NCBI RefSeq assembly: GCF_016482825.1
Contig: NZ_JAEMNV010000003.1
Location: 1-64,000 of the forward strand
Origin: Antrihabitans stalagmiti
Lineage (GTDB): Bacteria; Actinomycetota; Actinomycetes; Mycobacteriales; Mycobacteriaceae
Direction of reading: 5' to 3'
Length of the DNA stretch: 64,000 bases
Numbering within the stretch: the first letter of the stretch is position 1; each line of letters starts with the position of its first letter. The notes beneath the pieces are model-generated. The model was not told the origin of the DNA, did no database searches, and was given only the letters and a program-made list of their open reading frames with translations. A program made the translations under genes and the position numbers. Of this stretch, positions 1 through 64,000 are shown one piece after another.

Positions 1-62
1 TCGGTCATCTGACGCTCGACCTCACCAAGCGATACCAAGGCAAACTGCACGACGCAGCCTAA
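1..62 (+). CDS. C-terminal end of an unidentified protein cut by the window start
   Basis: An open frame enters from the left edge and stops with TAA at 60-62. Its last residues read GHLTLDLTKRYQGKLHDAA, basic and protein-like. An IS-end-like repeat begins just after the stop, so this may be the tail of a transposase or integrase. Too little is visible to assign a family, and the transposase idea is inference only. Confidence 0.35.
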   Translation, partial: GHLTLDLTKRYQGKLHDAA

Positions 63-63
63 A

Positions 64-112
64 ATGTGTCTCGCATGTATCTAGACACATCTGTGCCACA
101 TGTATCTAGACA
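64..112. mobile_element. Putative insertion-sequence end with nested short repeats
   Basis: The 14-mer CATGTATCTAGACA occurs twice, at 74-87 and 99-112, exactly 25 bp apart. ATGTGTCT at 64-71 is the perfect inverse of AGACACAT at 83-90. Such a nested repeat right after the stop of a basic ORF suggests the right end of an insertion sequence. The other end lies outside the window and no target duplication can be checked. Confidence 0.4.
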
Positions 113-117
113 GCACA

Positions 118-159
118 GAGGGCCCGCACGCCGAAAAGACTCACGAGGCGCGTAGCGCC
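118..159. repeat. Truncated copy (A) of a two-hairpin chromosomal repeat
   Basis: The loop remnant GAGGGCCCGC and the right arm CCGAAAAGACTCACGAG (131-147) match the complete copy at 47147-47205 almost base for base. They are followed by a small GGCGC-GTA-GCGCC hairpin (147-159). The left arm is missing and is replaced by the IS-end-like sequence. The element lies about 90 bp past the stop of the dioxygenase-like gene and may serve as its terminator. Confidence 0.6.
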
Positions 160-248
160 CTTACTGCCGCCAGAGCAGAGTCGTCTCGAAGTTCGAGATG
201 ATTGCGGTCCACCATCTCGATGAGGGCGTCGGAGGCCAAGGATAGGTG

Positions 249-1466
249 TCAGGCAGAGAGCAGCGCTAGAGCAGGGCAACGACCGAAGATCGGAATTGCC
301 TTGGCTTCGGCGAGGTAGGGGATTCCTTCGGTGTGGCCGGTGCCGCGTCGGTGTCCCAACATTCGGGATGCGACGCGATGGTGCGTCTTGCGCCAACGCA
401 GCACCGATTTCTCGAACTGTTGCATTGCACTGTGGAGGGATTCGCGCACGCTCACGGTGAGGCGATCGGTCGAGGATGCAACAGCGTCGTCGACCGTGCG
501 CTGTCCGACAAGAATCCGACCGCGGACGGACGGAACCGATAGATACGCCGGTGAGTCGATGCGACTGAGTTCCGGTGTTCGACAGAGGCTTTCGACGATC
601 TTGTAGTTTCGCGACTGAATTGCACTTGCGCCATCGGTGTACTCGCGGAACTTCAGAAATGCCACCGGCTGCATCGTGGCAACTATCGAAAAGAGCAGTG
701 ACGTATCACGGAACAACTGTTCGGCCGATGCGAGTGCGTGGGTAGCGCGTTCTCCCATGCCGAGCGATAAGGCCTGAATTGCGTTGGCCAGATTCACCGC
801 GACTGCCGCGAATGTTGCTTCGTAAGACTGCAATACGCGAATGAACAGGTATTCGTCGTGCACCAGACTGACGGGCAGAATGCTCAGCCGCAACGTCAGC
901 CGCTCGGCCACGGACAGGTCGTCGCGAACCACGGCACACAGCTGGCGGGCCGGGTCGAGTGTGTTCGAAGTATCGGGCGCGTCGAAGGCTATGCCGAGTC
1001 GAGCCATTGCCGGACGTGCGATGCGCATGCCGAGGCGGCACCTTTTGGTAACTGTGCGCAGATCCGGTCGAAGTACAGGTAGACGATCGTCGGTGCCGTC
1101 GAGCGCCGAGAGTTCGAAATGCATGATGTCGGTGACCAATTGCAGAACCAGACGAACACTGTTTCTCGTCGCCGATACAGGGCACCGATCGGTGTCTGTG
1201 GCAGGCAACGCCAGCAGGTCGAGCGCAAGGTAACTCGGGTTGTCGAAACGTCCGTCGAACTTGTCGAGGGCAACGCCGAGAAACCGAGTGAGTGTGCCGT
1301 CGCCGGCAATCGAACCTTCGCGAACTCGCGAACGTGCCTGGTCGAGAGCCTCGAGAACATCCTTGCCGACCGAATGCTTTCCGCCGCTGTGAAACGTTGC
1401 GACGACGGCATCGTACGGGAACGTGTCGGAATTCGGCTCGCGTAGCCACGTCCTGAGTTCGTTCAC
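249..1466 (-). CDS. Tryptophan 2,3-dioxygenase-like heme protein with N-terminal extension
   Basis: The C-terminal half resembles tryptophan 2,3-dioxygenase, the heme enzyme that opens the indole ring. HDEYLF (203-208) is followed by VLQSYE (211-216) where the family has a His-Gln-x-x-Glu segment. FLKFREY (270-276), followed by an IQS, matches the FR..GFQS region. A C-terminal RWRKTH supplies a candidate proximal heme ligand, His362, followed by a G-rich GHRRGTG. The distal His seems replaced by Leu. About 190 residues precede the core, while typical enzymes are near 280 residues in total. The start chosen is GTG at 1466, preceded by AGGAG; an upstream start at 1556 lacks this. It sits 118 bp after the MpaB-type gene and is probably cotranscribed. 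The substrate is unknown. Confidence 0.72.
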   Translation of the reverse strand: MNELRTWLREPNSDTFPYDAVVATFHSGGKHSVGKDVLEALDQARSRVREGSIAGDGTLTRFLGVALDKFDGRFDNPSYLALDLLALPATDTDRCPVSATRNSVRLVLQLVTDIMHFELSALDGTDDRLPVLRPDLRTVTKRCRLGMRIARPAMARLGIAFDAPDTSNTLDPARQLCAVVRDDLSVAERLTLRLSILPVSLVHDEYLFIRVLQSYEATFAAVAVNLANAIQALSLGMGERATHALASAEQLFRDTSLLFSIVATMQPVAFLKFREYTDGASAIQSRNYKIVESLCRTPELSRIDSPAYLSVPSVRGRILVGQRTVDDAVASSTDRLTVSVRESLHSAMQQFEKSVLRWRKTHHRVASRMLGHRRGTGHTEGIPYLAEAKAIPIFGRCPALALLSA

Positions 1467-1584
1467 GGGACAACACTCCTGATCGCCTGGGTAGCACCAA
1501 TGGTCGGTGCAGGCGAGCGGGGCGAGAAGGGCCCCAAGGGTTGGTTGTCGTCCCACCTTGGCGGCGGACCAGCTTTACACCCGA

Positions 1585-2490
1585 CTACATCGGGCGAAGG
1601 TCGATCATCTTCCGCAGCCGCTGCTTGCCCCGCTCCAAGCGTCGCGCTTCGTAGGCAATGGGGAAGTAGCGCAAGCGTTCCGGCAGCAAGGGCACCCCGC
1701 GGGCGACGGCCCAGCCGAGGGCGCGCAGTTTGCGTTCGTCCGTCGCCGTCCATTCGATCCCGAGTTTGCGACGGGCGACCTCGGGTGTGGTTCCGACGGT
1801 CGCGAGATATTGCATTTTGCCGACGGGTGCGGTGAGGGCAGTCCACAGCGGTCTGAATGCTCGCGGCAGTTGCGGCGGTGCGGGCAACTGCGCAGACAGC
1901 CGTAGAAAGTCCTTGGTGACGGCTGTCGCCTTCAGGTCGTGTGCGACGACATCGTCGAAGTAGACGACGAAATCTGCGTAGGTCGCTGGGATTTCCTTCT
2001 CGGCGACTTTGAAGTTGCGCATCAACTGCACGGTCTCCTGGTAGTACGCCTCCTTCTCGGCGTACGTAAGAGGTTGCTTGGCAAAGTATTTCGCGCCCTC
2101 GCAGAAGGCGTAGGTCCCCGTGTGCAGCACCCATGCCCACGGTTTGGTCGACAGCGCTGTGTGTCGGACGCCATGAGCGTCAACCGAATTCAGGTGCTTG
2201 TGCATCTCGCGCAGGCGGTCGGCCTCCGCGATCGCCTCGTCGCCGCCGTATACCCACATCATCACCGACGCGATGCTGCGCGCTGCCCGGCCGAGCGGGT
2301 CGGTCCGAAACGTCGAATGTTCGTCGACGACGGTCGAGATGGTGGGTTCCATCGTCTGCAGCAGAAACGCTGTCCCGGCAGTCAGCGAGAAGGAGACGAG
2401 CCCGGTTTCGTCCCACATCCGCGTCCCCGGCTCGATGGGACGCCGCGAAGGATGGGCGCTTGGCTTGATCTCGGCTACTGCTCGGGTCAC
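1585..2490 (-). CDS. MpaB-type (DUF2236) oxygenase
   Basis: A 301-residue protein of the DUF2236/oxygenase-MpaB family, whose members include the mycophenolate-pathway oxygenase MpaB and rubber-cleaving Lcp enzymes. The helical core runs from MWDETGLVSF to the C-terminus, with a WVLHTGTYAFCEG segment typical of the family. The start is GTG with GGGAG nine bases upstream. A perfect palindrome lies just upstream at 2516-2534. The next gene downstream is a dioxygenase-like protein, the next upstream an acyl-CoA dehydrogenase, and a second MpaB-type gene lies at 5223. The natural substrate cannot be read from sequence. Confidence 0.78.
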   Translation of the reverse strand: MTRAVAEIKPSAHPSRRPIEPGTRMWDETGLVSFSLTAGTAFLLQTMEPTISTVVDEHSTFRTDPLGRAARSIASVMMWVYGGDEAIAEADRLREMHKHLNSVDAHGVRHTALSTKPWAWVLHTGTYAFCEGAKYFAKQPLTYAEKEAYYQETVQLMRNFKVAEKEIPATYADFVVYFDDVVAHDLKATAVTKDFLRLSAQLPAPPQLPRAFRPLWTALTAPVGKMQYLATVGTTPEVARRKLGIEWTATDERKLRALGWAVARGVPLLPERLRYFPIAYEARRLERGKQRLRKMIDLRPM

Positions 2491-2515
2491 GACGGCGATC
2501 TCCCTCGACGGTGAA

Positions 2516-2534
2516 AGAGTTATGCGATAACTCT
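2516..2534. promoter_or_regulatory. Perfect palindrome upstream of the MpaB-type gene
   Basis: AGAGTTAT-GCG-ATAACTCT has perfect 8-bp arms and lies 26-44 bp upstream of the GTG start at 2490. The size and position suit a TetR-family operator. The sequence differs from the repeats beside the neighbouring tetR at 4527-4564, so another regulator may act here. Confidence 0.55.
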
Positions 2535-2616
2535 CTCACTGTATCGCGAACCGTGCTGAGTAGCCAGGGCCGCCCCGACCCGAACGAATCGGATCGAGGC
2601 GGCAGTCAGCGCTGGA

Positions 2617-4485
2617 TCAGGGATTCATCTCGTAGGTGTTCGCGTGTGCGCGAGCCTGCGCCCACACCTTCTCGAAGCGATCGGAGTCAGCGACCGGACG
2701 CTGGATGGCTTTCAGCGCACCCGCGTATTGGGCCGGCGTTGCCGTCGGCTTGGCGGACAAAGCCAGCGCGTGCGTCGAGAAATCGCGAACGAAGACGTCG
2801 AAGATCTGATCGACGACGGCGTCGTCGGTGCCTGCGATCGCGGCCTGTTCCAGGACCAGCTCGGCAAACGGGATCAACGAGAACATTTCGCCGAACGACA
2901 ACAGGAAATCGAGGTCAGCGCGCTGCGACTTCGACGGCGGTGCACTACCGAGCAGCGCCTGCAGTGCGTCGATCTGCTCGACGAACTTGCCGACGTTGGG
3001 CAGATGAGCAGCCTTCTCGAAAGTCGGCCGCCAGTCGTGGAACTTGACCTTGAACAAGCCCTTCGTCGGTCCCTGTTCGAACAGGAACTTGTCGTCCGCG
3101 AAATCGCGACGGGTAGGCACGGGTGCGAACGCCGACTTCGCGGGCCGCAGGCGGTTCACAACCGGTCCGGCGGAGCGAATTGCCCTGCGGGAGAGCGAGA
3201 ATGCTGTCCGGAACGCCCCGTCGGAAATGCGGCTCTGCTCCGCCTTCTTCGGATCGCGAAGGCCGAGCAGTGCCAAGCTGGTGTCGGCCGGGTTGAAGAG
3301 GTAGTTCGGCATGAACTTCAACGCCAGCGCCAAGTTGATGTGGACCGTGCCCTCGAGCTTGGGCAAGCCCATGATGCCGAGCGCGCCCATCTGGAAATAG
3401 GTGTCCTTCTCGAAGCCGCGCGCGGAGATGATGTCGAACATGTCCTCGATCGCCTTGAGCCCCTGACGAGTGACCGTCATCTTTTCGATCGAGTTGTAGA
3501 GCACGTAACGACGATCGTCGATCGACGCCGACCGCATGTAGTCGATCGAACGCTCGCTGTAGAGCTTCATGGCGAGCAGTCGAGCGTAGCTGTCGGTGAA
3601 CAGCCGCCGAACCTGGGCGAAGTCGGTGACCTTCGTGTCGAAGAGGACGCGGTTCTCGGCGTGGGTGAGTGCCTCGTAGAACGAGTGCTCGACGATGCCG
3701 ATCGCACCGAAACCGAGGTTGAACTTGCCGACGTTGACGGTGTTGATCGCCGCATCGAAGGCTGCCTGCCCGGTGTGCAGGATGTCCTTCTTCGCGACGG
3801 GGTACTTCTCCAGATCGAATGCCGCGACGTACATCTGAGATGCGACGACGTTGTCCCGCAGTTTGTAGGCCTTGTGCTGGCTGTCGGCGACGAAGAAGAC
3901 GTAGCCCTCCGGACCTTTGATCCCCTCGATGCGGCCGAACACCGAGACCATGCCCGCAAGGTTGCCGTTGCCGATGTAGTACTTGCCGCCGGTCGCCGAG
4001 TAGCCGCCGCGCGAGTTCGGGGTCAACACCATGTCGGTCTGGTAGATGTCGGCGCCGTGCTCCTTTTCGGAGAGGCCGAAGGCGAAGATTGCGCCCGAAT
4101 CGAGCAGGTCGGCAGCCTTACGCTTGGCGTCTGCGTTGCTGGACTGCCAGATGGGCCCCAGGCCGAGGATGCTGACCTGCCAGACGTACCAGTACTGGAT
4201 CCCGTAGAACCCGAGAATCTTGCTCATCATCGCGATACGCGCTGTGTCCCAACGCTTGTCGGCGTCGCCCGCCGCCTCGGCAGCCGGTGTCAGCAGTGTT
4301 GCGAACACCCGCTCGCGCTTGACGAAGTCGAGGAAGTCGGCGTACCAGACGCGCTCGCGGTCGTCTTCGAGGAGCTGGCGTTTGCCGAGCGTTTCGAAGT
4401 AATCGATCGTCGCTTCGAAGATGCGGCGGGTCGGTGCGTCGAACTCGGAGAAGTCTGGCCTACGCGGATTGAACAGGGCGGTCAT
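2617..4485 (-). CDS. Large acyl-CoA dehydrogenase/oxidase-type flavoprotein
   Basis: A 622-residue protein of the acyl-CoA dehydrogenase superfamily, about 1.6 times the usual size because of a C-terminal helical extension like that of acyl-CoA oxidases. The middle region holds FGLSEKEHGAD (flavin/substrate loop) and GGKYYIGNGN, followed by a helical domain ending in a LEGTVHINL segment. It would introduce a 2,3-double bond in an acyl-CoA using FAD. The ATG at 4485 with GAAGGA six bases upstream is preferred over an upstream in-frame ATG at 4527. It is divergent from tetR, and the 69-bp gap carries repeats likely to regulate it. Confidence 0.82.
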   Translation of the reverse strand: MTALFNPRRPDFSEFDAPTRRIFEATIDYFETLGKRQLLEDDRERVWYADFLDFVKRERVFATLLTPAAEAAGDADKRWDTARIAMMSKILGFYGIQYWYVWQVSILGLGPIWQSSNADAKRKAADLLDSGAIFAFGLSEKEHGADIYQTDMVLTPNSRGGYSATGGKYYIGNGNLAGMVSVFGRIEGIKGPEGYVFFVADSQHKAYKLRDNVVASQMYVAAFDLEKYPVAKKDILHTGQAAFDAAINTVNVGKFNLGFGAIGIVEHSFYEALTHAENRVLFDTKVTDFAQVRRLFTDSYARLLAMKLYSERSIDYMRSASIDDRRYVLYNSIEKMTVTRQGLKAIEDMFDIISARGFEKDTYFQMGALGIMGLPKLEGTVHINLALALKFMPNYLFNPADTSLALLGLRDPKKAEQSRISDGAFRTAFSLSRRAIRSAGPVVNRLRPAKSAFAPVPTRRDFADDKFLFEQGPTKGLFKVKFHDWRPTFEKAAHLPNVGKFVEQIDALQALLGSAPPSKSQRADLDFLLSFGEMFSLIPFAELVLEQAAIAGTDDAVVDQIFDVFVRDFSTHALALSAKPTATPAQYAGALKAIQRPVADSDRFEKVWAQARAHANTYEMNP

Positions 4486-4526
4486 CGGTGTCCTTCGGAT
4501 CGATACGGGGTCCGGGTTTGGCAACA

Positions 4527-4564
4527 ATTATTCAGGAATGTAGCATTATTATTCATGAGTGTAG
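4527..4564. promoter_or_regulatory. Tandem 17-bp repeats in the tetR/acyl-CoA dehydrogenase divergent promoter
   Basis: ATTATTCAGGAATGTAG (4527-4543) and ATTATTCATGAGTGTAG (4548-4564) match at 15 of 17 positions. The first contains the perfect inverted core ATTC-AG-GAAT and the second a weaker ATTC-AT-GAGT. The second copy covers the tetR start codon. This is a natural binding site for the adjacent TetR protein and would block both genes. Confidence 0.6.
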
Positions 4565-5181
4565 AAACTTCGGATCGGCGTGCGCGGGCAGCGCATCTCG
4601 GACCGGAAAAGCGACGTCCGCAGGTGCTCGACGCTGCCTTGGCGATTGCGGTGGAGCAGGGGGTCGCCGCAGTCACCATCGGCGCCGTCGCAGATCGGAT
4701 GGAGGTCACTCGTCCGGTCGTCTACTCGTGCTTCACCGATCGTGTGTCACTCATCGAAGCGATGCTGCGTCGTGAAGAGCAGAACCTGATCTCCGGCGCG
4801 ATCGCCGCACTTCCGCGCGGCCGCGCCGATGCAGACGCGCAAGTTTTCGTCGACGGTTTCCGCGCACTGCTCGACACCGTCGCTGCGCGCACCGATTCCT
4901 GGCGCATCGTCTTCGATGCCGATCCGGACCCCGCCGTCGCCGACAAGTTCGGCCGCGGTCGTTCTGTGGTCGCGGACTTTTTCACGCGCCGCATTCGGCC
5001 GACTCTCGAACTGTGGGGAACGGTCGACATCGAGCGCAAACTGCCCGTGCTCGTCGAGCACTTCATGTCATCGAGCGAGGGCGCGGTGCGCTCGTTACTT
5101 GCTGACGAAAATGATTGGACACCAGCAGAACTCGCCGAATTTATCGGCAACGCCGTCTACCGCGCCTTTCGGCACGCGTGA
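4555..5181 (+). CDS. TetR-family transcriptional regulator
   Basis: A 208-residue TetR-type repressor. The N-terminal helix-turn-helix is clear: VLDAALAIAVEQGVAAVTI, then IGAVADRMEVTRPVVYSCF as the recognition region. The rest is the ligand-binding and dimer domain. The ATG at 4555 lies inside the second of two tandem repeats, which implies autoregulation. It is divergent from the acyl-CoA dehydrogenase and 41 bp upstream of the second MpaB-type oxygenase, so it probably controls this oxidative cluster. The inducer is unknown. The reading frame stays open far upstream, but that part is antisense to the dehydrogenase and is not coding. Confidence 0.87.
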   Translation: MSVETSDRRARAAHLGPEKRRPQVLDAALAIAVEQGVAAVTIGAVADRMEVTRPVVYSCFTDRVSLIEAMLRREEQNLISGAIAALPRGRADADAQVFVDGFRALLDTVAARTDSWRIVFDADPDPAVADKFGRGRSVVADFFTRRIRPTLELWGTVDIERKLPVLVEHFMSSSEGAVRSLLADENDWTPAELAEFIGNAVYRAFRHA

Positions 5182-5222
5182 CTTCTTCAACATCGAGAGA
5201 CCTCAACGAGGAGGAAACAAAA

Positions 5223-6194
5223 ATGAGCGGTGCACACGAGATCGCCAAACGCGGCTGGCCGTTCGACCCGACGCAGCGTCGACAGGACTATGGATTCTTC
5301 GGGCCGGACTCGCCGACCTGGAAGGTCTGGACCGCTCCGACGGCGCTGATCGGATTCCAGCGCTCCGTCGTGCTCGAACATTTCGATCCGTTTCTCGCCG
5401 CCGCGGTCGCAGACGAGCAAGGCATCTACACCGACCCGAAGGGCCGCCTCGACGGCACACTCTCGTACTTCTTGATCGCCGCGATCGGTGACAGCCGCTC
5501 CGCGATCCAGACGTCGGAGATGTTGCAGCGCGTCCACGCGAGGGCGACAGGCATCGAGCCGATCAGTGGAAAGCGCTACAGCGCAAATGATCCCGCGTCA
5601 CAGCTGTGGATTCACGTCACCGGTTGGCATTCGGTGCTCAAGTGCTACGAGCTGTACGGACCCGGCCCGCTGAGCCCTGAAGAGGAAGCGCAGTACTGGC
5701 GCGAATGTGTGGTCGCCGCAGAACTGCAGACCTGCAAGGCGTCCGATGTCCCGTCGTCTCGCGACGAGGTCCGCGCATACTTCGCGCAGATGCGACCCCA
5801 GCTGTGCTCGTCCGAGCATGCGCACAAAGCGATGCACTACCTACTGCGCACTCCCTACGCCAACGGCAAACTGGCGTTCTGGGGGTTGAGCCGACTCCTT
5901 GCGCCTGCCACCATCGCCTCGCTACCGAAATGGATGCGCGAACTCGGCGACTTCGATCAGCCAGGTCTCGTCGACCGCGGCTTCAAACCTCTCGTCAGCA
6001 CCGCGGTCAAATTGTCGAGCAGCCCCACGATCGAACTCGCAGTGATCAAATCGGTGCTGCCGATGACACATTCGGTGCTCCGCCAGAATTACGAGGGTGC
6101 GCCGCCGTTACGCGCGACGACGGTCACGCCCGAGCAGGCTAGGGCGCTGTACGGCAAACGCGCAGTGGCCGTGGAAGACTCGGCGACTGCCTAG
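5223..6194 (+). CDS. MpaB-type (DUF2236) oxygenase, second copy
   Basis: A 323-residue member of the same DUF2236 family as the gene at 1585-2490, but divergent in sequence. WIHVTGWHSVLKCYELYG aligns with the WVLHTGTYAFCEG segment of the first copy. The ATG follows a strong GAGGAGG with a seven-base spacer. Placement 41 bp behind tetR suggests a two-gene unit. Its stop codon overlaps that of the convergent transporter gene by 4 bp. Two paralogues in one cluster with an acyl-CoA dehydrogenase suggest successive oxidations of one lipid-like substrate; that is inference. Confidence 0.78.
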   Translation: MSGAHEIAKRGWPFDPTQRRQDYGFFGPDSPTWKVWTAPTALIGFQRSVVLEHFDPFLAAAVADEQGIYTDPKGRLDGTLSYFLIAAIGDSRSAIQTSEMLQRVHARATGIEPISGKRYSANDPASQLWIHVTGWHSVLKCYELYGPGPLSPEEEAQYWRECVVAAELQTCKASDVPSSRDEVRAYFAQMRPQLCSSEHAHKAMHYLLRTPYANGKLAFWGLSRLLAPATIASLPKWMRELGDFDQPGLVDRGFKPLVSTAVKLSSSPTIELAVIKSVLPMTHSVLRQNYEGAPPLRATTVTPEQARALYGKRAVAVEDSATA

Positions 6195-7075
6195 GCTACG
6201 ACGGACTCCTGGCGGCGGAGCAGTCGCAACATGACCGCCGCCGGGAGGTACATCAGCACGCCGTAGATCGCTGGCGGGATCGCCATTTCGTCGTTGCCGA
6301 TCACCGAGATCGCGATGGTGATCGCCAGCGTCGAGTTGTGAATACCGATCTCGAAGCCCGACGCAATTGCCTGGCGGCGTTGTACGCCTGCAAGTTTCGG
6401 AATCCAGTAGCCGATTGCGAGACTCAGCGAGCACAACAGCAACGCGACTGCGCCGATCGTGAGAACGTGCTCGGACAGCGCCTCGAAATTGCCGATCAGG
6501 GCGAGTACGACAACGATGACGAGGATCGCGACCGATGCGATCTTCACCGGCCGTTCCATCCGTGCAGCGAAAGCCGAATACCGTGCGTGCACGAACATTC
6601 CGATGGCAACGGGGACGAGCACGATCGCAAAAACCTGCAGCATCTTCTGCGGCTGCAAGCCGATGTTCTCGTCGCCGTCCAGGAAGTATGCGACCGAAAG
6701 TCCGACGATGAGCGGCAGGGTGACGACGGCGAGCACGGAATTGATCGCCGTCAGCGTGATGTTCAATGCGACGTCACCGCCTGCCAGGTGGCTGAACAGG
6801 TTCGCCGTCGTTCCACCAGGAGCAGCCGCGAGCAGCATCATGCCGACAGCGAGTTCGTTGGGTAGCGCAAACAACAGAACGAGGCCGAAGCAGATCGCCG
6901 GCAGAACGAGTATCTGGACGGCCAGCGCGATGATCGCTGCCTTCGGTACCTTCGCGACTCGCTTGAAGTCGGCGATCGTCAGGGTGAGGCCGAGGCCGAA
7001 CATGATGACGGCCAACGCGAGGGGCAAAAAGATCGTGACGACGGGCGAATCGATCTGACTTGCTGCGAGGGTCAT
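6191..7075 (-). CDS. BASS-family (bile acid:sodium symporter-like) transporter
   Basis: A polytopic membrane protein of about 294 residues with nine to ten hydrophobic segments. The APGGTTANLFSHLAGGDV and EIGIHNSTLAITIA segments are typical of the BASS family (NTCP/ASBT-like), which moves organic anions with sodium. The start at the ATG before LAASQIDSP is preferred; an upstream in-frame start at 7153 would add 26 polar residues. The ribosome-binding site is weak. It is convergent with the MpaB-type gene and divergent from the dicarboxylate carrier. The substrate is not known. Confidence 0.82.
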   Translation of the reverse strand: MTLAASQIDSPVVTIFLPLALAVIMFGLGLTLTIADFKRVAKVPKAAIIALAVQILVLPAICFGLVLLFALPNELAVGMMLLAAAPGGTTANLFSHLAGGDVALNITLTAINSVLAVVTLPLIVGLSVAYFLDGDENIGLQPQKMLQVFAIVLVPVAIGMFVHARYSAFAARMERPVKIASVAILVIVVVLALIGNFEALSEHVLTIGAVALLLCSLSLAIGYWIPKLAGVQRRQAIASGFEIGIHNSTLAITIAISVIGNDEMAIPPAIYGVLMYLPAAVMLRLLRRQESVVA

Positions 7076-7215
7076 GTCCGAATTGAACCGTATGGGTAAA
7101 ACTGAGACGCACGCGACCCACAATTTCCAGGAAGGGTTCTCGCCAGCAATCAAACTATTGCTCGTTGGAACACATCGATAATAAAAGCGTCATCGACCGG
7201 TCGTACGTTCCCAAC

Positions 7216-8592
7216 ATGGCGATCGATACGGATACTCCCTACAGCGAGACGGCGCGACCGGCCACCCGGACCCGGTGGTATCGGTCGCTGTTCGTGCAGC
7301 TGCTCGTCGCGATAGTCGGCGGCATCGCGATCGGCTGGATCTGGCCGGACTTCGGAGCCGACCTCAAACCGCTGGCAGACGGCTTCATCAAGCTCATCAA
7401 GATGCTGATCGCGCCGATCATCTTCTGCACGGTCGTGCTCGGCATCGCACATGTCGGTGATCTGAAGTCGGTCGGCCGGATCGGCGTAAAGGCGTTGATC
7501 TACTTCGAGGCCGTGACGACCTTCGCCCTGCTGTTCGGGTTGCTGATCGGGAATCTGTTCGGACCCGGATCAGGATTCCGGATCGATCCGCAAACTCTCG
7601 CGAACGGAGCCGAAGCCGTCGAGAAGAAGACGAACAGCGGCGAACTCCCTCACACCGTCGACTTTCTCCTCAACATAATCCCGACCTCGATCATCTCCGC
7701 ATTCGCCGAGAACGCCTTACTGCAGGTGTTGTTCTTCGCCGTGCTGTTCGGTTTGGCTCTCGCTAAATTCGGTGAGAAGGGTCCGCCGATCGTGTTCGAG
7801 TTGATCGATCACTTCAGCCAGATCTTCTTCGTCATCATCGGCTGGGTTATGCGTCTGGCACCTATCGGAGCCTTCGGCGCGATGGCGTACATCATCGGCC
7901 AGTACGGAATCTCGTCGCTCGGAAGCTACGGCAAATTGATTCTGTGCTGCTACCTCGCCGCAGTACTTTTCATCGGAATTCTCGGTGGTATCGCGTGGAT
8001 CTTCGCAGGCGTCAACCTGTGGAAGTTTGTGCGCTACATCAAGGACGAGCTGTTCATCGCGCTCGGCACGGCGTCGACGGAGGTGGTGCTCCCGCGCATC
8101 ATGGCGAAACTGACGAACGCCGGATGTAGCCGGACGACGACGGGCCTCGTTGTGCCGACGGGCTATTCGTTCAATCTCGACGGTGCCACGCTGTACCTGT
8201 CCATCTGCGTACTGTTTCTCGCGCAGGCTCTCGGTGTCGATCTGACGCTCGGCGAACAGATCACGGCCGTCCTCATTCTGATGCTGACATCGAAAGGAAT
8301 GGCGGGCGTTCCCGGATCGTCGTTTCTCGCGCTGTCGGCGACCGTAGCGGCAATCGGCCACGGTGCGATCCCCGTTGCCGCAGTTGCACTGCTGCTCGGC
8401 GCCGATCGGATCATGGATTCGATGCGGGTTTCGGTCAACCTGCTCGGCAACTGTGTCGCCACCTTCGTCGTCGCGAACTGGGAAGGTCAACTCGACAAGG
8501 AACGTATGCGTGCCGTACTCAACGGCGACGACGTCGAACCGTTGGACGACGACGAACTCGTGAGCGAGAAGGTTGCTGCTCGATCGACGTGA
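7216..8592 (+). CDS. dctA: DctA-type dicarboxylate/cation symporter (DAACS family)
   Basis: A roughly 458-residue carrier of the dicarboxylate/amino acid:cation symporter family. Hallmarks are the serine-rich loop GTASTEVVLPRIM, the VPTGYSFNLDGATLY motif and the late LGADRIMDSMRVSVNLLGN segment with the transport Asp and Asn. DctA members import succinate, fumarate and malate. No Shine-Dalgarno sequence is clear. A TTG at 7165 is an alternative start. The assignment to C4-dicarboxylates rather than glutamate is by overall resemblance. Confidence 0.85.
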   Translation: MAIDTDTPYSETARPATRTRWYRSLFVQLLVAIVGGIAIGWIWPDFGADLKPLADGFIKLIKMLIAPIIFCTVVLGIAHVGDLKSVGRIGVKALIYFEAVTTFALLFGLLIGNLFGPGSGFRIDPQTLANGAEAVEKKTNSGELPHTVDFLLNIIPTSIISAFAENALLQVLFFAVLFGLALAKFGEKGPPIVFELIDHFSQIFFVIIGWVMRLAPIGAFGAMAYIIGQYGISSLGSYGKLILCCYLAAVLFIGILGGIAWIFAGVNLWKFVRYIKDELFIALGTASTEVVLPRIMAKLTNAGCSRTTTGLVVPTGYSFNLDGATLYLSICVLFLAQALGVDLTLGEQITAVLILMLTSKGMAGVPGSSFLALSATVAAIGHGAIPVAAVALLLGADRIMDSMRVSVNLLGNCVATFVVANWEGQLDKERMRAVLNGDDVEPLDDDELVSEKVAARST

Positions 8593-8610
8593 GTTGGATA
8601 GCATCGCCAC

Positions 8611-9417
8611 ATGAGACTGGCGCATGACATCTCCGGTTCGGGTCCGACGCTGGTTCTCGTCCACGGGGTCACTCACCGTCGGCAGGGCTGGGACGTGCTG
8701 CTCGACCGACTGACGCCGTACCGACGCGTGGTGACGGTCGACCTGCCAGGCCATGGAGAGTCGCCCGCGGTCGGGCAGCCTCCCAACATGCTCGAGTACC
8801 TGACCGACGAGTTGAGTGCGTTCGTCGCTGAAGTCACGCCGGAAGGCGAACGCGCGCACATCGCAGGCAACTCGCTGGGTGGCTGGCTCTCGCTGGCGCT
8901 TGCGGCTCGCGGCGAGGTTGTCTCCGCGACGGCGCTGTCACCCGCAGGTTTCTTCGTCAACAGGCTCGATCAGAAGCGTGCACGCGCGACATTCGTTTCG
9001 ATTCGAACGATTGCCAAGATCACGGGTGAACGGCTGCCGCAAGCGTTGCAATTCAAGCCAATTCGTTATGCGGCGTTGGCGCCGTTCTTCGCGAAGCCAA
9101 GTCGGATCTCCTACGAGGACGCGTTGGTCGACAGTCGATCTCTGATGGCGAACGAGGTACTCGATCCGCTTGGGCCGCTGCCGTTCGTGCTCCCGGCTGT
9201 CGTCGATCCTGCCATCCCGGTAACGGTGGCGTGGGGCCGACGGGATCTGGTGCTGCCGGTCTATCAGGCTCGTCGTGTGCTCGCACAATTCCCTGCTGCG
9301 CAACTGTCCGTCTTGCCGCGGCTCGGCCACGTTCCGATGTCCGACGATCCGGCGCTGATCGCCAAGATCCTGCTCGACGGAAGTTCCGCCGCATCGTCGA
9401 CTACGAAGACGGCGTGA
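8611..9417 (+). CDS. Alpha/beta-fold hydrolase
   Basis: A 268-residue alpha/beta hydrolase. It has an oxyanion-loop HG (VLVHGV, 15-20), a GHGES turn (47-51), the nucleophile elbow GNSLGG with Ser88, and a late GHVP carrying the candidate catalytic His. There is no signal peptide, so it is likely cytoplasmic. It lies only 18 bp after the dicarboxylate carrier and may be cotranscribed. The substrate cannot be assigned. Confidence 0.82.
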   Translation: MRLAHDISGSGPTLVLVHGVTHRRQGWDVLLDRLTPYRRVVTVDLPGHGESPAVGQPPNMLEYLTDELSAFVAEVTPEGERAHIAGNSLGGWLSLALAARGEVVSATALSPAGFFVNRLDQKRARATFVSIRTIAKITGERLPQALQFKPIRYAALAPFFAKPSRISYEDALVDSRSLMANEVLDPLGPLPFVLPAVVDPAIPVTVAWGRRDLVLPVYQARRVLAQFPAAQLSVLPRLGHVPMSDDPALIAKILLDGSSAASSTTKTA

Positions 9418-9563
9418 TCCGGATCGGCGTCAGGTGCCGGACTGTTTCCGAACAAGGCTTGCGCCCGAAAAGATAGTGCCTTCTGCGACATTGAGGTCGA
9501 TCCCGTCGATCACCGTCGTGTCGCCGTACGACTTCCGCACGTGCGGTCCGCGAGGAGCAGGGC

Positions 9564-10412
9564 TCAGGCGCGACGAATTACTATGTCGCCGAAACTTGTT
9601 CGGGCAAGGACTTCCAGCCTCTCGTCGTTCGGATCGGGGGTGTCGGCCGCGGTCATCGAGTTGTGGACCTCGCCATACTTGGTCTGCACGTCGAGCCAGG
9701 CCGCTGCCCCTTTACCGATACCGATTTCGAGGTTGCCGAAGGCGGTTTCCAGGGCGACGGAACCGCGCGTCGCTTCCCCGACGCGTATGGTGCCGTTGGC
9801 CGTTTTGGCGCTGACGTCGGACTCTGTACGGTCGATCGAGATGTCGCCGTTGGCGGCGTTGACACGCAGATTGCCGGTGACATCGCCGATCCAGGTATCG
9901 CCGTTGGAGTTCTTGACTACAGCTATGCCCGCGATCTCGGTCACGCGGATCTCTCCGGTTCCGTTGCTGATGTTTGCGCGACCTCCGATCTTTCCGACGA
10001 CGAGATCGCCTGTGGCTGTGGTTAATTGCGCGGAGTCGACGCTATCGACGCGGATATCTCCGGTCGCGGTTTTGAACCTTGCGTCGCCGAGCGTGCCGGT
10101 GGTGTCGAAATTGGCGACAGCGGCATCCGCCTTCACCTGTGATCCCGTCGGGAGGTCGATGGTTATGTCGACCGAGCCGCCGTCGTTGAAGAAGCTGTGT
10201 CTGCGCCAGTTCTTCGGCGCGGCAACGAGCAACCGGCCGTCAACGAACTCGACTCGGGTTTCGCTAGCGGCGACGACATCGGACTTCTTGGAGCTGTCAC
10301 TGGGACGGACTTCGACTGCAGTGTCGTGACGATCGGTTGCATTGATGCGGATATCGCCGACGCCGACCTCGATTGTGACCGAAATGGGTTGCGGTGTAGC
10401 AAATGTAGGCAT
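9564..10412 (-). CDS. DUF4097 beta-repeat protein
   Basis: A 282-residue protein made of short repeating beta strands, with recurring TATGDIRV, GTGEIRVTE, NSNGDTWIGDV and AANGDISID units. This is the DUF4097 right-handed beta-helix pattern. There is no signal peptide or membrane segment. The ATG at 10412 has GAGGA six bases upstream; an upstream in-frame extension would overlap the neighbouring gene. It follows the RHH-type gene by 32 bp, a common pairing in actinobacteria. The role is unknown. The 146-bp gap after its stop holds only a perfect 12-bp palindrome, CCGCACGTGCGG, at 9535-9546. Confidence 0.78.
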   Translation of the reverse strand: MPTFATPQPISVTIEVGVGDIRINATDRHDTAVEVRPSDSSKKSDVVAASETRVEFVDGRLLVAAPKNWRRHSFFNDGGSVDITIDLPTGSQVKADAAVANFDTTGTLGDARFKTATGDIRVDSVDSAQLTTATGDLVVGKIGGRANISNGTGEIRVTEIAGIAVVKNSNGDTWIGDVTGNLRVNAANGDISIDRTESDVSAKTANGTIRVGEATRGSVALETAFGNLEIGIGKGAAAWLDVQTKYGEVHNSMTAADTPDPNDERLEVLARTSFGDIVIRRA

Positions 10413-10444
10413 GTGGTCCTCGGATATCGTTGTGCGGGAGTTGG

Positions 10445-10951
10445 TCAGCGAACCCAGCCGGTGAAGCCGGCCCCGTCGCGCGGTGCCCGGCGGCGGGCAC
10501 GTTGTCCACTCGAGTCGAGCGTTGCGGCAACGGATCGGACGAGCCACGCGTTGACCGACAAGCCTTCTTTGCCGGCAGCGTCTTCGACTCGGGCCTTGAT
10601 GCTTTCTGGAAGGCGGAGGTTGATACGCGAGGTCGAGCCTTCGTCGGCGTCGCTCGGAGGCGACGGCGCAGGGATGCTGAGTTCGGCGTCGTCGTAGCTG
10701 CGGTCGCTCGGCGGTGCGGTGACCACGAACTCGGGGTCCACGCCCCGCAGCCGCACGGAGACCGATCCTGGCGCCAGTTCGGTGGTGATCTCGTCCGCTG
10801 CTGCAGAGAGCGCGTTCAGTAGCGCAAGTCTGGTCGCGGACTCGAGGGGTGCCGTGAGTCGCTCGGCCAACGCCGTTGCGTCGTCGCCGCCGGCTGCGGC
10901 CGCGACGACAAGCTCGCGGCGGAGGCTGTCGATGTAGGTGCTGAGGTCCAT
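10445..10951 (-). CDS. Ribbon-helix-helix (HicB/Arc-like) DNA-binding protein
   Basis: A 168-residue protein. The first ~110 residues are Ala-rich and of unknown fold. The C-terminal part has a ribbon-helix-helix domain: SRINLRLPESIKARVEDAAG, then LSVNAWLVRSVAATL. It probably binds DNA as a dimer. The ATG at 10951 lies inside a palindrome with three tandem TGGCRCCA boxes, which implies autoregulation. The start could instead be an ATG at 10981. It is the first gene before the DUF4097 gene. No toxin gene is adjacent, so this is more likely a regulator than a toxin-antitoxin partner. Confidence 0.72.
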   Translation of the reverse strand: MDLSTYIDSLRRELVVAAAAGGDDATALAERLTAPLESATRLALLNALSAAADEITTELAPGSVSVRLRGVDPEFVVTAPPSDRSYDDAELSIPAPSPPSDADEGSTSRINLRLPESIKARVEDAAGKEGLSVNAWLVRSVAATLDSSGQRARRRAPRDGAGFTGWVR

Positions 10952-10983
10952 GGCGCCACTATGGCACCACTGTGGCGCCATGG
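10948..10983. promoter_or_regulatory. Three-box operator overlapping the RHH gene start
   Basis: A 36-bp palindrome with perfect 12-bp arms (CCATGGCGCCAC and GTGGCGCCATGG). It holds TGGCGCCA at 951-958, TGGCACCA at 962-969 and TGGCGCCA at 973-980 (plus 10000), each exactly 11 bp from the next. One helical turn between short boxes is the classic arrangement for cooperative ribbon-helix-helix dimers. Confidence 0.68.
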
Positions 10984-11008
10984 CAACGCCTGATTGGCTC
11001 AGGCTAGC

Positions 11009-11725
11009 TCAGGTGATGCTGTTCGCCGCGAGTGCATCGAGTAATCCGTGGGTGCGAACGGCGGTTTCGGTCGGCTCTACCAGCGCAAACGCGCAGCCGA
11101 TGGCACGTGCGCCACCGTCGGCCTCGTCGCTGTCGCCGACCATCAGGCAGTGCTGAGGATCGACGCCGAGACGGTCACAGGCGAGGCGAAAGATCCGCGG
11201 ATCGGGTTTGGTGGCACCGATTTCGAACGACAACACGAACTCGTCCACCAGGTCGGCCCAGCCGCGTGCGGAGAATGCCGGGCGCACATCGAAGGCAATG
11301 TTGCTGACGACAGCGACGCGGATGTTGCGCGCGATCAGCAGCGCGAGGGTTGCAGCGACATCCTGGTACGGCGTCCACTGCATCGGATCGATCAGATGTG
11401 AATACAGAGCCACCGACTGCTCGTACGGGACGCCGGACGTCGTCAGTACGTTCAAGTAGGCGCTTCGATGCAACGCAGGGTCGAGGTCGCGGTTCTCCCA
11501 CGCATGCCGATCGGCTTCGTCGACGTCGACGTTGAGCCCGACCGGTGCGGTCATGCGGCGCATCAGCTCGGTTCGGGTGTCGATGTCGAACGCCGTTCCG
11601 TCGTGGTCGGTGAAATGGGGCACCCACGATTCGTTCGGTTCCAGGCGAAACAGGGTTCCCGAGAAGTCGAACAGCACCGCATCGACACGGCTCTGAGCCG
11701 CAGTTGCTCCGATTCGGCTGTCCAT
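11009..11725 (-). CDS. HAD-superfamily hydrolase with a DxS motif
   Basis: A 238-residue haloacid-dehalogenase-type protein. Motif I is DFSGT with nucleophile Asp20; motif II is VVSN; motif III is the KPD lysine; motif IV is GDSDEADGG. The Asp two residues after the nucleophile, the usual general acid of phosphatases, is Ser22, so ordinary phosphatase chemistry is uncertain. The cap lies between motifs I and II. It follows the Asp23-like gene by 3 bp and so belongs to the sigma-factor operon. The substrate is unknown. Confidence 0.8.
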   Translation of the reverse strand: MDSRIGATAAQSRVDAVLFDFSGTLFRLEPNESWVPHFTDHDGTAFDIDTRTELMRRMTAPVGLNVDVDEADRHAWENRDLDPALHRSAYLNVLTTSGVPYEQSVALYSHLIDPMQWTPYQDVAATLALLIARNIRVAVVSNIAFDVRPAFSARGWADLVDEFVLSFEIGATKPDPRIFRLACDRLGVDPQHCLMVGDSDEADGGARAIGCAFALVEPTETAVRTHGLLDALAANSIT

Positions 11726-11728
11726 CGA

Positions 11729-12229
11729 TCAGTCCTTCGTGGCTTGCGAGTTCTCAGGAAAGTCGTTTTCGTGCACGTCGACGAAATGGATCTGGATATC
11801 GCGTGCTGGGCGATCAGGCATCGGCGGGCCGAGGACGGCGTCGAGCACGGCGACCGCGGCGTCGGCGAAGTGCGACCCGAGGGACCGCAGATCGTCACCG
11901 TAGGTTCCGGTGACGGATATTTCGGCGCCTGTGCAGATGGATTCGTCGAGATACAGTGCGATGGAACTGATTTCGATTGCACCGGCCCGTAGCAAGGCCT
12001 GCCGAATTGCCCGCGTGACGACGGCGTCGCTGATTCGGAGAGTGTCGTGCTCGCGTTCTGCAGGCGCAGTTGGAAAACGGGCGTCGAGCGGCGTGGTCCG
12101 TCGTGTCGTCGCACGGATCTTCGAGAGCACGGACGAACTGATGTCGACCCAGCGCGGCTCCGTCGGTGCCGCGCGCAGATTCTCGATCGCGCGACCGAGC
12201 ACGGGATCGTGTTCCTGTGTCATCTCCAC
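11729..12229 (-). CDS. Asp23-like protein cotranscribed with the ECF sigma factor
   Basis: A 166-residue protein with no signal peptide. The second half resembles Asp23/Gls24 domains: LRISDAVVTRAIRQAL, then an ISVTGTYGDDL strand and a RDIQIHFVDVH strand. The N-terminal 60 residues are unlike Asp23. It overlaps the sigma factor stop by 10 bp and ends 3 bp before the HAD gene. The position suggests a regulator or sensor for the sigma factor; there is no anti-sigma zinc motif (HxxxCxxC). The resemblance was judged by eye and needs a profile search. Confidence 0.5.
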   Translation of the reverse strand: MEMTQEHDPVLGRAIENLRAAPTEPRWVDISSSVLSKIRATTRRTTPLDARFPTAPAEREHDTLRISDAVVTRAIRQALLRAGAIEISSIALYLDESICTGAEISVTGTYGDDLRSLGSHFADAAVAVLDAVLGPPMPDRPARDIQIHFVDVHENDFPENSQATKD

Positions 12230-12870
12230 CTCGCCATCCGCACGCTCAATGTTGCTCGGGCTCGTTGCAAATTGCCGCGGACGGCTCCGTTCGACAACGC
12301 CATGACCTGTCCGATTTCCTCGTGTGACATCCCTTCGACTTCACGCAGCAGCCAGCACGCACGCTGTTTGTACGGTAACTCGCCAAGGGCCAAGCCGAGG
12401 TCCTCCATAAATCCGGCGTTCGTAGCGCGCGCAGCCGGATCGACGCTGCTGGCTTCGGCGGGGCGATCCAAAACCCAGTCTTCCGATGGTGTAGCTGTGC
12501 GGCGACGTTGCTGATCTATGACCTTGTGTGCGGTAATCCCGAACAGCCAGGTCCGCAAACTAGATTGAAACCGGAAGTCGGATATCGATTTCCACGCCGC
12601 AACGAGAGTGTCCTGCACGACCTCTTCTGCAGCGCCGTGGTCGTTCAGCAAAGTGGTCGCGTAGCGCAAGAGCTGGGGGCCGTAGCGGACAACGATGGCC
12701 TCGAATGCGTCTTGCTCGCCGATCGCCGCCGCGTGCACAAGAACCTTGTCCGATGCCCCGGCCCAGGCTTCTTCGTCGTCGAAGATGCGGTCGGTGCTGA
12801 CCCCGTCGTTCGACACTTCCGCGAGAGTACACGCGACGATCGAACGGCGACCGATGTTGGTGTGACTCAC
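12220..12870 (-). CDS. ECF-type RNA polymerase sigma factor
   Basis: A sigma-70 family protein of 216 residues with only regions 2 and 4. Region 2 runs through DAFEAIVVRYGPQLLRYATTL, AEEVVQDTLVAAWK and SSLRTWLFGITAHKVIDQQR. Region 4 has LGELPYKQRACWLLREVEG and MSHEEIGQVMALSNGAVRG, ending in a helix-turn-helix. The GTG start lacks a clear ribosome site, and a GTG at 12816 is possible. It is divergent from the Asp23 operon across a 174-bp gap, and is likely to transcribe that operon, itself, or both. No classical anti-sigma factor follows. Confidence 0.87.
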   Translation of the reverse strand: MSHTNIGRRSIVACTLAEVSNDGVSTDRIFDDEEAWAGASDKVLVHAAAIGEQDAFEAIVVRYGPQLLRYATTLLNDHGAAEEVVQDTLVAAWKSISDFRFQSSLRTWLFGITAHKVIDQQRRRTATPSEDWVLDRPAEASSVDPAARATNAGFMEDLGLALGELPYKQRACWLLREVEGMSHEEIGQVMALSNGAVRGNLQRARATLSVRMARWR

Positions 12871-13044
12871 GTTACAAAACCATTCCGTGCAGTTTTGCGA
12901 ACTCGACTCGACTCACTTCTGACAAACACAGTCGAGAAGCATCGCCACCGAGGCGCGCAGCTTGCGGAGCGACCATAAAACACGTCTGGCCGAGTCTCGA
13001 AGAATGAGAGACACGGCCGAGTCCGATAACGAAAGGGATTGGCA

Positions 13045-13518
13045 ATGACCACCACTGAGGTGCAGTCCTCGAAGACCACGAACATCGCGCAGAAGCAGGT
13101 TGCGACACAGCCTGATTCGGCTCTGGTGAGTTCGACCGGTCGCACGACGATCGCGGACACCGTTGTATCGAAGATCGCAGGCATCGCGACTCGCGAGGTC
13201 CAGGGAGTGCACAGCGTCGGCGGCGGCGTCACCCGCGCAATCGGCGCGCTGCGCGAACGGATTCCAGGTGCGCGAGTCAACCAGTCCCAGGGCGTCTCGG
13301 TCGAGGTCGGCGAGCGTCAGGCGGCTGTCGATATCGACATCGTTGCCGAGTACGGCGTGTCCATTGCCGATCTGGCAGTAGGCATTCGACGCAACGTGAT
13401 CGCTGCTGTCGAGCGGATGACCGGCTTGGAGGTCACCGAGGTCAATATCGTCGTGCACGATGTCTACCTCGACGAGGGATTCGACGAGGGTCCCGAAGAG
13501 ACCTCGCGAGTGCAGTGA
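13045..13518 (+). CDS. Asp23/Gls24 family envelope stress protein
   Basis: A 157-residue protein of the Asp23/Gls24 family, the proteins anchored at the membrane in alkaline or envelope stress in Gram-positive bacteria. After a polar ~35-residue N-terminus, the domain starts at RTTIADTVVSKIAGIATREV and includes VNQSQGVSVEVGE, DIDIVAEYGVSIADLA and VTEVNIVVHDVYLD. The ATG at 13045 has AAAGGG eight bases upstream; a TTG two codons earlier is less likely. It is the first gene of a run of seven overlapping or nearly overlapping ORFs. Confidence 0.88.
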   Translation: MTTTEVQSSKTTNIAQKQVATQPDSALVSSTGRTTIADTVVSKIAGIATREVQGVHSVGGGVTRAIGALRERIPGARVNQSQGVSVEVGERQAAVDIDIVAEYGVSIADLAVGIRRNVIAAVERMTGLEVTEVNIVVHDVYLDEGFDEGPEETSRVQ

Positions 13519-13823
13519 GCGTCAACAGCACGCCCGGCCGCGACGAACCTGAACTCGCGGACACCGTCGCACACGCAGTCCTCGCGGTGGACGGCGTTGC
13601 CGAACTGCACGGTGGCATCTTCGGCGAGGCGGCAACGTATCTGCCGGGTCGCCGTGTCTCCGGAATTCGGCTGACCGATGCGGGTACCGAAATTCATGTG
13701 TCACTCGCTTTGGGAACGTCGATTCGGACGGCAGCGGACGAAATCCGCACCGCCGTGGCAGCATTGGTCCCCGGACCGGTCCACGTCATCGTCGAAGACG
13801 TGATCCGCAGTGCCGCAAGATGA
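13515..13823 (+). CDS. Short Asp23-like protein
   Basis: A 102-residue protein starting with GTG that overlaps the preceding stop by 4 bp (GTGA). Its outline follows the Asp23 fold: an ADTVAHAVLAVDGVAELHGG helix-strand, a GIRLTDAGTEIHVSLALG strand pair and a VHVIVEDV end strand. It is shorter than typical Asp23 proteins. Tight coupling suggests it is made with the full-length protein and may pair with it. Confidence 0.7.
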   Translation: MSVNSTPGRDEPELADTVAHAVLAVDGVAELHGGIFGEAATYLPGRRVSGIRLTDAGTEIHVSLALGTSIRTAADEIRTAVAALVPGPVHVIVEDVIRSAAR

Positions 13824-14082
13824 TCGGGACTTCTCGCAGGAGTATCGTGCGCGCCGCCGAGCGGCGGCGCGCACGCACCACCCCGATGTAGGTGGGGACG
13901 CCGAGTCGCTGTCAGCGGCGCTCGCCGCCGTCGATCGAGAGTTCGGTCAGGCTCGGCGAATCCCCACGTCTACCGCAAATATTGTTGCTGCACAATCGAT
14001 TCGAACCCGGCTGCGTCGGGTTGTCAGAGTCGCGACGAAACAGGCCAAACGCGTCGGACGTCGACGCTATTTCGAAATCTAG
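13810..14082 (+). CDS. Small J-domain-like protein
   Basis: A 90-residue basic protein. RRAAARTHHPDVGGDAESL, then ALAAVDREFG, looks like helix II, the HPD loop and helix III of a J-domain, the module that stimulates DnaK. Helix I is short or missing. The C-terminus is strongly basic (RTRLRRVVRVATKQAKRVGRR). It overlaps the previous gene by 14 bp with a GTG start. Within an envelope-stress operon it might recruit DnaK to the membrane; that is inference. Confidence 0.6.
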   Translation: MPQDDRDFSQEYRARRRAAARTHHPDVGGDAESLSAALAAVDREFGQARRIPTSTANIVAAQSIRTRLRRVVRVATKQAKRVGRRRYFEI

Positions 14083-14111
14083 CCAGATCCCAGGAACATT
14101 GGAGCCCCACA

Positions 14112-14291
14112 GTGTCGAACGCAGTCATCGGACTATTTGCTGGTCTGTTGTTGGCCATCGCGGCCGCAGCAGGAGGATTCACCGGACTGTTGTTGGCGTT
14201 GGTCCTCGGCGCCATCGGGTTCGCAGTCGGCGCGTACACCGCGGGTGACGTCGATTTGGCGTCCGTAATGCGAGGTCGCGGTCGTGATTGA
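14112..14291 (+). CDS. Small membrane protein of the Asp23 operon
   Basis: A 59-residue ORF with GTG start at 14112 and TGA at 14289-14291. Two hydrophobic stretches (VIGLFAGLLLAIAAAAG and TGLLLALVLGAIGFAVGAY) fill most of it, and a basic RGRGRD tail ends it. Small two-helix proteins of this type (DUF2273-like) commonly accompany Asp23 genes and may form part of the membrane anchor. It overlaps the next GTG start by 8 bp. Confidence 0.65.
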   Translation: MSNAVIGLFAGLLLAIAAAAGGFTGLLLALVLGAIGFAVGAYTAGDVDLASVMRGRGRD

Positions 14292-14670
14292 GCAAGCAGA
14301 AGGCCGCACCGACGCCGGTGACCGTGGAACGCTGCGAGTCGACGATCGGGTGATCACCCGCATCGCGTCGACGGTGGCAACGTCGGTTGCCGGTGTGGTC
14401 CCGCGCGAGTCGATGCTGACGAAGGTCACCGGCCGTGGTTTTCCGCGGATATCGGCCCACGTCGATGGTGGCCACATCAGGATCGACGCCGACTTGGCAG
14501 TCACCTGGCCGGCTTCCGTTGTTGCTGTCGCAGAACAGGTTCGGGCCGACATTGCCAGCAAGGTCGGTGAGTACACGGGTATGACCGTCGACCGTGTAGA
14601 CGTGACGATCAAAAGCCTGGTCCCCGCTAGCTCGGATGGGCCGGACGAACTGACAGGACGAGTGAGATGA
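14284..14670 (+). CDS. Asp23/Gls24 family protein, second full-length copy
   Basis: A 128-residue Asp23-type protein. It contains GTLRVDDRVITRIASTVA, VPRESMLTKVTGRGFPRI, a HIRIDADLAVTWPAS strand and VDRVDVTIKSLVP. The GTG start lies inside the preceding gene and its stop overlaps the next ATG (ATGA). It is diverged from the copy at 13045, so the operon encodes two different full-length Asp23 proteins plus a short one. Confidence 0.85.
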   Translation: MIEQAEGRTDAGDRGTLRVDDRVITRIASTVATSVAGVVPRESMLTKVTGRGFPRISAHVDGGHIRIDADLAVTWPASVVAVAEQVRADIASKVGEYTGMTVDRVDVTIKSLVPASSDGPDELTGRVR

Positions 14671-15197
14671 CAAGTGCGAAACCGCCCAGATCGGCTCCAG
14701 CGCTACGCCCAGCAGCGATCGGAGCCGCCCTCGCCCTCATCGCAGTCGGGGGTGTCGCAATCCGAGACACGTTGGTCGAGGCAGGCGCTGTCGCCGGCCA
14801 GCCCTGGATTGCTCCCGCTCTCGGCAGGCTCGACGGGTTGAGCGCACAGGCATGGATGGTGCCTGCAGGCATTGCCGTCGCGGTGGTCGGACTGTTGCTA
14901 CTTGCCTCGGCTCTGAAGCCGCGCCGATCGACGCACACCGGTCTCGCGACGGACGGACTCTGGATTCGTCGGCACGACCTGCTCGAATTCGTAAGGCGCA
15001 CAGCCAGTGACGTTTCTGGAGTCGAAAAGGTAGAGGTCCGTGGGTCGTTTCGCAAGGTGGTCATCAAAGGACGCGTTCTTTCCGATGTGGATAAGGCAGC
15101 TGTCGGTGCAGCCACCGAAGCAGCGCTCGGTCGTGAGCTGGCAGTCCTGTCGAAGCGTCCTAAGCTCGCCATCGCATTCTCGGAGGCAGCACGATGA
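14667..15197 (+). CDS. DUF6286-type membrane protein of the Asp23 operon
   Basis: A 176-residue protein with two membrane segments (about 15-40 and 63-83) flanking a short outer loop. A soluble C-terminal domain follows from TGLATDGLWIRRHDLLEFVRR on, rich in alternating strands and helices (VEKVEVRGSFRKVVIKG). This matches DUF6286/AmaP-like membrane anchors that accompany Asp23. It overlaps both neighbours by ATGA junctions, indicating translational coupling. Confidence 0.7.
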   Translation: MTSAKPPRSAPALRPAAIGAALALIAVGGVAIRDTLVEAGAVAGQPWIAPALGRLDGLSAQAWMVPAGIAVAVVGLLLLASALKPRRSTHTGLATDGLWIRRHDLLEFVRRTASDVSGVEKVEVRGSFRKVVIKGRVLSDVDKAAVGAATEAALGRELAVLSKRPKLAIAFSEAAR

Positions 15198-15760
15198 CCC
15201 GCGCGAATGTTGTCACCGATCGCGTCCTGGTCGGACTCATCGGGTTGGCGTTTATGGCGCTCGGGTCGCTGGCGGTAGCGTGGCAACTCGACTACCTGCC
15301 CGAAGATCGTCGGACGCTCGTGCTTGCCTGGGCGGTGGGCGTGGACGAACAAGCCTGGTGGGCATGGGCATTGGGCGCAGGCGGCGCAGTCGCAATAGTG
15401 CTCGGCCTCTGGTGGCTGGTCGCTCATCGACCACGTCGAGGGCTCGGTGAGGTGACCTTGCCGGCATCCAACGGCGCAGGTGCACTGCGCGTCGACCTCG
15501 ACACGTTTGCTGCCGCAGCAGCCTCGACGCTCGGCACGACTCCGTCCATCGCGACCGCCCGGGGTAGGTCGCTCGCTGATCGCGGCCAACGGATCATCGA
15601 GATCTCCGCGACAGCTGCAGACAACGCCGGCCTCGCCGACGTCGTCTCCGCCGCCACGGCCCAGCAGGCAGACATCGTCGAATCGGCAACGGGCATCCCC
15701 GTCGTCACGCGGATCGCACTTCAAGCCAAACCACCACGGCGCGGCCGCACCGAGCGGTAG
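15194..15760 (+). CDS. AmaP-like alkaline shock membrane anchor
   Basis: A 188-residue protein with two transmembrane helices, about residues 11-30 and 53-77, the usual layout of the alkaline shock anchor AmaP. The C-terminal soluble part includes GEVTLPASNGAGALRVDLDTF and ADIVESATGIPVVTRIAL. The ATG overlaps the previous stop. It is the last gene of the coupled Asp23 run. A hairpin and then the csbD-like gene follow. Confidence 0.68.
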   Translation: MTRANVVTDRVLVGLIGLAFMALGSLAVAWQLDYLPEDRRTLVLAWAVGVDEQAWWAWALGAGGAVAIVLGLWWLVAHRPRRGLGEVTLPASNGAGALRVDLDTFAAAAASTLGTTPSIATARGRSLADRGQRIIEISATAADNAGLADVVSAATAQQADIVESATGIPVVTRIALQAKPPRRGRTER

Positions 15761-15776
15761 CGCGTACCCAAAGACA

Positions 15777-15797
15777 GCCCACTCGAATCGAGTGGGC
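15777..15797. terminator. Hairpin between the Asp23 operon and the csbD-like gene
   Basis: GCCCACTCGA and TCGAGTGGGC form perfect 10-bp arms around one central base, 17 bp after the AmaP-like stop and 20 bp before the csbD-like start. No T-run follows. It may be a partial terminator or an RNA processing or stability element that sets a separate level for csbD. Confidence 0.5.
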
Positions 15798-15816
15798 ACG
15801 TAGAAAGGAACACACC

Positions 15817-15990
15817 ATGGGAATTGTCGACAAGGCCAAGAACGCCGTCGAAGACACCGTCGGCAAGGTCAAGGAAGTTGTCGGTGACGCCACCAACAAC
15901 TCCGATCTCGAGGCAGAAGGCAAGAAGGACCAGGGTTCGGCCGGCATCAAGAAGGTCGGCGAGAACGTCAAGGACGTTTTCAAGAACTGA
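15817..15990 (+). CDS. CsbD family stress protein
   Basis: A 57-residue hydrophilic, Lys/Glu-rich protein. It has the CsbD pattern: AKNAVEDTVGKVKEVVGDAT, a short linker with DLEAEGKKDQ, and IKKVGENVKDVFKN. CsbD proteins are abundant general-stress proteins of unclear function. The ATG follows AAAGGA by six bases. A strong hairpin terminator comes 12 bp after the stop. Its place at the end of the Asp23 operon fits sigma-factor-controlled stress expression. Confidence 0.82.
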   Translation: MGIVDKAKNAVEDTVGKVKEVVGDATNNSDLEAEGKKDQGSAGIKKVGENVKDVFKN

Positions 15991-16002
15991 CGTTCGAGGG
16001 GT

Positions 16003-16035
16003 CGAGCGCGGGACCGATTACCGGTCCCGCGCTCG
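16003..16035. terminator. Strong hairpin after the csbD-like gene
   Basis: CGAGCGCGGGACCG (16003-16016) and CGGTCCCGCGCTCG (16022-16035) are perfect 14-bp arms around the loop ATTAC. It lies 12 bp after the stop codon. No T-run follows, as is common for terminators in high-GC actinobacteria. Confidence 0.75.
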
Positions 16036-16089
16036 CGGCGTTCGAACCGCCTGTGCCCGGCTGCTACGTACGCGTGTTGCAGATTCGGT

Positions 16090-16150
16090 GCCGAGCAGGC
16101 ACTAATCGGGGAGGCCTCACGCGTTTTGTTGCAGTAAGTGCCTGCTCGGC
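16090..16150. repeat. Perfect 14-bp inverted repeat in an intergenic region
   Basis: GCCGAGCAGGCACT at 16090-16103 is the exact inverse of AGTGCCTGCTCGGC at 16137-16150, separated by 33 bp. It lies between the csbD terminator and the HNH gene. It could be a mobile-element scar, an operator pair or an RNA stem. No ORF is contained. Confidence 0.55.
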
Positions 16151-16224
16151 GCCGTGGGTCGAAGGCGTTGTGGCCCAATGCTTTCACGTCGGAACCTGTC
16201 GGTGGGTGGCGATAGGATTCGATC

Positions 16225-17623
16225 ATGCTTTCGAACCCGACACCGCAACCCGCCACCCGGGTGGACGCTGCGTTGGCGAAGATCGAAGCAGGATTTCGTG
16301 AACTGCGCGACGCCGGATTCGACGAACTCGCCACCAACCCTCAACGCGTCGTCGTCACCCAACGCCTCGAAACGATCGGGCGCACCGTCCCCGGTTTCGT
16401 CTACCCGTTGATCAACACCATCGAACGTCAATGGCGCTGTGGGGAACTCGGCGACGACAACGTCGCCAACACCCTCGCCGACGCACTGCGGATCAGCCCC
16501 AGTGAGGCCCGCACCCGGATCCGGATCGCTGATGATCTGTCCCCGCAGGTGACATTCAGCGGAGCTCGGCGCAACCCGACCTATCCTGCGACCGCTGCAG
16601 CAGTGGCCGACGGTGCGATCGGTGATGAGCATGTGAAGGTGATCCGCGAATTCTTTCGCCATGTCCGGCTCGATGTCGAGAACGAGACCGCGGAGCTTGC
16701 CGAACAGAAACTTGCCGAGCAGGCCCGTGTCCTGCGGCCCGACCAACTGCGGACCGCGGCGAACCGGATTCTCGGGTATCTGAACCCGGACGGTCCCGCA
16801 GCCGGAAGCCGAACGGGCGCGTAAACGTAGTTTCACTCTCGGCCCTCAGGGTGCGGATCTGATGACGAAAGGCAGTTTCTGCGTCGACCCGGAACTGCGT
16901 GCGTATTTGGAGGCGGCGTTCGCGAAGTACGCCAAACCAGGTGTCCTCAACCCCGCGGACGAGGCGTCGACGGTCGAGGAGGAACCGGCGGCCGAGACGG
17001 TGAAGCGGGATGATCGGTCCCTGGAAAAGCGGCAGCACGACGCACTCAAAGCGATCCTGCGCGATGCATTGGCGTCCGGAACTCTCGGCCAGCATCGGGG
17101 TCTGCCGGTGACGGTGGTGGTGACGATGACGGTGAAGGAACTCGAAGAGGCGTCCGGGACCGCGATCACCGGCGGTGGATCACTGGTGCCGATCCGCGAA
17201 GTGTTGCGGATGGCTCGCCACGCCCGGCACTACCTGGCATTGTTCGATGATGCTGGTCGTCCGATCTATCTGGGCCGGTCCAAGCGGATCGCGCAGGGTG
17301 ATCAACGCCTCGTCTGTTTCGCCAAAGACAAGGGCTGTACCTTCCCGACGTGTTCACGACCAGCCAATATGTGCGCTTGTCATCATTGCCGGGAATGGGT
17401 TGCCCAACTCGGTCTCACCGATGTCGATCAGCTTGCGTTGGTGTGCGATACCCATCATCGGCTCGCCGGGGTGAAGGACACAGATTGGCACGCCATCGTC
17501 GCCGGCGCCGACCATAAATATCCTGGTCGGGTTCTGTGGGTTCCGCCGAAACATATCGATCCGACCCGAAAGCCGCGAATCAACCACTACTTCCATCCCC
17601 ACGAATACTGGGACCTCGACTGA
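16225..17623 (+). pseudogene. DUF222/HNH endonuclease (13E12-type), frameshifted
   Basis: Two adjacent frames make up one DUF222/HNH protein of about 465 residues. The first (16225-16824) holds the DUF222 helical region and ends at an artefactual stop after YLNPDGP. The second frame continues without loss, reading PEAERARKRSFTLGPQGADL from about 16802, then the rest of DUF222 and the HNH module CTFPTCSRPANMCACHHCREW with VCDTHH. One extra base near 16795-16806 explains the break. Such genes are multicopy in mycobacteria and rhodococci. The HNH core has CACHH rather than the usual C-D-x-H-H. A sequencing error is the alternative to a true pseudogene. Confidence 0.85.
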
Positions 17624-17928
17624 CGCTGACCGGCAGAGGGATTCGCCGTGCGTCCGATGACTCGCGCCCCCGGATCGGGTGTCAGCCAAGCAGGTGTCAT
17701 TCGGAAGGTGGATATATTTCGCTGCGTTCTGCTGCGACGATTGCGAGATCCCATGCAGGGGAGGGTGGTGCCCAGTCCTACATGTGGTCTCCAATCGAGG
17801 CGTCGGAATACGGAACTGATACCGCGGACTCTGCCGCCCCCATTCGGGGGTGGTGCGGATCGCCCCCCGCGCACGATGATGGGTGAACACCGTTACCGGT
17901 GCGAACGCTTCGTCGAAGAGGGGTATCC
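17624..17928. other. Intergenic region without recognised features
   Basis: About 305 bp between the HNH gene and the acyl-CoA synthetase. It holds no ORF with coding character, no strong inverted repeat and no tRNA-like fold. A GAGGGG ribosome site for the downstream GTG lies at its right end. Confidence 0.5.
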
Positions 17929-19464
17929 GTGCATTACCCGCTGGCAGTCACAGACTTCTTGGATCGTGCCGTCACCGTTTATCCGGACCGCATCGCGATC
18001 GTCGACGAACCGGATCAACCGGCCGATTCCTGGGGCGAGATCACCTATCGCGAAATGCATCGGCGCGCGCGGTCGCAGGCGGCAACTCTGGACGAACTCG
18101 GTATCGGGGTCGGGGCGAAAGTCGCGATCATCTCGCACAATTCGGCACGGCTACTGACCTCCTTCTTCGGCGTCTCGGGCTGGGGACGGGTCCTGGTGCC
18201 CATCAACTTTCGGCTCGCTGCTGCCGAGGTCAAATACATCGTCGAGCACTCCGAAGCCGAAGTCCTGCTGGTGGATCCAGCGTTGCGCTCGCTGTTGGAC
18301 GACTCTCGAAACAAGATCGACTGCAAACACGTCTTCGTGCTCGGCGAAGACGACGACAAGATCTGGGCGAGTTCGGCCGATCCCCAGCCGTGGGAAGCGG
18401 ACGAGGACGCGACCGCAACGATCAACTACACGTCCGGAACCACCGCCCGACCCAAAGGCGTCGAGATGACGCACCGCAACGAGTGGACGAACGCGACCGT
18501 GTTCGGTTGGCAATCCGGCGTGAACGACCGCGACGTCTACCTGCACACGCTGCCGATGTTCCATGCTAACGGGTGGGGCCAGCCGTTCGCCGCTACCGGT
18601 ATGGGCGTCACGCACGTCGTGATTCGGCAGATCGACGGCGCCGAGATCCTGCGTCGTATCCAACGGCACGGCGTCACCTATCTCTGTGCAGCGCCCGCGG
18701 TGGTGGCGGCAGCGCTCGACGCGGCAAAAGACTGGGACGGTCCCATCCCCGGACGCGACACCGTTCGCATCATCGTTGCCGGCGCCCCGCCGCCGACACG
18801 CACGATCGAGCGCGTCCGTGACGAACTCGGGTGGGAGTTCATCCAGATCTACGGCCTCACCGAGACCGCGCCACTGCTGACGATGTCGCGGATGCGTGCG
18901 GAGTGGGACGACCTCGATCCGTCCGAGCAAGCTCGCCGACTTGGGCGTGCGGGAGCCCCGGCCATCGGCGTGCGGATCAAGATCGACGAATCCGGCGAAG
19001 TTCTGACTCAGACCAATCACAACCTGAAGTCGTACTGGCGCAATCCAGAGGCAACCGCAGAAGCGCAGGCAGACAACTGGTTTCACACCGGCGACGGTGG
19101 AACGTTCGAGGACGGCTACCTCACGATCGCTGATCGGAAGAAGGACGTCATCATCACGGGCGGCGAGAACGTGTCGTCCATCGAGGTCGAGGACGCGCTT
19201 ATGCAGCACGAGGCGGTCCGCGAGGTTGCGGTCATCGGAATACCCGACGAGAAGTGGGGCGAACTTGTGACGGCGCTCGTCGTCCTCGACGGCGACGTGA
19301 CCGCCGAAGATCTGATCACCCACTGCCGCAAGTACTTGGCGGGTTACAAGTGCCCCAAGCGGATCGAGTTCCGTGCCGAGCTGGTGCGCACCGCCACCGG
19401 GAAGTTGCAGAAATTCAAACTGCGGCAGCCATTTTGGGACGGGCAGGATCGTCAGATCAATTGA
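17929..19464 (+). CDS. AMP-forming acyl-CoA synthetase
   Basis: A 511-residue member of the ANL superfamily, which activates carboxylic acids to acyl-AMP and then acyl-CoA. The P-loop is YTSGTTARPKG (about 167-177), with Ala where Gly is usual. Later come IYGLTETAPLL, WFHTGDGG, ADRKKDVIITGGENVSSIEVE and a final TATGKLQKFKLR with the catalytic Lys. The GTG at 17929 has GAGGGG about seven bases upstream. It is monocistronic and convergent with the next gene. Chain-length preference cannot be read. Confidence 0.87.
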   Translation: MHYPLAVTDFLDRAVTVYPDRIAIVDEPDQPADSWGEITYREMHRRARSQAATLDELGIGVGAKVAIISHNSARLLTSFFGVSGWGRVLVPINFRLAAAEVKYIVEHSEAEVLLVDPALRSLLDDSRNKIDCKHVFVLGEDDDKIWASSADPQPWEADEDATATINYTSGTTARPKGVEMTHRNEWTNATVFGWQSGVNDRDVYLHTLPMFHANGWGQPFAATGMGVTHVVIRQIDGAEILRRIQRHGVTYLCAAPAVVAAALDAAKDWDGPIPGRDTVRIIVAGAPPPTRTIERVRDELGWEFIQIYGLTETAPLLTMSRMRAEWDDLDPSEQARRLGRAGAPAIGVRIKIDESGEVLTQTNHNLKSYWRNPEATAEAQADNWFHTGDGGTFEDGYLTIADRKKDVIITGGENVSSIEVEDALMQHEAVREVAVIGIPDEKWGELVTALVVLDGDVTAEDLITHCRKYLAGYKCPKRIEFRAELVRTATGKLQKFKLRQPFWDGQDRQIN

Positions 19465-19477
19465 GTGTGCTGCTGGT

Positions 19478-19533
19478 GCTCCACTCGCGTGTCCCGAGCG
19501 CGGAAACCCGCGCCGACACGTCGGAAGTGGAGC
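19478..19533. terminator. Long imperfect hairpin between convergent genes
   Basis: GCTCCACT (19478-19485) pairs with AGTGGAGC (19526-19533). Inside, CGCGTGTC and GACACGTCG, then GCGCGG and CCGCGC, extend an interrupted stem. It fills the 70-bp gap between the convergent synthetase and hydrolase stops, so it probably terminates both. Confidence 0.6.
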
Positions 19534-19534
19534 G

Positions 19535-20332
19535 TCAGCCGTCGACCCTCGCGAAGTGATCACGCAGATGACCCGCGACGATCTCGAGTTGCTCGGCGCT
19601 GACCGAGTGTCCGGCTGCCTCGACGGTGAGGTGCCTGCCACCCGATGCGGCGGCGATGTTCTCCGACGAGATCGGCGGCGGGTAGGCGTGATCTTCGGAG
19701 CCTGCAATGGCAAGGACGGGCACCTTCGTCGATGCCAACTCGTCGACGATGGAGCGCCTGTGGATGACCTGGTGCGCCGAATCGGCAATCGAATTCGGTA
19801 GCGACAACATGTGCAGACGCCATTGCTTTGCCGCGGGCGTTTCCTCGGCGATCGAGGTGTCGCCGAACATGATGTACATCAGGATGTCGATCAATTCGGC
19901 AGGACCCTTGTCCCGTGCCGCGGCGACGACCGGCTCGAACTCCGCGAGCTTGTGCTCTTCTTCTGCCGAAGAATTGAGGGCGACCGCCGACCGCAGTAGG
20001 TCAGGCCGACGCGCGGCGAGCCGAAGGGCGACGAAACCACCCATCGAGTTGCCGACGAAGTGGCACGGTCCGAGTTCGAGCGCCTCGATCAGCGCTGCGG
20101 CGTCGTCGGTGAGGGTGTCCATGTCGAGCTGATCCAGCGGGGCACTTGCGCTTTCGCCCTGTCCGCGATGGTCGTAGGTCACGACTCGGTACTGCGGCGA
20201 GAAGTGCTCCAAGTGGTAATCGAACATCGCGCGGTTGAAGAAGAGCGAGTGGCTGAACACGACGGCGGTCGCGTCCTTCGGTCCCGCCTCGTCGTAGGCC
20301 AGTGTCGTTCCGTTCACGTCGATCGATGCCAT
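19535..20332 (-). CDS. Alpha/beta hydrolase, 3-oxoadipate enol-lactonase-like
   Basis: A 265-residue alpha/beta hydrolase. It shows DHRGQGES (54-61), the nucleophile elbow GNSMGG with Ser96, GSEDHAYPP with the acidic residue, and a late AGHSVS with His. The pattern is close to enol-lactonases of the PcaD type and related esterases. No protocatechuate genes are nearby, so that pathway role is unsupported. The ATG follows GAGGAG by eight bases; longer in-frame starts run into the promoter. It is divergent from an AraC gene, which may control it. Confidence 0.8.
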   Translation of the reverse strand: MASIDVNGTTLAYDEAGPKDATAVVFSHSLFFNRAMFDYHLEHFSPQYRVVTYDHRGQGESASAPLDQLDMDTLTDDAAALIEALELGPCHFVGNSMGGFVALRLAARRPDLLRSAVALNSSAEEEHKLAEFEPVVAAARDKGPAELIDILMYIMFGDTSIAEETPAAKQWRLHMLSLPNSIADSAHQVIHRRSIVDELASTKVPVLAIAGSEDHAYPPPISSENIAAASGGRHLTVEAAGHSVSAEQLEIVAGHLRDHFARVDG

Positions 20333-20464
20333 CGTCAATCTCCTCGTGTCGTTGACATCAACGGTAGGCACTCCAGCGACGCCGGACTTCTCCCCACGCG
20401 CAGACAACACCCTCGCGCGCGCAAGCCTTCCTCGCCTACTGTGGATCGGGAGTGAGGCGGCGCG

Positions 20465-21433
20465 ATGCGGACAGAGCAGTACACCCCCAGTCAGTACACA
20501 CACAGGCGAACTTCGACGCTAGATCTCGACCCAGGTGAGCGAGCCGAGTTCTGGACCGAACATGTCCGCGAGAACCACTGCCTCTTCGACTATCGCTTTC
20601 CCGGTGGCAACGACTTTCACGGCGCGACGCAAGTCCAGCGGGCCAGAGGGTTTCAGCTGGTGGAGTTCTGGTCGGACGGCATCGACTACGTGCGGTCGAT
20701 CGAGCAGATTCGCCGCGATCCCAACGACGACTACAGGTTGGTGGTCCCGTACAGGGGTGCGCTGACGATCCGCATCGACGACGGTTCGATCACGCTCGGT
20801 CCCGGCACTGCAGGACTCATCTCGACGCGAACGCCCTTCGAACTTCTGCATGGCCGGGCTGTGCAGGCATTGGTCCTGACTATTCCCGCCGCGACAGCCG
20901 ACCGCACACACGGGTTCGAGCCCGCCGCGCAAACGCTGGATCTGCGCGCCGGACTCGGCGTTGTGCTCGGCTCGATGATTCGCACGCTCGCGGACGAGCG
21001 GGGTCACTTCGCGGCGCACGACTTCGAGATCGCATGTGAGCACATCGTTGAGTTGTCGTCCGCACTGACCAGCAGAATCCAGGAGTCGGGAGCTGATACG
21101 GGACTAGCTGCGGTCGAGTCGTCCGTGCGCAGGCATGTGCGGCTCAACTCGGACGTGCCAACCCTCAACGGTGGGGTGATCGCGCGCGAACTCGGGTGGT
21201 CGCTTCGACAGGTTCAGTTGGCTTTGCAGCGGGCAGGCACAACGCCGCGTGAGTTGATCCGTGAGGAAAGACTTCGGCAGGCCCGGCGACGCCTCGTCGA
21301 CCCAGCGCTTCGCAATCTCAGCATCGCGGAAGTTGCTTTCGCGTCCGGGTTTTCGTCACTCAGCAACTTCGGCGCCGCATTCGGCGAACGATTCGGAGCA
21401 ACTCCGCGTGAAGTGCGTGGCCTGCTCGATTAG
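20465..21433 (+). CDS. AraC-family transcriptional regulator
   Basis: A 322-residue regulator. The N-terminal ~200 residues form an AraC-binding-like-2 domain (LVVPYRGALTIRIDDG, then LGPGTAGLISTRTPFEL). The C-terminal ~100 residues are the AraC DNA-binding domain with two helix-turn-helices: VIARELGWSLRQVQLALQ and LSIAEVAFASGFSSLSNFG, ending in FGATPREVR. The ATG follows GAGG. It is divergent from the hydrolase across 132 bp; CAGTACAC occurs twice just inside the gene. Its stop is adjacent to that of the secreted lipase. The effector is unknown. Confidence 0.88.
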   Translation: MRTEQYTPSQYTHRRTSTLDLDPGERAEFWTEHVRENHCLFDYRFPGGNDFHGATQVQRARGFQLVEFWSDGIDYVRSIEQIRRDPNDDYRLVVPYRGALTIRIDDGSITLGPGTAGLISTRTPFELLHGRAVQALVLTIPAATADRTHGFEPAAQTLDLRAGLGVVLGSMIRTLADERGHFAAHDFEIACEHIVELSSALTSRIQESGADTGLAAVESSVRRHVRLNSDVPTLNGGVIARELGWSLRQVQLALQRAGTTPRELIREERLRQARRRLVDPALRNLSIAEVAFASGFSSLSNFGAAFGERFGATPREVRGLLD

Positions 21434-22672
21434 CTAGCGGACCACGGTGCTGCAGCCGGGCTGTGCGGGGGTGCCGGTCAGCCGCTCCGCGAGCCATGCG
21501 AAAGCCACGGGTTTCCCGGTCCCCGAAACGACGCTGTGGTCACCCGGCATCTCCTCCAGCCGCACCGAGGCACCGCCCGCACACCACTCGTTCTGCAGGT
21601 TCTCGGCTCCCTCCTTGGGGATCCAATAGTCCTGCAGCCCTTGGTAGATGAAGATCGGTGTGGTGGGAGCCGAGGCGCCCATACGGTTTTCGGCGATGAC
21701 CTGTCGAATCAGCGGATCGGTGAAGGAGTTCTGGTCCTTGGCGAGTGCTTCGATGGGAAGCATAAAAATGCCCTGGTAGGAAAGGATATCGGCGCATTGG
21801 TCCTTGTTGACCTGCATGAGCCGCAAACCGTTCGCGTTGTACAGCCGGAGCAGTTCCGGGTATTCGCGCGCCAATCCGGTCGACGCGGCGAGGTAGAGCC
21901 CGGACCCGATCTGGCCATTGAGCGACTTGTGCAAAATGTTGTAATCGGTTGGCGGACCACCGAATGCGACTCCGACGATGTTCAGTTCGGGCGCGTAGCT
22001 CGGCGCAAGTTGTGCTGCCCAGCCGGACGCGATCGCGCCGCCGGAGTATCCGGTTATGCCGATCGGCGACGACGCGGTGAGGCCGAGTTCGCTGCGACCG
22101 ACTGCCGCGCGCAACGAATCGAGCACGGTGTGGCCCGAGACGAGTCCGGCCGAGTAAGCCTGTCGTGGGCCCTGGTAGTCGGTGACGACGACGGCGAAGT
22201 TGCGGGAGAGCAGGCTCTCTATCGAGTCTTCTTCGGCGACTGTGCCTTTCGGCAGCATCGCCGATGGGGCGCAGGCATTGCCGAGCGAGTCGATTGCGAT
22301 GTTGTACGAGACGACGGGGCGGGGTCCGCCGCCGGTCCATTCCGCGGTCGGGACGATGACGCTGGTGGCCGCTGCGATCGGACGATTTTTGGAATCGGTG
22401 GACCGAAATAGCAGCTGCGTCGTTGCGCTCGGAACCGCGAGACCGGGCACGGTGATGCCACGGGTTCGCAGGACCGTTCCCGGAGCGGTCGCCTCGAAGC
22501 CTGCTGTCGGTTCGAAGAACGGATCCCCAAGGGGCGTAGGAAGATACAGCGGTGGATTCGGTTTCGGATCGAGAAAGTCCGATGCGGGGTCGGCGTGTGC
22601 GGTCGCACCGGACCACGTCATAAGTGTTGCGGTGGCTGCCAACAATGCGCTTGTAAGCCAGGGCCTAGCCAC
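21434..22672 (-). CDS. Secreted lipase (LIP family)
   Basis: A 412-residue exported alpha/beta hydrolase of the secretory lipase family typical of mycolic-acid actinomycetes. A signal peptide ends near AHA-DP (residue 27). The mature part has a proline-rich start, the VVVTDYQGPR oxyanion region, the nucleophile elbow GYSGG (208-212, Ser210), GLQDYW with a candidate acid and GDHSVV with the His. It overlaps the upstream Pro/Ala-rich gene by 8 bp, suggesting cotranscription. Triacylglycerol or other lipid esters are the expected substrates. Confidence 0.85.
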   Translation of the reverse strand: MARPWLTSALLAATATLMTWSGATAHADPASDFLDPKPNPPLYLPTPLGDPFFEPTAGFEATAPGTVLRTRGITVPGLAVPSATTQLLFRSTDSKNRPIAAATSVIVPTAEWTGGGPRPVVSYNIAIDSLGNACAPSAMLPKGTVAEEDSIESLLSRNFAVVVTDYQGPRQAYSAGLVSGHTVLDSLRAAVGRSELGLTASSPIGITGYSGGAIASGWAAQLAPSYAPELNIVGVAFGGPPTDYNILHKSLNGQIGSGLYLAASTGLAREYPELLRLYNANGLRLMQVNKDQCADILSYQGIFMLPIEALAKDQNSFTDPLIRQVIAENRMGASAPTTPIFIYQGLQDYWIPKEGAENLQNEWCAGGASVRLEEMPGDHSVVSGTGKPVAFAWLAERLTGTPAQPGCSTVVR

Positions 22673-24005
22673 CGTGCAACCACCGGTCCTTCAGTTGTCC
22701 GTGGTGTTCCCACCACTGCTCGATTGCTCTCGGGTCGGAGCCTAGCGGCGGCGGCGGCCCCTCACCCGGGAACAGGCCGATCGCGTTCGGCGCGCCGACC
22801 TTTGCTGGTAGCGGTGGTGCCGGCTGCGGTCGCGGCGCGACCGGTGCACTTGCCGGCTGTTGGGGAGCAACGGAATTCGGCACATTGTCTGCGGGCCACG
22901 GGGTTGCCGGTGCGGGCGCAACGTTCGGCTGCGTCCAGTCCGGCGTCGCGGGCGCGGCGTCGACGCGCGCGGGATCGGCGGGAGCACCTGCAGCAGGAGT
23001 CGGGACAGGTGCGGCCGGGGCAGCGGCAGCCGGGGTCGGTGCGTCGACCGACGGAGCGAGCGCCGCGAGCTGTGCCGCCGAGAGAGTCGTCGAATCAGTT
23101 CCCGCCGCGGACCCGGCGAGAAGTTGCGTAGCACCGAGGGTGCCGAGACCGACCAACGCGGCCGCTGCGGCAACGGCAACGACCCTCTTGCGGTTGGAGC
23201 GACCGGTCGTTGCGACCACTGCCGTCGGTTCTTCGGGCTCGGGTTCGGTTACCAGTTCGGGCGTGGGAGTTGCGACGACCGGTGCGACAAGCGGAGCTGC
23301 CTCGGTGCTCGCAGGCTCGGCCTCGTGGGTGTCGCGCGCGATCAGTGCTGCGCCGATCGCTTCGGCGGATTCGAGTTCCGGGGCGAGGATGACGGGAACG
23401 CCGAAGCCGAGCTCGAGAACGGGCGCAACCTCTGGTTCGTCGGCCGACGCGCCGAGCAGTACGACGGCATCTGGCTTGGCGTCGATCGAATCGAGCAGCG
23501 ACCAGGCCTGGCTCACCGATGCGCCGATGGCACCGGCGTCGATGTCGCCGCCAGTTGCGGTATCGGATGCGAGGACCTCGGTGCGACCCGCGTCGACGAC
23601 CGAAAGTGCTTTGTGGTCGTAGATGACCTCGTACACGAGCAGCGTGGCGTAATCGTCCAGGTCGGGCATGTCTTTCACAGTCGCAAGGAGAGCGGAATCG
23701 GCTGTCACCAGTGACGACGAACTCCATCGACCGTCGGCCAGTCGGCTTTCGATGGCAGTGCGCTCACCCGAGGTGTGGCACGAAACGACCGTTGCATCGA
23801 TCTCCTCGTCGGGACCGAGTTCGGCCTCCAGCGCGTCGAGGACGGACGCTACCGCCGCGGCTGTCGCCGGGTCGGTTTCCGCGACCAGATCTCGTTCACC
23901 GCGGTTGAGCACACGGGGTGGCGAATCCGGTGAATCAGCAATGTTGTCAGCGAGCAGCACGCCACGCACTACCCCACTCTCGGTCGAAACGCCGATTGTG
24001 GCCAT
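22665..24005 (-). CDS. Membrane protein with actin-fold-like N-terminus and Pro/Ala-rich tail
   Basis: A 446-residue protein. The first ~240 residues (MATIGVSTESGVVRGVLL, then SVVDAGRTEVLASDTATGGD) suggest an ATPase or actin-like fold as in mycobacterial DUF7159-like proteins. One membrane helix follows at about 273-295 (RKRVVAVAAAAALVGLGTLG), then a Pro/Ala-rich external stretch ending in a small conserved tail. The ATG has GAGG nine bases upstream. Translational coupling to the secreted lipase suggests a cell-envelope role. The fold assignment is by eye. Confidence 0.62.
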   Translation of the reverse strand: MATIGVSTESGVVRGVLLADNIADSPDSPPRVLNRGERDLVAETDPATAAAVASVLDALEAELGPDEEIDATVVSCHTSGERTAIESRLADGRWSSSSLVTADSALLATVKDMPDLDDYATLLVYEVIYDHKALSVVDAGRTEVLASDTATGGDIDAGAIGASVSQAWSLLDSIDAKPDAVVLLGASADEPEVAPVLELGFGVPVILAPELESAEAIGAALIARDTHEAEPASTEAAPLVAPVVATPTPELVTEPEPEEPTAVVATTGRSNRKRVVAVAAAAALVGLGTLGATQLLAGSAAGTDSTTLSAAQLAALAPSVDAPTPAAAAPAAPVPTPAAGAPADPARVDAAPATPDWTQPNVAPAPATPWPADNVPNSVAPQQPASAPVAPRPQPAPPLPAKVGAPNAIGLFPGEGPPPPLGSDPRAIEQWWEHHGQLKDRWLHGG

Positions 24006-24115
24006 GTGGTCAACCTCCCGATAGGAATCCCTCGTTATGTATTCGTGACTGGTCGGTTCCCAGATGGGAGCCCGACGAGTGACGACCGTTACAGGGGTAC
24101 CCCATTTCTCGGAGA

Positions 24116-25279
24116 TCATCCTGAGGCGAGCACGCACCTCGTCCCGCTGTAGATCGTCGGCATACAGCGATTGCAGTGGATGCACGCCGAGTGAGTGGTG
24201 GCGTCGGCCTGGATGCGCGTCAACAGGTCGGGCTCACGAAGCAGCGCGCGTGCCATCGCGACGAACTCGAAACCTTCCCCCATCGCGAGGTCCATCGTCT
24301 CCTTGCGGGTGATCCCACCGAGCAGGATCAACGGCATCGTCAGCTCGCGCCGAAACTGTCGGGCGCTGTCGAGAAGGTATGCCTCCTGGTACGGATACTC
24401 GCGCAGAAAAGCTTTGCCGCTCATACGCATTCCCCAGCCGAGCGGCTTCGGCATCGCAGCGGAGAAGTCCTTGATCGGCGACTTTCCGCGAAACAGATAC
24501 ATCGGATTCAGGAGCGAGCTTCCTGCGGTCAGCTCGAGTGCGTCAAGCGTTGCGTCGGCTTCGAGCCATTGCGCGACCTGGAGACTTTCGTCGAGCCACA
24601 GTCCGCCGGGGACGCCGTCGTCCATGTTCAGTTTGGCCGTGATCGCCAACCTGCCCCCGACGGCGTCACGAACAGCACGCGCTATGTCGAGAGCCAACCG
24701 TGCTCGATTCGCGAGGACACCGCCGTAACTGTCCTTGCGTCGATTGAGGAGTGGGCTGAGGAACGCGCTGACCAGGTAGTTGTGGCCGAAGTGGATCTCG
24801 ACGGCGTCGAAGCCCGATCGTTCGGCGAACAATGCAGCGTCGGCGTGGGCGCGCACCACCCGAGCGAGCTCGGCGGCATCGGGCTTCTTTGTCAGTGCCA
24901 TGCCAAGCGGGCTGAACAGTCGACCGGGAGCAAGCGCGGGCAACCGGTTGGAGGCAGCATTGGCGACCGGTCCGGCATGACCGATCTGCGCCGATACCGC
25001 CGCACCTTCAGCGTGAATCGTGTCGGTCAATCGGCGGAGCCCAGCGACGGCGTCGGGTCGCATCCAGATCTGGTGGCGGTCCGTGCGGCCTTCGGGTGAC
25101 ACGGCACAGTAGGCGACGGTTGTCATGCCGACTCCGCCGGCCGCGGGTCTGCGGTGGTATTCGATCAATCCGTCGGTGACCAGCGCGTTCGGTGTCTGGC
25201 CCTCGAAGGTGGCGGCTTTGATCACTCTGTTGCGCAGGGTGATCGGCCCAAGGGTTGCGGGTGCAAAGACGTCGGTCAT
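24116..25279 (-). CDS. Old-yellow-enzyme-type NADH:flavin oxidoreductase
   Basis: A 387-residue FMN-dependent TIM-barrel protein. It has VIKAATFEGQTP at the start, QIGHAGP, VEIHFGHNYLVSAFLSPLLN followed by YGG, LLGGIT near the phosphate site and VAMARALLREPDL. The C-terminus carries CIHCNRC followed by another Cys, as in enoate/dienoyl-CoA reductases, but no second flavin domain follows. It likely reduces an activated alkene. Its ATG overlaps the tetR stop (ATGA), and GAGGA lies eight bases upstream. It is cotranscribed with and repressed by that TetR. Confidence 0.85.
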   Translation of the reverse strand: MTDVFAPATLGPITLRNRVIKAATFEGQTPNALVTDGLIEYHRRPAAGGVGMTTVAYCAVSPEGRTDRHQIWMRPDAVAGLRRLTDTIHAEGAAVSAQIGHAGPVANAASNRLPALAPGRLFSPLGMALTKKPDAAELARVVRAHADAALFAERSGFDAVEIHFGHNYLVSAFLSPLLNRRKDSYGGVLANRARLALDIARAVRDAVGGRLAITAKLNMDDGVPGGLWLDESLQVAQWLEADATLDALELTAGSSLLNPMYLFRGKSPIKDFSAAMPKPLGWGMRMSGKAFLREYPYQEAYLLDSARQFRRELTMPLILLGGITRKETMDLAMGEGFEFVAMARALLREPDLLTRIQADATTHSACIHCNRCMPTIYSGTRCVLASG

Positions 25280-25863
25280 GGGGTGTCCTCGGATGCCGTT
25301 GTCAGGCCCGCGAGCACAAACGCGCGCAGCGTCCGTACGGCGGCAGGGGTCGGTGCGCGGTCTGCTGTCGGATCGCCGAACTGCTGCAGGACCAGCTCGA
25401 ATGCCAGCGCCCAGCGACGTTGAGCTTCCTGTTCGGTGAGACCGGGACACTCCTCGCGAAGAACGTCGGCCCACGAGTCCAGCCGGAACCAACGTGAACT
25501 CCACTGCACCCGCAACCGGCCGAGCACAACCCGCGAAAGCAGCCTCAGGTACAGGCGACCGGACGGCTCGGCGGCGAGGTCCGCAAACGGTTCGATGATG
25601 GCGTCCACGTAGCTCGCGACGGTCGAGTCCGCGTCGGCGAGATGGTCGAGGGTCGACGCCCAACTCGGCGCAAGTCGGTCTTCGAGCAAGGCCGTGACCA
25701 GCGCGGTCTTGGTGCCGAAGTGATAGTGCACAGCCGCGGGATTGGCCCCGGCCTCGGCGCAGATTGCCCGGACCGACACCTGGTCGTACTCGGCTGTGAG
25801 AAGAAGTTGTTCGGCCGCACCGAGCAGTCTTTCCCTCGGGCCGGTGTCGGTGTTTACTGGCAT
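25276..25863 (-). CDS. TetR-family regulator controlling the OYE/SDR pair
   Basis: A 195-residue TetR-type repressor. The helix-turn-helix is GAAEQLLLTAEYDQVSV followed by RAICAEAGANPAAVHYHFG. The C-terminal half resembles the TetR_C family of Rhodococcus regulators. The start at 25863 is chosen; upstream in-frame codons run through the operator. It overlaps the flavin oxidoreductase by 4 bp and is divergent from a short-chain dehydrogenase across a repeat-rich 74-bp gap, so one operator can control both directions. Confidence 0.87.
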   Translation of the reverse strand: MPVNTDTGPRERLLGAAEQLLLTAEYDQVSVRAICAEAGANPAAVHYHFGTKTALVTALLEDRLAPSWASTLDHLADADSTVASYVDAIIEPFADLAAEPSGRLYLRLLSRVVLGRLRVQWSSRWFRLDSWADVLREECPGLTEQEAQRRWALAFELVLQQFGDPTADRAPTPAAVRTLRAFVLAGLTTASEDTP

Positions 25864-25881
25864 GCATCGAGTAGAACATGT

Positions 25882-25910
25882 TTCAATCAGTGAATCAATC
25901 AGTGATTGAA
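25882..25910. promoter_or_regulatory. Operator between tetR and the short-chain dehydrogenase
   Basis: TTCAATCA (25882-25889) and TGATTGAA (25903-25910) are perfect 8-bp inverted arms. Overlapping them, TCAATCAGTGA occurs twice (25883-25893 and 25895-25905), 12 bp apart. The site sits 19 bp upstream of the tetR start and 28 bp upstream of the dehydrogenase start. Confidence 0.68.
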
Positions 25911-25937
25911 TTCGGCGACTTCGGAACGGAGCCTGCG

Positions 25938-26681
25938 GTGGGCAGAGTTGACGGCAAGATCGCACTTATCAGCGGAGGCGCACGCGGTATGGGCGCTTCT
26001 CACGCACGGGCACTTGCGGCCGAGGGAGCCGCCGTCGTCATCGGCGATCTGCTCGACGAGGAAGGTCGAGCACTTGCCGAGAGCATCGGCGAGCGTGCCA
26101 CCTTCGTGCGGCTCGATGTGACTGACGAGGAGAGTTGGGTAGCGGCGGTCGCGGCAACTGTCGAGCGGTACGGCGGTCTGTCGGTGCTGATCAACAATGC
26201 CGGCATCGTCAACGGGAACGTGATCACGAAGTTCGAGCTGGCGCAGTGGCAGTCGATCATCGATATCAATCTCACCGGCACGTTCCTCGGAATCAAGGCC
26301 GCAGCTCAGGCGATGATCGACTCCGGACCCGGGTCGATCATCAACGTGTCCTCCGTCGAGGGCTACCGCGGCAGCCCGGGCCTACACGGCTACACCGCTA
26401 CAAAATTCGCGGTACGCGGGCTTACGAAGTCGGTTGCCCTCGAACTTGCGCCGCACAACATCCGCGCCAATTCGGTCCATCCCGGCCTTGTCCGTACACC
26501 CATGACAGCGGGCATCCCGGAAGACCTCCTCACCATCCCGCTCGGGCGTGGGTGCGAACCTGAAGAGGTGTCCGCGATGGTGTTGTTCCTCGCCAGCGAC
26601 GAGTCGTCCTACTGCACGGGCTCCGAATTTGTGATCGACGGCGGACTGCTGAGCGGAGTTCCGCACAAGACGTTCACGTAG
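25938..26681 (+). CDS. Short-chain dehydrogenase (hydroxysteroid dehydrogenase-like)
   Basis: A 247-residue classical SDR. It shows the cofactor loop SGGARGMG, NNAG, a catalytic Ser in NVSSVEG, Y-T-A-T-K in GYTATKFAVRG, and VHPGLVRTPMT. The layout is close to 3-alpha/20-beta-hydroxysteroid dehydrogenases. The GTG at 25938 with GGAG seven bases upstream is chosen; an earlier start at 25878 would translate the operator. It is divergent from tetR-OYE. The trio may reduce a cyclic enone or steroid-like compound; that is inference. Confidence 0.85.
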   Translation: MGRVDGKIALISGGARGMGASHARALAAEGAAVVIGDLLDEEGRALAESIGERATFVRLDVTDEESWVAAVAATVERYGGLSVLINNAGIVNGNVITKFELAQWQSIIDINLTGTFLGIKAAAQAMIDSGPGSIINVSSVEGYRGSPGLHGYTATKFAVRGLTKSVALELAPHNIRANSVHPGLVRTPMTAGIPEDLLTIPLGRGCEPEEVSAMVLFLASDESSYCTGSEFVIDGGLLSGVPHKTFT

Positions 26682-26763
26682 TGGGCCTACGCCAACATTA
26701 TTCGGTCAGATTGACGGAAATCCGCGTATTCGTGCCGAAAATGTAGCTCCAGGCCCATCGGGG

Positions 26764-27681
26764 TCATTTGCCGAGCTGCACGCGCAGCAGATTGCCGCTC
26801 TCGGTCCCGAGGATCAGCTGGCCATCGGTTCCTGGGACCGTCGCCGCAGATGTAATCGGTTCGCCACCGAGCACCGTGCAGGTGTTGCCGTTGGTCGGGT
26901 CGACCCGGAACAGCCGTCCGGTGGTCGTCGTGACGTAGAGCTGATTGTCGGAGCCGACGACGAGGTCGTCCGGTATCGCGGGCAAAGTGAGTCCCGGGCT
27001 CAGCTCGGCGGCAACGGTCTGTGCGCCCGGATCGGCGATCGGGATGCGCACGACCTGGCTCGACGGAGTGGCCATGATCGTGACGTAGACGGAATCACCA
27101 AGTACGGCAACACCGTTCGCGCTGAAGTGGCGGGCCGCGCGGGTCCAGTCCGCGTCGATGGAACCGTCGGGCCGAATGCGAACCACACCGGCCGACGTGT
27201 CGGCGACGTAGAGGTAGCCGGCATCGTCGAACGCTGCGCCGTTCGGCATGCCGAGGCCTGTGGCGAATACCTCTGGTGCGGCGCCGATGGCGGATGGATC
27301 GAATCTGACGACGCCGCCCGTGCGTGAACCCGGAACGATGTTGGCAGTGAAGTTGCCGAAGTTGACGTAGAGCAGGTTGTCGGGTCCTAGCCTGATCGCA
27401 CCCGGTGCGAAAACGGGCACCCGCGCAGTCACGTTTCCGGCGGCGTCGTAGCGCTGGACCTCGTTACGCAGCACCCGCGCGACCCAGAGATTGCCTGCTG
27501 CGTCGTAACCGATGTTTTCGGACATGTCGAGCACCGGAATGCCGGTTGCCACAGCGATATTCGCAGTCGCGGGCGTGCAGCCGGTCGGTGCAGCTCCTGC
27601 GGGTGCCGGTGCGGCGATGGCCGCGAGTGCCAGGGCTGCCGTTGCCGACCAGATCGACTTGCGCACAAGGTGTGAGTTCAA
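26764..27681 (-). CDS. Secreted SMP-30/gluconolactonase-like beta-propeller
   Basis: A 305-residue exported protein with a signal peptide ending near AGA-AP (about residue 31). The rest is a repeating beta-propeller: NIGYDAAGNLWVARV, IRLGPDNLLYVNFG, GMPNGAAFDDAGYLYVADT, IPDDLVVGSDNQLYVTT and TDGQLILGTESGNLLRVQ. This is the SMP-30/gluconolactonase/LRE-like fold, often a lactonase or a binding protein. It stands alone, convergent with the SDR gene. The ligand is unknown. Confidence 0.78.
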   Translation of the reverse strand: MNSHLVRKSIWSATAALALAAIAAPAPAGAAPTGCTPATANIAVATGIPVLDMSENIGYDAAGNLWVARVLRNEVQRYDAAGNVTARVPVFAPGAIRLGPDNLLYVNFGNFTANIVPGSRTGGVVRFDPSAIGAAPEVFATGLGMPNGAAFDDAGYLYVADTSAGVVRIRPDGSIDADWTRAARHFSANGVAVLGDSVYVTIMATPSSQVVRIPIADPGAQTVAAELSPGLTLPAIPDDLVVGSDNQLYVTTTTGRLFRVDPTNGNTCTVLGGEPITSAATVPGTDGQLILGTESGNLLRVQLGK

Positions 27682-27787
27682 CGCTGCCTCTGATTCGCTG
27701 GTTCGGCGGCGAGCAGGCTGTTGCGGTGCTGACTACTCGCGCGATGTTCGCGTAACAGCCTATTCGAGCCCATCGGCTCGGATCGGG

Positions 27788-28096
27788 TCAGAGTCCCGAC
27801 CCGATGAAGTCCGCGAGCTTGGAGATCTGATCTTCGTTGCGTTGGTAATGGGTCCATTGGCCGATCCGTCGGCTGGTCACCAAACCAGCGCTTTGCAGCG
27901 CTGCCATGTACTGCGATGCGGTCGACTGCGACACCTGCGCCCTGGCCTGAATGTGCTTGAGGCAGACGCCGACATCTTCGGCCGGTTCGAGTTGTGGCGG
28001 AAAGCTGGTGGGGTCCTTCAGCCATTGCAGGATTTGCACGCGGGTCGGATTCGCGAGCGCGCGGAACGCGGACTCCCAGTCGGCGGCGTCGGTCAT
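27788..28096 (-). CDS. ArsR-family transcriptional regulator
   Basis: A 102-residue winged-helix regulator. It contains AFRALANPTRVQILQWLKD, then GVCLKHIQARAQVSQSTASQYMAAL as the recognition helix region and LVTSRRIGQWTHYQRNED as the wing. One Cys (GVCLKH) is present but there is no complete metal motif. The ATG at 28096 is preferred, since the longer in-frame form would translate the operator. It is divergent from a PRISE-like reductase, with two matching palindromes in the 90-bp gap. Confidence 0.87.
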   Translation of the reverse strand: MTDAADWESAFRALANPTRVQILQWLKDPTSFPPQLEPAEDVGVCLKHIQARAQVSQSTASQYMAALQSAGLVTSRRIGQWTHYQRNEDQISKLADFIGSGL

Positions 28097-28113
28097 GACG
28101 TCAGCATACCGAA

Positions 28114-28168
28114 ATATCGCGAAATTACGATATGTATGCTCTACTTCAATATCGGTAAATCGCGATAT
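28114..28168. promoter_or_regulatory. Twin ArsR operators ATATCG-N8-CGATAT
   Basis: Two palindromes of the same form, ATATCG-N8-CGATAT, lie at 28114-28133 and 28149-28168, centre-to-centre 35 bp. They occupy the gap between the divergent arsR (start 28096) and the reductase (start 28187). Identical arms with different spacers strongly suggest two binding sites for the adjacent ArsR protein. Confidence 0.75.
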
Positions 28169-28186
28169 AACAATGAGGAGACGGCA

Positions 28187-29242
28187 ATGACAGGCAAGAG
28201 GGTTGCACTCGTGGTCGGCGCCCGCGGAGTCATCGGCGGGAATCTGATCGATCATCTCGAAGCCACTGGACTATGGCAGATCATCGGCCTGTCTCGCCGG
28301 GGCGGAGCAAATTCCGAACGGGTACAACACATCTCGGTCGACCTGCTCGACCCCATCGATACCGTCGACAAGCTGAGCGGGCTCACCGACGTCACCCACA
28401 TCTTCTACGCCGCCTACCAGGATCGGCCGACCTGGGCGGAACTTGTCGAACCCAATGTTGCGATGCTCGTCAACACGGTCTCGGCGATCGAACCCGTCGC
28501 GAACCAACTCGAACACATCAGCCTCATGCAGGGCTACAAGGTATACGGCGCCCACCTCGGACCGTTCAAAACTCCTGCGCGGGAGAGCGATCCGCCGCAT
28601 ATGCCGCCTGAGTTCAACGTCGATCAGCAACAGTTCCTCGAAGACCGGCAACGCGGCAAGGACTGGACGTGGTCGGCAATCCGTCCATCCGTCGTATGTG
28701 GTGTTGCACTGGGCAATCCAATGAACCTTGCACTCGTGATTGCTGTCTATGCCAGCATGTCCAAGCAACTCGGCGTACCGCTGCGATTCCCCGGAAAGCC
28801 AGGTGCCTACTCGAGCCTCATCGAGATGACCGATGCAGGCTTGCTTGCCGAAGCGACGGTCTGGGCTGCCACGACTCCGGCGTGCGCGAACCAGGCATTC
28901 AACATCAACAACGGCGATCTCTTTCGCTGGGAGCACATGTGGCCCAAGATCGCCGAATTCTTCGAACTCGATGTCGCGCCACCGCTGCCGATGTCCATGG
29001 ATGTCGTGATGGCCGACAAAGAACCGCTCTGGGACAGCATGATTCGTGAACACGGACTGCGCAACACCGCCTACGCCGACGTATCGTCCTGGGCCTTCGG
29101 CGATTTCGTCTTCGGCTGGGACTACGACGTGATCGCAGATGGATCGAAAGCTCGAAGGTTCGGGTTCCACAGGCACGTCGACACCGAGGAGATGTTCCTA
29201 CGACTCTTCACCGACATGCGGGAACGCAAACTGATCGCCTGA
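28187..29242 (+). CDS. Extended SDR, PRISE-like reductase
   Basis: A 351-residue NAD(P)-dependent reductase of the extended SDR class. The cofactor loop is VVGARGVIGGNL. The features of the PRISE family (progesterone 5-beta-reductase/iridoid synthase-like) are visible: LSRRGG, THIFYAAYQDRPTW, EHISLMQGYKVYGAH, and WTWSAIRPSVVCG. The ATG follows GAGGAG by seven bases. It is under the twin ArsR-type operators. It probably reduces an activated enone; the substrate is unknown. Confidence 0.83.
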   Translation: MTGKRVALVVGARGVIGGNLIDHLEATGLWQIIGLSRRGGANSERVQHISVDLLDPIDTVDKLSGLTDVTHIFYAAYQDRPTWAELVEPNVAMLVNTVSAIEPVANQLEHISLMQGYKVYGAHLGPFKTPARESDPPHMPPEFNVDQQQFLEDRQRGKDWTWSAIRPSVVCGVALGNPMNLALVIAVYASMSKQLGVPLRFPGKPGAYSSLIEMTDAGLLAEATVWAATTPACANQAFNINNGDLFRWEHMWPKIAEFFELDVAPPLPMSMDVVMADKEPLWDSMIREHGLRNTAYADVSSWAFGDFVFGWDYDVIADGSKARRFGFHRHVDTEEMFLRLFTDMRERKLIA

Positions 29243-29346
29243 GGAGCCGAAAGGGGGTGGGCCGAAATGACCCTTCGGGTGCCTATCGGAGGCCCGTGCG
29301 GGACGCGATAGTTGACGAGATCCCGAAGTCGACTGAAGAAGGCGGC

Positions 29347-30225
29347 ATGGCTCCAACGAGACGTTCAAGCACGCTCATCGCCACGATCGTTGCCGCGTTA
29401 GCGCTCGTTGGATGTGGTGATTCCGCCGATCCGGTGACGGCAGAACCAACTGTCGCACAGACCATGTCGGGCGTTCCGACCCTGTACGACCCGCTCGAAG
29501 CCGAGATCGATATTCGTACCGATCCGAGCGCCTCCAACGCGTCGACTGTGTCACCCAGCAGCGGTGTTTACGCCGTCCTCATGATCGAAATGCACGACCT
29601 CGATGCCAAGTTCGAGGCGGATATCGACGTCACGTTCGGATCTGTGAGCGAAACGGGCACACTGACTCCGACCGACCAGAGGACGACGCAGGCGTCGATC
29701 ACAGGCAAGGGTGAGGTAGCGGTCGACTTCGGACCGACATTCAAGGCCGGTACCTATTACGTGTCTTTCCAGCTCCGCACCATGATCGAGGGCTACGAAT
29801 CGACCTCGTACAGTCATTCTTTCGACGTAGAGGAATCGAGCCCCGGTACAAGCGCGTCGCCAGCGGCGAAGGATTCGAACCCGTCATTGTTCGAACCGTG
29901 GCTGGCCGACGCCGAGCTGAAACGGGATCTCGACGTCGAAGGCCGTCTGGTATCGCCGTTCGACCGCACCGAGACGATAGTCGTCGTCGCGACAGTCGAA
30001 ACCCGCAACGTGACCGATTCGATTCCGGTGCAACTCAGAACTACGTGGACATCGGAATCCGACGGAAAGATCGTAAAAGAAGACGAAGTCGCCGGAAACG
30101 CCTCCGGGAACAACCAATGGACATTCGAAGCCGGTCCTTTCCCGGCGGGTACGTACGGGATCGTCGTCCATATCGGTGACGACAGCAGTGGAACGTCGAT
30201 CGGCCTGTCGTTCGTGGTCGAGTAG
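29347..30225 (+). CDS. Lipoprotein with two Ig-like repeats
   Basis: A 292-residue lipoprotein. After an Arg-rich N-terminus and hydrophobic stretch comes the lipobox LVGC (GDS). The mature protein is beta-rich and appears to hold two copies of one domain, each ending in a Gly-Thr-Tyr turn and closing strands (FKAGTYYVSFQL and FPAGTYGIVVHI). The ATG at 29347 has AAGG upstream. A decayed relative follows 42 bp later. No known family was recognised. Confidence 0.68.
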   Translation: MAPTRRSSTLIATIVAALALVGCGDSADPVTAEPTVAQTMSGVPTLYDPLEAEIDIRTDPSASNASTVSPSSGVYAVLMIEMHDLDAKFEADIDVTFGSVSETGTLTPTDQRTTQASITGKGEVAVDFGPTFKAGTYYVSFQLRTMIEGYESTSYSHSFDVEESSPGTSASPAAKDSNPSLFEPWLADAELKRDLDVEGRLVSPFDRTETIVVVATVETRNVTDSIPVQLRTTWTSESDGKIVKEDEVAGNASGNNQWTFEAGPFPAGTYGIVVHIGDDSSGTSIGLSFVVE

Positions 30226-30267
30226 CCGATCAGCATCGTCGATAGCCAGGCGCCGAAAGTAGGAAAC

Positions 30268-30515
30268 ATGGCTTATACCAATAGGATTGGAATCTGGTTG
30301 GCTGCGACGACGGCGATGCTCACGTTGCTCGGCTGCGGAAATACCTCCGGAACGCCCGTGTCCAATTCGTCTGCCGCGCAATCGATGGCGGCATAACGGA
30401 AGTCGATGCGCAGAAGGGCACGGCATCGATCCCACCGGGAACCTATGAGTTCACAGTCGATGTCACCGACAAGGAGAGACTCAGCGGACGCACCGCGGTT
30501 TTCACAGTGCAGTAG
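30268..30515 (+). pseudogene. Decayed lipoprotein related to the preceding gene
   Basis: An ATG at 30268 opens a 42-codon frame with a signal region and lipobox LLGCG, stopping at TAA 30394-30396. From 30399, in another frame, comes a coding-like tail containing IPPGTYEFTVDVTDKER and ending in RTAVFTVQ with TAG at 30513-30515. The tail matches the closing strands of the 29347-30225 lipoprotein. A deletion and frameshift seem to have joined the two ends of a longer duplicate. Confidence 0.62.
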
Positions 30516-30541
30516 TCGCCGGAGAATGGTGCGTTGGTTGG

Positions 30542-30937
30542 TCAGCTACCTGCCGCGTCGCTGATGGTGTCGATGAAGTCTGTCAACGGATCGCTCGGCG
30601 TGACAACGACGCCGCCGTCGATGTAAGTCCGTTGCTGGCCAGTGCAATCCATGACGACGATGTAGTAGCTCGCCGGCGGAATGTGGTAGAGCTTCACAGT
30701 CTTGCGGGCGTTCGGGGCAAGGCTGACGTGCTTCGATGCAATGGTCTGGTTCAGTTGGTTGATGACGTGGACGTCGCATTCCCGCGCTGTCCCATCGTTG
30801 GCGACGTTGGTGATGACCTTGCCGGGTCCGCCTGTGCCGGTGATGGTTGCGTCGGCTGATGCTGTGCCCGCTCCGAGGCAGACGAGGGCGGCGGCGGCGG
30901 GAACTGTCAGAAGGATCGCACGAAGTTGTCGTCTCAT
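30542..30937 (-). CDS. Secreted protein of unknown function
   Basis: A 131-residue exported protein. The N-terminus MRRQLRAILLTVPAAAALV with a cleavage site near ASA-DA (about 28) is a standard signal peptide. The mature part has two Cys (REC and MDC) that could pair, and beta-type strands such as TVKLYHIPPASYYIVVM. No family was recognised. Longer in-frame upstream codons overlap the transporter gene and are not coding. Confidence 0.65.
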   Translation of the reverse strand: MRRQLRAILLTVPAAAALVCLGAGTASADATITGTGGPGKVITNVANDGTARECDVHVINQLNQTIASKHVSLAPNARKTVKLYHIPPASYYIVVMDCTGQQRTYIDGGVVVTPSDPLTDFIDTISDAAGS

Positions 30938-30969
30938 GCAGTGACCGTAACCCCGGCAGTTGGTCCACG

Positions 30970-32409
30970 TCACGGAGTCGGTGGGATGACCGGCGGCACG
31001 AAGTCGAACGTCGTCCCGAGCAGCCACACCAGCACCAGGACGACGGGCAGATGAAAAATGAACTGCAGGAAGGTAAAGCCGACGAGATCGCGTGCCCGCA
31101 GTTTCAGCACCGCCAACAGGGGCAGCATAAAGAACGGATTGATCAGGTTCGGTAGTGCTTCGGCAACGTTGTAGATCTGGACGGTCCAACCGAGGTTCAT
31201 CTGGACGTCCGTCGACGACTGCATCACGTACGGGGCCTCGACCAGCCATTTTCCGCCACCTGACGGGACGAAGATGCCGAGCACCACGGTGTACAGGGCG
31301 ATGACGACGGCGAATCCCCCACCGCTGCCGATGCTGGTGAAGAACTCTGCGAGGTGCTCGGAGATGGTGGTTCCACCCCTGCCCTCGGCCTTCGTGAGAA
31401 TCGCAGCCATCGCGGCGTACAGCGGAAACTGGACGAGGATTCCGGCGGTCGCAGGAACCGCTTGGGATACGGATTGCAAGAACTTGCGGGGTGTCCCGTG
31501 CAGCACCAGACCGAGCATCAGAAAGACGAGGAGGTAACCGTTGAGGCTGCTGACCACGGTCAGTACGGGTTTGCTGAACAGTTGGGACACAAGCCATCCC
31601 ACCGTCAGCAGGCCCGCAAGGATCGGCAGGATCCGGCTGTACTCCAGCCATTCGCCTGGACGCGAGCGCGGTGGGACTTCCTCGGGCTCGTCGTGCACGT
31701 CGACGCCCATGTCCTCGGCCGTCTTGATCGCCGCACCGCGCGGAGCGGAGAAGTGCGCGATCACCACGGACAGCACGATGATGACGGCGCACATGACGAT
31801 CGACTGCCACGTGAAGATGGTTGTGCCGAAGTCGAGAACACCGGTGATCTTCAGCAGCGCCGGCGGCAAAGACGACGCGGTGGCCTGCAGCTGTGCCGCG
31901 GAGGACGACAGCCCGAGTGCCCACACCGCACCCAACCCCATAAACGCCGCCGCACCGAGGGCTCGGTAGTCGACCCGCAGATCCGTGCGGCGAGCGATGG
32001 CGCGGGCAAGCAGTCCACCGAAGACGAGGCTGAGGCCCCAGTTCAAGAGCGATACCGACATCGCCAGCAGCGCGACGAAGCTCACGGCAGTGGCAGCTGT
32101 CCGGGGAACGGCGGCCAGCCGATCGATCAACCGGGCCACCGGCGGGGAGGTCGCAACGACATAACCGGTCAGGACGACCATCGCCATCTGCAGAGTGAAT
32201 GCGGTCAGGTCCCAGAACCCGTTGCCGAAGGCATCGGCGACCATTTGTGGCGAGGACCCGTTGGCGAAGGCGGCAACGGCGACAACGACAACTCCGGCGA
32301 GAGCGACGACGTATGCGTCGGGGAACCATTTCTCCGTCCAACCGGCCAGCCGTTGGGCAACCCTGGCCAGCCCCTTCTCGGAAGCTGCGTTTGTGCTGGC
32401 AGATGTCAT
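30970..32409 (-). CDS. Short-chain fatty acid transporter (AtoE/TIGR00366 family)
   Basis: A 479-residue polytopic membrane protein with about 12 hydrophobic segments. The family pattern is visible in SLLNWGLSLVFGGLLARAIAR, AAFMGLGAVWALGLSSSAAQL and GIFVPSGGGKWLVEAPYVM. AtoE-type proteins take up short-chain fatty acids such as butyrate or acetoacetate. The ATG at 32409 follows a GAAGGAG about six bases upstream. No acetoacetate-CoA transferase genes are adjacent. Confidence 0.86.
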   Translation of the reverse strand: MTSASTNAASEKGLARVAQRLAGWTEKWFPDAYVVALAGVVVVAVAAFANGSSPQMVADAFGNGFWDLTAFTLQMAMVVLTGYVVATSPPVARLIDRLAAVPRTAATAVSFVALLAMSVSLLNWGLSLVFGGLLARAIARRTDLRVDYRALGAAAFMGLGAVWALGLSSSAAQLQATASSLPPALLKITGVLDFGTTIFTWQSIVMCAVIIVLSVVIAHFSAPRGAAIKTAEDMGVDVHDEPEEVPPRSRPGEWLEYSRILPILAGLLTVGWLVSQLFSKPVLTVVSSLNGYLLVFLMLGLVLHGTPRKFLQSVSQAVPATAGILVQFPLYAAMAAILTKAEGRGGTTISEHLAEFFTSIGSGGGFAVVIALYTVVLGIFVPSGGGKWLVEAPYVMQSSTDVQMNLGWTVQIYNVAEALPNLINPFFMLPLLAVLKLRARDLVGFTFLQFIFHLPVVLVLVWLLGTTFDFVPPVIPPTP

Positions 32410-32590
32410 GTTCCGGTCTCCTTCTGCCCCCGCGCTACGAAGGTAGCCCCTGCGGTGGCAGGTAAACCTCGAACGGGCCTCCAGTGTCGCGATCCGGCGC
32501 TGAAAGCGGCCGTGAGAGCCCGTTCGGCGTTGTTACGTCCGCGTCCGCTGACGGCGAACAGCGATCCGGAACAACCCGGCAGTACCCGGG

Positions 32591-32611
32591 GTTGAGTAGG
32601 TATCGCTCAAC
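32591..32611. promoter_or_regulatory. HAIR-like inverted repeat upstream of lon
   Basis: GTTGAGT-AGGTATC-GCTCAAC has a 7-bp spacer and arms that match the HspR-associated inverted repeat consensus CTTGAGT-N7-ACTCAAG except at the end base of each arm and one inner base. It lies 19 bp upstream of the lon start. Lon is an HspR target in Streptomyces, so heat-shock control by HspR is likely. Confidence 0.68.
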
Positions 32612-32629
32612 TTTGGAAAGGGCCGAAAT

Positions 32630-34954
32630 ATGACTTCGACACTGAATTTGCCCGTGCTGTTCCTGACCGATCCGGTAGTGCTCCCGGGCATGGTTGTGCC
32701 GATCGAATTGGACGAACCGGCCCAGGCCGCGATCGACGCCGCTCGCGCGAGCAGCAACGGCCAGGTCCTCGTCGCTCCCCGACTGGACGACCGCTACGCG
32801 GCCTACGGCGTTATCGCCACGATCGAGCAGGTCGGGAGGATGCGCGGCGGCACGCCCGCAGCCGTTTTGAAAGCTGAACAGCGCGCAAAGATCGGTCACG
32901 GCGTGACCGGCCCGGGTGCGGCGCTGTGGGTCGAGACCGAACCGGTCGACACCGCCAAGGCGGACGGGCGGACCACCGAACTTGCCGCCGACTACAAGAA
33001 GCTCGTCGTCGCCGTGTTGCAGCGCCGCGAAGCGTGGCAGATCATCGACGCCGTCAACAAGCTGTCGGATCCGTCTGCCATAGCCGACACCGCTGGCTAC
33101 GCGCCGTACCTGACCGACGAGCAGAAGCGTGAACTGCTCGAAACACCGGATGTCGCAGAGCGTTTGACGACGCTGATCGAGTGGACCAAGACCCACATCG
33201 CCGAGGCCGAGGTCACCGAGAAGATCAGCGACGACGTCCGCGAAGGTATGGAGAAGAGTCAACGCGAGTTCTTGCTCCGCCAGCAGCTCGCCGCGATCCG
33301 CAAGGAACTCGGCGAAGGCGAACCCGACGGCGCCGACGACTACCGGACTCGCGTCGAGCAGGCCGACCTGCCCGACGCTGTGCGGGAAGCCGCGATGCGT
33401 GAGGTCGGTCGCCTGGAGCGGTCGAGTGACCAGAGTCCCGAATCCGGTTGGATCCGAACCTGGTTGGACACCGTGCTGGAACTGCCGTGGACCGAGCGGA
33501 CCGCTGACAGCACCGACGTCAAGGCTGCTCGTGCGGTCCTCGACGCCGATCACCATGGCCTCGACGAGGTAAAGGATCGGATGGTCGAGTACTTGGCCGT
33601 TCGGTCGCGTCGTGCGCAGCGTGGACTCGAAGTCGTCGGGGGCCGTGGGTCCGGTGCTGTGATGGTGCTCGTCGGCCCACCCGGAGTTGGCAAGACCTCG
33701 CTCGGCGAAAGCGTCGCAAGGGCTTTGGACCGCAAGTTCGTTCGCGTTGCCCTTGGCGGCGTGCGTGACGAAGCGGAGATCAGGGGTCACCGGCGGACCT
33801 ACGTCGGGGCGCTTCCCGGCCGCATCGTGCGAGCGATCAAGGAAGCGGGATCGATGAATCCTGTTGTCCTGCTCGACGAGATCGACAAGGTCGGAGCCGA
33901 CTACCGCGGTGACCCCGCGGCGGCTCTGCTCGAGGTGCTCGATCCGGCGCAGAACCACACGTTCCGGGACCACTACCTCGACCTCGATCTCGACCTGTCG
34001 GACGTTCTGTTCATCGCGACCGCCAACGTGATCGACACGATTCCGCAGGCGTTGTTGGACCGTATGGAGCTGATCACGGTCGACGGCTACACCGAGGACG
34101 ACAAGGTTGCGATCGCTCGTGACTTCCTCGTGCCACGTCAGCTCGAACGTGCAGCGCTCACGGCGGACGAGGTGACGCTGACCGACGACGCATTGCGCGA
34201 GATCGCGGCGAACTACACGCGTGAAGCCGGGGTCAGACAGATGGAACGCCTGGTCGCAAAGGCGTTGCGTAAGGCGGCAACTCGGCTCGCACAGGAAGGT
34301 GAACAGGTCGTCGTCATCGACAAGGCCGGGCTGAAAGACTTCCTCGGCAGGCCCCGCTTCACGCCGGAATCCCATGAGCGCACAGCAGTTCCGGGCGTTT
34401 CGACGGGGCTTGCGGTGACCGGTATGGGCGGCGACGTCCTCTTCATCGAAGCGAACGCTGCCGACGGAAAGTCGGGTCTGACGCTGACCGGACAGCTCGG
34501 CGACGTGATGAAGGAATCCGCACAGATCGCACTGACCTACGTGCGGTCGCACCTGGAGGAATTGGGTATCGAGGCAAGTGTGCTCGATCGCAGCATCCAC
34601 GTGCACGTTCCTGCGGGTGCGGTCCCGAAGGACGGTCCTTCTGCAGGCGTGACGATGGTGACCGCGTTGACGTCGCTCGCATTGGGTCGGCCGGTCCGCT
34701 CGGACGTCGGCATGACCGGTGAGGTCACGCTCAACGGTCGGGTGCTCCCGATCGGCGGTGTGAAGCAGAAGCTGCTCGCGGCCCAACGTGCTGGTCTCAC
34801 AACGGTATTCCTGCCGAAGCGCAACGAGCCGGACCTGGACGACGTGCCAGCCGAGGTGTTGGCTGCCGTCGAGGTGAAGCTGGTGTCGGACGTCGCTGAC
34901 ATCCTGTCGGCCGCGATCGAGCCGGTTCGCGAAACGGCGACCGCCGCAGCCTGA
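32630..34954 (+). CDS. lon: ATP-dependent protease Lon
   Basis: A 774-residue LonA protease, which degrades misfolded and regulatory proteins. The N-terminal substrate domain starts at LPVLFLTDPVVLPGMVVPIEL. The AAA+ module has Walker A GPPGVGKT (349-356) and Walker B VVLLDEIDK. The protease domain has the catalytic Ser671 in PKDGPSAG and Lys714 in GGVKQK. The ATG has AAAGGG eight bases upstream. The HAIR-like repeat in front implies heat-shock repression by HspR, and a strong terminator follows. It is monocistronic. Lon is absent from M. tuberculosis but present in rhodococci. Confidence 0.97.
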   Translation: MTSTLNLPVLFLTDPVVLPGMVVPIELDEPAQAAIDAARASSNGQVLVAPRLDDRYAAYGVIATIEQVGRMRGGTPAAVLKAEQRAKIGHGVTGPGAALWVETEPVDTAKADGRTTELAADYKKLVVAVLQRREAWQIIDAVNKLSDPSAIADTAGYAPYLTDEQKRELLETPDVAERLTTLIEWTKTHIAEAEVTEKISDDVREGMEKSQREFLLRQQLAAIRKELGEGEPDGADDYRTRVEQADLPDAVREAAMREVGRLERSSDQSPESGWIRTWLDTVLELPWTERTADSTDVKAARAVLDADHHGLDEVKDRMVEYLAVRSRRAQRGLEVVGGRGSGAVMVLVGPPGVGKTSLGESVARALDRKFVRVALGGVRDEAEIRGHRRTYVGALPGRIVRAIKEAGSMNPVVLLDEIDKVGADYRGDPAAALLEVLDPAQNHTFRDHYLDLDLDLSDVLFIATANVIDTIPQALLDRMELITVDGYTEDDKVAIARDFLVPRQLERAALTADEVTLTDDALREIAANYTREAGVRQMERLVAKALRKAATRLAQEGEQVVVIDKAGLKDFLGRPRFTPESHERTAVPGVSTGLAVTGMGGDVLFIEANAADGKSGLTLTGQLGDVMKESAQIALTYVRSHLEELGIEASVLDRSIHVHVPAGAVPKDGPSAGVTMVTALTSLALGRPVRSDVGMTGEVTLNGRVLPIGGVKQKLLAAQRAGLTTVFLPKRNEPDLDDVPAEVLAAVEVKLVSDVADILSAAIEPVRETATAAA

Positions 34955-34962
34955 TCACAGGA

Positions 34963-35000
34963 GAGGCCGTCCGCATTCCGATCTCGGTGCGGACGGCCTC
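34963..35000. terminator. Terminator of lon
   Basis: GAGGCCGTCCGCA (34963-34975) and TGCGGACGGCCTC (34988-35000) are perfect 13-bp arms with a 12-base loop, followed by TTCC. It starts 9 bp after the lon stop. Confidence 0.82.
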
Positions 35001-35063
35001 TTCCGTGCGGGCACATGGCACGCGGCTGCCCAGCGGCAGATTCAGGCGCGGTAGATTCGGATG

Positions 35064-36065
35064 ATGACATCGACGTTTTCCGCATTGGTTGCCCGTGAGT
35101 CCGACGGCAAGATCGAATTGGCTCAGGAAACGGTCGACCACGACTTCCTTCCCGAGGGCACCGTCACCATCAAGGTCGCGTACTCGAGCGTGAACTACAA
35201 GGACGCGCTCGCGATCACGCCGAAGGGCGGCGTGGTTCGCGAATACCCGATCATCCCTGGCATCGATATCGCCGGTGAGGTTGTCGAGTCCGAACACGCG
35301 GATTTCAAGGCAGGCGACCAGGTCGTCGCACACGGTTACGACATCGGAACAGCACGGCACGGCGGCTACGCCGAGTATGCGCGCGTCCCCGGTGAGTGGG
35401 TCGTCCGGCTGGATCAGCTCACTGCTCGCGACGCCGCAACGATCGGAACCGCAGGCTTCACCGCTGCAATGAGCGTCGAAGCATTGCTCGATCGTGGCAT
35501 CACGCCTGATGACGGCCCCATTCTCGTGACCGGTGCAAGTGGTGGCGTCGGCAGCACAAGCGTCGACCTCCTTGCTGCCGCCGGGTTCGAGGTCGTCGCG
35601 TCGACCGGTAAGACCGACGCCGCCGAGCTGCTGACCTCGCTCGGCGCAGCGAAGGTGATCGGGCGGTTGCCCGAAGATCCCGATGCGAAGATTCGCCCGC
35701 TCGGTAAAGCGGAGTGGGCGGGCGCGGTCGACTGCGTCGGCGGCAACACCCTCGCCTACGTCCTGAGCACGGTCAAGTACGGCGGTGCCGTCGCTGCCAG
35801 TGGCCTGACCGGCGGCGCAGCACTCCCGACCACAGTGCTGCCTTTCATCCTTCGTGGTGTGGCGTTGCTCGGAATCGACTCGGTTCAACTCGGAATCGAG
35901 CGTCGCCGCGTGCTGTGGGAGCGCCTGGAGGAAAGTCTGCGGCCAGCTCACCTGGACGCGATTGCCACCGAAGTTCCCGTTCGTGACGTCGCGAAGGTGC
36001 TGGATCAGATCCGCTCCGGCGGCACCACGGGCCGGTTCGTGGTTGCCGTCGAAGGCGGCTTCTGA
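35064..36065 (+). CDS. YhdH/AcuI-type quinone oxidoreductase (acryloyl-CoA reductase-like)
   Basis: A 333-residue zinc-free medium-chain reductase. It has YSSVNYKDALAITPKGGVVR, PGIDIAGEV, HGYDIGTARHGGYAEYARVP and the NADPH motif VTGASGGVGSTSVDLL. This is the YhdH/AcuI layout; those enzymes reduce acryloyl-CoA and related enones. The start is ATG 35064, or the ATG one codon earlier. It is convergent with the ABC exporter, 17 bp apart. Confidence 0.85.
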   Translation: MTSTFSALVARESDGKIELAQETVDHDFLPEGTVTIKVAYSSVNYKDALAITPKGGVVREYPIIPGIDIAGEVVESEHADFKAGDQVVAHGYDIGTARHGGYAEYARVPGEWVVRLDQLTARDAATIGTAGFTAAMSVEALLDRGITPDDGPILVTGASGGVGSTSVDLLAAAGFEVVASTGKTDAAELLTSLGAAKVIGRLPEDPDAKIRPLGKAEWAGAVDCVGGNTLAYVLSTVKYGGAVAASGLTGGAALPTTVLPFILRGVALLGIDSVQLGIERRRVLWERLEESLRPAHLDAIATEVPVRDVAKVLDQIRSGGTTGRFVVAVEGGF

Positions 36066-36082
36066 CCCAACGCAAACTCCGA

Positions 36083-38002
36083 TCAGCCGACGACGACTCC
36101 TTCTGTCGAGTCGTCGTCGGCTGACTCGTTATCGGGATCCGAACCTGTGTCGAACTGCGTCCGGTACAGCTCCTCGTACCGCCCACCTGCGGCGAGCAGT
36201 TCCGTGTGTGTGCCCCGCTCGATGATCCGGCCGTCTTCGAGGACGAGGATGACGTCGGCCGCACGCACTGTCGAGAGCCGGTGCGCGATGACAAGTGCCG
36301 TTCGGCCGACCAGTGCTTCGCCGAGTGCCTCTTGCACCGCAGCCTCCGATGTCGAGTCCAGCGAGGCGGTCGCTTCGTCGAGGACAACGATGCGGGGACG
36401 TGCCAGCAGCAGACGCGCGATCGTCAGGCGCTGACGTTCGCCACCGGAGAGGCGATAGCCACGCTCGCCGACAACGGTGTCCAAACCGTCGGCCATCGCA
36501 CCGACCAGATCCGCGAGTCGCGCGCGGCGCAGTGCGTCCCAGATCTCCTCTTCGGAAGCATCCGGCCGCGCCAACAGCAGGTTGCCGCGGACCGAATCGT
36601 GGAAGAGGTGGCCGTCCTGGGTCACCATGCCAACCGTCTGCTTGATCGTCTCGGCGGTGAGGTCTCGGACGTCGACACCGGACAGGCGCACCGACCCCGA
36701 ATCGACGTCGTACAACCGCGACACCAACTGCGCGATCGTCGACTTACCTGCTCCCGACGATCCGACGAGTGCAACGACCTGACCCGGCTCGGCTTTGAGG
36801 GACACCCCGTGCAGGACGACGTCGCCGCCGCGTGAGTCGAGCGTCGCAACCTCTTCCAGCGAGGCGAGCGAGACCTTGTCCGCGGAGGGGTAGGCGAACG
36901 AAACGTCGACCAGCTCGACCGATGCCGGACCGTCCGGCACCTTCTCGGCGTCTGGTTTGTCGACGATGAGCGGCTTCAGATCGAGTACTTCGAAGACCCG
37001 CTCGAAGCTGACCAACGCGCTCATCACCTCGACGCGCGCGTTTGCGAGGGCTGTGAGCGGTGCATACAACCGCGTCAACAGCAGTGACAGCGATACGACG
37101 GCACCGGGATCCAATTGCCCGCGCAGAGCGTAGAAGCCGCCGAGGCCGTAGACCACAGCGATTGCCAACGCCGACACGAGCGTCAGTGCTGTCGCGAAGA
37201 TCGTCTGCGCCATGGCAATACGAACGCCGATATCGGCAACCCGGCTTGCCCTCGAGGCGAATTCGCGAGATTCGCGTTTGGGCTGGCCGAACAGCTTGAC
37301 CAGCGTCGCACCGGGTGCGGAGAACCGCTCGGTCATCTGGGTACTCATCGCCGAGTCGTGATTCGCAGATTCCCGTTCGAGCGACGCGAGCCGATTTCCC
37401 ATGCGGCGCGCGGGTATGACGAACACGGGTAGCAGGACAAGGGACAGCAATGTCACCTGCCAGGAGATCTGGAACATCACAGCGGCCGTCAACAGCAGCG
37501 TCACGACGTTCGCAACGACGCCGGACAACGTGTCGCTGAACGCGCGCTGCGCACCGATGACGTCGTTGTTGAGGCGGCTGACCAGCGCGCCCGTTCGGGT
37601 CCGGGTGAAGAAGGCGATCGGCATACGCTGGACGTGGTCGAACACAGCCGTGCGCAGATCGAGAATGAGACCCTCGCCGATCCGAGCCGACAGCCAACGG
37701 GTGATCACCCCGAGTACTGCATCCGCTACAGCGAGCGCGGCGATGATGAGCGCCAGGATCACTACTACGCGTGGTGCGTCGTTGTCGACGATCGCATTCA
37801 CTACCCGACCTGCCAGCACCGGCGTCGCGACGCCGAGTATCGCGGTCGCGACGCTCAAGATCAGAAATCCACCAAGCAGCTTGCGGCGTGGACGTGCAAA
37901 TTCGAGGATGCGTGACAGGGTGGCCCGCGAGAACGGTCTCGTCTCGTTGGGTCCCGTCATCGCCGTGTACACCTGATTCCAGGCGACCATTTCCATGCTC
38001 AT
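36083..38002 (-). CDS. ABC exporter half-transporter (TMD-NBD fusion)
   Basis: A 639-residue ABC exporter with six membrane helices in the first ~330 residues and one nucleotide-binding domain. The domain shows Walker A VGSSGAGKST, signature LSGGERQR, Walker B IVVLDEATASLDS and the H-loop IAHRLST. It must dimerise. The ATG at 38002 follows GGAG with a suitable gap; an internal ATG (MTGPNETRPF) is possible. The substrate is unknown. The small protein gene upstream is separated by a strong terminator. Confidence 0.9.
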   Translation of the reverse strand: MSMEMVAWNQVYTAMTGPNETRPFSRATLSRILEFARPRRKLLGGFLILSVATAILGVATPVLAGRVVNAIVDNDAPRVVVILALIIAALAVADAVLGVITRWLSARIGEGLILDLRTAVFDHVQRMPIAFFTRTRTGALVSRLNNDVIGAQRAFSDTLSGVVANVVTLLLTAAVMFQISWQVTLLSLVLLPVFVIPARRMGNRLASLERESANHDSAMSTQMTERFSAPGATLVKLFGQPKRESREFASRASRVADIGVRIAMAQTIFATALTLVSALAIAVVYGLGGFYALRGQLDPGAVVSLSLLLTRLYAPLTALANARVEVMSALVSFERVFEVLDLKPLIVDKPDAEKVPDGPASVELVDVSFAYPSADKVSLASLEEVATLDSRGGDVVLHGVSLKAEPGQVVALVGSSGAGKSTIAQLVSRLYDVDSGSVRLSGVDVRDLTAETIKQTVGMVTQDGHLFHDSVRGNLLLARPDASEEEIWDALRRARLADLVGAMADGLDTVVGERGYRLSGGERQRLTIARLLLARPRIVVLDEATASLDSTSEAAVQEALGEALVGRTALVIAHRLSTVRAADVILVLEDGRIIERGTHTELLAAGGRYEELYRTQFDTGSDPDNESADDDSTEGVVVG

Positions 38003-38104
38003 TGTCGATCTCCGCTCATGTGTTGACGAGGTCTATGAGAGCACCGAGCACCGACAGTACGACCTGAATAATGGTTGAGGTCAAGCGATTTTCGTCGCAA
38101 CGCA

Positions 38105-38139
38105 CTCCGCCCCCGTCACACGCTGTGACGGGGGCGGAG
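38105..38139. terminator. Strong hairpin after the 34-residue small protein gene
   Basis: CTCCGCCCCCGTCACA (38105-38120) and TGTGACGGGGGCGGAG (38124-38139) are perfect 16-bp arms around a three-base loop. On the minus strand it starts 11 bp past the small-protein stop, so that mRNA would be only about 150-200 nt long. Confidence 0.8.
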
Positions 38140-38150
38140 AAGCTTGGTGA

Positions 38151-38255
38151 TCAGCTACCGAAAGGCAAAGTTCCCGGGGGGATCTGGTAGCCGCTGCTGC
38201 CGGCAGAAACGCCGCCCCACAGGTTGAGGATCGCATTCAGCAGGTTGGTGATCAT
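38151..38255 (-). CDS. 34-residue small protein with its own terminator
   Basis: ATG at 38255 to TGA at 38151-38153. The N-terminus MITNLLNAILNLWGG looks like an amphipathic helix; the rest is Gly/Ser/Pro-rich, ending GTLPFGS. AAAGG lies about seven bases upstream of the ATG and a perfect 16-bp hairpin follows the stop, which argues for a real, separately transcribed gene. It faces away from the pirin gene. A membrane-surface or exported micro-protein is possible; the function is unknown. Confidence 0.62.
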   Translation of the reverse strand: MITNLLNAILNLWGGVSAGSSGYQIPPGTLPFGS

Positions 38256-38404
38256 TGAAGAGCCTTTCGTTGCGGCGTCGTCCGACTGTCGTCAAAGGAA
38301 CGTCGCCTCGAGGCGACATCACGTTACAAAGTACCGGCTGTCACGGATATTGCCGATTCTGTGCATGCGGCATCCGAGCCGGCCGAAGGAGGGACAATCG
38401 AAAC

Positions 38405-39400
38405 ATGAGCAACCTCGAGACGTCGGCGTCGATCCTGACCTGCAAGGAGCCTGGCGAGGTCGAATCGGTCGCTGTCGAAGTATTGACCCCGCGCGAGGTA
38501 CCGCTCGGCGGCTTGCGGGCGATGCCCGTCCGCCGGACGCTGCCCCAGCGACAGCGTTCGTTGATCGGCGCCTGGTGTTTCGCCGACCACTACGGACCCG
38601 ATGACGTCGCGGAGACCGGTGGCATGACGGTCGCGCCACATCCACACACCGGTCTGCAGACGGTCAGCTGGTTGTTCGCCGGCGAGATCGAGCATCGCGA
38701 CAGTGTCGGCTCCCACGCGATGGTTCGACCCGGCGAACTCAATTTGATGACAGCGGGTCGTGGGATCGCACACTCGGAGGTGTCGACCGCGAACACGACA
38801 GTGCTGCACGGCATGCAACTGTGGGTCGCGCTGCCGGAAGAAGCCCGCAACACCGAGCCCAAGTTCGAGCACTACGTGCCCACGTCACGAGCCGTCGACG
38901 GCGGGCGGATCAGCGTGTTCATCGGCGCGCTTGCAGGCGAGAGGTCGACCGTCGAGATGTTCAGCCCGATGCTCGGCGCCGAAGTCTGTATCGACGCGGG
39001 GGCGACGTTGACTTTCGACGTCGATACGACCTTCGAGCACGGTGCGATCGTCGACCTGGGAGTGGTCGAGCTGTGTGGCACGACGCTGTCGCGGGCCGAG
39101 CTCGGGTTCGTACCGGTCGGGCGATCGAGCCTCGTGCTGCACAATCCCGGTGACGAGCAGGTGCGGCTGCTGTTGCTCGGCGGCGAGCCACTCGGCGAGC
39201 AGATCCTGATGTGGTGGAACTTCGTCGGTAGGTCCAATGACGAGATCGCTACCTATCGCGCCCAGTGGCAGGACGAGGTGGGTGCTCACGATTCGGGGCA
39301 GACGTCGTCGGCGACGCGCTTCGGTGTGGTCGACGGTTACGTGGGCAATTGGATTCCGGCGCCGACGTTGCCTGCTACGCCGCTCAAACCGCGTGGCTAG
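38405..39400 (+). CDS. Pirin-family protein
   Basis: A 331-residue bicupin of the pirin family. The N-terminal cupin carries the metal ligands in APHPHTGLQTVSW and the following EHRDSVGSH, with MTAGRGIAHSE. The C-terminal cupin includes LLLLGGEPLGEQILMWWNFV. Some pirins have quercetinase activity; others bind transcription factors. The ATG at 38405 is chosen because upstream in-frame codons run through the divergent promoter. The VOC gene follows 54 bp later. Confidence 0.87.
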   Translation: MSNLETSASILTCKEPGEVESVAVEVLTPREVPLGGLRAMPVRRTLPQRQRSLIGAWCFADHYGPDDVAETGGMTVAPHPHTGLQTVSWLFAGEIEHRDSVGSHAMVRPGELNLMTAGRGIAHSEVSTANTTVLHGMQLWVALPEEARNTEPKFEHYVPTSRAVDGGRISVFIGALAGERSTVEMFSPMLGAEVCIDAGATLTFDVDTTFEHGAIVDLGVVELCGTTLSRAELGFVPVGRSSLVLHNPGDEQVRLLLLGGEPLGEQILMWWNFVGRSNDEIATYRAQWQDEVGAHDSGQTSSATRFGVVDGYVGNWIPAPTLPATPLKPRG

Positions 39401-39454
39401 CCTGGTCGACGAGCAGTCGTCGGCTGTGTCGGTCCACTGCGGGAAAGTGCGGTC

Positions 39455-39820
39455 ATGACTATCGAATTGCAGGGCTTGCGCACGGTCATCTACCCCGTGG
39501 CCGACCTCGCGGCCGCAAAAGCGTGGTGGACCGAGTTGATCGGTGTGACACCGTACTTCGACGAGCCGTTCTACGTCGGGTTCGAGGTCGCGGGTTACGA
39601 ACTCGGGTTGCTGCCGACCGAGGATTCCGCAGACGGTTCGTTCACCTATTGGGGTGTCGAGTCGGTAGCCGATGCGGTCGCCGAAGCGCTGACGAACGGC
39701 GCGACCGAACACGTCCCTGCCTCGGATGTCGGTGGCGGGATCATCACCGCGACGGTACGAACTCCGGACGGCAGCGTCGTCGGATTCATCACCAATCCGC
39801 ATTTCGCGCTGCCGAGTTAA
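39455..39820 (+). CDS. VOC-family (glyoxalase-like) protein
   Basis: A 121-residue protein with the paired beta-alpha-beta-beta-beta layout of vicinal-oxygen-chelate proteins: RTVIYPVADLAAAKAWWTEL, FEVAGYELGLLP and VRTPDGSVVGFITNPHF. Metal ligands are not complete by eye. It lies between the pirin and DNA glycosylase genes on the same strand and may be cotranscribed. The substrate is unknown. Confidence 0.8.
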   Translation: MTIELQGLRTVIYPVADLAAAKAWWTELIGVTPYFDEPFYVGFEVAGYELGLLPTEDSADGSFTYWGVESVADAVAEALTNGATEHVPASDVGGGIITATVRTPDGSVVGFITNPHFALPS

Positions 39821-39851
39821 GAGTCCGGCAATCGCAGCCAACAACGTCGGG

Positions 39852-40769
39852 GTGCCGCCGAGTCTGGACCGCAACCTCGTCACCGACAGTCCGGTGAACC
39901 TCGCGATGACGATCGCGCCGCTGCGACGCGGGCGCAACGATCCGTGCCATCAGCGGACCTCGGACGGCGCGATCTGGCGTGCGTCGCTGATGGAATCAGG
40001 ACCGGTCACCTATCGGCTCGTCCAGCATTCGCGTCGGGAGATCTCCGCACGAGCGTGGGGTCCCGGCGGTGCCGAGTTTCTCGACCAGCTCCCGTCGATG
40101 TTGTGTCTCGACGAGTCCACCGACGATTTCCGACCGACTCATCCGAAGCTGATCGACGCACACCGCCGCTTTCCCGACCTCCGCATGTTGCGCACCGGCA
40201 GGGTTTTCGAAGCCCTTGTGCCGTCGATTCTCGAACAGAAGGTCCACGGCATCGCGGCGCTCTCGTCGTGGCGACAACTGGTCCGCAAATACGGAACTCC
40301 TGCTCCCGGACCCGCTCCGGCGGGGTTGTACCTGCCACCGAGTGCCGACGTCTGGCGGCATGTTCCGTCGTGGGAGTTTCACAAGGCCAACGTCGACCCA
40401 CAGCGGTCCCGGACTATCGTCACCGCAGCGCGAATGGCCGACAAGCTCGACCAAGCTGCCACGATGTCGCCCGAGGATGCGCAACGCCGCCTTCGGCTGG
40501 TCCCGGGCGTCGGGATCTGGACAGCAGCCGAAGTGGCTCAGCGAGCGCTCGGCGACGCCGACGCGCTCTCGGTCGGCGACTACCACCTCGCGGCCATCGT
40601 CGGCTGGACGCTGCTCGGGCGGCCGATCGACGACGCCGAAATGGTCGAGTACCTGGAACCGTTGCGGCCACATCGTTATCGAGCGATGCAGCTACTCGTG
40701 GTCAGTGGTCACGCGCACAAACCGAAGTTCGGTCCGCGGACCACCGTCACCGACCACAGCTGGCACTAG
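39852..40769 (+). CDS. DNA-3-methyladenine glycosylase II-type protein
   Basis: About 305 residues of the HhH-GPD DNA glycosylase superfamily. The hairpin is LRLVPGVGIWTAAEVAQRALG, followed by the catalytic-Asp region DALSVGDYHLAAIVGWTL. FEALVPSILEQKVHGIAA is typical of AlkA-like proteins. It would remove alkylated bases. The start is uncertain: GTG at 39852 keeps the conserved LAMTIAPLRRGRNDP segment; GTG 39894 is an alternative. The reading frame overlaps the VOC gene further upstream but is not coding there. Confidence 0.8.
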   Translation: MPPSLDRNLVTDSPVNLAMTIAPLRRGRNDPCHQRTSDGAIWRASLMESGPVTYRLVQHSRREISARAWGPGGAEFLDQLPSMLCLDESTDDFRPTHPKLIDAHRRFPDLRMLRTGRVFEALVPSILEQKVHGIAALSSWRQLVRKYGTPAPGPAPAGLYLPPSADVWRHVPSWEFHKANVDPQRSRTIVTAARMADKLDQAATMSPEDAQRRLRLVPGVGIWTAAEVAQRALGDADALSVGDYHLAAIVGWTLLGRPIDDAEMVEYLEPLRPHRYRAMQLLVVSGHAHKPKFGPRTTVTDHSWH

Positions 40770-40776
40770 AGCCTGC

Positions 40777-41538
40777 CTAGTCGCGCGGCCCACCCGCAAC
40801 GTAGATGACCTGCCCGGACACGAAGCCCGCGCCTTCGCTGACCAGGAACGACACGGTATGCGCGATGTCTTCCGGATAGCCGACCCGACCGACGGGCGTA
40901 TTGGCTGCCGCAGCCGCCTTGAAGTCCTCGAATGGGACCCCGACGCGTTCGGCGGTCGCCGCAGTCATATCGGTGACGATGAACCCTGGCCCGATGGCGT
41001 TGGCCGTGACGCCGTACTTGCCGAGCTCGATGGCAAGTGTCTTCGTGAAACCCTGCAGTCCGGCTTTTGCCGCGGAGTAGTTCACCTGCCCGCGATTGCC
41101 GAGCGCCGAGACACTCGACATGTTGACGATGCGTCCCCACTTCTGCTCGACCATGTACTTCTGGGCTGCCTTGGTCAGCAGGAAGGCGCCGCGAAGGTGC
41201 ACGCCGATCACCGAGTCCCATTCCGACACAGGCATTTTGAAGAGCAGGTTGTCACGAGTGATACCTGCGTTGTTCACCACTATGGTCGGTCCGCCGAGTT
41301 CGGTGGCAATTCGTTCCACGGCCGCGGTCACCGAGGCTTCGTCGGAGACGTCGGCACCGACGCCGAGTGCAGCACCACCGGCAGCGGTGATCGAGTCGAC
41401 TGTTGCTGCACACGCGGCCTCGTCGAGATCGAGCACTGCGACAGCGAAGCCGTCGGCCGCGAGACGTTGTGCGATCGCCGCTCCGATTCCGCGGGCTGCA
41501 CCCGATACGACGGCGACTCTGGTGTTGGCACTGCTCAC
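40777..41538 (-). CDS. FabG-type 3-oxoacyl-ACP/CoA reductase
   Basis: A 253-residue classical SDR. It shows the cofactor loop SGAARGIG, NNAGITRDNLLFKM, the catalytic Ser in NMSSVSALGN, Y-S-A-A-K in NYSAAKAGLQGF, and IGPGFIVTDMT. This is the FabG pattern of 3-oxoacyl-thioester reductases; the specific acyl carrier is not clear. The ATG follows AGGAGG. It is convergent with the DNA glycosylase gene, 7 bp apart. Confidence 0.88.
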   Translation of the reverse strand: MSSANTRVAVVSGAARGIGAAIAQRLAADGFAVAVLDLDEAACAATVDSITAAGGAALGVGADVSDEASVTAAVERIATELGGPTIVVNNAGITRDNLLFKMPVSEWDSVIGVHLRGAFLLTKAAQKYMVEQKWGRIVNMSSVSALGNRGQVNYSAAKAGLQGFTKTLAIELGKYGVTANAIGPGFIVTDMTAATAERVGVPFEDFKAAAAANTPVGRVGYPEDIAHTVSFLVSEGAGFVSGQVIYVAGGPRD

Positions 41539-41631
41539 GACGGGGTCCTCCTGTAGCTGCTGCTAACGGCAATGGTGCGGTGTTCGATCGAGCTTACGAA
41601 GAGTGCATTCGACCACGAACGGGGTACCACG

Positions 41632-41700
41632 ATGTTTCGCGATCCAGAACTGCCGGACTGGCTCGAATACGTGCTCGGACTGCTCGGCGTGCGCTGGTGA
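41632..41700 (+). CDS. Possible 22-residue micro-ORF
   Basis: ATG at 41632 and TGA at 41698-41700, with ACGGGG eight bases upstream. The peptide is acidic then hydrophobic with three aromatic Trp/Tyr residues (WLEYVLGLLGVRW). It sits between the divergent-side start of fabG and the 3' end of maltokinase. Its short length makes chance likely. Confidence 0.25.
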   Translation: MFRDPELPDWLEYVLGLLGVRW

Positions 41701-41718
41701 TCCGAGCCCGCTAGCCCG

Positions 41719-43110
41719 CTAGCCGACGATCCGCGTGATCGCCTTGACCGGCAGCGGCAGCCAGTTCGGACGATGCCGGACCTCGTACACGGCTTCGTAG
41801 ATGGCTTTGTCGAGTAGATAGGCCTCGAGGAGGTCGGACTCGCCGCGCGGATCGGTGCCTGCGACCGATGCGTAGCCGTCGCAGAATGCCGAGCCGTTGC
41901 GTGTTGTCCATTCCTTGGCTCTGAACTCGCGTTGTGAATCCTGCAGCGTCGAAAAGTCGGTCAGTGAATGGTGCCCGGCGTAGTCGAACGACCGAAGCAT
42001 GCCTGCGATATCACGCAGCGGGCTGTCCGGAAGCCGCCGCTCGGCGATCGTCTTGACCGGTTCGCCTTCGAAGTCGATGATGATCCACCGCGACGGAGCT
42101 CGAAGTGCCTGCCCGAGATGTAGGTCGCCGTGGATGCGCTGCACCGTTGTCGGCGCGGCTGTTGCCGCCTTGTCGAAAACCGCCTGCGCTGCCGCTCGCC
42201 GTTCGGCGATTTCGGGAACGATCGCGGCCGCGGCATCGAGACGTCGGGTCATTCCTGCAATGGTGTCCGCCGACACCGCCGCATGCGTCGAGCCGAGTTG
42301 ACGGGCAAGGTCCGCATGGACGTGCGCGACGGCCTCGCCGAGCCGCTGGGCCTCCCCTGCGAAGTCGGTGCCGACTTCGGCGGCGTGCAGGTCCGCCTCG
42401 ACGAACAGATCGCGCACACTGTTGACGGCGAGCGACCAGCCGTCCGCGGCATTTGCGACGAACTCTTGCACCATCGCGAGGGTGAGTGGCTCGCCGTCGA
42501 GTTCGGATTCGATCCAGCCGAGCAGGGGTGCGACGTGCTCGCAGCCGCTGTCGGCCAACGCGCGGTGCAACTCCAGATCGGGGTTGATGCCAGGCTCGAG
42601 TCGGCGAAACAGCTTGAGCAACAGCTGTTCTCCATACACGATCGAGGTGTTGGATTGCTCGGCGCCGATCGGCCTACTGCGTAGTGCTGTGTCGATGTCG
42701 CTACCGGCGACCGTGCGAAAGGTGATGCTGCCCAACGTTTGTTGTTCCGCAAGCGCTGTCAGGTAGTGATCGTCGACCTCGTGGTCGGCAGTGGCGTCGT
42801 AGACCACGGGACGCTCGGTGCCGGGTATCGGGTCGACATCGAGGTCGGGTAGTGCGAAGGGCAACAGTGCTTCCGGTGGATGGACCCGGTAGGCGAGTGG
42901 AATCTGATAGCGCTGCGCAAGCCCGACGGCGAACTCGACATCGACGACCACCTGCTCGGCTGCGAAACCGTCGGTGTCGATCAGGGATTCGCGCAGTCGC
43001 AGGCGCACTGCGCTCAGCGTGAGGCTCTTGCCGGAGAACCAACGCTGCTCGGGTAGCCAGAGCGCCAACTGTGTGCACAGTTCGGAATCGGACGGCAGTG
43101 CCAACGTCAT
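41719..43110 (-). CDS. mak: Maltokinase
   Basis: A 463-residue kinase of the actinobacterial maltokinase family, which makes maltose 1-phosphate for GlgE and alpha-glucan synthesis. The N-terminal cap begins [15 protein letters not shown]. The kinase lobe has [12 protein letters not shown] (catalytic Asp) and [10 protein letters not shown] (metal Asp). The ATG overlaps the TreS stop (ATGA), so the two are translationally coupled; the longer in-frame start lies inside treS and is rejected. Confidence 0.92.
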
Positions 43111-44999
43111 GACTGCACCGCGGCCTCTGCCTCGCTGCTGACGGGATGCCCGGTTGCGGCACCTTCGGTACGAGGATCCGGTTGCAACGCAAACCAATAG
43201 AACCCGTGGCCAGGCAGTGTGATCATGTAGCCCTGGTCCGTGATCTTCGGAAACGGCACCGACCCGGTCAGTTCCACAGGAATCCGACCTTCGAAGATCG
43301 ATAGATCGAGCACGACTGCCTGCGGGAATCGCGACAGGTTGTTCACACACAGGATGACGTCACTGGAGCGTCGCTGCGCTTCCGAGGGCGCGAGTTCTCG
43401 CACGTACGACAGAATTGCCGGATTGCTGTTGCCGAGTTCGGTGAACGTGCCGAGGCCGAACGCCGGATGTTGTTTGCGCACCTGGATCATCCGCCGCGTC
43501 CAGTGCAGCAGAGTGTTCGTCGAATTCATCTGGGACTCGACGTTGACGGACTGAAAACCGTACGTCGGGTCCATAACCACAGGCAGGTACATACGTGCGG
43601 GATCGGCACGCGAGAAGCCCGCGTTGCGGTCGGGAGTCCACTGCATCGGAGTCCGGACCGCGTCGCGGTCGCCGAGCCAGATGTTGTCGCCCATCCCGAT
43701 CTCGTCGCCGTAGTACAGCATCGGCGAGCCGGGCAGACTGAGCAGCAACGCGGTGAAGAGTTCGAGTTGGTTGCGGTCGTTTTCCAACAGTGGTGCCAGG
43801 CGCCTGCGAATCCCGATGTTGGCCTTCATCCGTGGGTCTTTGGCGTACTCGGCGTACATGTAGTCCCGCTCGTCGTCGGTGACCATTTCCAGCGTCAATT
43901 CATCGTGATTGCGCAGAAAGATTCCCCACTGTGCCGACTTCGGAATGGCTGGAGTCTGGGCGAGGATCTCCGAGATCGGAATCCGGTTCTGCCGACGCAC
44001 CGCCATGAAGATGCGGGGCATCAACGGGAAATGAAACGCCATGTGGCATTCGTCGCCGTTGTCGGGTTCGCCGAAGTACTCGACCACGTCCGCGGGCCAC
44101 TGATTGGCTTCGGCGAGCAGGACGCGTCCCGGGTACTCCTCGTCGACCACACTGCGGCAGCGCTTGAGGTAGGCGTGCGTCTCGGGCAGGTTCTCGCAGT
44201 TCGTCCCCTCACGGGCGAACAGGTACGGCACGGCGTCGAGCCGAAAACCGTCGATGCCGAGATCGAGCCAGAAGCGCAGCACGTCGATCATCGCGTCCTG
44301 CACTTCGGGGTTGTCGTAGTTGAGATCCGGTTGGTGGGAGAAGAATCGGTGCCAGTAGTACTGGCCGCGTACTGGATCCCACGTCCAGTTCGATACTTCG
44401 GTGTCGACGAAAATGATTCGTGCGTCAGGGTATTTGTCGTCCGTGTCGGACCACATGTAGTAGTCGCCGTACGGTCCGGTCGGATCCGACCTCGACTCCT
44501 GGAACCAGGCGTGGGTATCGGAGGTGTGGTTCATGACCAGGTCGGTGATGACGCGAATTCCACGGCGGTGCGCGTGATCGAGCAGCGTCACGAAGTCTTC
44601 GACAGTTCCGAATTCGGGGAGCACAAGTCGAAAGTCGCGGATGTCGTAGCCGCCGTCGCGCAGCGGGGAATCGTAGAAGGGCGGTAGCCACAGACAGTCG
44701 ACGCCGAGCCACGACAGATAGTCGAGTTTGTCGGTGAGCCCGCGCAGATCACCGGTGCCGTCGTTGGACGAATCGGAGAAGGCGCGAACGAGAACTTCGT
44801 AGAACACCGCGCGTTTGAACCACTGGGTGTCGACCTCTAGCGGTTTGGCGTGGCTGAAGTCTTCGGCTCGAGACTCGACGAGATGTCCGTCGGCGGTGTG
44901 TTCGGGCTTCAGGTTGTCGTGCTTGGACGAAGGTGTGTTGCGCGGCAGTCCATGCTTCTCGAACTGCGTTCGCGACAAATCTTCAAGGGGCATGCGCAC
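43107..44999 (-). CDS. treS: Trehalose synthase TreS
   Basis: A 630-residue GH13 enzyme converting trehalose and maltose into each other. Motifs include [25 protein letters not shown] (nucleophile Asp), LLAEANQWP (acid/base Glu) and FLRNHDEL (third Asp). [19 protein letters not shown] is the usual TreS start of the barrel. The ATG at 44999, or the one two codons later, is the start. Together with maltokinase it feeds the GlgE pathway; GlgE and GlgB are not in this window. Confidence 0.95.
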
Positions 45000-45087
45000 C
45001 TCGGCGGTCGGTTCGTCAGGTTCGGATCTATCCCGACCCTAGCGCGATCGCCGAGGTGCTGCCGTTCCCTGCAGGTGAAACGCTTTC

Positions 45088-46641
45088 TCAGTGCATCAGA
45101 AGCGGTGGGGCTGCTTCTTTGTCGTCCTCGACGGGGGCCTTCGGCTTGGTCCGCGGCAAGAAGTACGCGGGGATCAGCGTCAACGCAATCAGCACCACCG
45201 CGACCATAAATGTGTTGCCGAATGCCTCGCCTGCCTGCTGCAGACCAGCCTCCAGCACGCCGGGAACCTTTTCGAGTTCGGCCCTGATGCCGGGGTTCTG
45301 CTGCGACGCGATGGCAGGTCCCGCGAATTCACGATTCTGGATGAGGTTCGTCAGAACAACCGACATCGTTGCCGTACCAACAGATCCGCCGACCTGGTTC
45401 ACGATGTTCATCAGCGTCGAACCGCGTGCGACCTCGTGATGAGTCAGCGTCTGCAGCGCTGCAGTCATGATCGGCATCATCGTGGCGCCCATGCCGAGGC
45501 CCATGACGAACAGCGAGCCGAGCAACAGCGTGTAGGACGTATCTGCGCCGACCTGTGTGAACACGGCCATCGACAGGCCGATAAGGGTGATACCTGCCAT
45601 CACGATCTTGCCGGGTCCGATCTTGTCGACCAGGAAGCCGGCAACTGGCATCGTCAGCATTGCGCCTATGCCCTGCGGGGCAAGCAACAGACCCGCGTGC
45701 AATGTCGATTCTCCTCGCACTTGCAGGAAATAGCTTGGGAAAAGCAGTCCCGCGCCGAAGAATGCGACAGCGAACAGCGACATCGACAGCACAGCGACCG
45801 TCAGATTTCGGTTCTTGAACAAATGCAGATCGATTAGCGGATGTGTGGCCCGCAGCGCGTGGAAGACGAAAACCACGACCAAAATGAATCCGACTATGGC
45901 TGGTATCAGCACCCTGGCCGACGCGATCGTCCCCATCTCCGGGATCGACGAAACGCCGAACAGCAGCAGCGCAAGGCCGGGCGATAGCAGCAGCATGCCG
46001 ACGAAGTCGAACGATTCCGACGGTGACGGATCGTCGGACGGCAGGATGAAGATGGCTGCGATGAGCGCGATGGCGCCGATCGGCACGTTGATCAGGAAGA
46101 TCCAATGCCAGCTGGCGGCTTCGATCAGCCACCCGCCGAGGATCGGTCCGCTGATCGGTCCGAGGAGCATCGGGACTCCGAGTACGGCCATGACGCGACC
46201 GATACGTTGTGGTCCCGCAGCGTGGGTCATGATCGTCATACCGAGCGGCATCAGCATGCCGCCGCCGAAGCCCTGCAGCACGCGGAATCCGATCAGCGAC
46301 GTGATGTCCCATGCGAAGCTGCACGCCACCGAGCCGGCAACGAAGAGCACAAGAGCCGTGATGAACAGCCGTTTGGTGCCGAAACGGTCTGCGCCCCAGC
46401 CTGTCAGCGGAATCACCGTGGCAAGCGCGAGCGTGTATCCGGTCATCGTCCATGCCGCGATGGCGAACGATGTCTCGAAGACGTTGACGAACGTCGGGAT
46501 CGCGACGGTGACGACCGTGAGGTCGAGAATCGACATGATCGCACTGAGCACGACGACTCCGGCGATCTTCAGAACCCGGGCATCGAGCTTGTCGGAGCCG
46601 GCAGCTGGTGCGGCGGAGCCGGTATGTGGAGGTGAGGTCAC
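45088..46641 (-). CDS. MFS multidrug exporter, DHA2 (EmrB/QacA) family
   Basis: A 517-residue membrane protein with about 14 helices. It has the family motif LDLTVVTVAIPTF in helix 1, GWGADRFGTKRLF (motif A) and VLGVPMLLGPISGPILGGWL (motif C, the drug:proton antiporter motif). The GTG at 46641 is preferred over an upstream start that adds 22 atypical residues, although the ribosome site is weak. The substrate is unknown. No adjacent regulator was identified. Confidence 0.87.
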   Translation of the reverse strand: MTSPPHTGSAAPAAGSDKLDARVLKIAGVVVLSAIMSILDLTVVTVAIPTFVNVFETSFAIAAWTMTGYTLALATVIPLTGWGADRFGTKRLFITALVLFVAGSVACSFAWDITSLIGFRVLQGFGGGMLMPLGMTIMTHAAGPQRIGRVMAVLGVPMLLGPISGPILGGWLIEAASWHWIFLINVPIGAIALIAAIFILPSDDPSPSESFDFVGMLLLSPGLALLLFGVSSIPEMGTIASARVLIPAIVGFILVVVFVFHALRATHPLIDLHLFKNRNLTVAVLSMSLFAVAFFGAGLLFPSYFLQVRGESTLHAGLLLAPQGIGAMLTMPVAGFLVDKIGPGKIVMAGITLIGLSMAVFTQVGADTSYTLLLGSLFVMGLGMGATMMPIMTAALQTLTHHEVARGSTLMNIVNQVGGSVGTATMSVVLTNLIQNREFAGPAIASQQNPGIRAELEKVPGVLEAGLQQAGEAFGNTFMVAVVLIALTLIPAYFLPRTKPKAPVEDDKEAAPPLLMH

Positions 46642-46946
46642 CGGTTCAGCCTGGCAGGTTCGTTTGCTCAGCGCTAGTCCGGACAAGGGCCCGAATCCTA
46701 CGGGCACGAGGGTGCCAGTGAGGCAGAACGCCGAGTGCCCACGTCGGTATTCGACCGATTTACCGACTCGACGATTGTTTCGGGCTCAGTAGCTGTAAAT
46801 CTGGATTTGTTTGAACAATGGATCGATCGGAGCCAATTCGAGCAATCCGGTTCGCGGAGAATGAATTGCATTCCGAATTCCCCATAAGACCGGTCAGTAT
46901 GGTAGAAATTGATCGAGTTCGTTGCGCAAGGGGGTAATTCACCACT
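46642..46946. other. AT-richer intergenic region with no recognised gene
   Basis: About 305 bp between the divergent exporter and a small membrane protein gene. The part from about 46780 to 46925 is clearly less GC-rich than its surroundings, as promoter regions are here. No convincing ORF, strong palindrome or RNA fold was found. Confidence 0.45.
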
Positions 46947-47147
46947 ATGGATCGTGCCGTCAAACCTCCGCGTCCCAGATACAAGTTTTCGGTGTTGGGA
47001 TCGGATTGGGTCGAGTGGCTCATCGTCGGATTGCTGTGCGTCGTCGCTGCCCTCGGAATTGCCCTACTGACCGGATCGCTCGGCTATGCGTTGGCCGCTG
47101 GAGTGGTTCTGCTCGCCGCCGCAACGGCGGTAATCGCGTTGCTGTAA
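46947..47147 (+). CDS. Small two-helix membrane protein
   Basis: A 66-residue protein with a polar N-terminus (DRAVKPPRPRYKFSVLGSDWVEW) and two hydrophobic helices (LIVGLLCVVAALGIALLTG and YALAAGVVLLAAATAVIALL). GGGGG lies about ten bases upstream of the ATG. Its stop codon touches copy B of the two-hairpin repeat. No family was recognised. Confidence 0.65.
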   Translation: MDRAVKPPRPRYKFSVLGSDWVEWLIVGLLCVVAALGIALLTGSLGYALAAGVVLLAAATAVIALL

Positions 47148-47205
47148 GCGGCTACGCCGCTCGTGAGTCCTTTCGGAGGGCCCGCCCACCGAAAAGACTC
47201 ACGAG
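47147..47205. repeat. Two-hairpin chromosomal repeat, complete copy B
   Basis: A small hairpin AGCGGC-TAC-GCCGCT (47147-47161) is followed by a large one: CTCGTGAGTCCTTTCGG (47160-47176) with CCGAAAAGACTCACGAG (47189-47205), one mismatch in 17, and the loop AGGGCCCGCCCA. It lies between the 3' ends of two convergent small membrane-protein genes. Copies occur at 118-159 (truncated) and 53629-53687. The role is probably transcription termination or mRNA 3' protection. Confidence 0.78.
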
Positions 47206-47217
47206 GTCGCAGGCCCT

Positions 47218-47418
47218 CTACGGACTCGGCTGCGGTAGTTCGCAATCGGTGACCTTCGGATTGACGCCCACATAGTTCAGTGGCCCGGCAAGTACCGTCA
47301 CAACGATCGTGCCCACACCGGCGCACGACTCTGCCTCACCCTTGTAGTAGCCCCTCTGGCCGGCCGCGATTGCGCCGATGATCAACCAGATGAGTACAAC
47401 TACCGTTGCAATACGCAT
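47218..47418 (-). CDS. Small membrane or exported protein
   Basis: A 66-residue protein with one N-terminal hydrophobic helix (IATVVVLIWLIIGAIAAG). A mature part follows with two Cys (SCAGV and DCELP) that could form a disulfide outside the membrane. The ATG follows GGAGACC. Related short proteins are common in mycobacteria and rhodococci, with no known function. It is convergent with the small two-helix protein, with the repeat element in between. Confidence 0.68.
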   Translation of the reverse strand: MRIATVVVLIWLIIGAIAAGQRGYYKGEAESCAGVGTIVVTVLAGPLNYVGVNPKVTDCELPQPSP

Positions 47419-47511
47419 GGCGGTCTCCTTGTCGCTGAAGGTAACTGGGGACTACCCGCGCGACTAGCAGGAGAAACGTCCTATCAATTGGCTCCTCTGG
47501 TGAAGCGGTCG

Positions 47512-48258
47512 TCACCGCCGGAAGAGCTTGTTACCCAACCACACGATCGGATCGTATTTGCGATCCGCGACGCGCTCCTTCATCGGAATGAGGGCGTTGT
47601 CGGTGATCTTGATGTGCTCCGGGCATACCTCGGTGCAGCACTTGGTGATGTTGCACAGCCCGAGACCATGCTCTTCCTGCGCGACGTCGCGCCGATCGGC
47701 AACGTCGAGCGGATGCATTTCCAACTCCGCAATGCGCATGAGGAACCGCGGCCCCGAGAAGGCTTCCTTGTTCTCCTCGTGATCGCGCACAACGTGACAG
47801 GTGTTCTGGCACAGGAAGCATTCGATACATTTGCGGAATTCCTGGGACCGCTCCACGTCGACCTGCTGCATGCGGTACTCCCCCGGCTTCAGCTCCGGCG
47901 GGGGCGTAAACGATTGCACTTCACGAGCTTTCGCATAGTTGAACGAGACGTCGGTGACGAGGTCTCGCATCACGGGGAAGCTGCGCATCGGAGTGACCGT
48001 GATGACGTCGGCTTCGGTGAAGGTCGACATTCGCGTCATGCAGAGGAGGCGTGGTCGCCCGTTGACCTCCGCCGAACACGACCCGCACTTGCCCGCCTTG
48101 CAGTTCCACCTGACCGCGAGATCCGGCGTCTGCGTTGCCTGTAGCCGATGAATGATGTCGAGGACCACCTCGCCCTCGTTGACCTCGACGGTGTAGTCGT
48201 GGAGCTCTCCACCCTCGATGTCACCGCGCCAGACCCTGAACTTCGCGTCGTAGGACAT
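47512..48258 (-). CDS. sdhB: Succinate dehydrogenase/fumarate reductase iron-sulfur subunit
   Basis: A 248-residue iron-sulfur subunit. The 2Fe-2S cluster ligands are C53, C58, C61 and C73 (CKAGKCGSC). The second motif CIECFLCQNTC (C144, C147, C150, C154) and the late CNITKCCTEVCP supply the 4Fe-4S and 3Fe-4S clusters. It follows the flavoprotein gene directly (1 bp apart). The gene order matches mycobacterial Sdh1 (Rv0247c-Rv0249c type). The complex oxidises succinate and passes electrons to quinone. Confidence 0.93.
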   Translation of the reverse strand: MSYDAKFRVWRGDIEGGELHDYTVEVNEGEVVLDIIHRLQATQTPDLAVRWNCKAGKCGSCSAEVNGRPRLLCMTRMSTFTEADVITVTPMRSFPVMRDLVTDVSFNYAKAREVQSFTPPPELKPGEYRMQQVDVERSQEFRKCIECFLCQNTCHVVRDHEENKEAFSGPRFLMRIAELEMHPLDVADRRDVAQEEHGLGLCNITKCCTEVCPEHIKITDNALIPMKERVADRKYDPIVWLGNKLFRR

Positions 48259-48259
48259 C

Positions 48260-50179
48260 TCAGGACTTCCTTCCAGGATGGTCGGCGAGTTCGCCCTCGG
48301 TGTAGTACTTTTCGAGCTCGCCGATATCGAAGAGCTCGAGCAATTCGCCGCGCATCGCCGTCTGCTCCCGCTTTGCGACGCTCACGCCAGGCACCAGACC
48401 GTCGCCTTCGGCCGGATCGGCCGTACAGACGAGCAATGTGTTGCGCCAGTTCGCGTCCATCTTCGGATAGTCGTCACGGGTGTGGCCGCCACGACTTTCC
48501 GTGCGGAGCAAGGCGGCCTTGGCGACACATTCGCTTATCAGCAACATGTTTCGCAGGTCGATCGCAAGGTGCCAACCCGGATTGAACGGCCGCTGCCCTT
48601 CGACGACTACCCTGCTCATTCGGCCGCGTAGCTCTTCGAGCTTGCCGAGTGCCCGCTCGACCTCTTCTTCCTTGCGGATGATGCCGACGAGGTCGTTCAT
48701 CGATTGCTGCAGATCGGAGTGCACGGTGTACGGGTTCTCCGCGGCGCCGTCGGCAGGTTGATCGAAGGGAACCAACGCATTTCGCGCAGCAGCCTCGACA
48801 TCGGCTGCGGTGACGGATGGACGTTCCTTCAGCGCCGTCACGTATGCCGCGGCGCCGAGGCCCGCTCGACGTCCGAATACCAGTAGGTCCGAAAGCGAGT
48901 TGCCGCCGAGTCGATTCGAGCCGTGCATTCCACCGGAACACTCACCGGCAGCGAAGATTCCGGGCACGCTCGCGGCACCGGTGTCGGGATCGACCTCGAT
49001 CCCGCCCATGACGTAGTGACACGTCGGACCCACTTCCATGGGCTCCTTGGTGATGTCGACGTCGGCGAGTTCGAGGAATTGATGATGCATCGACGGTAGC
49101 CGCCGCTTGATCTCCGCAGCAGGCATCCGCGAGGCGATATCGAGGTAGACCCCGCCGTGTGGGGTGCCACGGCCCGCCTTCACCTCCGAGTTGATGGCAC
49201 GCGCGACCTCGTCGCGTGGCAACAGGTCGGGAGTTCGACGACTGCTGTCGTTGTCCTTGAGCCACGCGTCGGCTTCTTCTTCCGTTTCCGCGTACTGGCC
49301 TTTGAACACCGGTGGGATGTAGTCGAACATAAACCGCTGACCCTCGGTGTTCTTCAAAACGCCACCGTCACCGCGGACCCCCTCGGTGACGAGGATGCCC
49401 TTCACGCTCGGCGGCCAGACCATGCCGGTCGGATGGAACTGGATGAATTCCATGTTGATCAGCGACGCACCGGCCCGCAGCGCGAGAGCATGGCCGTCGC
49501 CGGTGTACTCCCAGGAATTCGACGTCACCTTGAACGACTTGCCGATACCACCCGTCGCGAGCACGACCGCTGGTGTCTCGAAAAGGATGAACCGACCCGA
49601 TTCGCGCCAGTAGCCGAACGCGCCTGCGATCGCGCCGTCTGCTTTGAGCAGCTCCGTCACGGTGCACTCCGCGAAAACCTTGATGCGGGATTCGTAGTCG
49701 CCGGTCTCCTTGAAGTCTTCCTGTTGCAGCGCAACGATTTTCTGCTGCATCGTTCGGATGATTTCGAGTCCGGTGCGGTCGCCGACGTGCGCGAGACGAG
49801 GGTAGGTGTGGCCGCCGAAGTTGCGCTGGCTGATTCGACCGTCCTTGGTCCGGTCGAACAACGCGCCGTACGTCTCGAGTTCCCACACCCGGTCGGGCGC
49901 TTCGCGGGCGTGCAGTTCCGCCATCCGCCAGTTGTTCAGGAACTTGCCACCGCGCATGGTGTCTTTGAAATGCGTCTGCCAGTTGTCCTTCGAGTTCGCG
50001 TTACCCATCGACGCGGCGCACCCGCCCTCGGCCATCACCGTGTGGGCCTTGCCGAACAACGACTTGCAGACGACCGCAACCGTGAAGCCGCGTTCGCGAG
50101 CCTCGATCACGGCTCGGAGTCCGGCACCGCCGGCACCGATCACGACGACGTCGTAGGAGTGCCGTTCAACCTCTGTCAT
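48260..50179 (-). CDS. sdhA: Succinate dehydrogenase/fumarate reductase flavoprotein subunit
   Basis: A 639-residue flavoprotein. It has the FAD-binding loop VVIGAGGAGLRAV near residue 13, KAHTVMAEGG with His46 as candidate covalent FAD ligand, FIQFHPTGM in the active site, and GGIEVD then GLFAAGE-like GIFAAGECSGGMHGSNRLGG. The ATG follows AGGAAACG weakly. It lies between the membrane subunit (80 bp upstream) and sdhB, so the operon order is small protein, anchor, SdhA, SdhB. Confidence 0.94.
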   Translation of the reverse strand: MTEVERHSYDVVVIGAGGAGLRAVIEARERGFTVAVVCKSLFGKAHTVMAEGGCAASMGNANSKDNWQTHFKDTMRGGKFLNNWRMAELHAREAPDRVWELETYGALFDRTKDGRISQRNFGGHTYPRLAHVGDRTGLEIIRTMQQKIVALQQEDFKETGDYESRIKVFAECTVTELLKADGAIAGAFGYWRESGRFILFETPAVVLATGGIGKSFKVTSNSWEYTGDGHALALRAGASLINMEFIQFHPTGMVWPPSVKGILVTEGVRGDGGVLKNTEGQRFMFDYIPPVFKGQYAETEEEADAWLKDNDSSRRTPDLLPRDEVARAINSEVKAGRGTPHGGVYLDIASRMPAAEIKRRLPSMHHQFLELADVDITKEPMEVGPTCHYVMGGIEVDPDTGAASVPGIFAAGECSGGMHGSNRLGGNSLSDLLVFGRRAGLGAAAYVTALKERPSVTAADVEAAARNALVPFDQPADGAAENPYTVHSDLQQSMNDLVGIIRKEEEVERALGKLEELRGRMSRVVVEGQRPFNPGWHLAIDLRNMLLISECVAKAALLRTESRGGHTRDDYPKMDANWRNTLLVCTADPAEGDGLVPGVSVAKREQTAMRGELLELFDIGELEKYYTEGELADHPGRKS

Positions 50180-50258
50180 GGATTACGTTTCCTTCTTGGG
50201 CGAGCCGGGGCGAGCTGAGTGCCGAGATCGACTGCCATGTGAGGAGTCGGCGTCGCCA

Positions 50259-51101
50259 CTAACCGACGAAACGAAGATCTGTCAGAGTTCCGCTCGCGAC
50301 GAGCATTACGTAGAAGTCGGTGAACACGAGCGTGCCGAGCGTGATCCAGGCCAACTGCATGTGCCGTGTGTTCAGCTTCGACACCTGCGTCCAGATCCAG
50401 TACCGGACGGGATGCGCAGAGAAGTGCTTCAATCTGCCGCCGGTGATGTGGCGGCAGGAGTGGCACGACAGTGTGTACGCCCACAATGCGACGACGTTGA
50501 CGACAAGTACGACGTTGCCGAGCCCGAACCCGAACCCGCCGGGTGAGTGGAAGGCAGTTATGGCGTCGTAGGTGTTTATCAACGAGATGACCACCGCCGC
50601 GTAGAACAGGTAGCGATGCGCATTCTGGACGATGAGCGGAAAGCGCGTCTCGCCAGAGTATTTGCTGTGGGGTTCCGCAACGGCGCACGCAGGTGGTGAC
50701 AACCAGAAGGCCCGGTAGTAAGCCTTGCGGTAGTAGTAGCACGTCAGCCGGAAAAGCAGCAGAAACGGCAGTACTACGAAACCGAGCGGTACGAGCATCG
50801 GCAACTCGGGGAACGGTGTGCCGAAGTGGCTCGAACCCGGAACGCACGAATCACTGAGACACGGTGAATAGAACGGCGTGAGGTAGTGATATTCCTCCAC
50901 CCAGTACGCGGTCCGCACGAACGACCGAACCGTCGCGTAAGCGACGAATGCGCCGAGTCCGATGGCCGTCAGAACGGGTGGAATCCACCAACGATCGGTC
51001 CGCAACGTTCGGGCGGAGAGCTGAGCCCGCGTCGAGGAGAAGACGCCAGTTCTACCGTTGTCGTGCTGTTCTGCGTTGCGGTCGGTGGCGGGTGCGCTCA
51101 C
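50259..51101 (-). CDS. Membrane anchor subunit of the Sdh1-type succinate dehydrogenase
   Basis: A 280-residue membrane protein with five or so hydrophobic helices. It matches the mycobacterial Sdh1 anchor (Rv0249c type): long central loop FYSPCLSDSCVPGSSHFGTPF, FRLTCYYYRKAYYRAFW, NAHRYLFYAAVV and LSCHSCRHITGG with heme-type His residues. The GTG at 51101 overlaps the preceding stop (GTGA), which fixes the start. It would carry heme b and the quinone site. Confidence 0.85.
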   Translation of the reverse strand: MSAPATDRNAEQHDNGRTGVFSSTRAQLSARTLRTDRWWIPPVLTAIGLGAFVAYATVRSFVRTAYWVEEYHYLTPFYSPCLSDSCVPGSSHFGTPFPELPMLVPLGFVVLPFLLLFRLTCYYYRKAYYRAFWLSPPACAVAEPHSKYSGETRFPLIVQNAHRYLFYAAVVISLINTYDAITAFHSPGGFGFGLGNVVLVVNVVALWAYTLSCHSCRHITGGRLKHFSAHPVRYWIWTQVSKLNTRHMQLAWITLGTLVFTDFYVMLVASGTLTDLRFVG

Positions 51102-51394
51102 TTGGTCCGCTCGCGCGAGTGGAACCCGAGACCCTCGTCCTGGGCACCCATCCACGCCGATTCGTCGGAGCGGCTGTCCGGGACGTAGATGACGTCGTTT
51201 CGGCGTTCCGGTGCGCCTTTGATCGGAGGTGGTGGCGATTCCTCCAGGTCGGCAGCATCGAGATCGAGACGATCGAGATCGTTGACGAGCCGGGTTATCG
51301 GTCGGGCGTCACCGTACTGCGAGCGAAGCGCGCCGATGCATTGTCTGAGCTGGCCGATTGTCTGGCGAAGCTCGTTTATTTCGGTGGTTGACAT
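51098..51394 (-). CDS. Small conserved protein leading the sdh operon
   Basis: A 98-residue soluble protein. The first ~50 residues are predicted coiled-coil (TEINELRQTIGQLRQCIGAL, then VNDLDRLDLDAADLEE). A Pro-rich linker and a short tail (VIYVPDSRSDESAWMGAQDEG) follow. It corresponds in position and size to Rv0250c, the first gene of the mycobacterial sdh1 operon. Translational coupling to the anchor suggests an assembly or regulatory role, still undefined. Confidence 0.75.
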   Translation of the reverse strand: MSTTEINELRQTIGQLRQCIGALRSQYGDARPITRLVNDLDRLDLDAADLEESPPPPIKGAPERRNDVIYVPDSRSDESAWMGAQDEGLGFHSRERTK

Positions 51395-51525
51395 GGGCTG
51401 TACCTCCGAGGGGGCTGTGTGACGAAGAGCACACTACGTCATGGTAGCCGCGTCTGGCGGGTGGTTCGCCTGCCGAACGATTATGTGACTCAGCTCACTT
51501 TCGAGGCTTCCTCGGAGGACGAACA

Positions 51526-51553
51526 AGGCGGCCGCACACCGGCGCGGCCACCT
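51526..51553. terminator. Hairpin after the LpqN-like gene
   Basis: AGGCGGCCGC (51526-51535) pairs with GCGGCCACCT (51544-51553) with one G-T type mismatch and an 8-base loop. On the minus strand it starts about 30 bp past the ancestral stop at 51585 and is followed by TTGTTC. Confidence 0.6.
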
Positions 51554-51584
51554 CGTTCCGGGATCGAAAAGAGCTGTCGGCTTG

Positions 51585-52301
51585 CTATGGAGTGATGGTT
51601 GTCTTCGTGTTGATTTCCTCGGCAGCGGCGTTGACGATCGCGGCCTGGTCGGGTGTGGCGTCGAGGTTCAACTACAGGACGTAGATGCCGTCCTTCCCCT
51701 CGATGACGACGGTCTTCTGTGCGGCCAGAATCTCTTGTCCGCCTTCGGAGTGCGTACCGGCGATCGCCAACGAGGGAAAACCGGAGAACGTGGATTTGGT
51801 CTCGGGCTGGACCTCTGTGTAGTCGGGCAGGTTCTTCAGTTCGCCGCCCGCGTATTCGATCAACTTCTCTTGGTCGACGTTGCCCTCGAGCTTCGACAGC
51901 AGGGCGATGATGCTCGGCTGATAGTTGCCTGCGTCTGCGCCCGAATAGACAATTGCCGCATATGCCCATTCCGGGGTATTTGCCCCGGCGTTTTCCCAAC
52001 CCGCTGGGAATGTCAGATCGATCGTCGGAGCATTTGGATCGTCGGGCTTGACGGGTGTTTCGGTTATACCGTTCTGCGCGATGTAGTCCGCAATGGTCTC
52101 GTTCGCACCCTCGGTCGATGTCGGTTTCGCCTTGGTCGTCGATTCGGCTTTTCCGCTCGAGGTTGCAGCGGCTGACGTGGTGGCCTGGCTCGACGTGGCC
52201 GACGACGATTTGTCGGAATCGTCCGATCCGCACGCCGCGAGTGCGAGAACGCAGGAAGCGGCGACAACAGCGACCGGAAGTTTCAGCAGAAGTTTTTTCA
52301 T
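51585..52301 (-). pseudogene. LpqN/LpqT-type lipoprotein with a premature stop
   Basis: A lipoprotein with signal region MKKLLLKLPVAVVAASCV and lipobox LAAC, then a Ser/Thr/Ala linker. The LpqN-type domain includes IDLTFPAGWENAGANTPEWAY, PSIIALLSKLEGNVD and FSGFPSLAIAGTHSEGG. Translation stops at TAG 51672-51674 after GKDGIYVL. The same frame continues for 28 coding-like residues (LNLDATPDQAAIVNAAAEE to TITP) to TAG 51585-51587. Family members have Gln at the stop position, so one C-to-T change explains it. The 209-residue product may still be partly functional. Confidence 0.75.
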
Positions 52302-52418
52302 AACGCATTTTGTACGGGTCATTTCCGCTGCACGTCAATGGTTCAGGAGCAATACCGGCACAAGTACCGGCCGACGCTGAGTAGAACTACCGCTTCGACG
52401 ACACGAATTGCCGGAAAA

Positions 52419-53399
52419 TTACCCTGCGGCCAGTTCGGTGATCGGGCGCTGTAGAAGAACCGCGCTGACCCGTTCGACGAGGCTGGTGATCGAGCTGGCC
52501 ACCTCTGCAGCCTGATCGAGTATCACGCCGTGTCCTGCCCCTTCGAGGCACACCAACACCGATCCGGGAAGGCGCGATGCGATCGCTATCGAGTGCTCGA
52601 ACGGAGTGACCACATCCGCCGAGCCGCCGAGAATCAGAGCGGGAATCTGCTCGAGGATCGACAGGGTTTCCGATTCGTCGAAACCGATGAACGATTCGAG
52701 GAAGCCGGACATCGTCACGACGGAGGTCTCGTTGAGCATCGCCGCGGCAACCGCAACCATCCGGGGGCTCACCTTGCGGTTGCCGAAGCCGGCATTGCGC
52801 ACGATGGGCTCACATACGCTGCGGCTCATACGCTTCGAGGCATGCATGACACCGGGTGCCCACTTGACGGCGCCACGGAGTGCGGCAACGGCAGGACGCC
52901 TCAGCCATCGTCCGATACCCGCTTCGGTGAGTCTGCTCGCAGCCGAGGCGATGAGACCGACACCGACTATGCGGGTGCCGATTTCGGCGGGATTCTGGCG
53001 CGCGTAGACGAGTGCGGTCATGGCACCCATCGAGTGCCCGACGAGCACGATCGGTCCGGTCGGGACGACCGCACGAAGAACGGCGGACAGATCGCTGCCG
53101 AGCTGATCGAGATTGTAAGTGTCGTAAGGGGCTTCGCCCGATTCGCCGTGACCACGGTGGTCGTAGAAGACCATGCGGACCTCGGTACCCCAGGTCTGCG
53201 TGAGGTGGCTCCGGAGGTAGGTCCACGAGTCGGTTCGGAGGCAATGCCCGTGTACGAACACGACAGTCAACGGGGCGTCCGGTCGACCGAATTCGCGGAC
53301 CGCGAGCGGTACGCCGTCGTCGGCTGACACGGTAATGCGATGCCCGTCGATATCGGCGGCGGGTACGACTCGAGCGGTGGCGAATCGAGTAGTCGACAT
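52419..53399 (-). CDS. Alpha/beta-fold hydrolase
   Basis: A 326-residue hydrolase. It has FVHGHCL (oxyanion region), DHRGHGES, the nucleophile elbow GHSMG with Ser123, GGSADVVTP with the acid, and a final EGAGHGVI with His. There is no signal peptide. It resembles actinobacterial epoxide hydrolase/lipase-type proteins without clear assignment. The ATG at 53399 follows GGGAGA; the longer in-frame form would run into the upstream repeat. Confidence 0.82.
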   Translation of the reverse strand: MSTTRFATARVVPAADIDGHRITVSADDGVPLAVREFGRPDAPLTVVFVHGHCLRTDSWTYLRSHLTQTWGTEVRMVFYDHRGHGESGEAPYDTYNLDQLGSDLSAVLRAVVPTGPIVLVGHSMGAMTALVYARQNPAEIGTRIVGVGLIASAASRLTEAGIGRWLRRPAVAALRGAVKWAPGVMHASKRMSRSVCEPIVRNAGFGNRKVSPRMVAVAAAMLNETSVVTMSGFLESFIGFDESETLSILEQIPALILGGSADVVTPFEHSIAIASRLPGSVLVCLEGAGHGVILDQAAEVASSITSLVERVSAVLLQRPITELAAG

Positions 53400-53628
53400 G
53401 TCGGTCTCCCGTGTTTGGGTTCCTGACCGGTTGTCGCGTGGGGCTGCGACTCCGTTACTACTGCAGAACAAACTTCTTTGCTGCGGTAGATGGATGGTCG
53501 CCCAGAAGTTGCCTGTACCGATGGGTAGCAAAGCAACCGTTATCGTCCCGGTGTGCAAACGACGCCGAAATATAGTTTGCGAGCCTTGTATTCCCGAGTC
53601 TTCCAATGTCTACGAAAAGGGCTAGAAC
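53400..53628. other. Intergenic promoter region
   Basis: About 229 bp between the hydrolase start and the two-hairpin repeat. It contains no convincing ORF or strong repeat. It probably holds only the hydrolase promoter. Confidence 0.45.
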
Positions 53629-53687
53629 CTCGTGAGTCCTTTTGGAGGACAGGACCTCCGAAAGGACTCACGAGCGGCGTAGCCGCC
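53629..53687. repeat. Two-hairpin chromosomal repeat, complete copy C
   Basis: Left arm CTCGTGAGTCCTTTTGGAGG (53629-53648) and right arm CCTCCGAAAGGACTCACGAG (53655-53674) pair at 19 of 20 positions around a six-base loop. A small hairpin GCGGC-GTA-GCCGC (53674-53686) separates it from the FadE10-like stop codon at 53687-53689. Relative to that gene the order is stop, small hairpin, large hairpin, as in copies A and B. Confidence 0.8.
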
Positions 53688-55627
53688 TATTTTGTCGGCG
53701 GCAGGAATGGGCGTGACAGATTTTCCTCCGTCGAGGCACCCGGCTCCCATTCCGAGATCCAGGGTCCGGTTCCTTCGCTCTGGTCGAGGACGCCTTGTTC
53801 GAGCCATTCGTAGCGACCGTCGAGAACGCTTTCGGCGATGCGGCCGTCGAGGTCGTCCGTGTTCTGCCACAGCGCTGCGAAAAGGTTCTCGACCCGCAGT
53901 GTCGCCTGTTCGCAGAATGCCTCAGCGAGTTCGAATGCGGTGTCACCTTCGGCCGGATCGCCGGCTCGCTGACTTTGCGCGCGGACGATGACGGCCGACA
54001 TCGCGAACAGTTCCGCACCGATGTCGACGATTCTGCCGAGGAATCCCTGCCGATATTCGAGCTTGGCCTGCCAGCGCGCCATGCCGTAGAGCATGGACCT
54101 GGCCAGTTTGCGCGAGCTACGTTCGACGAAGCGCAGATGTGTTGCGAGTGAGTCGAATTCGCTGTAGGAGGTCGGCAGTTGGCCCTTACCCGCGACCAGT
54201 TGCGGCATCCATTTGACGTAGAAGCCGCTCGCCTTGACGGCGGACTTTGCCTTCGCGCTCGTGGGTGCTTTCGCATTGACGAGATCGCCGGCAGCGACGA
54301 CGTGCGCGTCGGATGCTTCCCGCGCGACGAGAAGTCGCATTATTTCGCTCGATCCTTCGAAGATCCGGTTTATCCGAAGATCGCGAAGAAGTTGCTCGGC
54401 CGGCACTGCTCGCTCGCCGCGTGCCTTCAACGAGTCCGCCGTTTCGTAGCCGCGTCCGCCACGAATCTGCACCAACTCGTCCGCGATCCGGCAACTCATC
54501 TCGCTTGCCCACAGCTTCGCGAGCGCTGCCTCGATCCGGATGTCGTTACGTCCCTCGTCGGCCATCTGTCCGGACAGATCGAGGACCGCCTCCTGTGCGT
54601 AGGTGGTCGCCGCGATGAACGAGAGTTTCGCCGCGACCGACGCGTGTTTGCCGACCGGACGTCCCCACTGGACGCGTTCGGCAGACCATTCGCGCGCGAT
54701 CTTCAGGCTCCATTTGCTTGCCGCGGCGCACAGGGCGGGAATGGCGAGCCTGCCGGCATTGAGTGTGGTCAGCGCGATCTTGAGACCGTCGCCTTCACGG
54801 CCGACGAGGTTCTCTTTCGGCACCCGGACGTTGTGCATTCGGGTGACGCCGTTCTCGATACCGCGCAGGCCCATGAACCTGTTGCGCCGCTCGACGGTGA
54901 CACCGGGTGCTGCCGCTTCGACGATGAACGCCGAGATGCCGCCTCGGTGCCCGTCGCTCTTGGGTACTCGCGCCATGACGACGAGCAACTCTGCGACGAC
55001 GCCGTTGGTCGTCCACAGCTTCACGCCGTTGAGTTCGTAGGCGGACCCACCTTCGATCGGAACCGCCGAGCTCGCCATCCGCGCCGGGTCGGATCCGACG
55101 TCGGGTTCGGTCAGCAGAAAGGCGCTGATGGCCCCGCGGGCGCAGCGGGGCAGGAACTCGGCCTTCTGTTCCGGAGTGCCGGCAAGTTTGAGTGGTTCGG
55201 GTACGCCGATCGATTGGTGTGCCGACATCAACGCGCCGAGCGATGCATGGACGGATCCGATCAGCATCAGCGCTTTGTTGTAGGAGACCTGAGACAAGCC
55301 GAGTCCGCCGTATTCGGGCGGGATCTTCAGGCCGAAGCAGCCGAGTTCGGCGAAGCCTCTGATGTATTCGTCGGGTATCCGTTCCTCGCGCTCGATCAGT
55401 GATCCGTCGACCGTCTCGCAGAACGTGGCAAGTTTGGCTAGGAATTTCGCGGCTACAGCTGTCTCGGCTGCGGGGGGACTTGGATACGGGTGGACGAGAT
55501 CGAGTTGGAAGCGGCCGAGGAAGAGTTCTTTGCAGAACGAGGGTTTGTCCCAGCCGCTGACTCGCGACTCCTCGACGAGTGCTCTCGATTGCTCTTCGGT
55601 CGGTTCTACTTTCTGCGTTGCCACCAC
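53687..55627 (-). CDS. fadE10: Acyl-CoA dehydrogenase, FadE10-like
   Basis: A 646-residue acyl-CoA dehydrogenase very like mycobacterial FadE10. The opening ESRVSGWDKPSFCKELFLG, GCFGLKIPPEYGGLGLSQV, SAFLLTEPDVGSDPARM, KLWTTNGVVAELLVVM, FMGLRGIENGVTRMHNV and RINRIFEGSSEIMRLLVARE all follow that protein. The last segment is the Glu-bearing catalytic loop region. A C-terminal extension continues to LDQSEGTGPWI. GTG starts at 55627 or 55624 follow AGGAGG. It is monocistronic and is terminated by the two-hairpin repeat. Confidence 0.88.
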   Translation of the reverse strand: MVATQKVEPTEEQSRALVEESRVSGWDKPSFCKELFLGRFQLDLVHPYPSPPAAETAVAAKFLAKLATFCETVDGSLIEREERIPDEYIRGFAELGCFGLKIPPEYGGLGLSQVSYNKALMLIGSVHASLGALMSAHQSIGVPEPLKLAGTPEQKAEFLPRCARGAISAFLLTEPDVGSDPARMASSAVPIEGGSAYELNGVKLWTTNGVVAELLVVMARVPKSDGHRGGISAFIVEAAAPGVTVERRNRFMGLRGIENGVTRMHNVRVPKENLVGREGDGLKIALTTLNAGRLAIPALCAAASKWSLKIAREWSAERVQWGRPVGKHASVAAKLSFIAATTYAQEAVLDLSGQMADEGRNDIRIEAALAKLWASEMSCRIADELVQIRGGRGYETADSLKARGERAVPAEQLLRDLRINRIFEGSSEIMRLLVAREASDAHVVAAGDLVNAKAPTSAKAKSAVKASGFYVKWMPQLVAGKGQLPTSYSEFDSLATHLRFVERSSRKLARSMLYGMARWQAKLEYRQGFLGRIVDIGAELFAMSAVIVRAQSQRAGDPAEGDTAFELAEAFCEQATLRVENLFAALWQNTDDLDGRIAESVLDGRYEWLEQGVLDQSEGTGPWISEWEPGASTEENLSRPFLPPTK

Positions 55628-55743
55628 TGGAGTCCTCCTAGTTTTTCGCTCGCGTGACCCCAGTGTTCTCCCAGTGCGTCGGCTGTGGTGGCGAAACGAC
55701 GACGTTGGTTACCAGCGGGTACTGCAGTTTCGGGCGAGCGAAT

Positions 55744-56970
55744 TCAGCGCAACCAGGTGAGCAGTTTCTCGTAGACGGATTCGTTGTTGAGCAGGGAGAA
55801 ATGGTTCGCGGACCCGATGTGCATCCCGTTTTCGACCTCGAAACCGATACGCCGCGACTTGTTGGAACCCGACGCGCTCGGCACAAGGACGAGTCCGTCG
55901 CCGATGATTCGGCCGAGTGGGTGGCGAGGGCTTCGTGTGATGGTTGCGGACACGAAATAGTGCTGCGCGCCGAAAAGTAGCGGCACCTCCTGGCATGCGG
56001 CGATCCGGAGCGCATCGGGATCGCGATCGCGCCAGTCCTGGTCGACGAGGGAGCCTGCGAAGAGGTCTCGGATACCGCCGCTTCGTCTGCGGAGCAGGCG
56101 GCTGAACGGACGCGTCTCGGGAAGGACGTTCAACGCAGCGCTGCCGTAGTGGACGAGCCGCTCGAGTGGCGCGCCGAGATGTGGTGAGCCGAGGCAGACC
56201 GTGTGGCGAACGAGATGCACCCACTGTGTCCATTCGTCGCTGCCGAGGCAGCAAGCGCCCCGCGCGATCAGTCCGCCCATCGAGTGGCCTACGAAAGAAA
56301 TTCGTTCGACGGGGACCGGCCATTCGCCGACAAGCTCGTCCATCAGTTCTGCCAGGGACCTGGCGTTGTCGGAGATGCGGCGGCCGCTGTTGTAGCGAAT
56401 GTAGATCGGCGTCGCGTCGAGATCGTCGACGAGTCGGTCGCCGTAGGTCGGGCGGCCACCGAGCTTCCAGGCGTACTCGCTCTCGACGAGGCCGTGGAGG
56501 AATACGACGAGGTGGGGCGTCGCGGCCGGGAAAGTTGTTGCGAGCGAATCTTTGTCGAGACTCACCTCGACTCCGGCAACGCGAACCGACATCGCGCTCG
56601 TCGCGAGTTCGTGGCCTTCGGCTTCGAGGGTATCGCCGACGAGGCCCTGTACCGCGGCGATGAGTCCGGCACCACGGGAGGTGTGCGAAAGCGGTGCCGA
56701 ATTGGGGAGGTCGACGGTCTGTTCGGCCACTTTGCCTGCGAGCGAGGCACTTTCGGCTACCGCGGTGTAGACGACGTCGGTGATGGCGTCGTGGATCGCT
56801 TTGACAGGAGTGTGCGCAGATCCGACGCCGAGGCCGACTGTGGCGAAAATTCGGTCCGACACCGACCGGTGAATACTGCTGATCCCGCCGACCGCACCCG
56901 CGATCTCGTCGAAGGCGGTCCTGGCAAGTGCGCGGACTTCGGTCCGTCGTTGAGTGGCCAACTCGCTCAT
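55744..56970 (-). CDS. Esterase/lipase-type alpha/beta hydrolase with N-terminal helical domain
   Basis: A 408-residue protein. About 140 helical residues precede a hydrolase domain with VVFLHGLVESEYAW, the elbow GHSMGGLIARGA, CLGSPHLGAPLERL and a final His in NHFSLLNNESVYEKLLTWL. The PGAP1/lipase-like layout suits an esterase acting on lipid or polymer substrates. There is no signal peptide. It is divergent from the sugar-binding lipoprotein gene. Confidence 0.8.
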   Translation of the reverse strand: MSELATQRRTEVRALARTAFDEIAGAVGGISSIHRSVSDRIFATVGLGVGSAHTPVKAIHDAITDVVYTAVAESASLAGKVAEQTVDLPNSAPLSHTSRGAGLIAAVQGLVGDTLEAEGHELATSAMSVRVAGVEVSLDKDSLATTFPAATPHLVVFLHGLVESEYAWKLGGRPTYGDRLVDDLDATPIYIRYNSGRRISDNARSLAELMDELVGEWPVPVERISFVGHSMGGLIARGACCLGSDEWTQWVHLVRHTVCLGSPHLGAPLERLVHYGSAALNVLPETRPFSRLLRRRSGGIRDLFAGSLVDQDWRDRDPDALRIAACQEVPLLFGAQHYFVSATITRSPRHPLGRIIGDGLVLVPSASGSNKSRRIGFEVENGMHIGSANHFSLLNNESVYEKLLTWLR

Positions 56971-57149
56971 GGATAACGAGTGTACAACTGTTCACTGAAG
57001 CCTGCCACATGCCGTTCGGCGCTGCTGTCGGTAATCTTCGTTCGCCGGTGAACGTGCAGATGGAGACCTGTTTGTTTGCAAATACCCCGCGCGGGGTGAC
57101 ACCGGCGTGCTGCAGTATCCCAGGGCGGGCAGTGAGAACGGGAGGCGTC

Positions 57150-58397
57150 GTGTTTCGCATGAAGTCCTGGCTCGCTGTGCTCGCGGTCGCCATGACAGTC
57201 GTGGGGTGTGGCGGGGCGCCCGACACCGATGTCGAGGTCTTCACCTGGTGGGCCAACGGTTCCGAGAGGGCCGGGCTGGATGCGCTCGTGACGGTATTCG
57301 AGGAGCAGCATCCTGGTCTCACCTTCGTCAACGGCGCCGTCGCTGGTGGCGCTGGCTCAACGGCGAGGGATGTCCTGAACTATCGAATGGGTGCAGGCGA
57401 TCCACCCGACACCTTCCAGGCGCACGCAGGCAAGGAACTGACCGACTACATCCTCGGCAATCGGGTGCAGGACCTCAAGGGGCTCTACGACGAAAACGGT
57501 TGGAGTTCGGTCTTTCCCGAGCAGCTGCTGCAACTGCTGACCGTCGACGGCAAGATCTACTCGGTTCCCTCGAACGTGCACAGGGCCAATGTGGTGTGGG
57601 GCAACGCGGACGTTCTGACGCGGGCCGGATTGGACATGGAGTCGAGGCCGGAGAACCTCGACGACTGGTTCGTTCAGCTGGACCGGATCAAGGCTGCAGG
57701 CATCGTTCCCCTTGCGATCGGCAAGGATTGGACGCAGGTACATCTGCTCGAGGTGGTGTTGCTCGCTCGACTCGGCGCCAACGACTACACGGGCTTGTTC
57801 GACGGTAGGACGGACTGGCGCTCCCCCGCCGTCGCGGGCGCGGTCGCAGACTTCGCGCGGTTGATGTCCTACACCAACAGCGACTTCCAATTTTTGGATT
57901 GGGAAGCGGCGACCCAGCTTGTGATCGATGGCAAAGCTGCCTACAACGTCATGGGTGACTGGGCCGAAGTTGTCTTCCGCGAACAGGATTGGCGGTACGA
58001 CGTCGATTACATCGCGTTCCCTGTCCCCGGCACGGCCGACGAGTTCGACTTCCTTGCCGACTCGTTCACGCTGCCGGTCGGCGCGCGAGACGAGGGTGGC
58101 GCAAGAGCGTGGCTGGAGACTGTTGGCAGTGTGGAAGGGCAGAAGGCCTTCAATATTGCGAAGGGTTCGATACCAGCCCGAACCGACATCGGTACGGATG
58201 GTTTCGGGCCCTATCAAACGACGGCGATCGCGTCCTACATGTCGGACGACATCGTGCCGTCACTCGCGCACGGTGCGGCGACGCCGGTGCGCTGGTTGGC
58301 CGACATCACTGCGGCGGTAAGGCAATTCGGTACCAAGCAGGATGTCGCAGCGTTGACGGCGGCGCTGATCGCGGCAGCGGAGCAGAATCGCAGCTGA
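57150..58397 (+). CDS. Sugar ABC transporter substrate-binding lipoprotein
   Basis: A 415-residue lipoprotein with lipobox VVGC (GGAPD). The body follows the MalE-like solute-binding family: EVFTWWANGSERAGLDALVTVF, GDPPDTFQAHAGKELTDYI, YSVPSNVHRANVVWGNADVL, GKAAYNVMGDWAEV and ADSFTLPVGA. The GTG at 57150 with GGGAGG close upstream is chosen; ATG 57159 is an alternative. No permease or ATPase gene lies next to it, so it is an orphan that may share a distant transporter. Confidence 0.87.
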   Translation: MFRMKSWLAVLAVAMTVVGCGGAPDTDVEVFTWWANGSERAGLDALVTVFEEQHPGLTFVNGAVAGGAGSTARDVLNYRMGAGDPPDTFQAHAGKELTDYILGNRVQDLKGLYDENGWSSVFPEQLLQLLTVDGKIYSVPSNVHRANVVWGNADVLTRAGLDMESRPENLDDWFVQLDRIKAAGIVPLAIGKDWTQVHLLEVVLLARLGANDYTGLFDGRTDWRSPAVAGAVADFARLMSYTNSDFQFLDWEAATQLVIDGKAAYNVMGDWAEVVFREQDWRYDVDYIAFPVPGTADEFDFLADSFTLPVGARDEGGARAWLETVGSVEGQKAFNIAKGSIPARTDIGTDGFGPYQTTAIASYMSDDIVPSLAHGAATPVRWLADITAAVRQFGTKQDVAALTAALIAAAEQNRS

Positions 58398-58412
58398 CGT
58401 CGACAGGTCAGT

Positions 58413-58430
58413 ATTCAGCTATCTAGCAAA
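58413..58430. repeat. Direct repeat copy 1 flanking the AAA ATPase gene
   Basis: ATTCAGCTATCTAGCAAA lies 29 bp past the 3' end of the ATPase gene and matches ATTCGGCTATCTAGCGAA at 59749-59766 at 16 of 18 positions in the same orientation. The two copies bracket the gene. Confidence 0.5.
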
Positions 58431-58459
58431 TATCGAACATTGCTGTAGAGATGCGATAT

Positions 58460-59647
58460 TCAGTCCGACTGGCTACGCAGATACCGCCCGAAGTGCGGCA
58501 CGGTGAAGCCGATCGTTCCGCGTTCGGCGGAGTAGATCAGGCCCTTCTTGATGAGTCCGTCGCGAGCGGGCGACAGCGACGCAGGTTTGCGACCGAGTTC
58601 TGCGGCGATCTTCGCCGTCGCAACGGGTCCGTCGTCGCCAGAAAGGTCGGCCATCGCCCGCATATATTCGCGTTCGGCAGGCGTCGCGCGCTCGTAGCGA
58701 GAGCCGAAGAAGCCGACAGCAAGTTCCTCCTCGGCGGACGGTGCCGCAACGCGAACATCCTCGCCGGTTATCGGCGTTCCGGCGGCCAAGTCCCACGTCG
58801 CCTTGCCGTATGCCTGGACGAAGAACGGGTAGCCGTCTGCCTTTGCGTACAGCGCATCGAGTGCGTCGATCGTGTATTCGACACCTTCTCGCTCTGCCGG
58901 GGCGATCAGGGCGAGGTCGGCTGCGTCGCGATCGAGCCGGTCGATGCGGTGGTAGCTGAACAGGCGTTCGGAGTAGCTCTTCGAGGCCGACAACACCGCG
59001 GGCAGGTGTGGCAGACCAGCGCCGACGACGATCAAAGGCGCTGCGTCCTGGCTCAATTCGTGGCAAGCGCCGCAGATGGCAGAGATGTCCGCCGCGCCGA
59101 GGTCCTGCATCTCGTCGATGAAGATCGCGATCCCGACGCCGATGTCGCGAGCGAGAGACGAAGCGTCGAGCAATAGTTCGACGAGGTCGATCTCGATGTC
59201 ACCGGAGTCGGCTCGGCCGGTCATCGCCGGTACGTCGATACCTGGCTGCCACCGTTCCCGCATGCCCTTGTCGGCGGTCGCTCGGAGCGCGAAGGCTTTG
59301 AGCACGCCGAGGAAGTCGTCGACGCGGTCGGGATCGCGATGGGCCGTGCCGATTGCGCGAATAGCCATGTGCAATGCCGACGACAACGGTCTGCGGAGGT
59401 CTTGGTCGGGGCGGGCCTCGATCTTGCCGGTCCCCCACCCTCGCGAGATGGCGGCGGAGCGAAGTTGATTGAGCAGCACAGTTTTTCCGACGCCACGCAA
59501 ACCTGTCAGAACAACGCTGCGTTCGGGCCGACTCCGAGCTATCCGCTCGAGTACGACGTCGAACGCGTCCAATTGCTTGTCACGCCCAGCAAGTTCCGGT
59601 GGGCGCTGGCCGGCACCGGGAGCGTACGGGTTGCGCACGGGATCCAT
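58460..59647 (-). CDS. AAA/STAND-type ATPase
   Basis: A 395-residue ATPase with Walker A GLRGVGKT (49-56) and Walker B IFIDE (175-179). A lid domain and a C-terminal winged-helix-like part (TAKIAAELGRKPASLSPARDGLIKKGLIY) follow. The layout resembles Orc/Cdc6- or MalT-like AAA/STAND ATPases of actinobacteria. The ATG at 59647 is chosen over a TTG six codons earlier. It lies alone between short direct repeats with a palindrome upstream. The function is unknown; regulatory, defence and transposition-related roles are all possible. Confidence 0.75.
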   Translation of the reverse strand: MDPVRNPYAPGAGQRPPELAGRDKQLDAFDVVLERIARSRPERSVVLTGLRGVGKTVLLNQLRSAAISRGWGTGKIEARPDQDLRRPLSSALHMAIRAIGTAHRDPDRVDDFLGVLKAFALRATADKGMRERWQPGIDVPAMTGRADSGDIEIDLVELLLDASSLARDIGVGIAIFIDEMQDLGAADISAICGACHELSQDAAPLIVVGAGLPHLPAVLSASKSYSERLFSYHRIDRLDRDAADLALIAPAEREGVEYTIDALDALYAKADGYPFFVQAYGKATWDLAAGTPITGEDVRVAAPSAEEELAVGFFGSRYERATPAEREYMRAMADLSGDDGPVATAKIAAELGRKPASLSPARDGLIKKGLIYSAERGTIGFTVPHFGRYLRSQSD

Positions 59648-59685
59648 GAGGTTGGAAGGTAACAACCTTCGTAGTCGATTCTCGT

Positions 59686-59711
59686 CACATCTAGCGCGTG
59701 TCCTAGATGTG
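59686..59711. promoter_or_regulatory. Perfect palindrome upstream of the AAA ATPase gene
   Basis: CACATCTAG (59686-59694) and CTAGATGTG (59703-59711) are perfect 9-bp arms with an 8-bp spacer, 39-64 bp upstream of the ATPase start. It shares the CTAG core with the flanking direct repeats. A likely operator in the promoter. Confidence 0.58.
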
Positions 59712-59748
59712 GCTATGGATTGTTATCGACAAAACTCGTCCTGCAATT

Positions 59749-59767
59749 ATTCGGCTATCTAGCGAAA
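59749..59767. repeat. Direct repeat copy 2 flanking the AAA ATPase gene
   Basis: ATTCGGCTATCTAGCGAAA lies about 100 bp upstream of the ATPase start, in a locally AT-rich stretch with further CTAG motifs (TTGCTAG). It is the partner of the repeat at 58413-58430; the two are 1.3 kb apart and enclose the gene. Confidence 0.5.
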
Positions 59768-59807
59768 TTGCTAGTTTTCGATAGATTGACCTACGTTCGA
59801 CGCAGCC

Positions 59808-61277
59808 TCACCCGATCTTCGCGCCCATCATGTAGACGTTGTAGTCGTTCCAGGTGCTGATGTTGAGGTAGAGATCCTCACCCGTCGACCACGGATGGAT
59901 GAAGCCTCCGTACAGCTGGGGATACTGGGTCACGCTGACCAGCTGCGCCGGTTCGGACCACAGGCCCTGCGGCGAATCGGATTCGCGCAGCACGATTCCC
60001 AGACGAGAGGTGTCGAGATAGCTCATCTGCCAGACGTTTCGGGAGCTGTCGTACCGAACCGACAGCTCACCGACGGGCCCGGTGACAACCGGGGATGCAG
60101 CCTCGAATCCGCCGACCGGAGTCCACGAGTCGTTGCTCCAATACTGGTAGGCGGACGTATTGAGCACCTGGTCCTTCGGCACCCGCGCCAGGCCGACATC
60201 GCCGAGTCGGGTCGGGGGTGTGCCGAACATGTACACGTAGTCGCCCTGCGGAACCATGGCCGAAACCTGGAACTTCGAGAGTCCGAAGATGTTGTCCCAC
60301 TTTGCGAACGGATCCTTAGTCCACGTCTGGCCATGGTCGTCGGAGTACGCGATGCCGCCGTGGTTGGTGAAGAACGTCCCTGGCAGACTCGACCATGTCC
60401 GCATCGACATGTAGCTCATGTACTGCCGGTCGCCGATAGCGAAGCCCGACGTCGGGATCGTCGTGATCTCGACGTTGTCGATCTTGCGGCTGCTCAGCAG
60501 TTCTGCTGCGTGACAACGACTGTCGGTGACCATCGAGTCGTAGCTGACGCCGTCGGAAAGTTCCCGATCCGTGCTGAACGCGAGCACGTTGCTCCGCCAG
60601 TCGCCGCCCATGCCGCCCGGCGGATGAAAACCGCGTCCAACGGTGTCACCGAACGCCGTCGCGATTTCTCCCGGCTTGGACTCCCACATGATGCCGAGAT
60701 CGGTGCCGTACACCTGCCAACGCTTGTCGGTCCGGTTGATCGAGTGCGCGCCGGTCTGCTTCGAGATCTCGACGACCTCGCGAACGCGAGGAGTCGCTCG
60801 TGCAGGCGATCGGGGCGCAGGGTCGACTGCGGGCGTCACCTGCGCCGGCGGGGACGGCAGCGGGTCCGGCTGCTGACCGGGGACCGGAATGCCGAACACG
60901 AACGGCTGCGGCTTGAGAATGAGTTCGGGTAGTCCAAGCAGGCCGGCGAGGCTTTGCGGCGCCGGGCCTTCGTCGGTCAGATCGGGACACGGGTCCGTGC
61001 ATGGGTCGGCGGGCAGGTCGGTCTGGATGCGGACAGGCGCTGTCGTCGGCGCTGGATATGGGACCGGTGAAATCACGGGGTACTGAATCGGCATTTCGAG
61101 GGTCTTCGGTATCGGTCCGACGTGGACCGGTTTCGGATCCGTCGAGCAGGGACCACTTCCGGTGACTCCGGTCGGTGCGCCGGTCGGTTCGGCGTGTGCA
61201 TCGCCGTCGTTCGAGCTGACGATGACGCCAGTACCGAGCGCGACGGACAGCAGCGCCGCAAGAATTCTCTTCTGCAT
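59808..61277 (-). CDS. Secreted DUF4185-domain protein
   Basis: A 489-residue exported protein. The signal peptide ends near AHA-EP (about residue 29). A Pro-rich stalk of ~130 residues follows, with paired Cys (DPCTDPCPD). The DUF4185 domain, from about residue 165, is a five-bladed propeller-like fold: GTDLGIMWESKPGEIATAFGD, GGDWRSNVLAFSTDRE, GIAYSDDHGQTW and YGGFIHPWSTGEDLYLNISTW. Mycobacterial relatives are surface proteins; some DUF4185 enzymes degrade cell-wall arabinan. Confidence 0.8.
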   Translation of the reverse strand: MQKRILAALLSVALGTGVIVSSNDGDAHAEPTGAPTGVTGSGPCSTDPKPVHVGPIPKTLEMPIQYPVISPVPYPAPTTAPVRIQTDLPADPCTDPCPDLTDEGPAPQSLAGLLGLPELILKPQPFVFGIPVPGQQPDPLPSPPAQVTPAVDPAPRSPARATPRVREVVEISKQTGAHSINRTDKRWQVYGTDLGIMWESKPGEIATAFGDTVGRGFHPPGGMGGDWRSNVLAFSTDRELSDGVSYDSMVTDSRCHAAELLSSRKIDNVEITTIPTSGFAIGDRQYMSYMSMRTWSSLPGTFFTNHGGIAYSDDHGQTWTKDPFAKWDNIFGLSKFQVSAMVPQGDYVYMFGTPPTRLGDVGLARVPKDQVLNTSAYQYWSNDSWTPVGGFEAASPVVTGPVGELSVRYDSSRNVWQMSYLDTSRLGIVLRESDSPQGLWSEPAQLVSVTQYPQLYGGFIHPWSTGEDLYLNISTWNDYNVYMMGAKIG

Positions 61278-61364
61278 TCGATTCCTCCCGATTCGACCCG
61301 CCGAGTCGACCCGCTCAGCAACATAGCACCGGGAAGATAGGCAGGTCGCCGCTAGACTTCCGGC

Positions 61365-61841
61365 ATGGTGGCGGCGCCGAAACGGGTGTTCATAGACAAG
61401 CAGAATCCGGCGGCGTACAAGGCCCTCACCTCGCTCGCGTTCGAGATCCGTGCAGCGGCGGCGGCCGTCGGTTTGCCGAGGACGCTGATGGAGTTGGTGA
61501 ACGTCAGGGTGTCGCAGATCAACCGTTGCGTCTTCTGTCTGGATCTACACACCCGACTGGCGCTGGAAGCCGGCGAGAGCACGCAGCGTTTGGCGGTTCT
61601 GCCTGCGTGGAACGAGACGGATCTCTTCGACGACAGCGAGCGCGCGGCCTTGACGTTGGCGGAGGCGGTCACTCGCGTGGCCGGGCAGCACCTCGACGAC
61701 GCCGAATACGCCGCGTTGCACGAGCAGTTCGACGACGCTCAGATTGCCGTGGTGATCTGGGCAGCCGTTGCGATCAATGCATTCAATCGGGTGTCGATCA
61801 TGAGCAGACATCCGATCAGATCGGTAGTAGCCGAGCGGTAG
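61365..61841 (+). CDS. AhpD/carboxymuconolactone decarboxylase family protein
   Basis: A 158-residue all-helical protein with the redox motif CVFCLDLH (C55, C58, H62), typical of AhpD-like alkylhydroperoxidases. It would act in thiol-dependent peroxide removal. The ATG at 61365 follows a weak ribosome site. The MarR gene starts 70 bp later on the same strand, and the two may form a stress-responsive pair. Confidence 0.86.
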   Translation: MVAAPKRVFIDKQNPAAYKALTSLAFEIRAAAAAVGLPRTLMELVNVRVSQINRCVFCLDLHTRLALEAGESTQRLAVLPAWNETDLFDDSERAALTLAEAVTRVAGQHLDDAEYAALHEQFDDAQIAVVIWAAVAINAFNRVSIMSRHPIRSVVAER

Positions 61842-61911
61842 CCGCTATCTGTAATCGGTCGGCTTTTCCGCAACGCCGATACTTGATGTAACAACTCGAT
61901 ACAGTTATCCG

Positions 61912-62397
61912 GTGGCTATTCCGGACTGGTTGGACGAAACCGAGTCGCGTGCGTGGAAGGGCTATGTGCTCACCCGCGACCGGCTTGCAGCCGCCATCGG
62001 ACGAGATCTGGCGCGCGAATCCGATCTGACCTTCGTCGAGTATCACGTGTTGGCGTCGTTGCATTCGACGCCGCAGCACCGAATGGGGCTCAGCGAGTTG
62101 GCTGACACGCTGCAGTGGTCGCAGAGCAGGCTGTCGCATCAGATCACGCGTATGGAACGGCGGAAGTTGGTCGCTCGCGAATCGGCCGTAAGGGATGCGC
62201 GCTGCTCGGACGCTGTGCTGACAGAGACCGGGTTGGAGACCTTGTGCAACGCGGCACCCGGCCATATCGCGAGCGTGCGCAAGCACTTCATCGACAATCT
62301 CGATGATGTGCAGTTGGCAACGCTCGCAGACACTTTCGACACTTTGCTGAAGTATCTCACCGGTGGCGAGCCGGGGCCGAGTCCGCAGAACACCTAG
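61912..62397 (+). CDS. MarR-family transcriptional regulator
   Basis: A 161-residue winged-helix regulator. It contains DLTFVEYHVLASLHSTPQHRM, LSELADTLQWSQSRLSHQITRM (recognition helix), the wing RKLVARESAVRDARCSDAVLTE and C-terminal dimer helices. The GTG start has no clear Shine-Dalgarno and may be leaderless. TTGATGTAACAA at 61883-61894, just upstream, is an imperfect palindrome that could be its own site. Two Cys (RCSDA and LCNAA) might sense oxidants. It is convergent with the tautomerase gene. Confidence 0.87.
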   Translation: MAIPDWLDETESRAWKGYVLTRDRLAAAIGRDLARESDLTFVEYHVLASLHSTPQHRMGLSELADTLQWSQSRLSHQITRMERRKLVARESAVRDARCSDAVLTETGLETLCNAAPGHIASVRKHFIDNLDDVQLATLADTFDTLLKYLTGGEPGPSPQNT

Positions 62398-62401
62398 CTC
62401 A

Positions 62402-62851
62402 TCAGGCGTTTATGGCGTCACGCTCTGTTGCGGCGACGCTCGCCAGGTTCTCGAACTTGACGGCCTGGCCTGCAGCGCCCCAGTTGCCCTCGGGTACCTC
62501 ACGAATCAGTGTCCAGACATGCAACGCCTGCTCGCTTTGTGGATTCAGTCCCGCCGCGCTGACCACTGCCTCGTGGACCTCGCCGATCAGGATGTCTTTG
62601 CGACGCTGCGATAGCGCGCCGGCCGGTACGGTGATGTCGACGCGGAACCGCGGAGCACCGCCGGGTCGGCCGCCGACCGCGAGGTGGTGCTGCGGCAGTT
62701 CGTGCAGGTAGGTCCAGGTGATGCCGCGGAAGAACTCGGTATCGGGAGCCTTCTCCGCGCGCAGCAGAATCGTGACCAGGTCGTCGAGCAGTTGTGCCGA
62801 CTTGTCCGGTGAAATCGCGCCTTCGGGAATTGTCAGATCGATCAACGGCAT
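62402..62851 (-). CDS. Tautomerase-family protein (fused 4-OT/MIF-like)
   Basis: A 149-residue protein with Pro after the initiator Met (MPLIDLTIPEG), the catalytic N-terminal proline of the tautomerase superfamily. It looks like two 4-oxalocrotonate-tautomerase units in tandem; the second begins near FRVDITVPAGALSQRRKDIL, and WTLIREVPEGNWGAAGQ closes it. Related proteins tautomerise, decarboxylate or dehalogenate small acids. It is monocistronic, and the substrate is unknown. Confidence 0.82.
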   Translation of the reverse strand: MPLIDLTIPEGAISPDKSAQLLDDLVTILLRAEKAPDTEFFRGITWTYLHELPQHHLAVGGRPGGAPRFRVDITVPAGALSQRRKDILIGEVHEAVVSAAGLNPQSEQALHVWTLIREVPEGNWGAAGQAVKFENLASVAATERDAINA

Positions 62852-63002
62852 TGTCAGTCATCGCCCTTCGGTGTCGGAGTCACGGACTTCTCGCCCGTAT
62901 TATGTAGTATGGCATAGCACTGACTTGCTGTACCAGTGTGATCGAGCGGCTCGTCGACAGGACTCGGATCGCAACCCGGCCACAGATGCGCATATCCGAC
63001 TT

Positions 63003-63017
63003 TGACAATCGTTTGCA
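63003..63017. promoter_or_regulatory. Candidate Zur box upstream of aztD
   Basis: TGACAATCGTTTGCA matches an actinobacterial Zur-type sequence TGAAAATCATTTTCA at 12 of 15 positions and ends 20 bp before the start of a zinc-metallochaperone gene. Zinc-dependent repression by Zur is the natural reading. Confidence 0.5.
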
Positions 63018-63037
63018 ATAGCGGCTACTTCTTGCGT

Positions 63038-64000
63038 ATGGCAACCACACTTCTTCACCGATCAGGCGGCGCCGCCGTGGCGATATCCCTCGCGGCAGCA
63101 CTTGCGGTCGGGTGCTCGTCGAACGAGCCCGACGGCACCGCGTCCGCTACCTCGACTACTCCACAAGAGTCCGAACCGATCGAATCCGAAACGGCACAGC
63201 CCCGACTGACCGTCACCTACGACGGCGGGATCATGGTGCTGGACGCTGACACGCTGGGGCTGATCCAGACAACCGAACTGGACGGATTCAACCGCGTGAA
63301 TCCCGCGGGCGACAGCAGGCATGTGCTGGTCTCGCACGGCAATTCGTTCCGCGTCCTCGATGTCGGAACCTGGAGCGACAGTCATGGCGATCATTCCCAC
63401 CACTACACGGCGCCGCCGCAACTGACCGACGTCGAGTTCGAGTCCTCCGAACCCGGCCACGTCGTTCGCCACGATGGCAAGACGGTGTTGTTCTTCGACG
63501 GATCGGGTCTGGTCGAGATTTTCGATCCGAACACACTCGACGGTAAGCCGGAGACCCGTACCTACACCGCCCCGGATCCCCATCACGGTGTTGCTGTCGA
63601 GCTCGCCGACGGACGCCTGGTCACGAGTCTGGGTACCGACGAAAAGCGTACGGGCATAGTCGTTCTCGATGCGGCGCGGACCGAAACCGCACGCAGCGAG
63701 GACTGCCCCGGCGTGCACGGCGAGGCTGTTGCAGCAAACGAGGCCGTGACCTTCGGCTGCGAGAACGGTGTGATCGTGTTCAAGGACGGAGCCATCCGCA
63801 AGATCGCCAGCCCCGACTCCTACGGCCGAATCGGAAACCTGTCGGCCAAGGAAGACTCGCCGATCGTGCTCGGTGACTACAAGGTCGACCCGAATGCCGA
63901 GTTGGAACGCCCGACGCGGGTGTCGCTGGTGAACACCGAAACCGGCGAATTGAAGCTCGTCGAACTGGGTACGTCATACACGTTTCGGTCGCTCGGTCGG
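63038..64000 (+). CDS. aztD: Zinc metallochaperone AztD (3' end beyond the window)
   Basis: 321 codons of an exported protein that runs off the right edge. A signal region (MATTLLHRSGGAAVAISLAA) ends in the lipobox-like AVGCSSN. The rest is a beta-propeller with YDGGIMVLDADTL, DGFNRVNPAGDSRHVLVSHG, GDHSHHY (His-rich zinc loop), DPHHGVAVELADGRL and CPGVHGEAVAANEAVTFGCENG. AztD passes zinc to the AztC binding protein of a zinc ABC importer. The other azt genes are expected just past the window. Confidence 0.85.
   Translation, partial: MATTLLHRSGGAAVAISLAAALAVGCSSNEPDGTASATSTTPQESEPIESETAQPRLTVTYDGGIMVLDADTLGLIQTTELDGFNRVNPAGDSRHVLVSHGNSFRVLDVGTWSDSHGDHSHHYTAPPQLTDVEFESSEPGHVVRHDGKTVLFFDGSGLVEIFDPNTLDGKPETRTYTAPDPHHGVAVELADGRLVTSLGTDEKRTGIVVLDAARTETARSEDCPGVHGEAVAANEAVTFGCENGVIVFKDGAIRKIASPDSYGRIGNLSAKEDSPIVLGDYKVDPNAELERPTRVSLVNTETGELKLVELGTSYTFRSLGR

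Follow-up and report, generated by a model that had tools for sequence, protein, structure and literature searches.

A dispersed family of 46-bp palindromic elements enriched at gene ends in Antrihabitans stalagmiti and other actinobacteria

Introduction

Bidirectional intrinsic terminators are hairpins located between convergent genes and usable from both sides. The palindrome described here also sits between convergent genes, but it is not accompanied by a U-tract and its sequence is common to about 200 loci.

REP and BIME elements associated with RAYT transposases, as presented in the available part of PMC2817692, resemble this palindrome in occurring as more than 100 short palindromic extragenic copies per genome. 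The family nevertheless differs from them in lacking a PF01797 match in all four congeners, and in having a near-constant 46-bp dyad, an outer half-site of its own and, in the genome under study, triloop hairpins. Insertion sequences that target REPs, for example ISRm22 and ISPsy8, are reported in the available part of PMC1525189 to generate direct repeats of 6 bp and 3 bp respectively. They are comparable with the insertion sequence (IS) encountered here, since every copy is inserted at one point of the palindrome, at the symmetry axis; unlike those elements, the IS described below has a 14-bp duplication symmetric about the dyad and an actinobacterial host. A survey of stem-loop structures, which also mentions bidirectional terminators, states in its available part that such structures favour convergent gaps and the 50 bp after stop codons, describes three new repeat families (from Yersiniae, Bordetellae and Enterococci) and covers Corynebacterium and Mycobacterium as its only high-GC actinobacteria (PMC1590033). 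The same preference for convergent gaps and the 50 bp following stop codons is found in the palindrome family.

Searches of open-licence papers, including searches with 10-base strings, gave nothing on these palindromes among the papers listed, and they look like an undescribed small-repeat family. The analysis establishes a dispersed palindromic family that recurs as a unit, is enriched at gene ends and has an architecture common to members of two families of the order.

Results and Discussion

Structure of the element

The stretch of DNA analysed (the window, 64,000 nt) belongs to a genome of 6.39 Mb, referred to as G000, which was compared with three congeners (G001, G002 and G003) in a four-genome sample of the genus. 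The unit in G000 is a 46-bp interrupted palindrome, CTCGTGAGTCYTTTCGG...CCRAAARGACTCACGAG, most sides of which are flanked by a small GC hairpin. The full element runs from a stop codon through a small hairpin to the 46-bp core, and on through a second small hairpin to the stop codon of the facing gene. The core consists of two inverted half-sites of about 22 bp each around a central 2 bp that are usually not self-complementary, with the consensus CTCGTG(A/c)GTC(Y)TTT(C/t)GG(A/T/C)GG... followed by its reverse complement. It contains a TGA stop codon at positions 5-7 and a variable part at positions 18-29. The loop AGGGCCCGC, which the earlier note on this DNA regarded as partly conserved, falls in this variable part and shows no special conservation.

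The three copies that had been noticed in the window were confirmed in the sequence. Copy 2 has an intact core (47160..47205, unstranded) and is touched on both sides by stop codons. Its left small hairpin, GCGGC-TAC-GCCGC (47148..47160, plus strand), lies directly 3' of the TAA of the plus-strand gene (47145-47147), and the stretch with the right small hairpin, which has one mismatch (47205..47217, minus strand), lies directly 3' of the TAG of the convergent gene (47218-47220, minus strand). The core of copy 3 (53629..53674, unstranded) is also intact, and a small hairpin, GCGGC-TAC-GCCGC (53674..53686, minus strand), separates it from the TAG (53687-53689) of the minus-strand gene 53687-55627, which by its sequence is acyl-CoA-dehydrogenase-like; a matching hairpin on the other side of this core was not found. 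Copy 1 retains core positions 17-46 (118..147, unstranded) and a small hairpin, GGCGC-TAC-GCGCC on the minus strand (147..159). It is truncated because an IS has split the core, leaving the halves at the window start and at the end of contig C4 (locus L096), where the left part is found. The frame that ends at a TAA (161-163) spans only 34 open codons, and contact of this copy with a real stop codon is therefore not clear. This agrees with the earlier note, in which the small hairpin touches the stop codon in two copies.

Among 192 sides examined in G000, 127 carry a small hairpin with at least four of five stem pairs; of these, 121 form all five pairs and 122 have a TNC loop. The second and third stem pairs alternate between C-G and G-C on these sides (82/43 and 75/51, respectively). 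When any stem and loop type is allowed the count rises to 163 of 192, compared with 14 after shuffling. The order of stop codon, small hairpin and large hairpin, which had been read as a fixed polarity, is present and follows in part from the symmetry of an element most of whose sides carry a small hairpin. Small hairpins are also found in Rhodococcoides kyotonense (9/28 sides; 0 shuffled) and in two further genera of the family, represented by three copies (5/6 sides; 2 shuffled). There is no excess over shuffled sequences in G003 (1/72 sides; 3 shuffled), Qaidamihabitans albus (5/92; 3), Amycolatopsis xylanica (3/24; 1) or the other order-level copies (1/66; 5). The small hairpins are an addition found in some lineages. 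Their loop reads GNA on the opposite strand, and GNA loops form very stable DNA mini-hairpins. We also considered whether the small hairpin stands alone; coding stops followed by an all-GC 5-bp hairpin that lacks a core number 0/102 at G000 loci and 0/14 in the window.

The predicted RNA folds of copies 2 and 3 are GC-rich hairpins of -39.7 kcal/mol (z -4.9) and -42.4 kcal/mol (z -7.9), respectively, as expected of intrinsic terminators. However, no U-tract lies directly 3' of the large hairpin, as the bases toward the neighbouring gene start with GTCGCAGGCC (copy 2, plus strand) and GTTCTAGCCC (copy 3, minus strand), and the element is therefore not a canonical intrinsic terminator. A terminator scan of positions 46500-54500 gave 8 terminator-like sites compared with 6.6 in shuffled sequences; one of these is the small hairpin of copy 3 on the plus strand, reading into the end of the gene. 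The window has no match above the gathering score in Rfam 15. A REP-type transposase was considered as well. PF01797 was absent from all four genus genomes, the same search being positive in 5 of 14 control genomes, and by this Y1-transposase test the element is not a REP. Its description as REP-like is therefore apt for its habit and not for its transposase.

Copy number and distribution

Exact matches to the half-site pattern CTCGTGAGTCYTTT in the G000 genome number 140 forward and 135 reverse, whereas the reversed control has none in either direction, and the 46-bp pattern with at most three mismatches occurs at 197 places. This is the abundance of short palindromic extragenic copies associated with REPs, and it excludes the outcome that few or no further copies exist. 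Within the genus sample G003 has 140 forward and 138 reverse half-site matches, in its own version, and G001 and G002 have none. A covariance-model search, as the earlier note had proposed, gave at least 150 matches each in G000 and G003, four weak matches in G001 (best E 0.018) and two in G002 (best 0.10). In G003, 11 of 36 sampled copies, part of which were picked by best model score, have one common 46-mer, which bears out the view that the copies are more conserved than independent terminators should be.

Across 301 genomes of the family the exact half-site is present only in G000 and G003, plus a single match in G055. A wider pattern, CTCGTGAGTN{24,34}ACTCACGAG, which allows lengths of 42 to 52, is found in 20 of 397 genomes of the order and 7 of 86 genera, with 4 genomes in family f1 and 16 in family f14; the control gave 0 in the entries with matches. 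To judge from the names among the matching genomes, f14 is Pseudonocardiaceae. The highest counts are 120 (G362), 106 (G000), 94 (G509), 40 (G368) and 37 (G526), the remainder having fewer. Among the first places listed for each genome, most are 46 bp and eight are 44, 45 or 47 bp. Because the pattern demands exact outer half-sites, it overlooks degenerate copies, and part of the outer conservation seen across genera is imposed by the pattern.

Five of 24 named genomes match: Q. albus (278), R. kyotonense JCM 23211 (13), A. xylanica (9), and R. kyotonense KB10 and Rhodococcus tibetensis with one match each. There is no match in the other 19, including Skermania sp. ID1734, by one protein (85%) the closest named relative in a set that may lack the records nearest to the window. 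Paired half-sites span exactly 46 bp in 84 of 86 cases in Q. albus and 141 of 144 in G000. In the sampled stretches, single half-sites account for only 2/88 in Q. albus and 7/151 in G000, six of the latter being IS-split; the idea that the half-sites are the ends of a larger IS accordingly finds no support in these stretches, where they are almost never single. Copy 2 has no blastn match in plasmids or phages, and a second element type has none in plasmids. Three viral contigs carry the pattern: one (L334) conforms to the 46-bp type, one (L335) lacks a palindromic interior and one (L336) has a 50-bp element. The element in L334 (positions 29-74, from an IMG/VR contig) lies near the edge of that contig stretch, which may be host DNA.

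Location at gene ends

Genes were called by a simple codon-score method trained on the window, which misses small genes. For 68 sampled G000 copies a gene 3' end is located within 60 nt on both sides in 23 cases, on one side in 33 and on neither in 12. The corresponding expectations are 2.6%, 25% and 72% by window intergenic base, and 12%, 50% and 37% by gap. At least one gene 3' end therefore lies within this distance in 56/68 copies, against a random 28% by base and 63% by gap, and the 197 places are in line with the earlier proposal of a dispersed repeat family tied to 3' ends. G003 is similar, with 11, 12 and 2 of 25 copies in the three classes. Within 80 nt the figures are 24, 11 and 2 of 37 in other genera, 23, 20 and 3 of 46 in Q. 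albus, 11, 3 and 0 of 14 in R. kyotonense, and 3, 6 and 3 of 12 in A. xylanica. For Q. albus the expectation, calculated within 60 nt, is 7%, 28% and 65% by base and 18%, 55% and 27% by gap. In stretches of at least 12 kb from this organism, chosen for holding copies, a copy is carried by 16/43 convergent, 15/133 tandem and 1/33 divergent gaps.

The stop-to-core distance on 79 G000 sides has peaks at 12 (30 sides), -7 (16) and 13 (9), and the stop codon at distance 12 is TAG on 28 of the 79. The neighbouring gene ends on the internal TGA of the core on 16/79 sides in G000 and 25/66 in Q. albus. All 10 convergent gaps that the gene calls give for the window lack a copy; the small neighbours of copy 2 escaped these calls, and its gap is one more. 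The convergent gaps of the window are thus mostly empty, which indicates that the element is not a needed terminator.

The gap between the two convergent stop codons at copy 2 is 70 nt in G000, 12 nt in G002 and 7 nt in G003, and by eye both flanking proteins end at matching places in G002 and G003. The unit was either added in G000 or lost in the relatives. No target duplication was seen by eye in the flanks or at one empty orthologous gap; the element is an inverted repeat throughout. For the gene next to copy 3, the matches listed include none at the equivalent place in G001-G003. A comparison of 105 G000 with 27 G003 loci (some overlapping), which represent only part of the copies in each genome, gave 25 locus pairs with a protein match at E 1e-8, the best with 60.5% identity. 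In the four best pairs there is no common element-adjacent gene, the genes being different or otherwise arranged.

Insertion sequence at the palindrome centre

Exact 16- and 18-base searches for IS ends revealed one IS with six left and eight right ends, each of which lies close to the end of a contig and meets the core at one and the same point, the palindrome centre. Each of the six left ends has a right-end partner with an identical 14-bp duplication, which covers core positions 17-30 and is symmetric about the dyad; for the right ends at L196 and L203 no partner left end was found. One such junction pair is formed by the start of the window and the end of contig C4. Positions 1..117 (plus strand) are the right end of the IS that split copy 1, comprising the last codons of an ORF and then the terminal part, and the 14-bp duplication GAGGGCCCGCACGC (118..131, unstranded) is identical to that at the other junction (L096). 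A mobile element thus uses the palindrome as a landing site.

This IS may be IS481-like. In G001-G003 nothing matches the C-terminal portion of its ORF, and the transposase fragments have no match in Pfam, PHROGs or plasmids; the only NCBIfam match is to a wall hydrolase, far below the cut-off (12.4 bits compared with 425). In viral contigs 22 stretches fit a peptide pattern and none is matched by tblastn. The IS is not found whole in the G000 assembly, in which its ends (window 1-117; L095-L100 and L196-L203) close several contigs. The splitting of copy 1, the fixed 46-bp length and the wider family are absent from the first reading of this DNA.

Conservation of the core

The pairing of the core was compared across lineages with 36 hand-chosen 46-bp cores from several lineages. 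In this set 93.9% of core cells are paired, compared with 71.7% after shuffling, and the covariation of the core stem is 0.539, compared with 0.126 shuffled and no more than 0.123 with a slid partner. Thirteen pairs show a double change, a number reached in 125 of 500 shuffles. The inner core sequence is lineage-specific and the dyad symmetry is kept across lineages.

Covariation within genomes is weaker. Among 96 G000 copies the arms match at position 11 more often than expected (61 vs 48.9) and at position 21 less often (33 vs 46.1), with positions 18 (51 vs 46.2), 15 (70 vs 71.6) and 7 (80 vs 76.5) nearer to expectation; this weak between-arm covariation is not as selection on pairing alone would give. 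Inner-arm matches number 424/552 in Q. albus (shuffled mean 400, maximum 423 in 1000) and 154/168 in R. kyotonense (135 shuffled), and there is no excess in A. xylanica (117/144 vs 113; shuffles up to 124). The two halves therefore each look as if they were read independently, and they match to some extent. A self-complementary central 2 bp occurs in 0/46 copies in Q. albus, 0/14 in R. kyotonense, 0/12 in A. xylanica, 5/36 in G003 and 10/96 in G000, the last two samples being biased toward copies found through an exact arm or best model scores.

Possible functions

We favour, with a probability of about one half, the reading that the element is a two-way gene-end module. In G000, transcripts arriving from either side would meet a small hairpin after the stop codon and then a hairpin of 20-22 bp, and these hairpins would end or protect the mRNA. 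A protein may be bound to the outer half-sites CTCGTGAGT, and with its internal TGA the core brings along its own stop codon. In these actinobacteria, transcripts often end without a U-tract. That the copies are independent ordinary terminators, alike by chance or shared composition, has practically no likelihood left: the 3'-end location would suit this explanation, but it is refuted by 275 exact half-site matches against 0 in the control, and identical copies and the missing U-tract also oppose it. A purely selfish miniature element, moved by a putative transposase or recombinase, without a role at RNA ends and with a gene-end bias due to loss of other insertions, is somewhat unlikely. It would agree with the presence of the palindrome in two of four genus genomes, each with its own version, with identical copies behind unrelated genes, with the empty orthologous gap at copy 2 and the mostly empty convergent gaps of the window, and with the lack of a common element-adjacent gene among the sampled G000 and G003 loci. 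However, the precision with which the element adjoins stop codons (TAG at distance 12 on 28 of 79 sides) exceeds what loss of harmful insertions predicts, length and outer half-sites recur in two families (in pattern-based searches), and neither a target duplication nor a parent element was found, half-sites being rarely single in the sampled stretches.

The constancy of the 46-bp length in both Q. albus and G000 paired half-sites, the degeneracy of both halves at the same positions with little covariation in G000, and the seldom self-complementary central 2 bp are features that might instead be expected of a DNA site for a dimeric protein. Such a protein (a roadblock, a nucleoid protein or a serine-recombinase-like enzyme) would read the 46-bp spacing and the asymmetric centre rather than an RNA hairpin, and the inner part is indeed lineage-dependent while the outer part, which the search pattern demands, recurs. 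We consider this decidedly unlikely, as there is no candidate protein, a genome with hundreds of active recombination sites would be scrambled, the flanking small hairpins vary as paired structures and the search itself accounts for part of the outer conservation across genera. A bolder proposal, unlikely though slightly less so, is that the palindromes form an undescribed class of 46-bp protein-read 3'-end sites in several genera of Mycobacteriaceae and Pseudonocardiaceae, with CTCGTGAGT at a fixed spacing, non-self-complementary central 2 bp and an inner half that changes by lineage with the binding protein, which would either stop RNA polymerase from both sides as a roadblock terminator or move the site.

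If the gene-end role is true, these actinobacteria have a recognisable family of gene-end sites, with natural pairs of orthologous gaps with and without the element. A lineage-specific palindrome family without RAYT bears on how such repeats spread, and it adds an IS with a sharp, symmetric target.

Other palindromes

A G000 copy at L061:2001-2048 has one extra base per arm (48 bp, CTTCAGG...CCTGAAG), the arms having changed in step. Two identical Q. albus copies with identical left flanks (L351; C1:530664 and 531130) are 466 bp apart with N nearby, and are either a local duplication or an assembly artefact. Another type of palindrome, GTGCGTGAGTTTGGCC...GGCCAAACTCACGCAC, follows a TAG and a TNC hairpin in G003 (L090:1112-1151) and is perhaps a sister family. 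The A. xylanica palindrome TCGTGCGCGTTGCGGGCGG...CCGCCCGCAACGCGCACGA (L194:5125-5168) possibly shares this architecture, its outer half-site having changed so that the search pattern misses it. Mycobacterium kyorinense encodes two long palindromes of one sequence (CGAGCGTCGAGTTGTTGGGCGAAAT...; L128:5939-5994 and 6901-6960), located about 960 bp apart.
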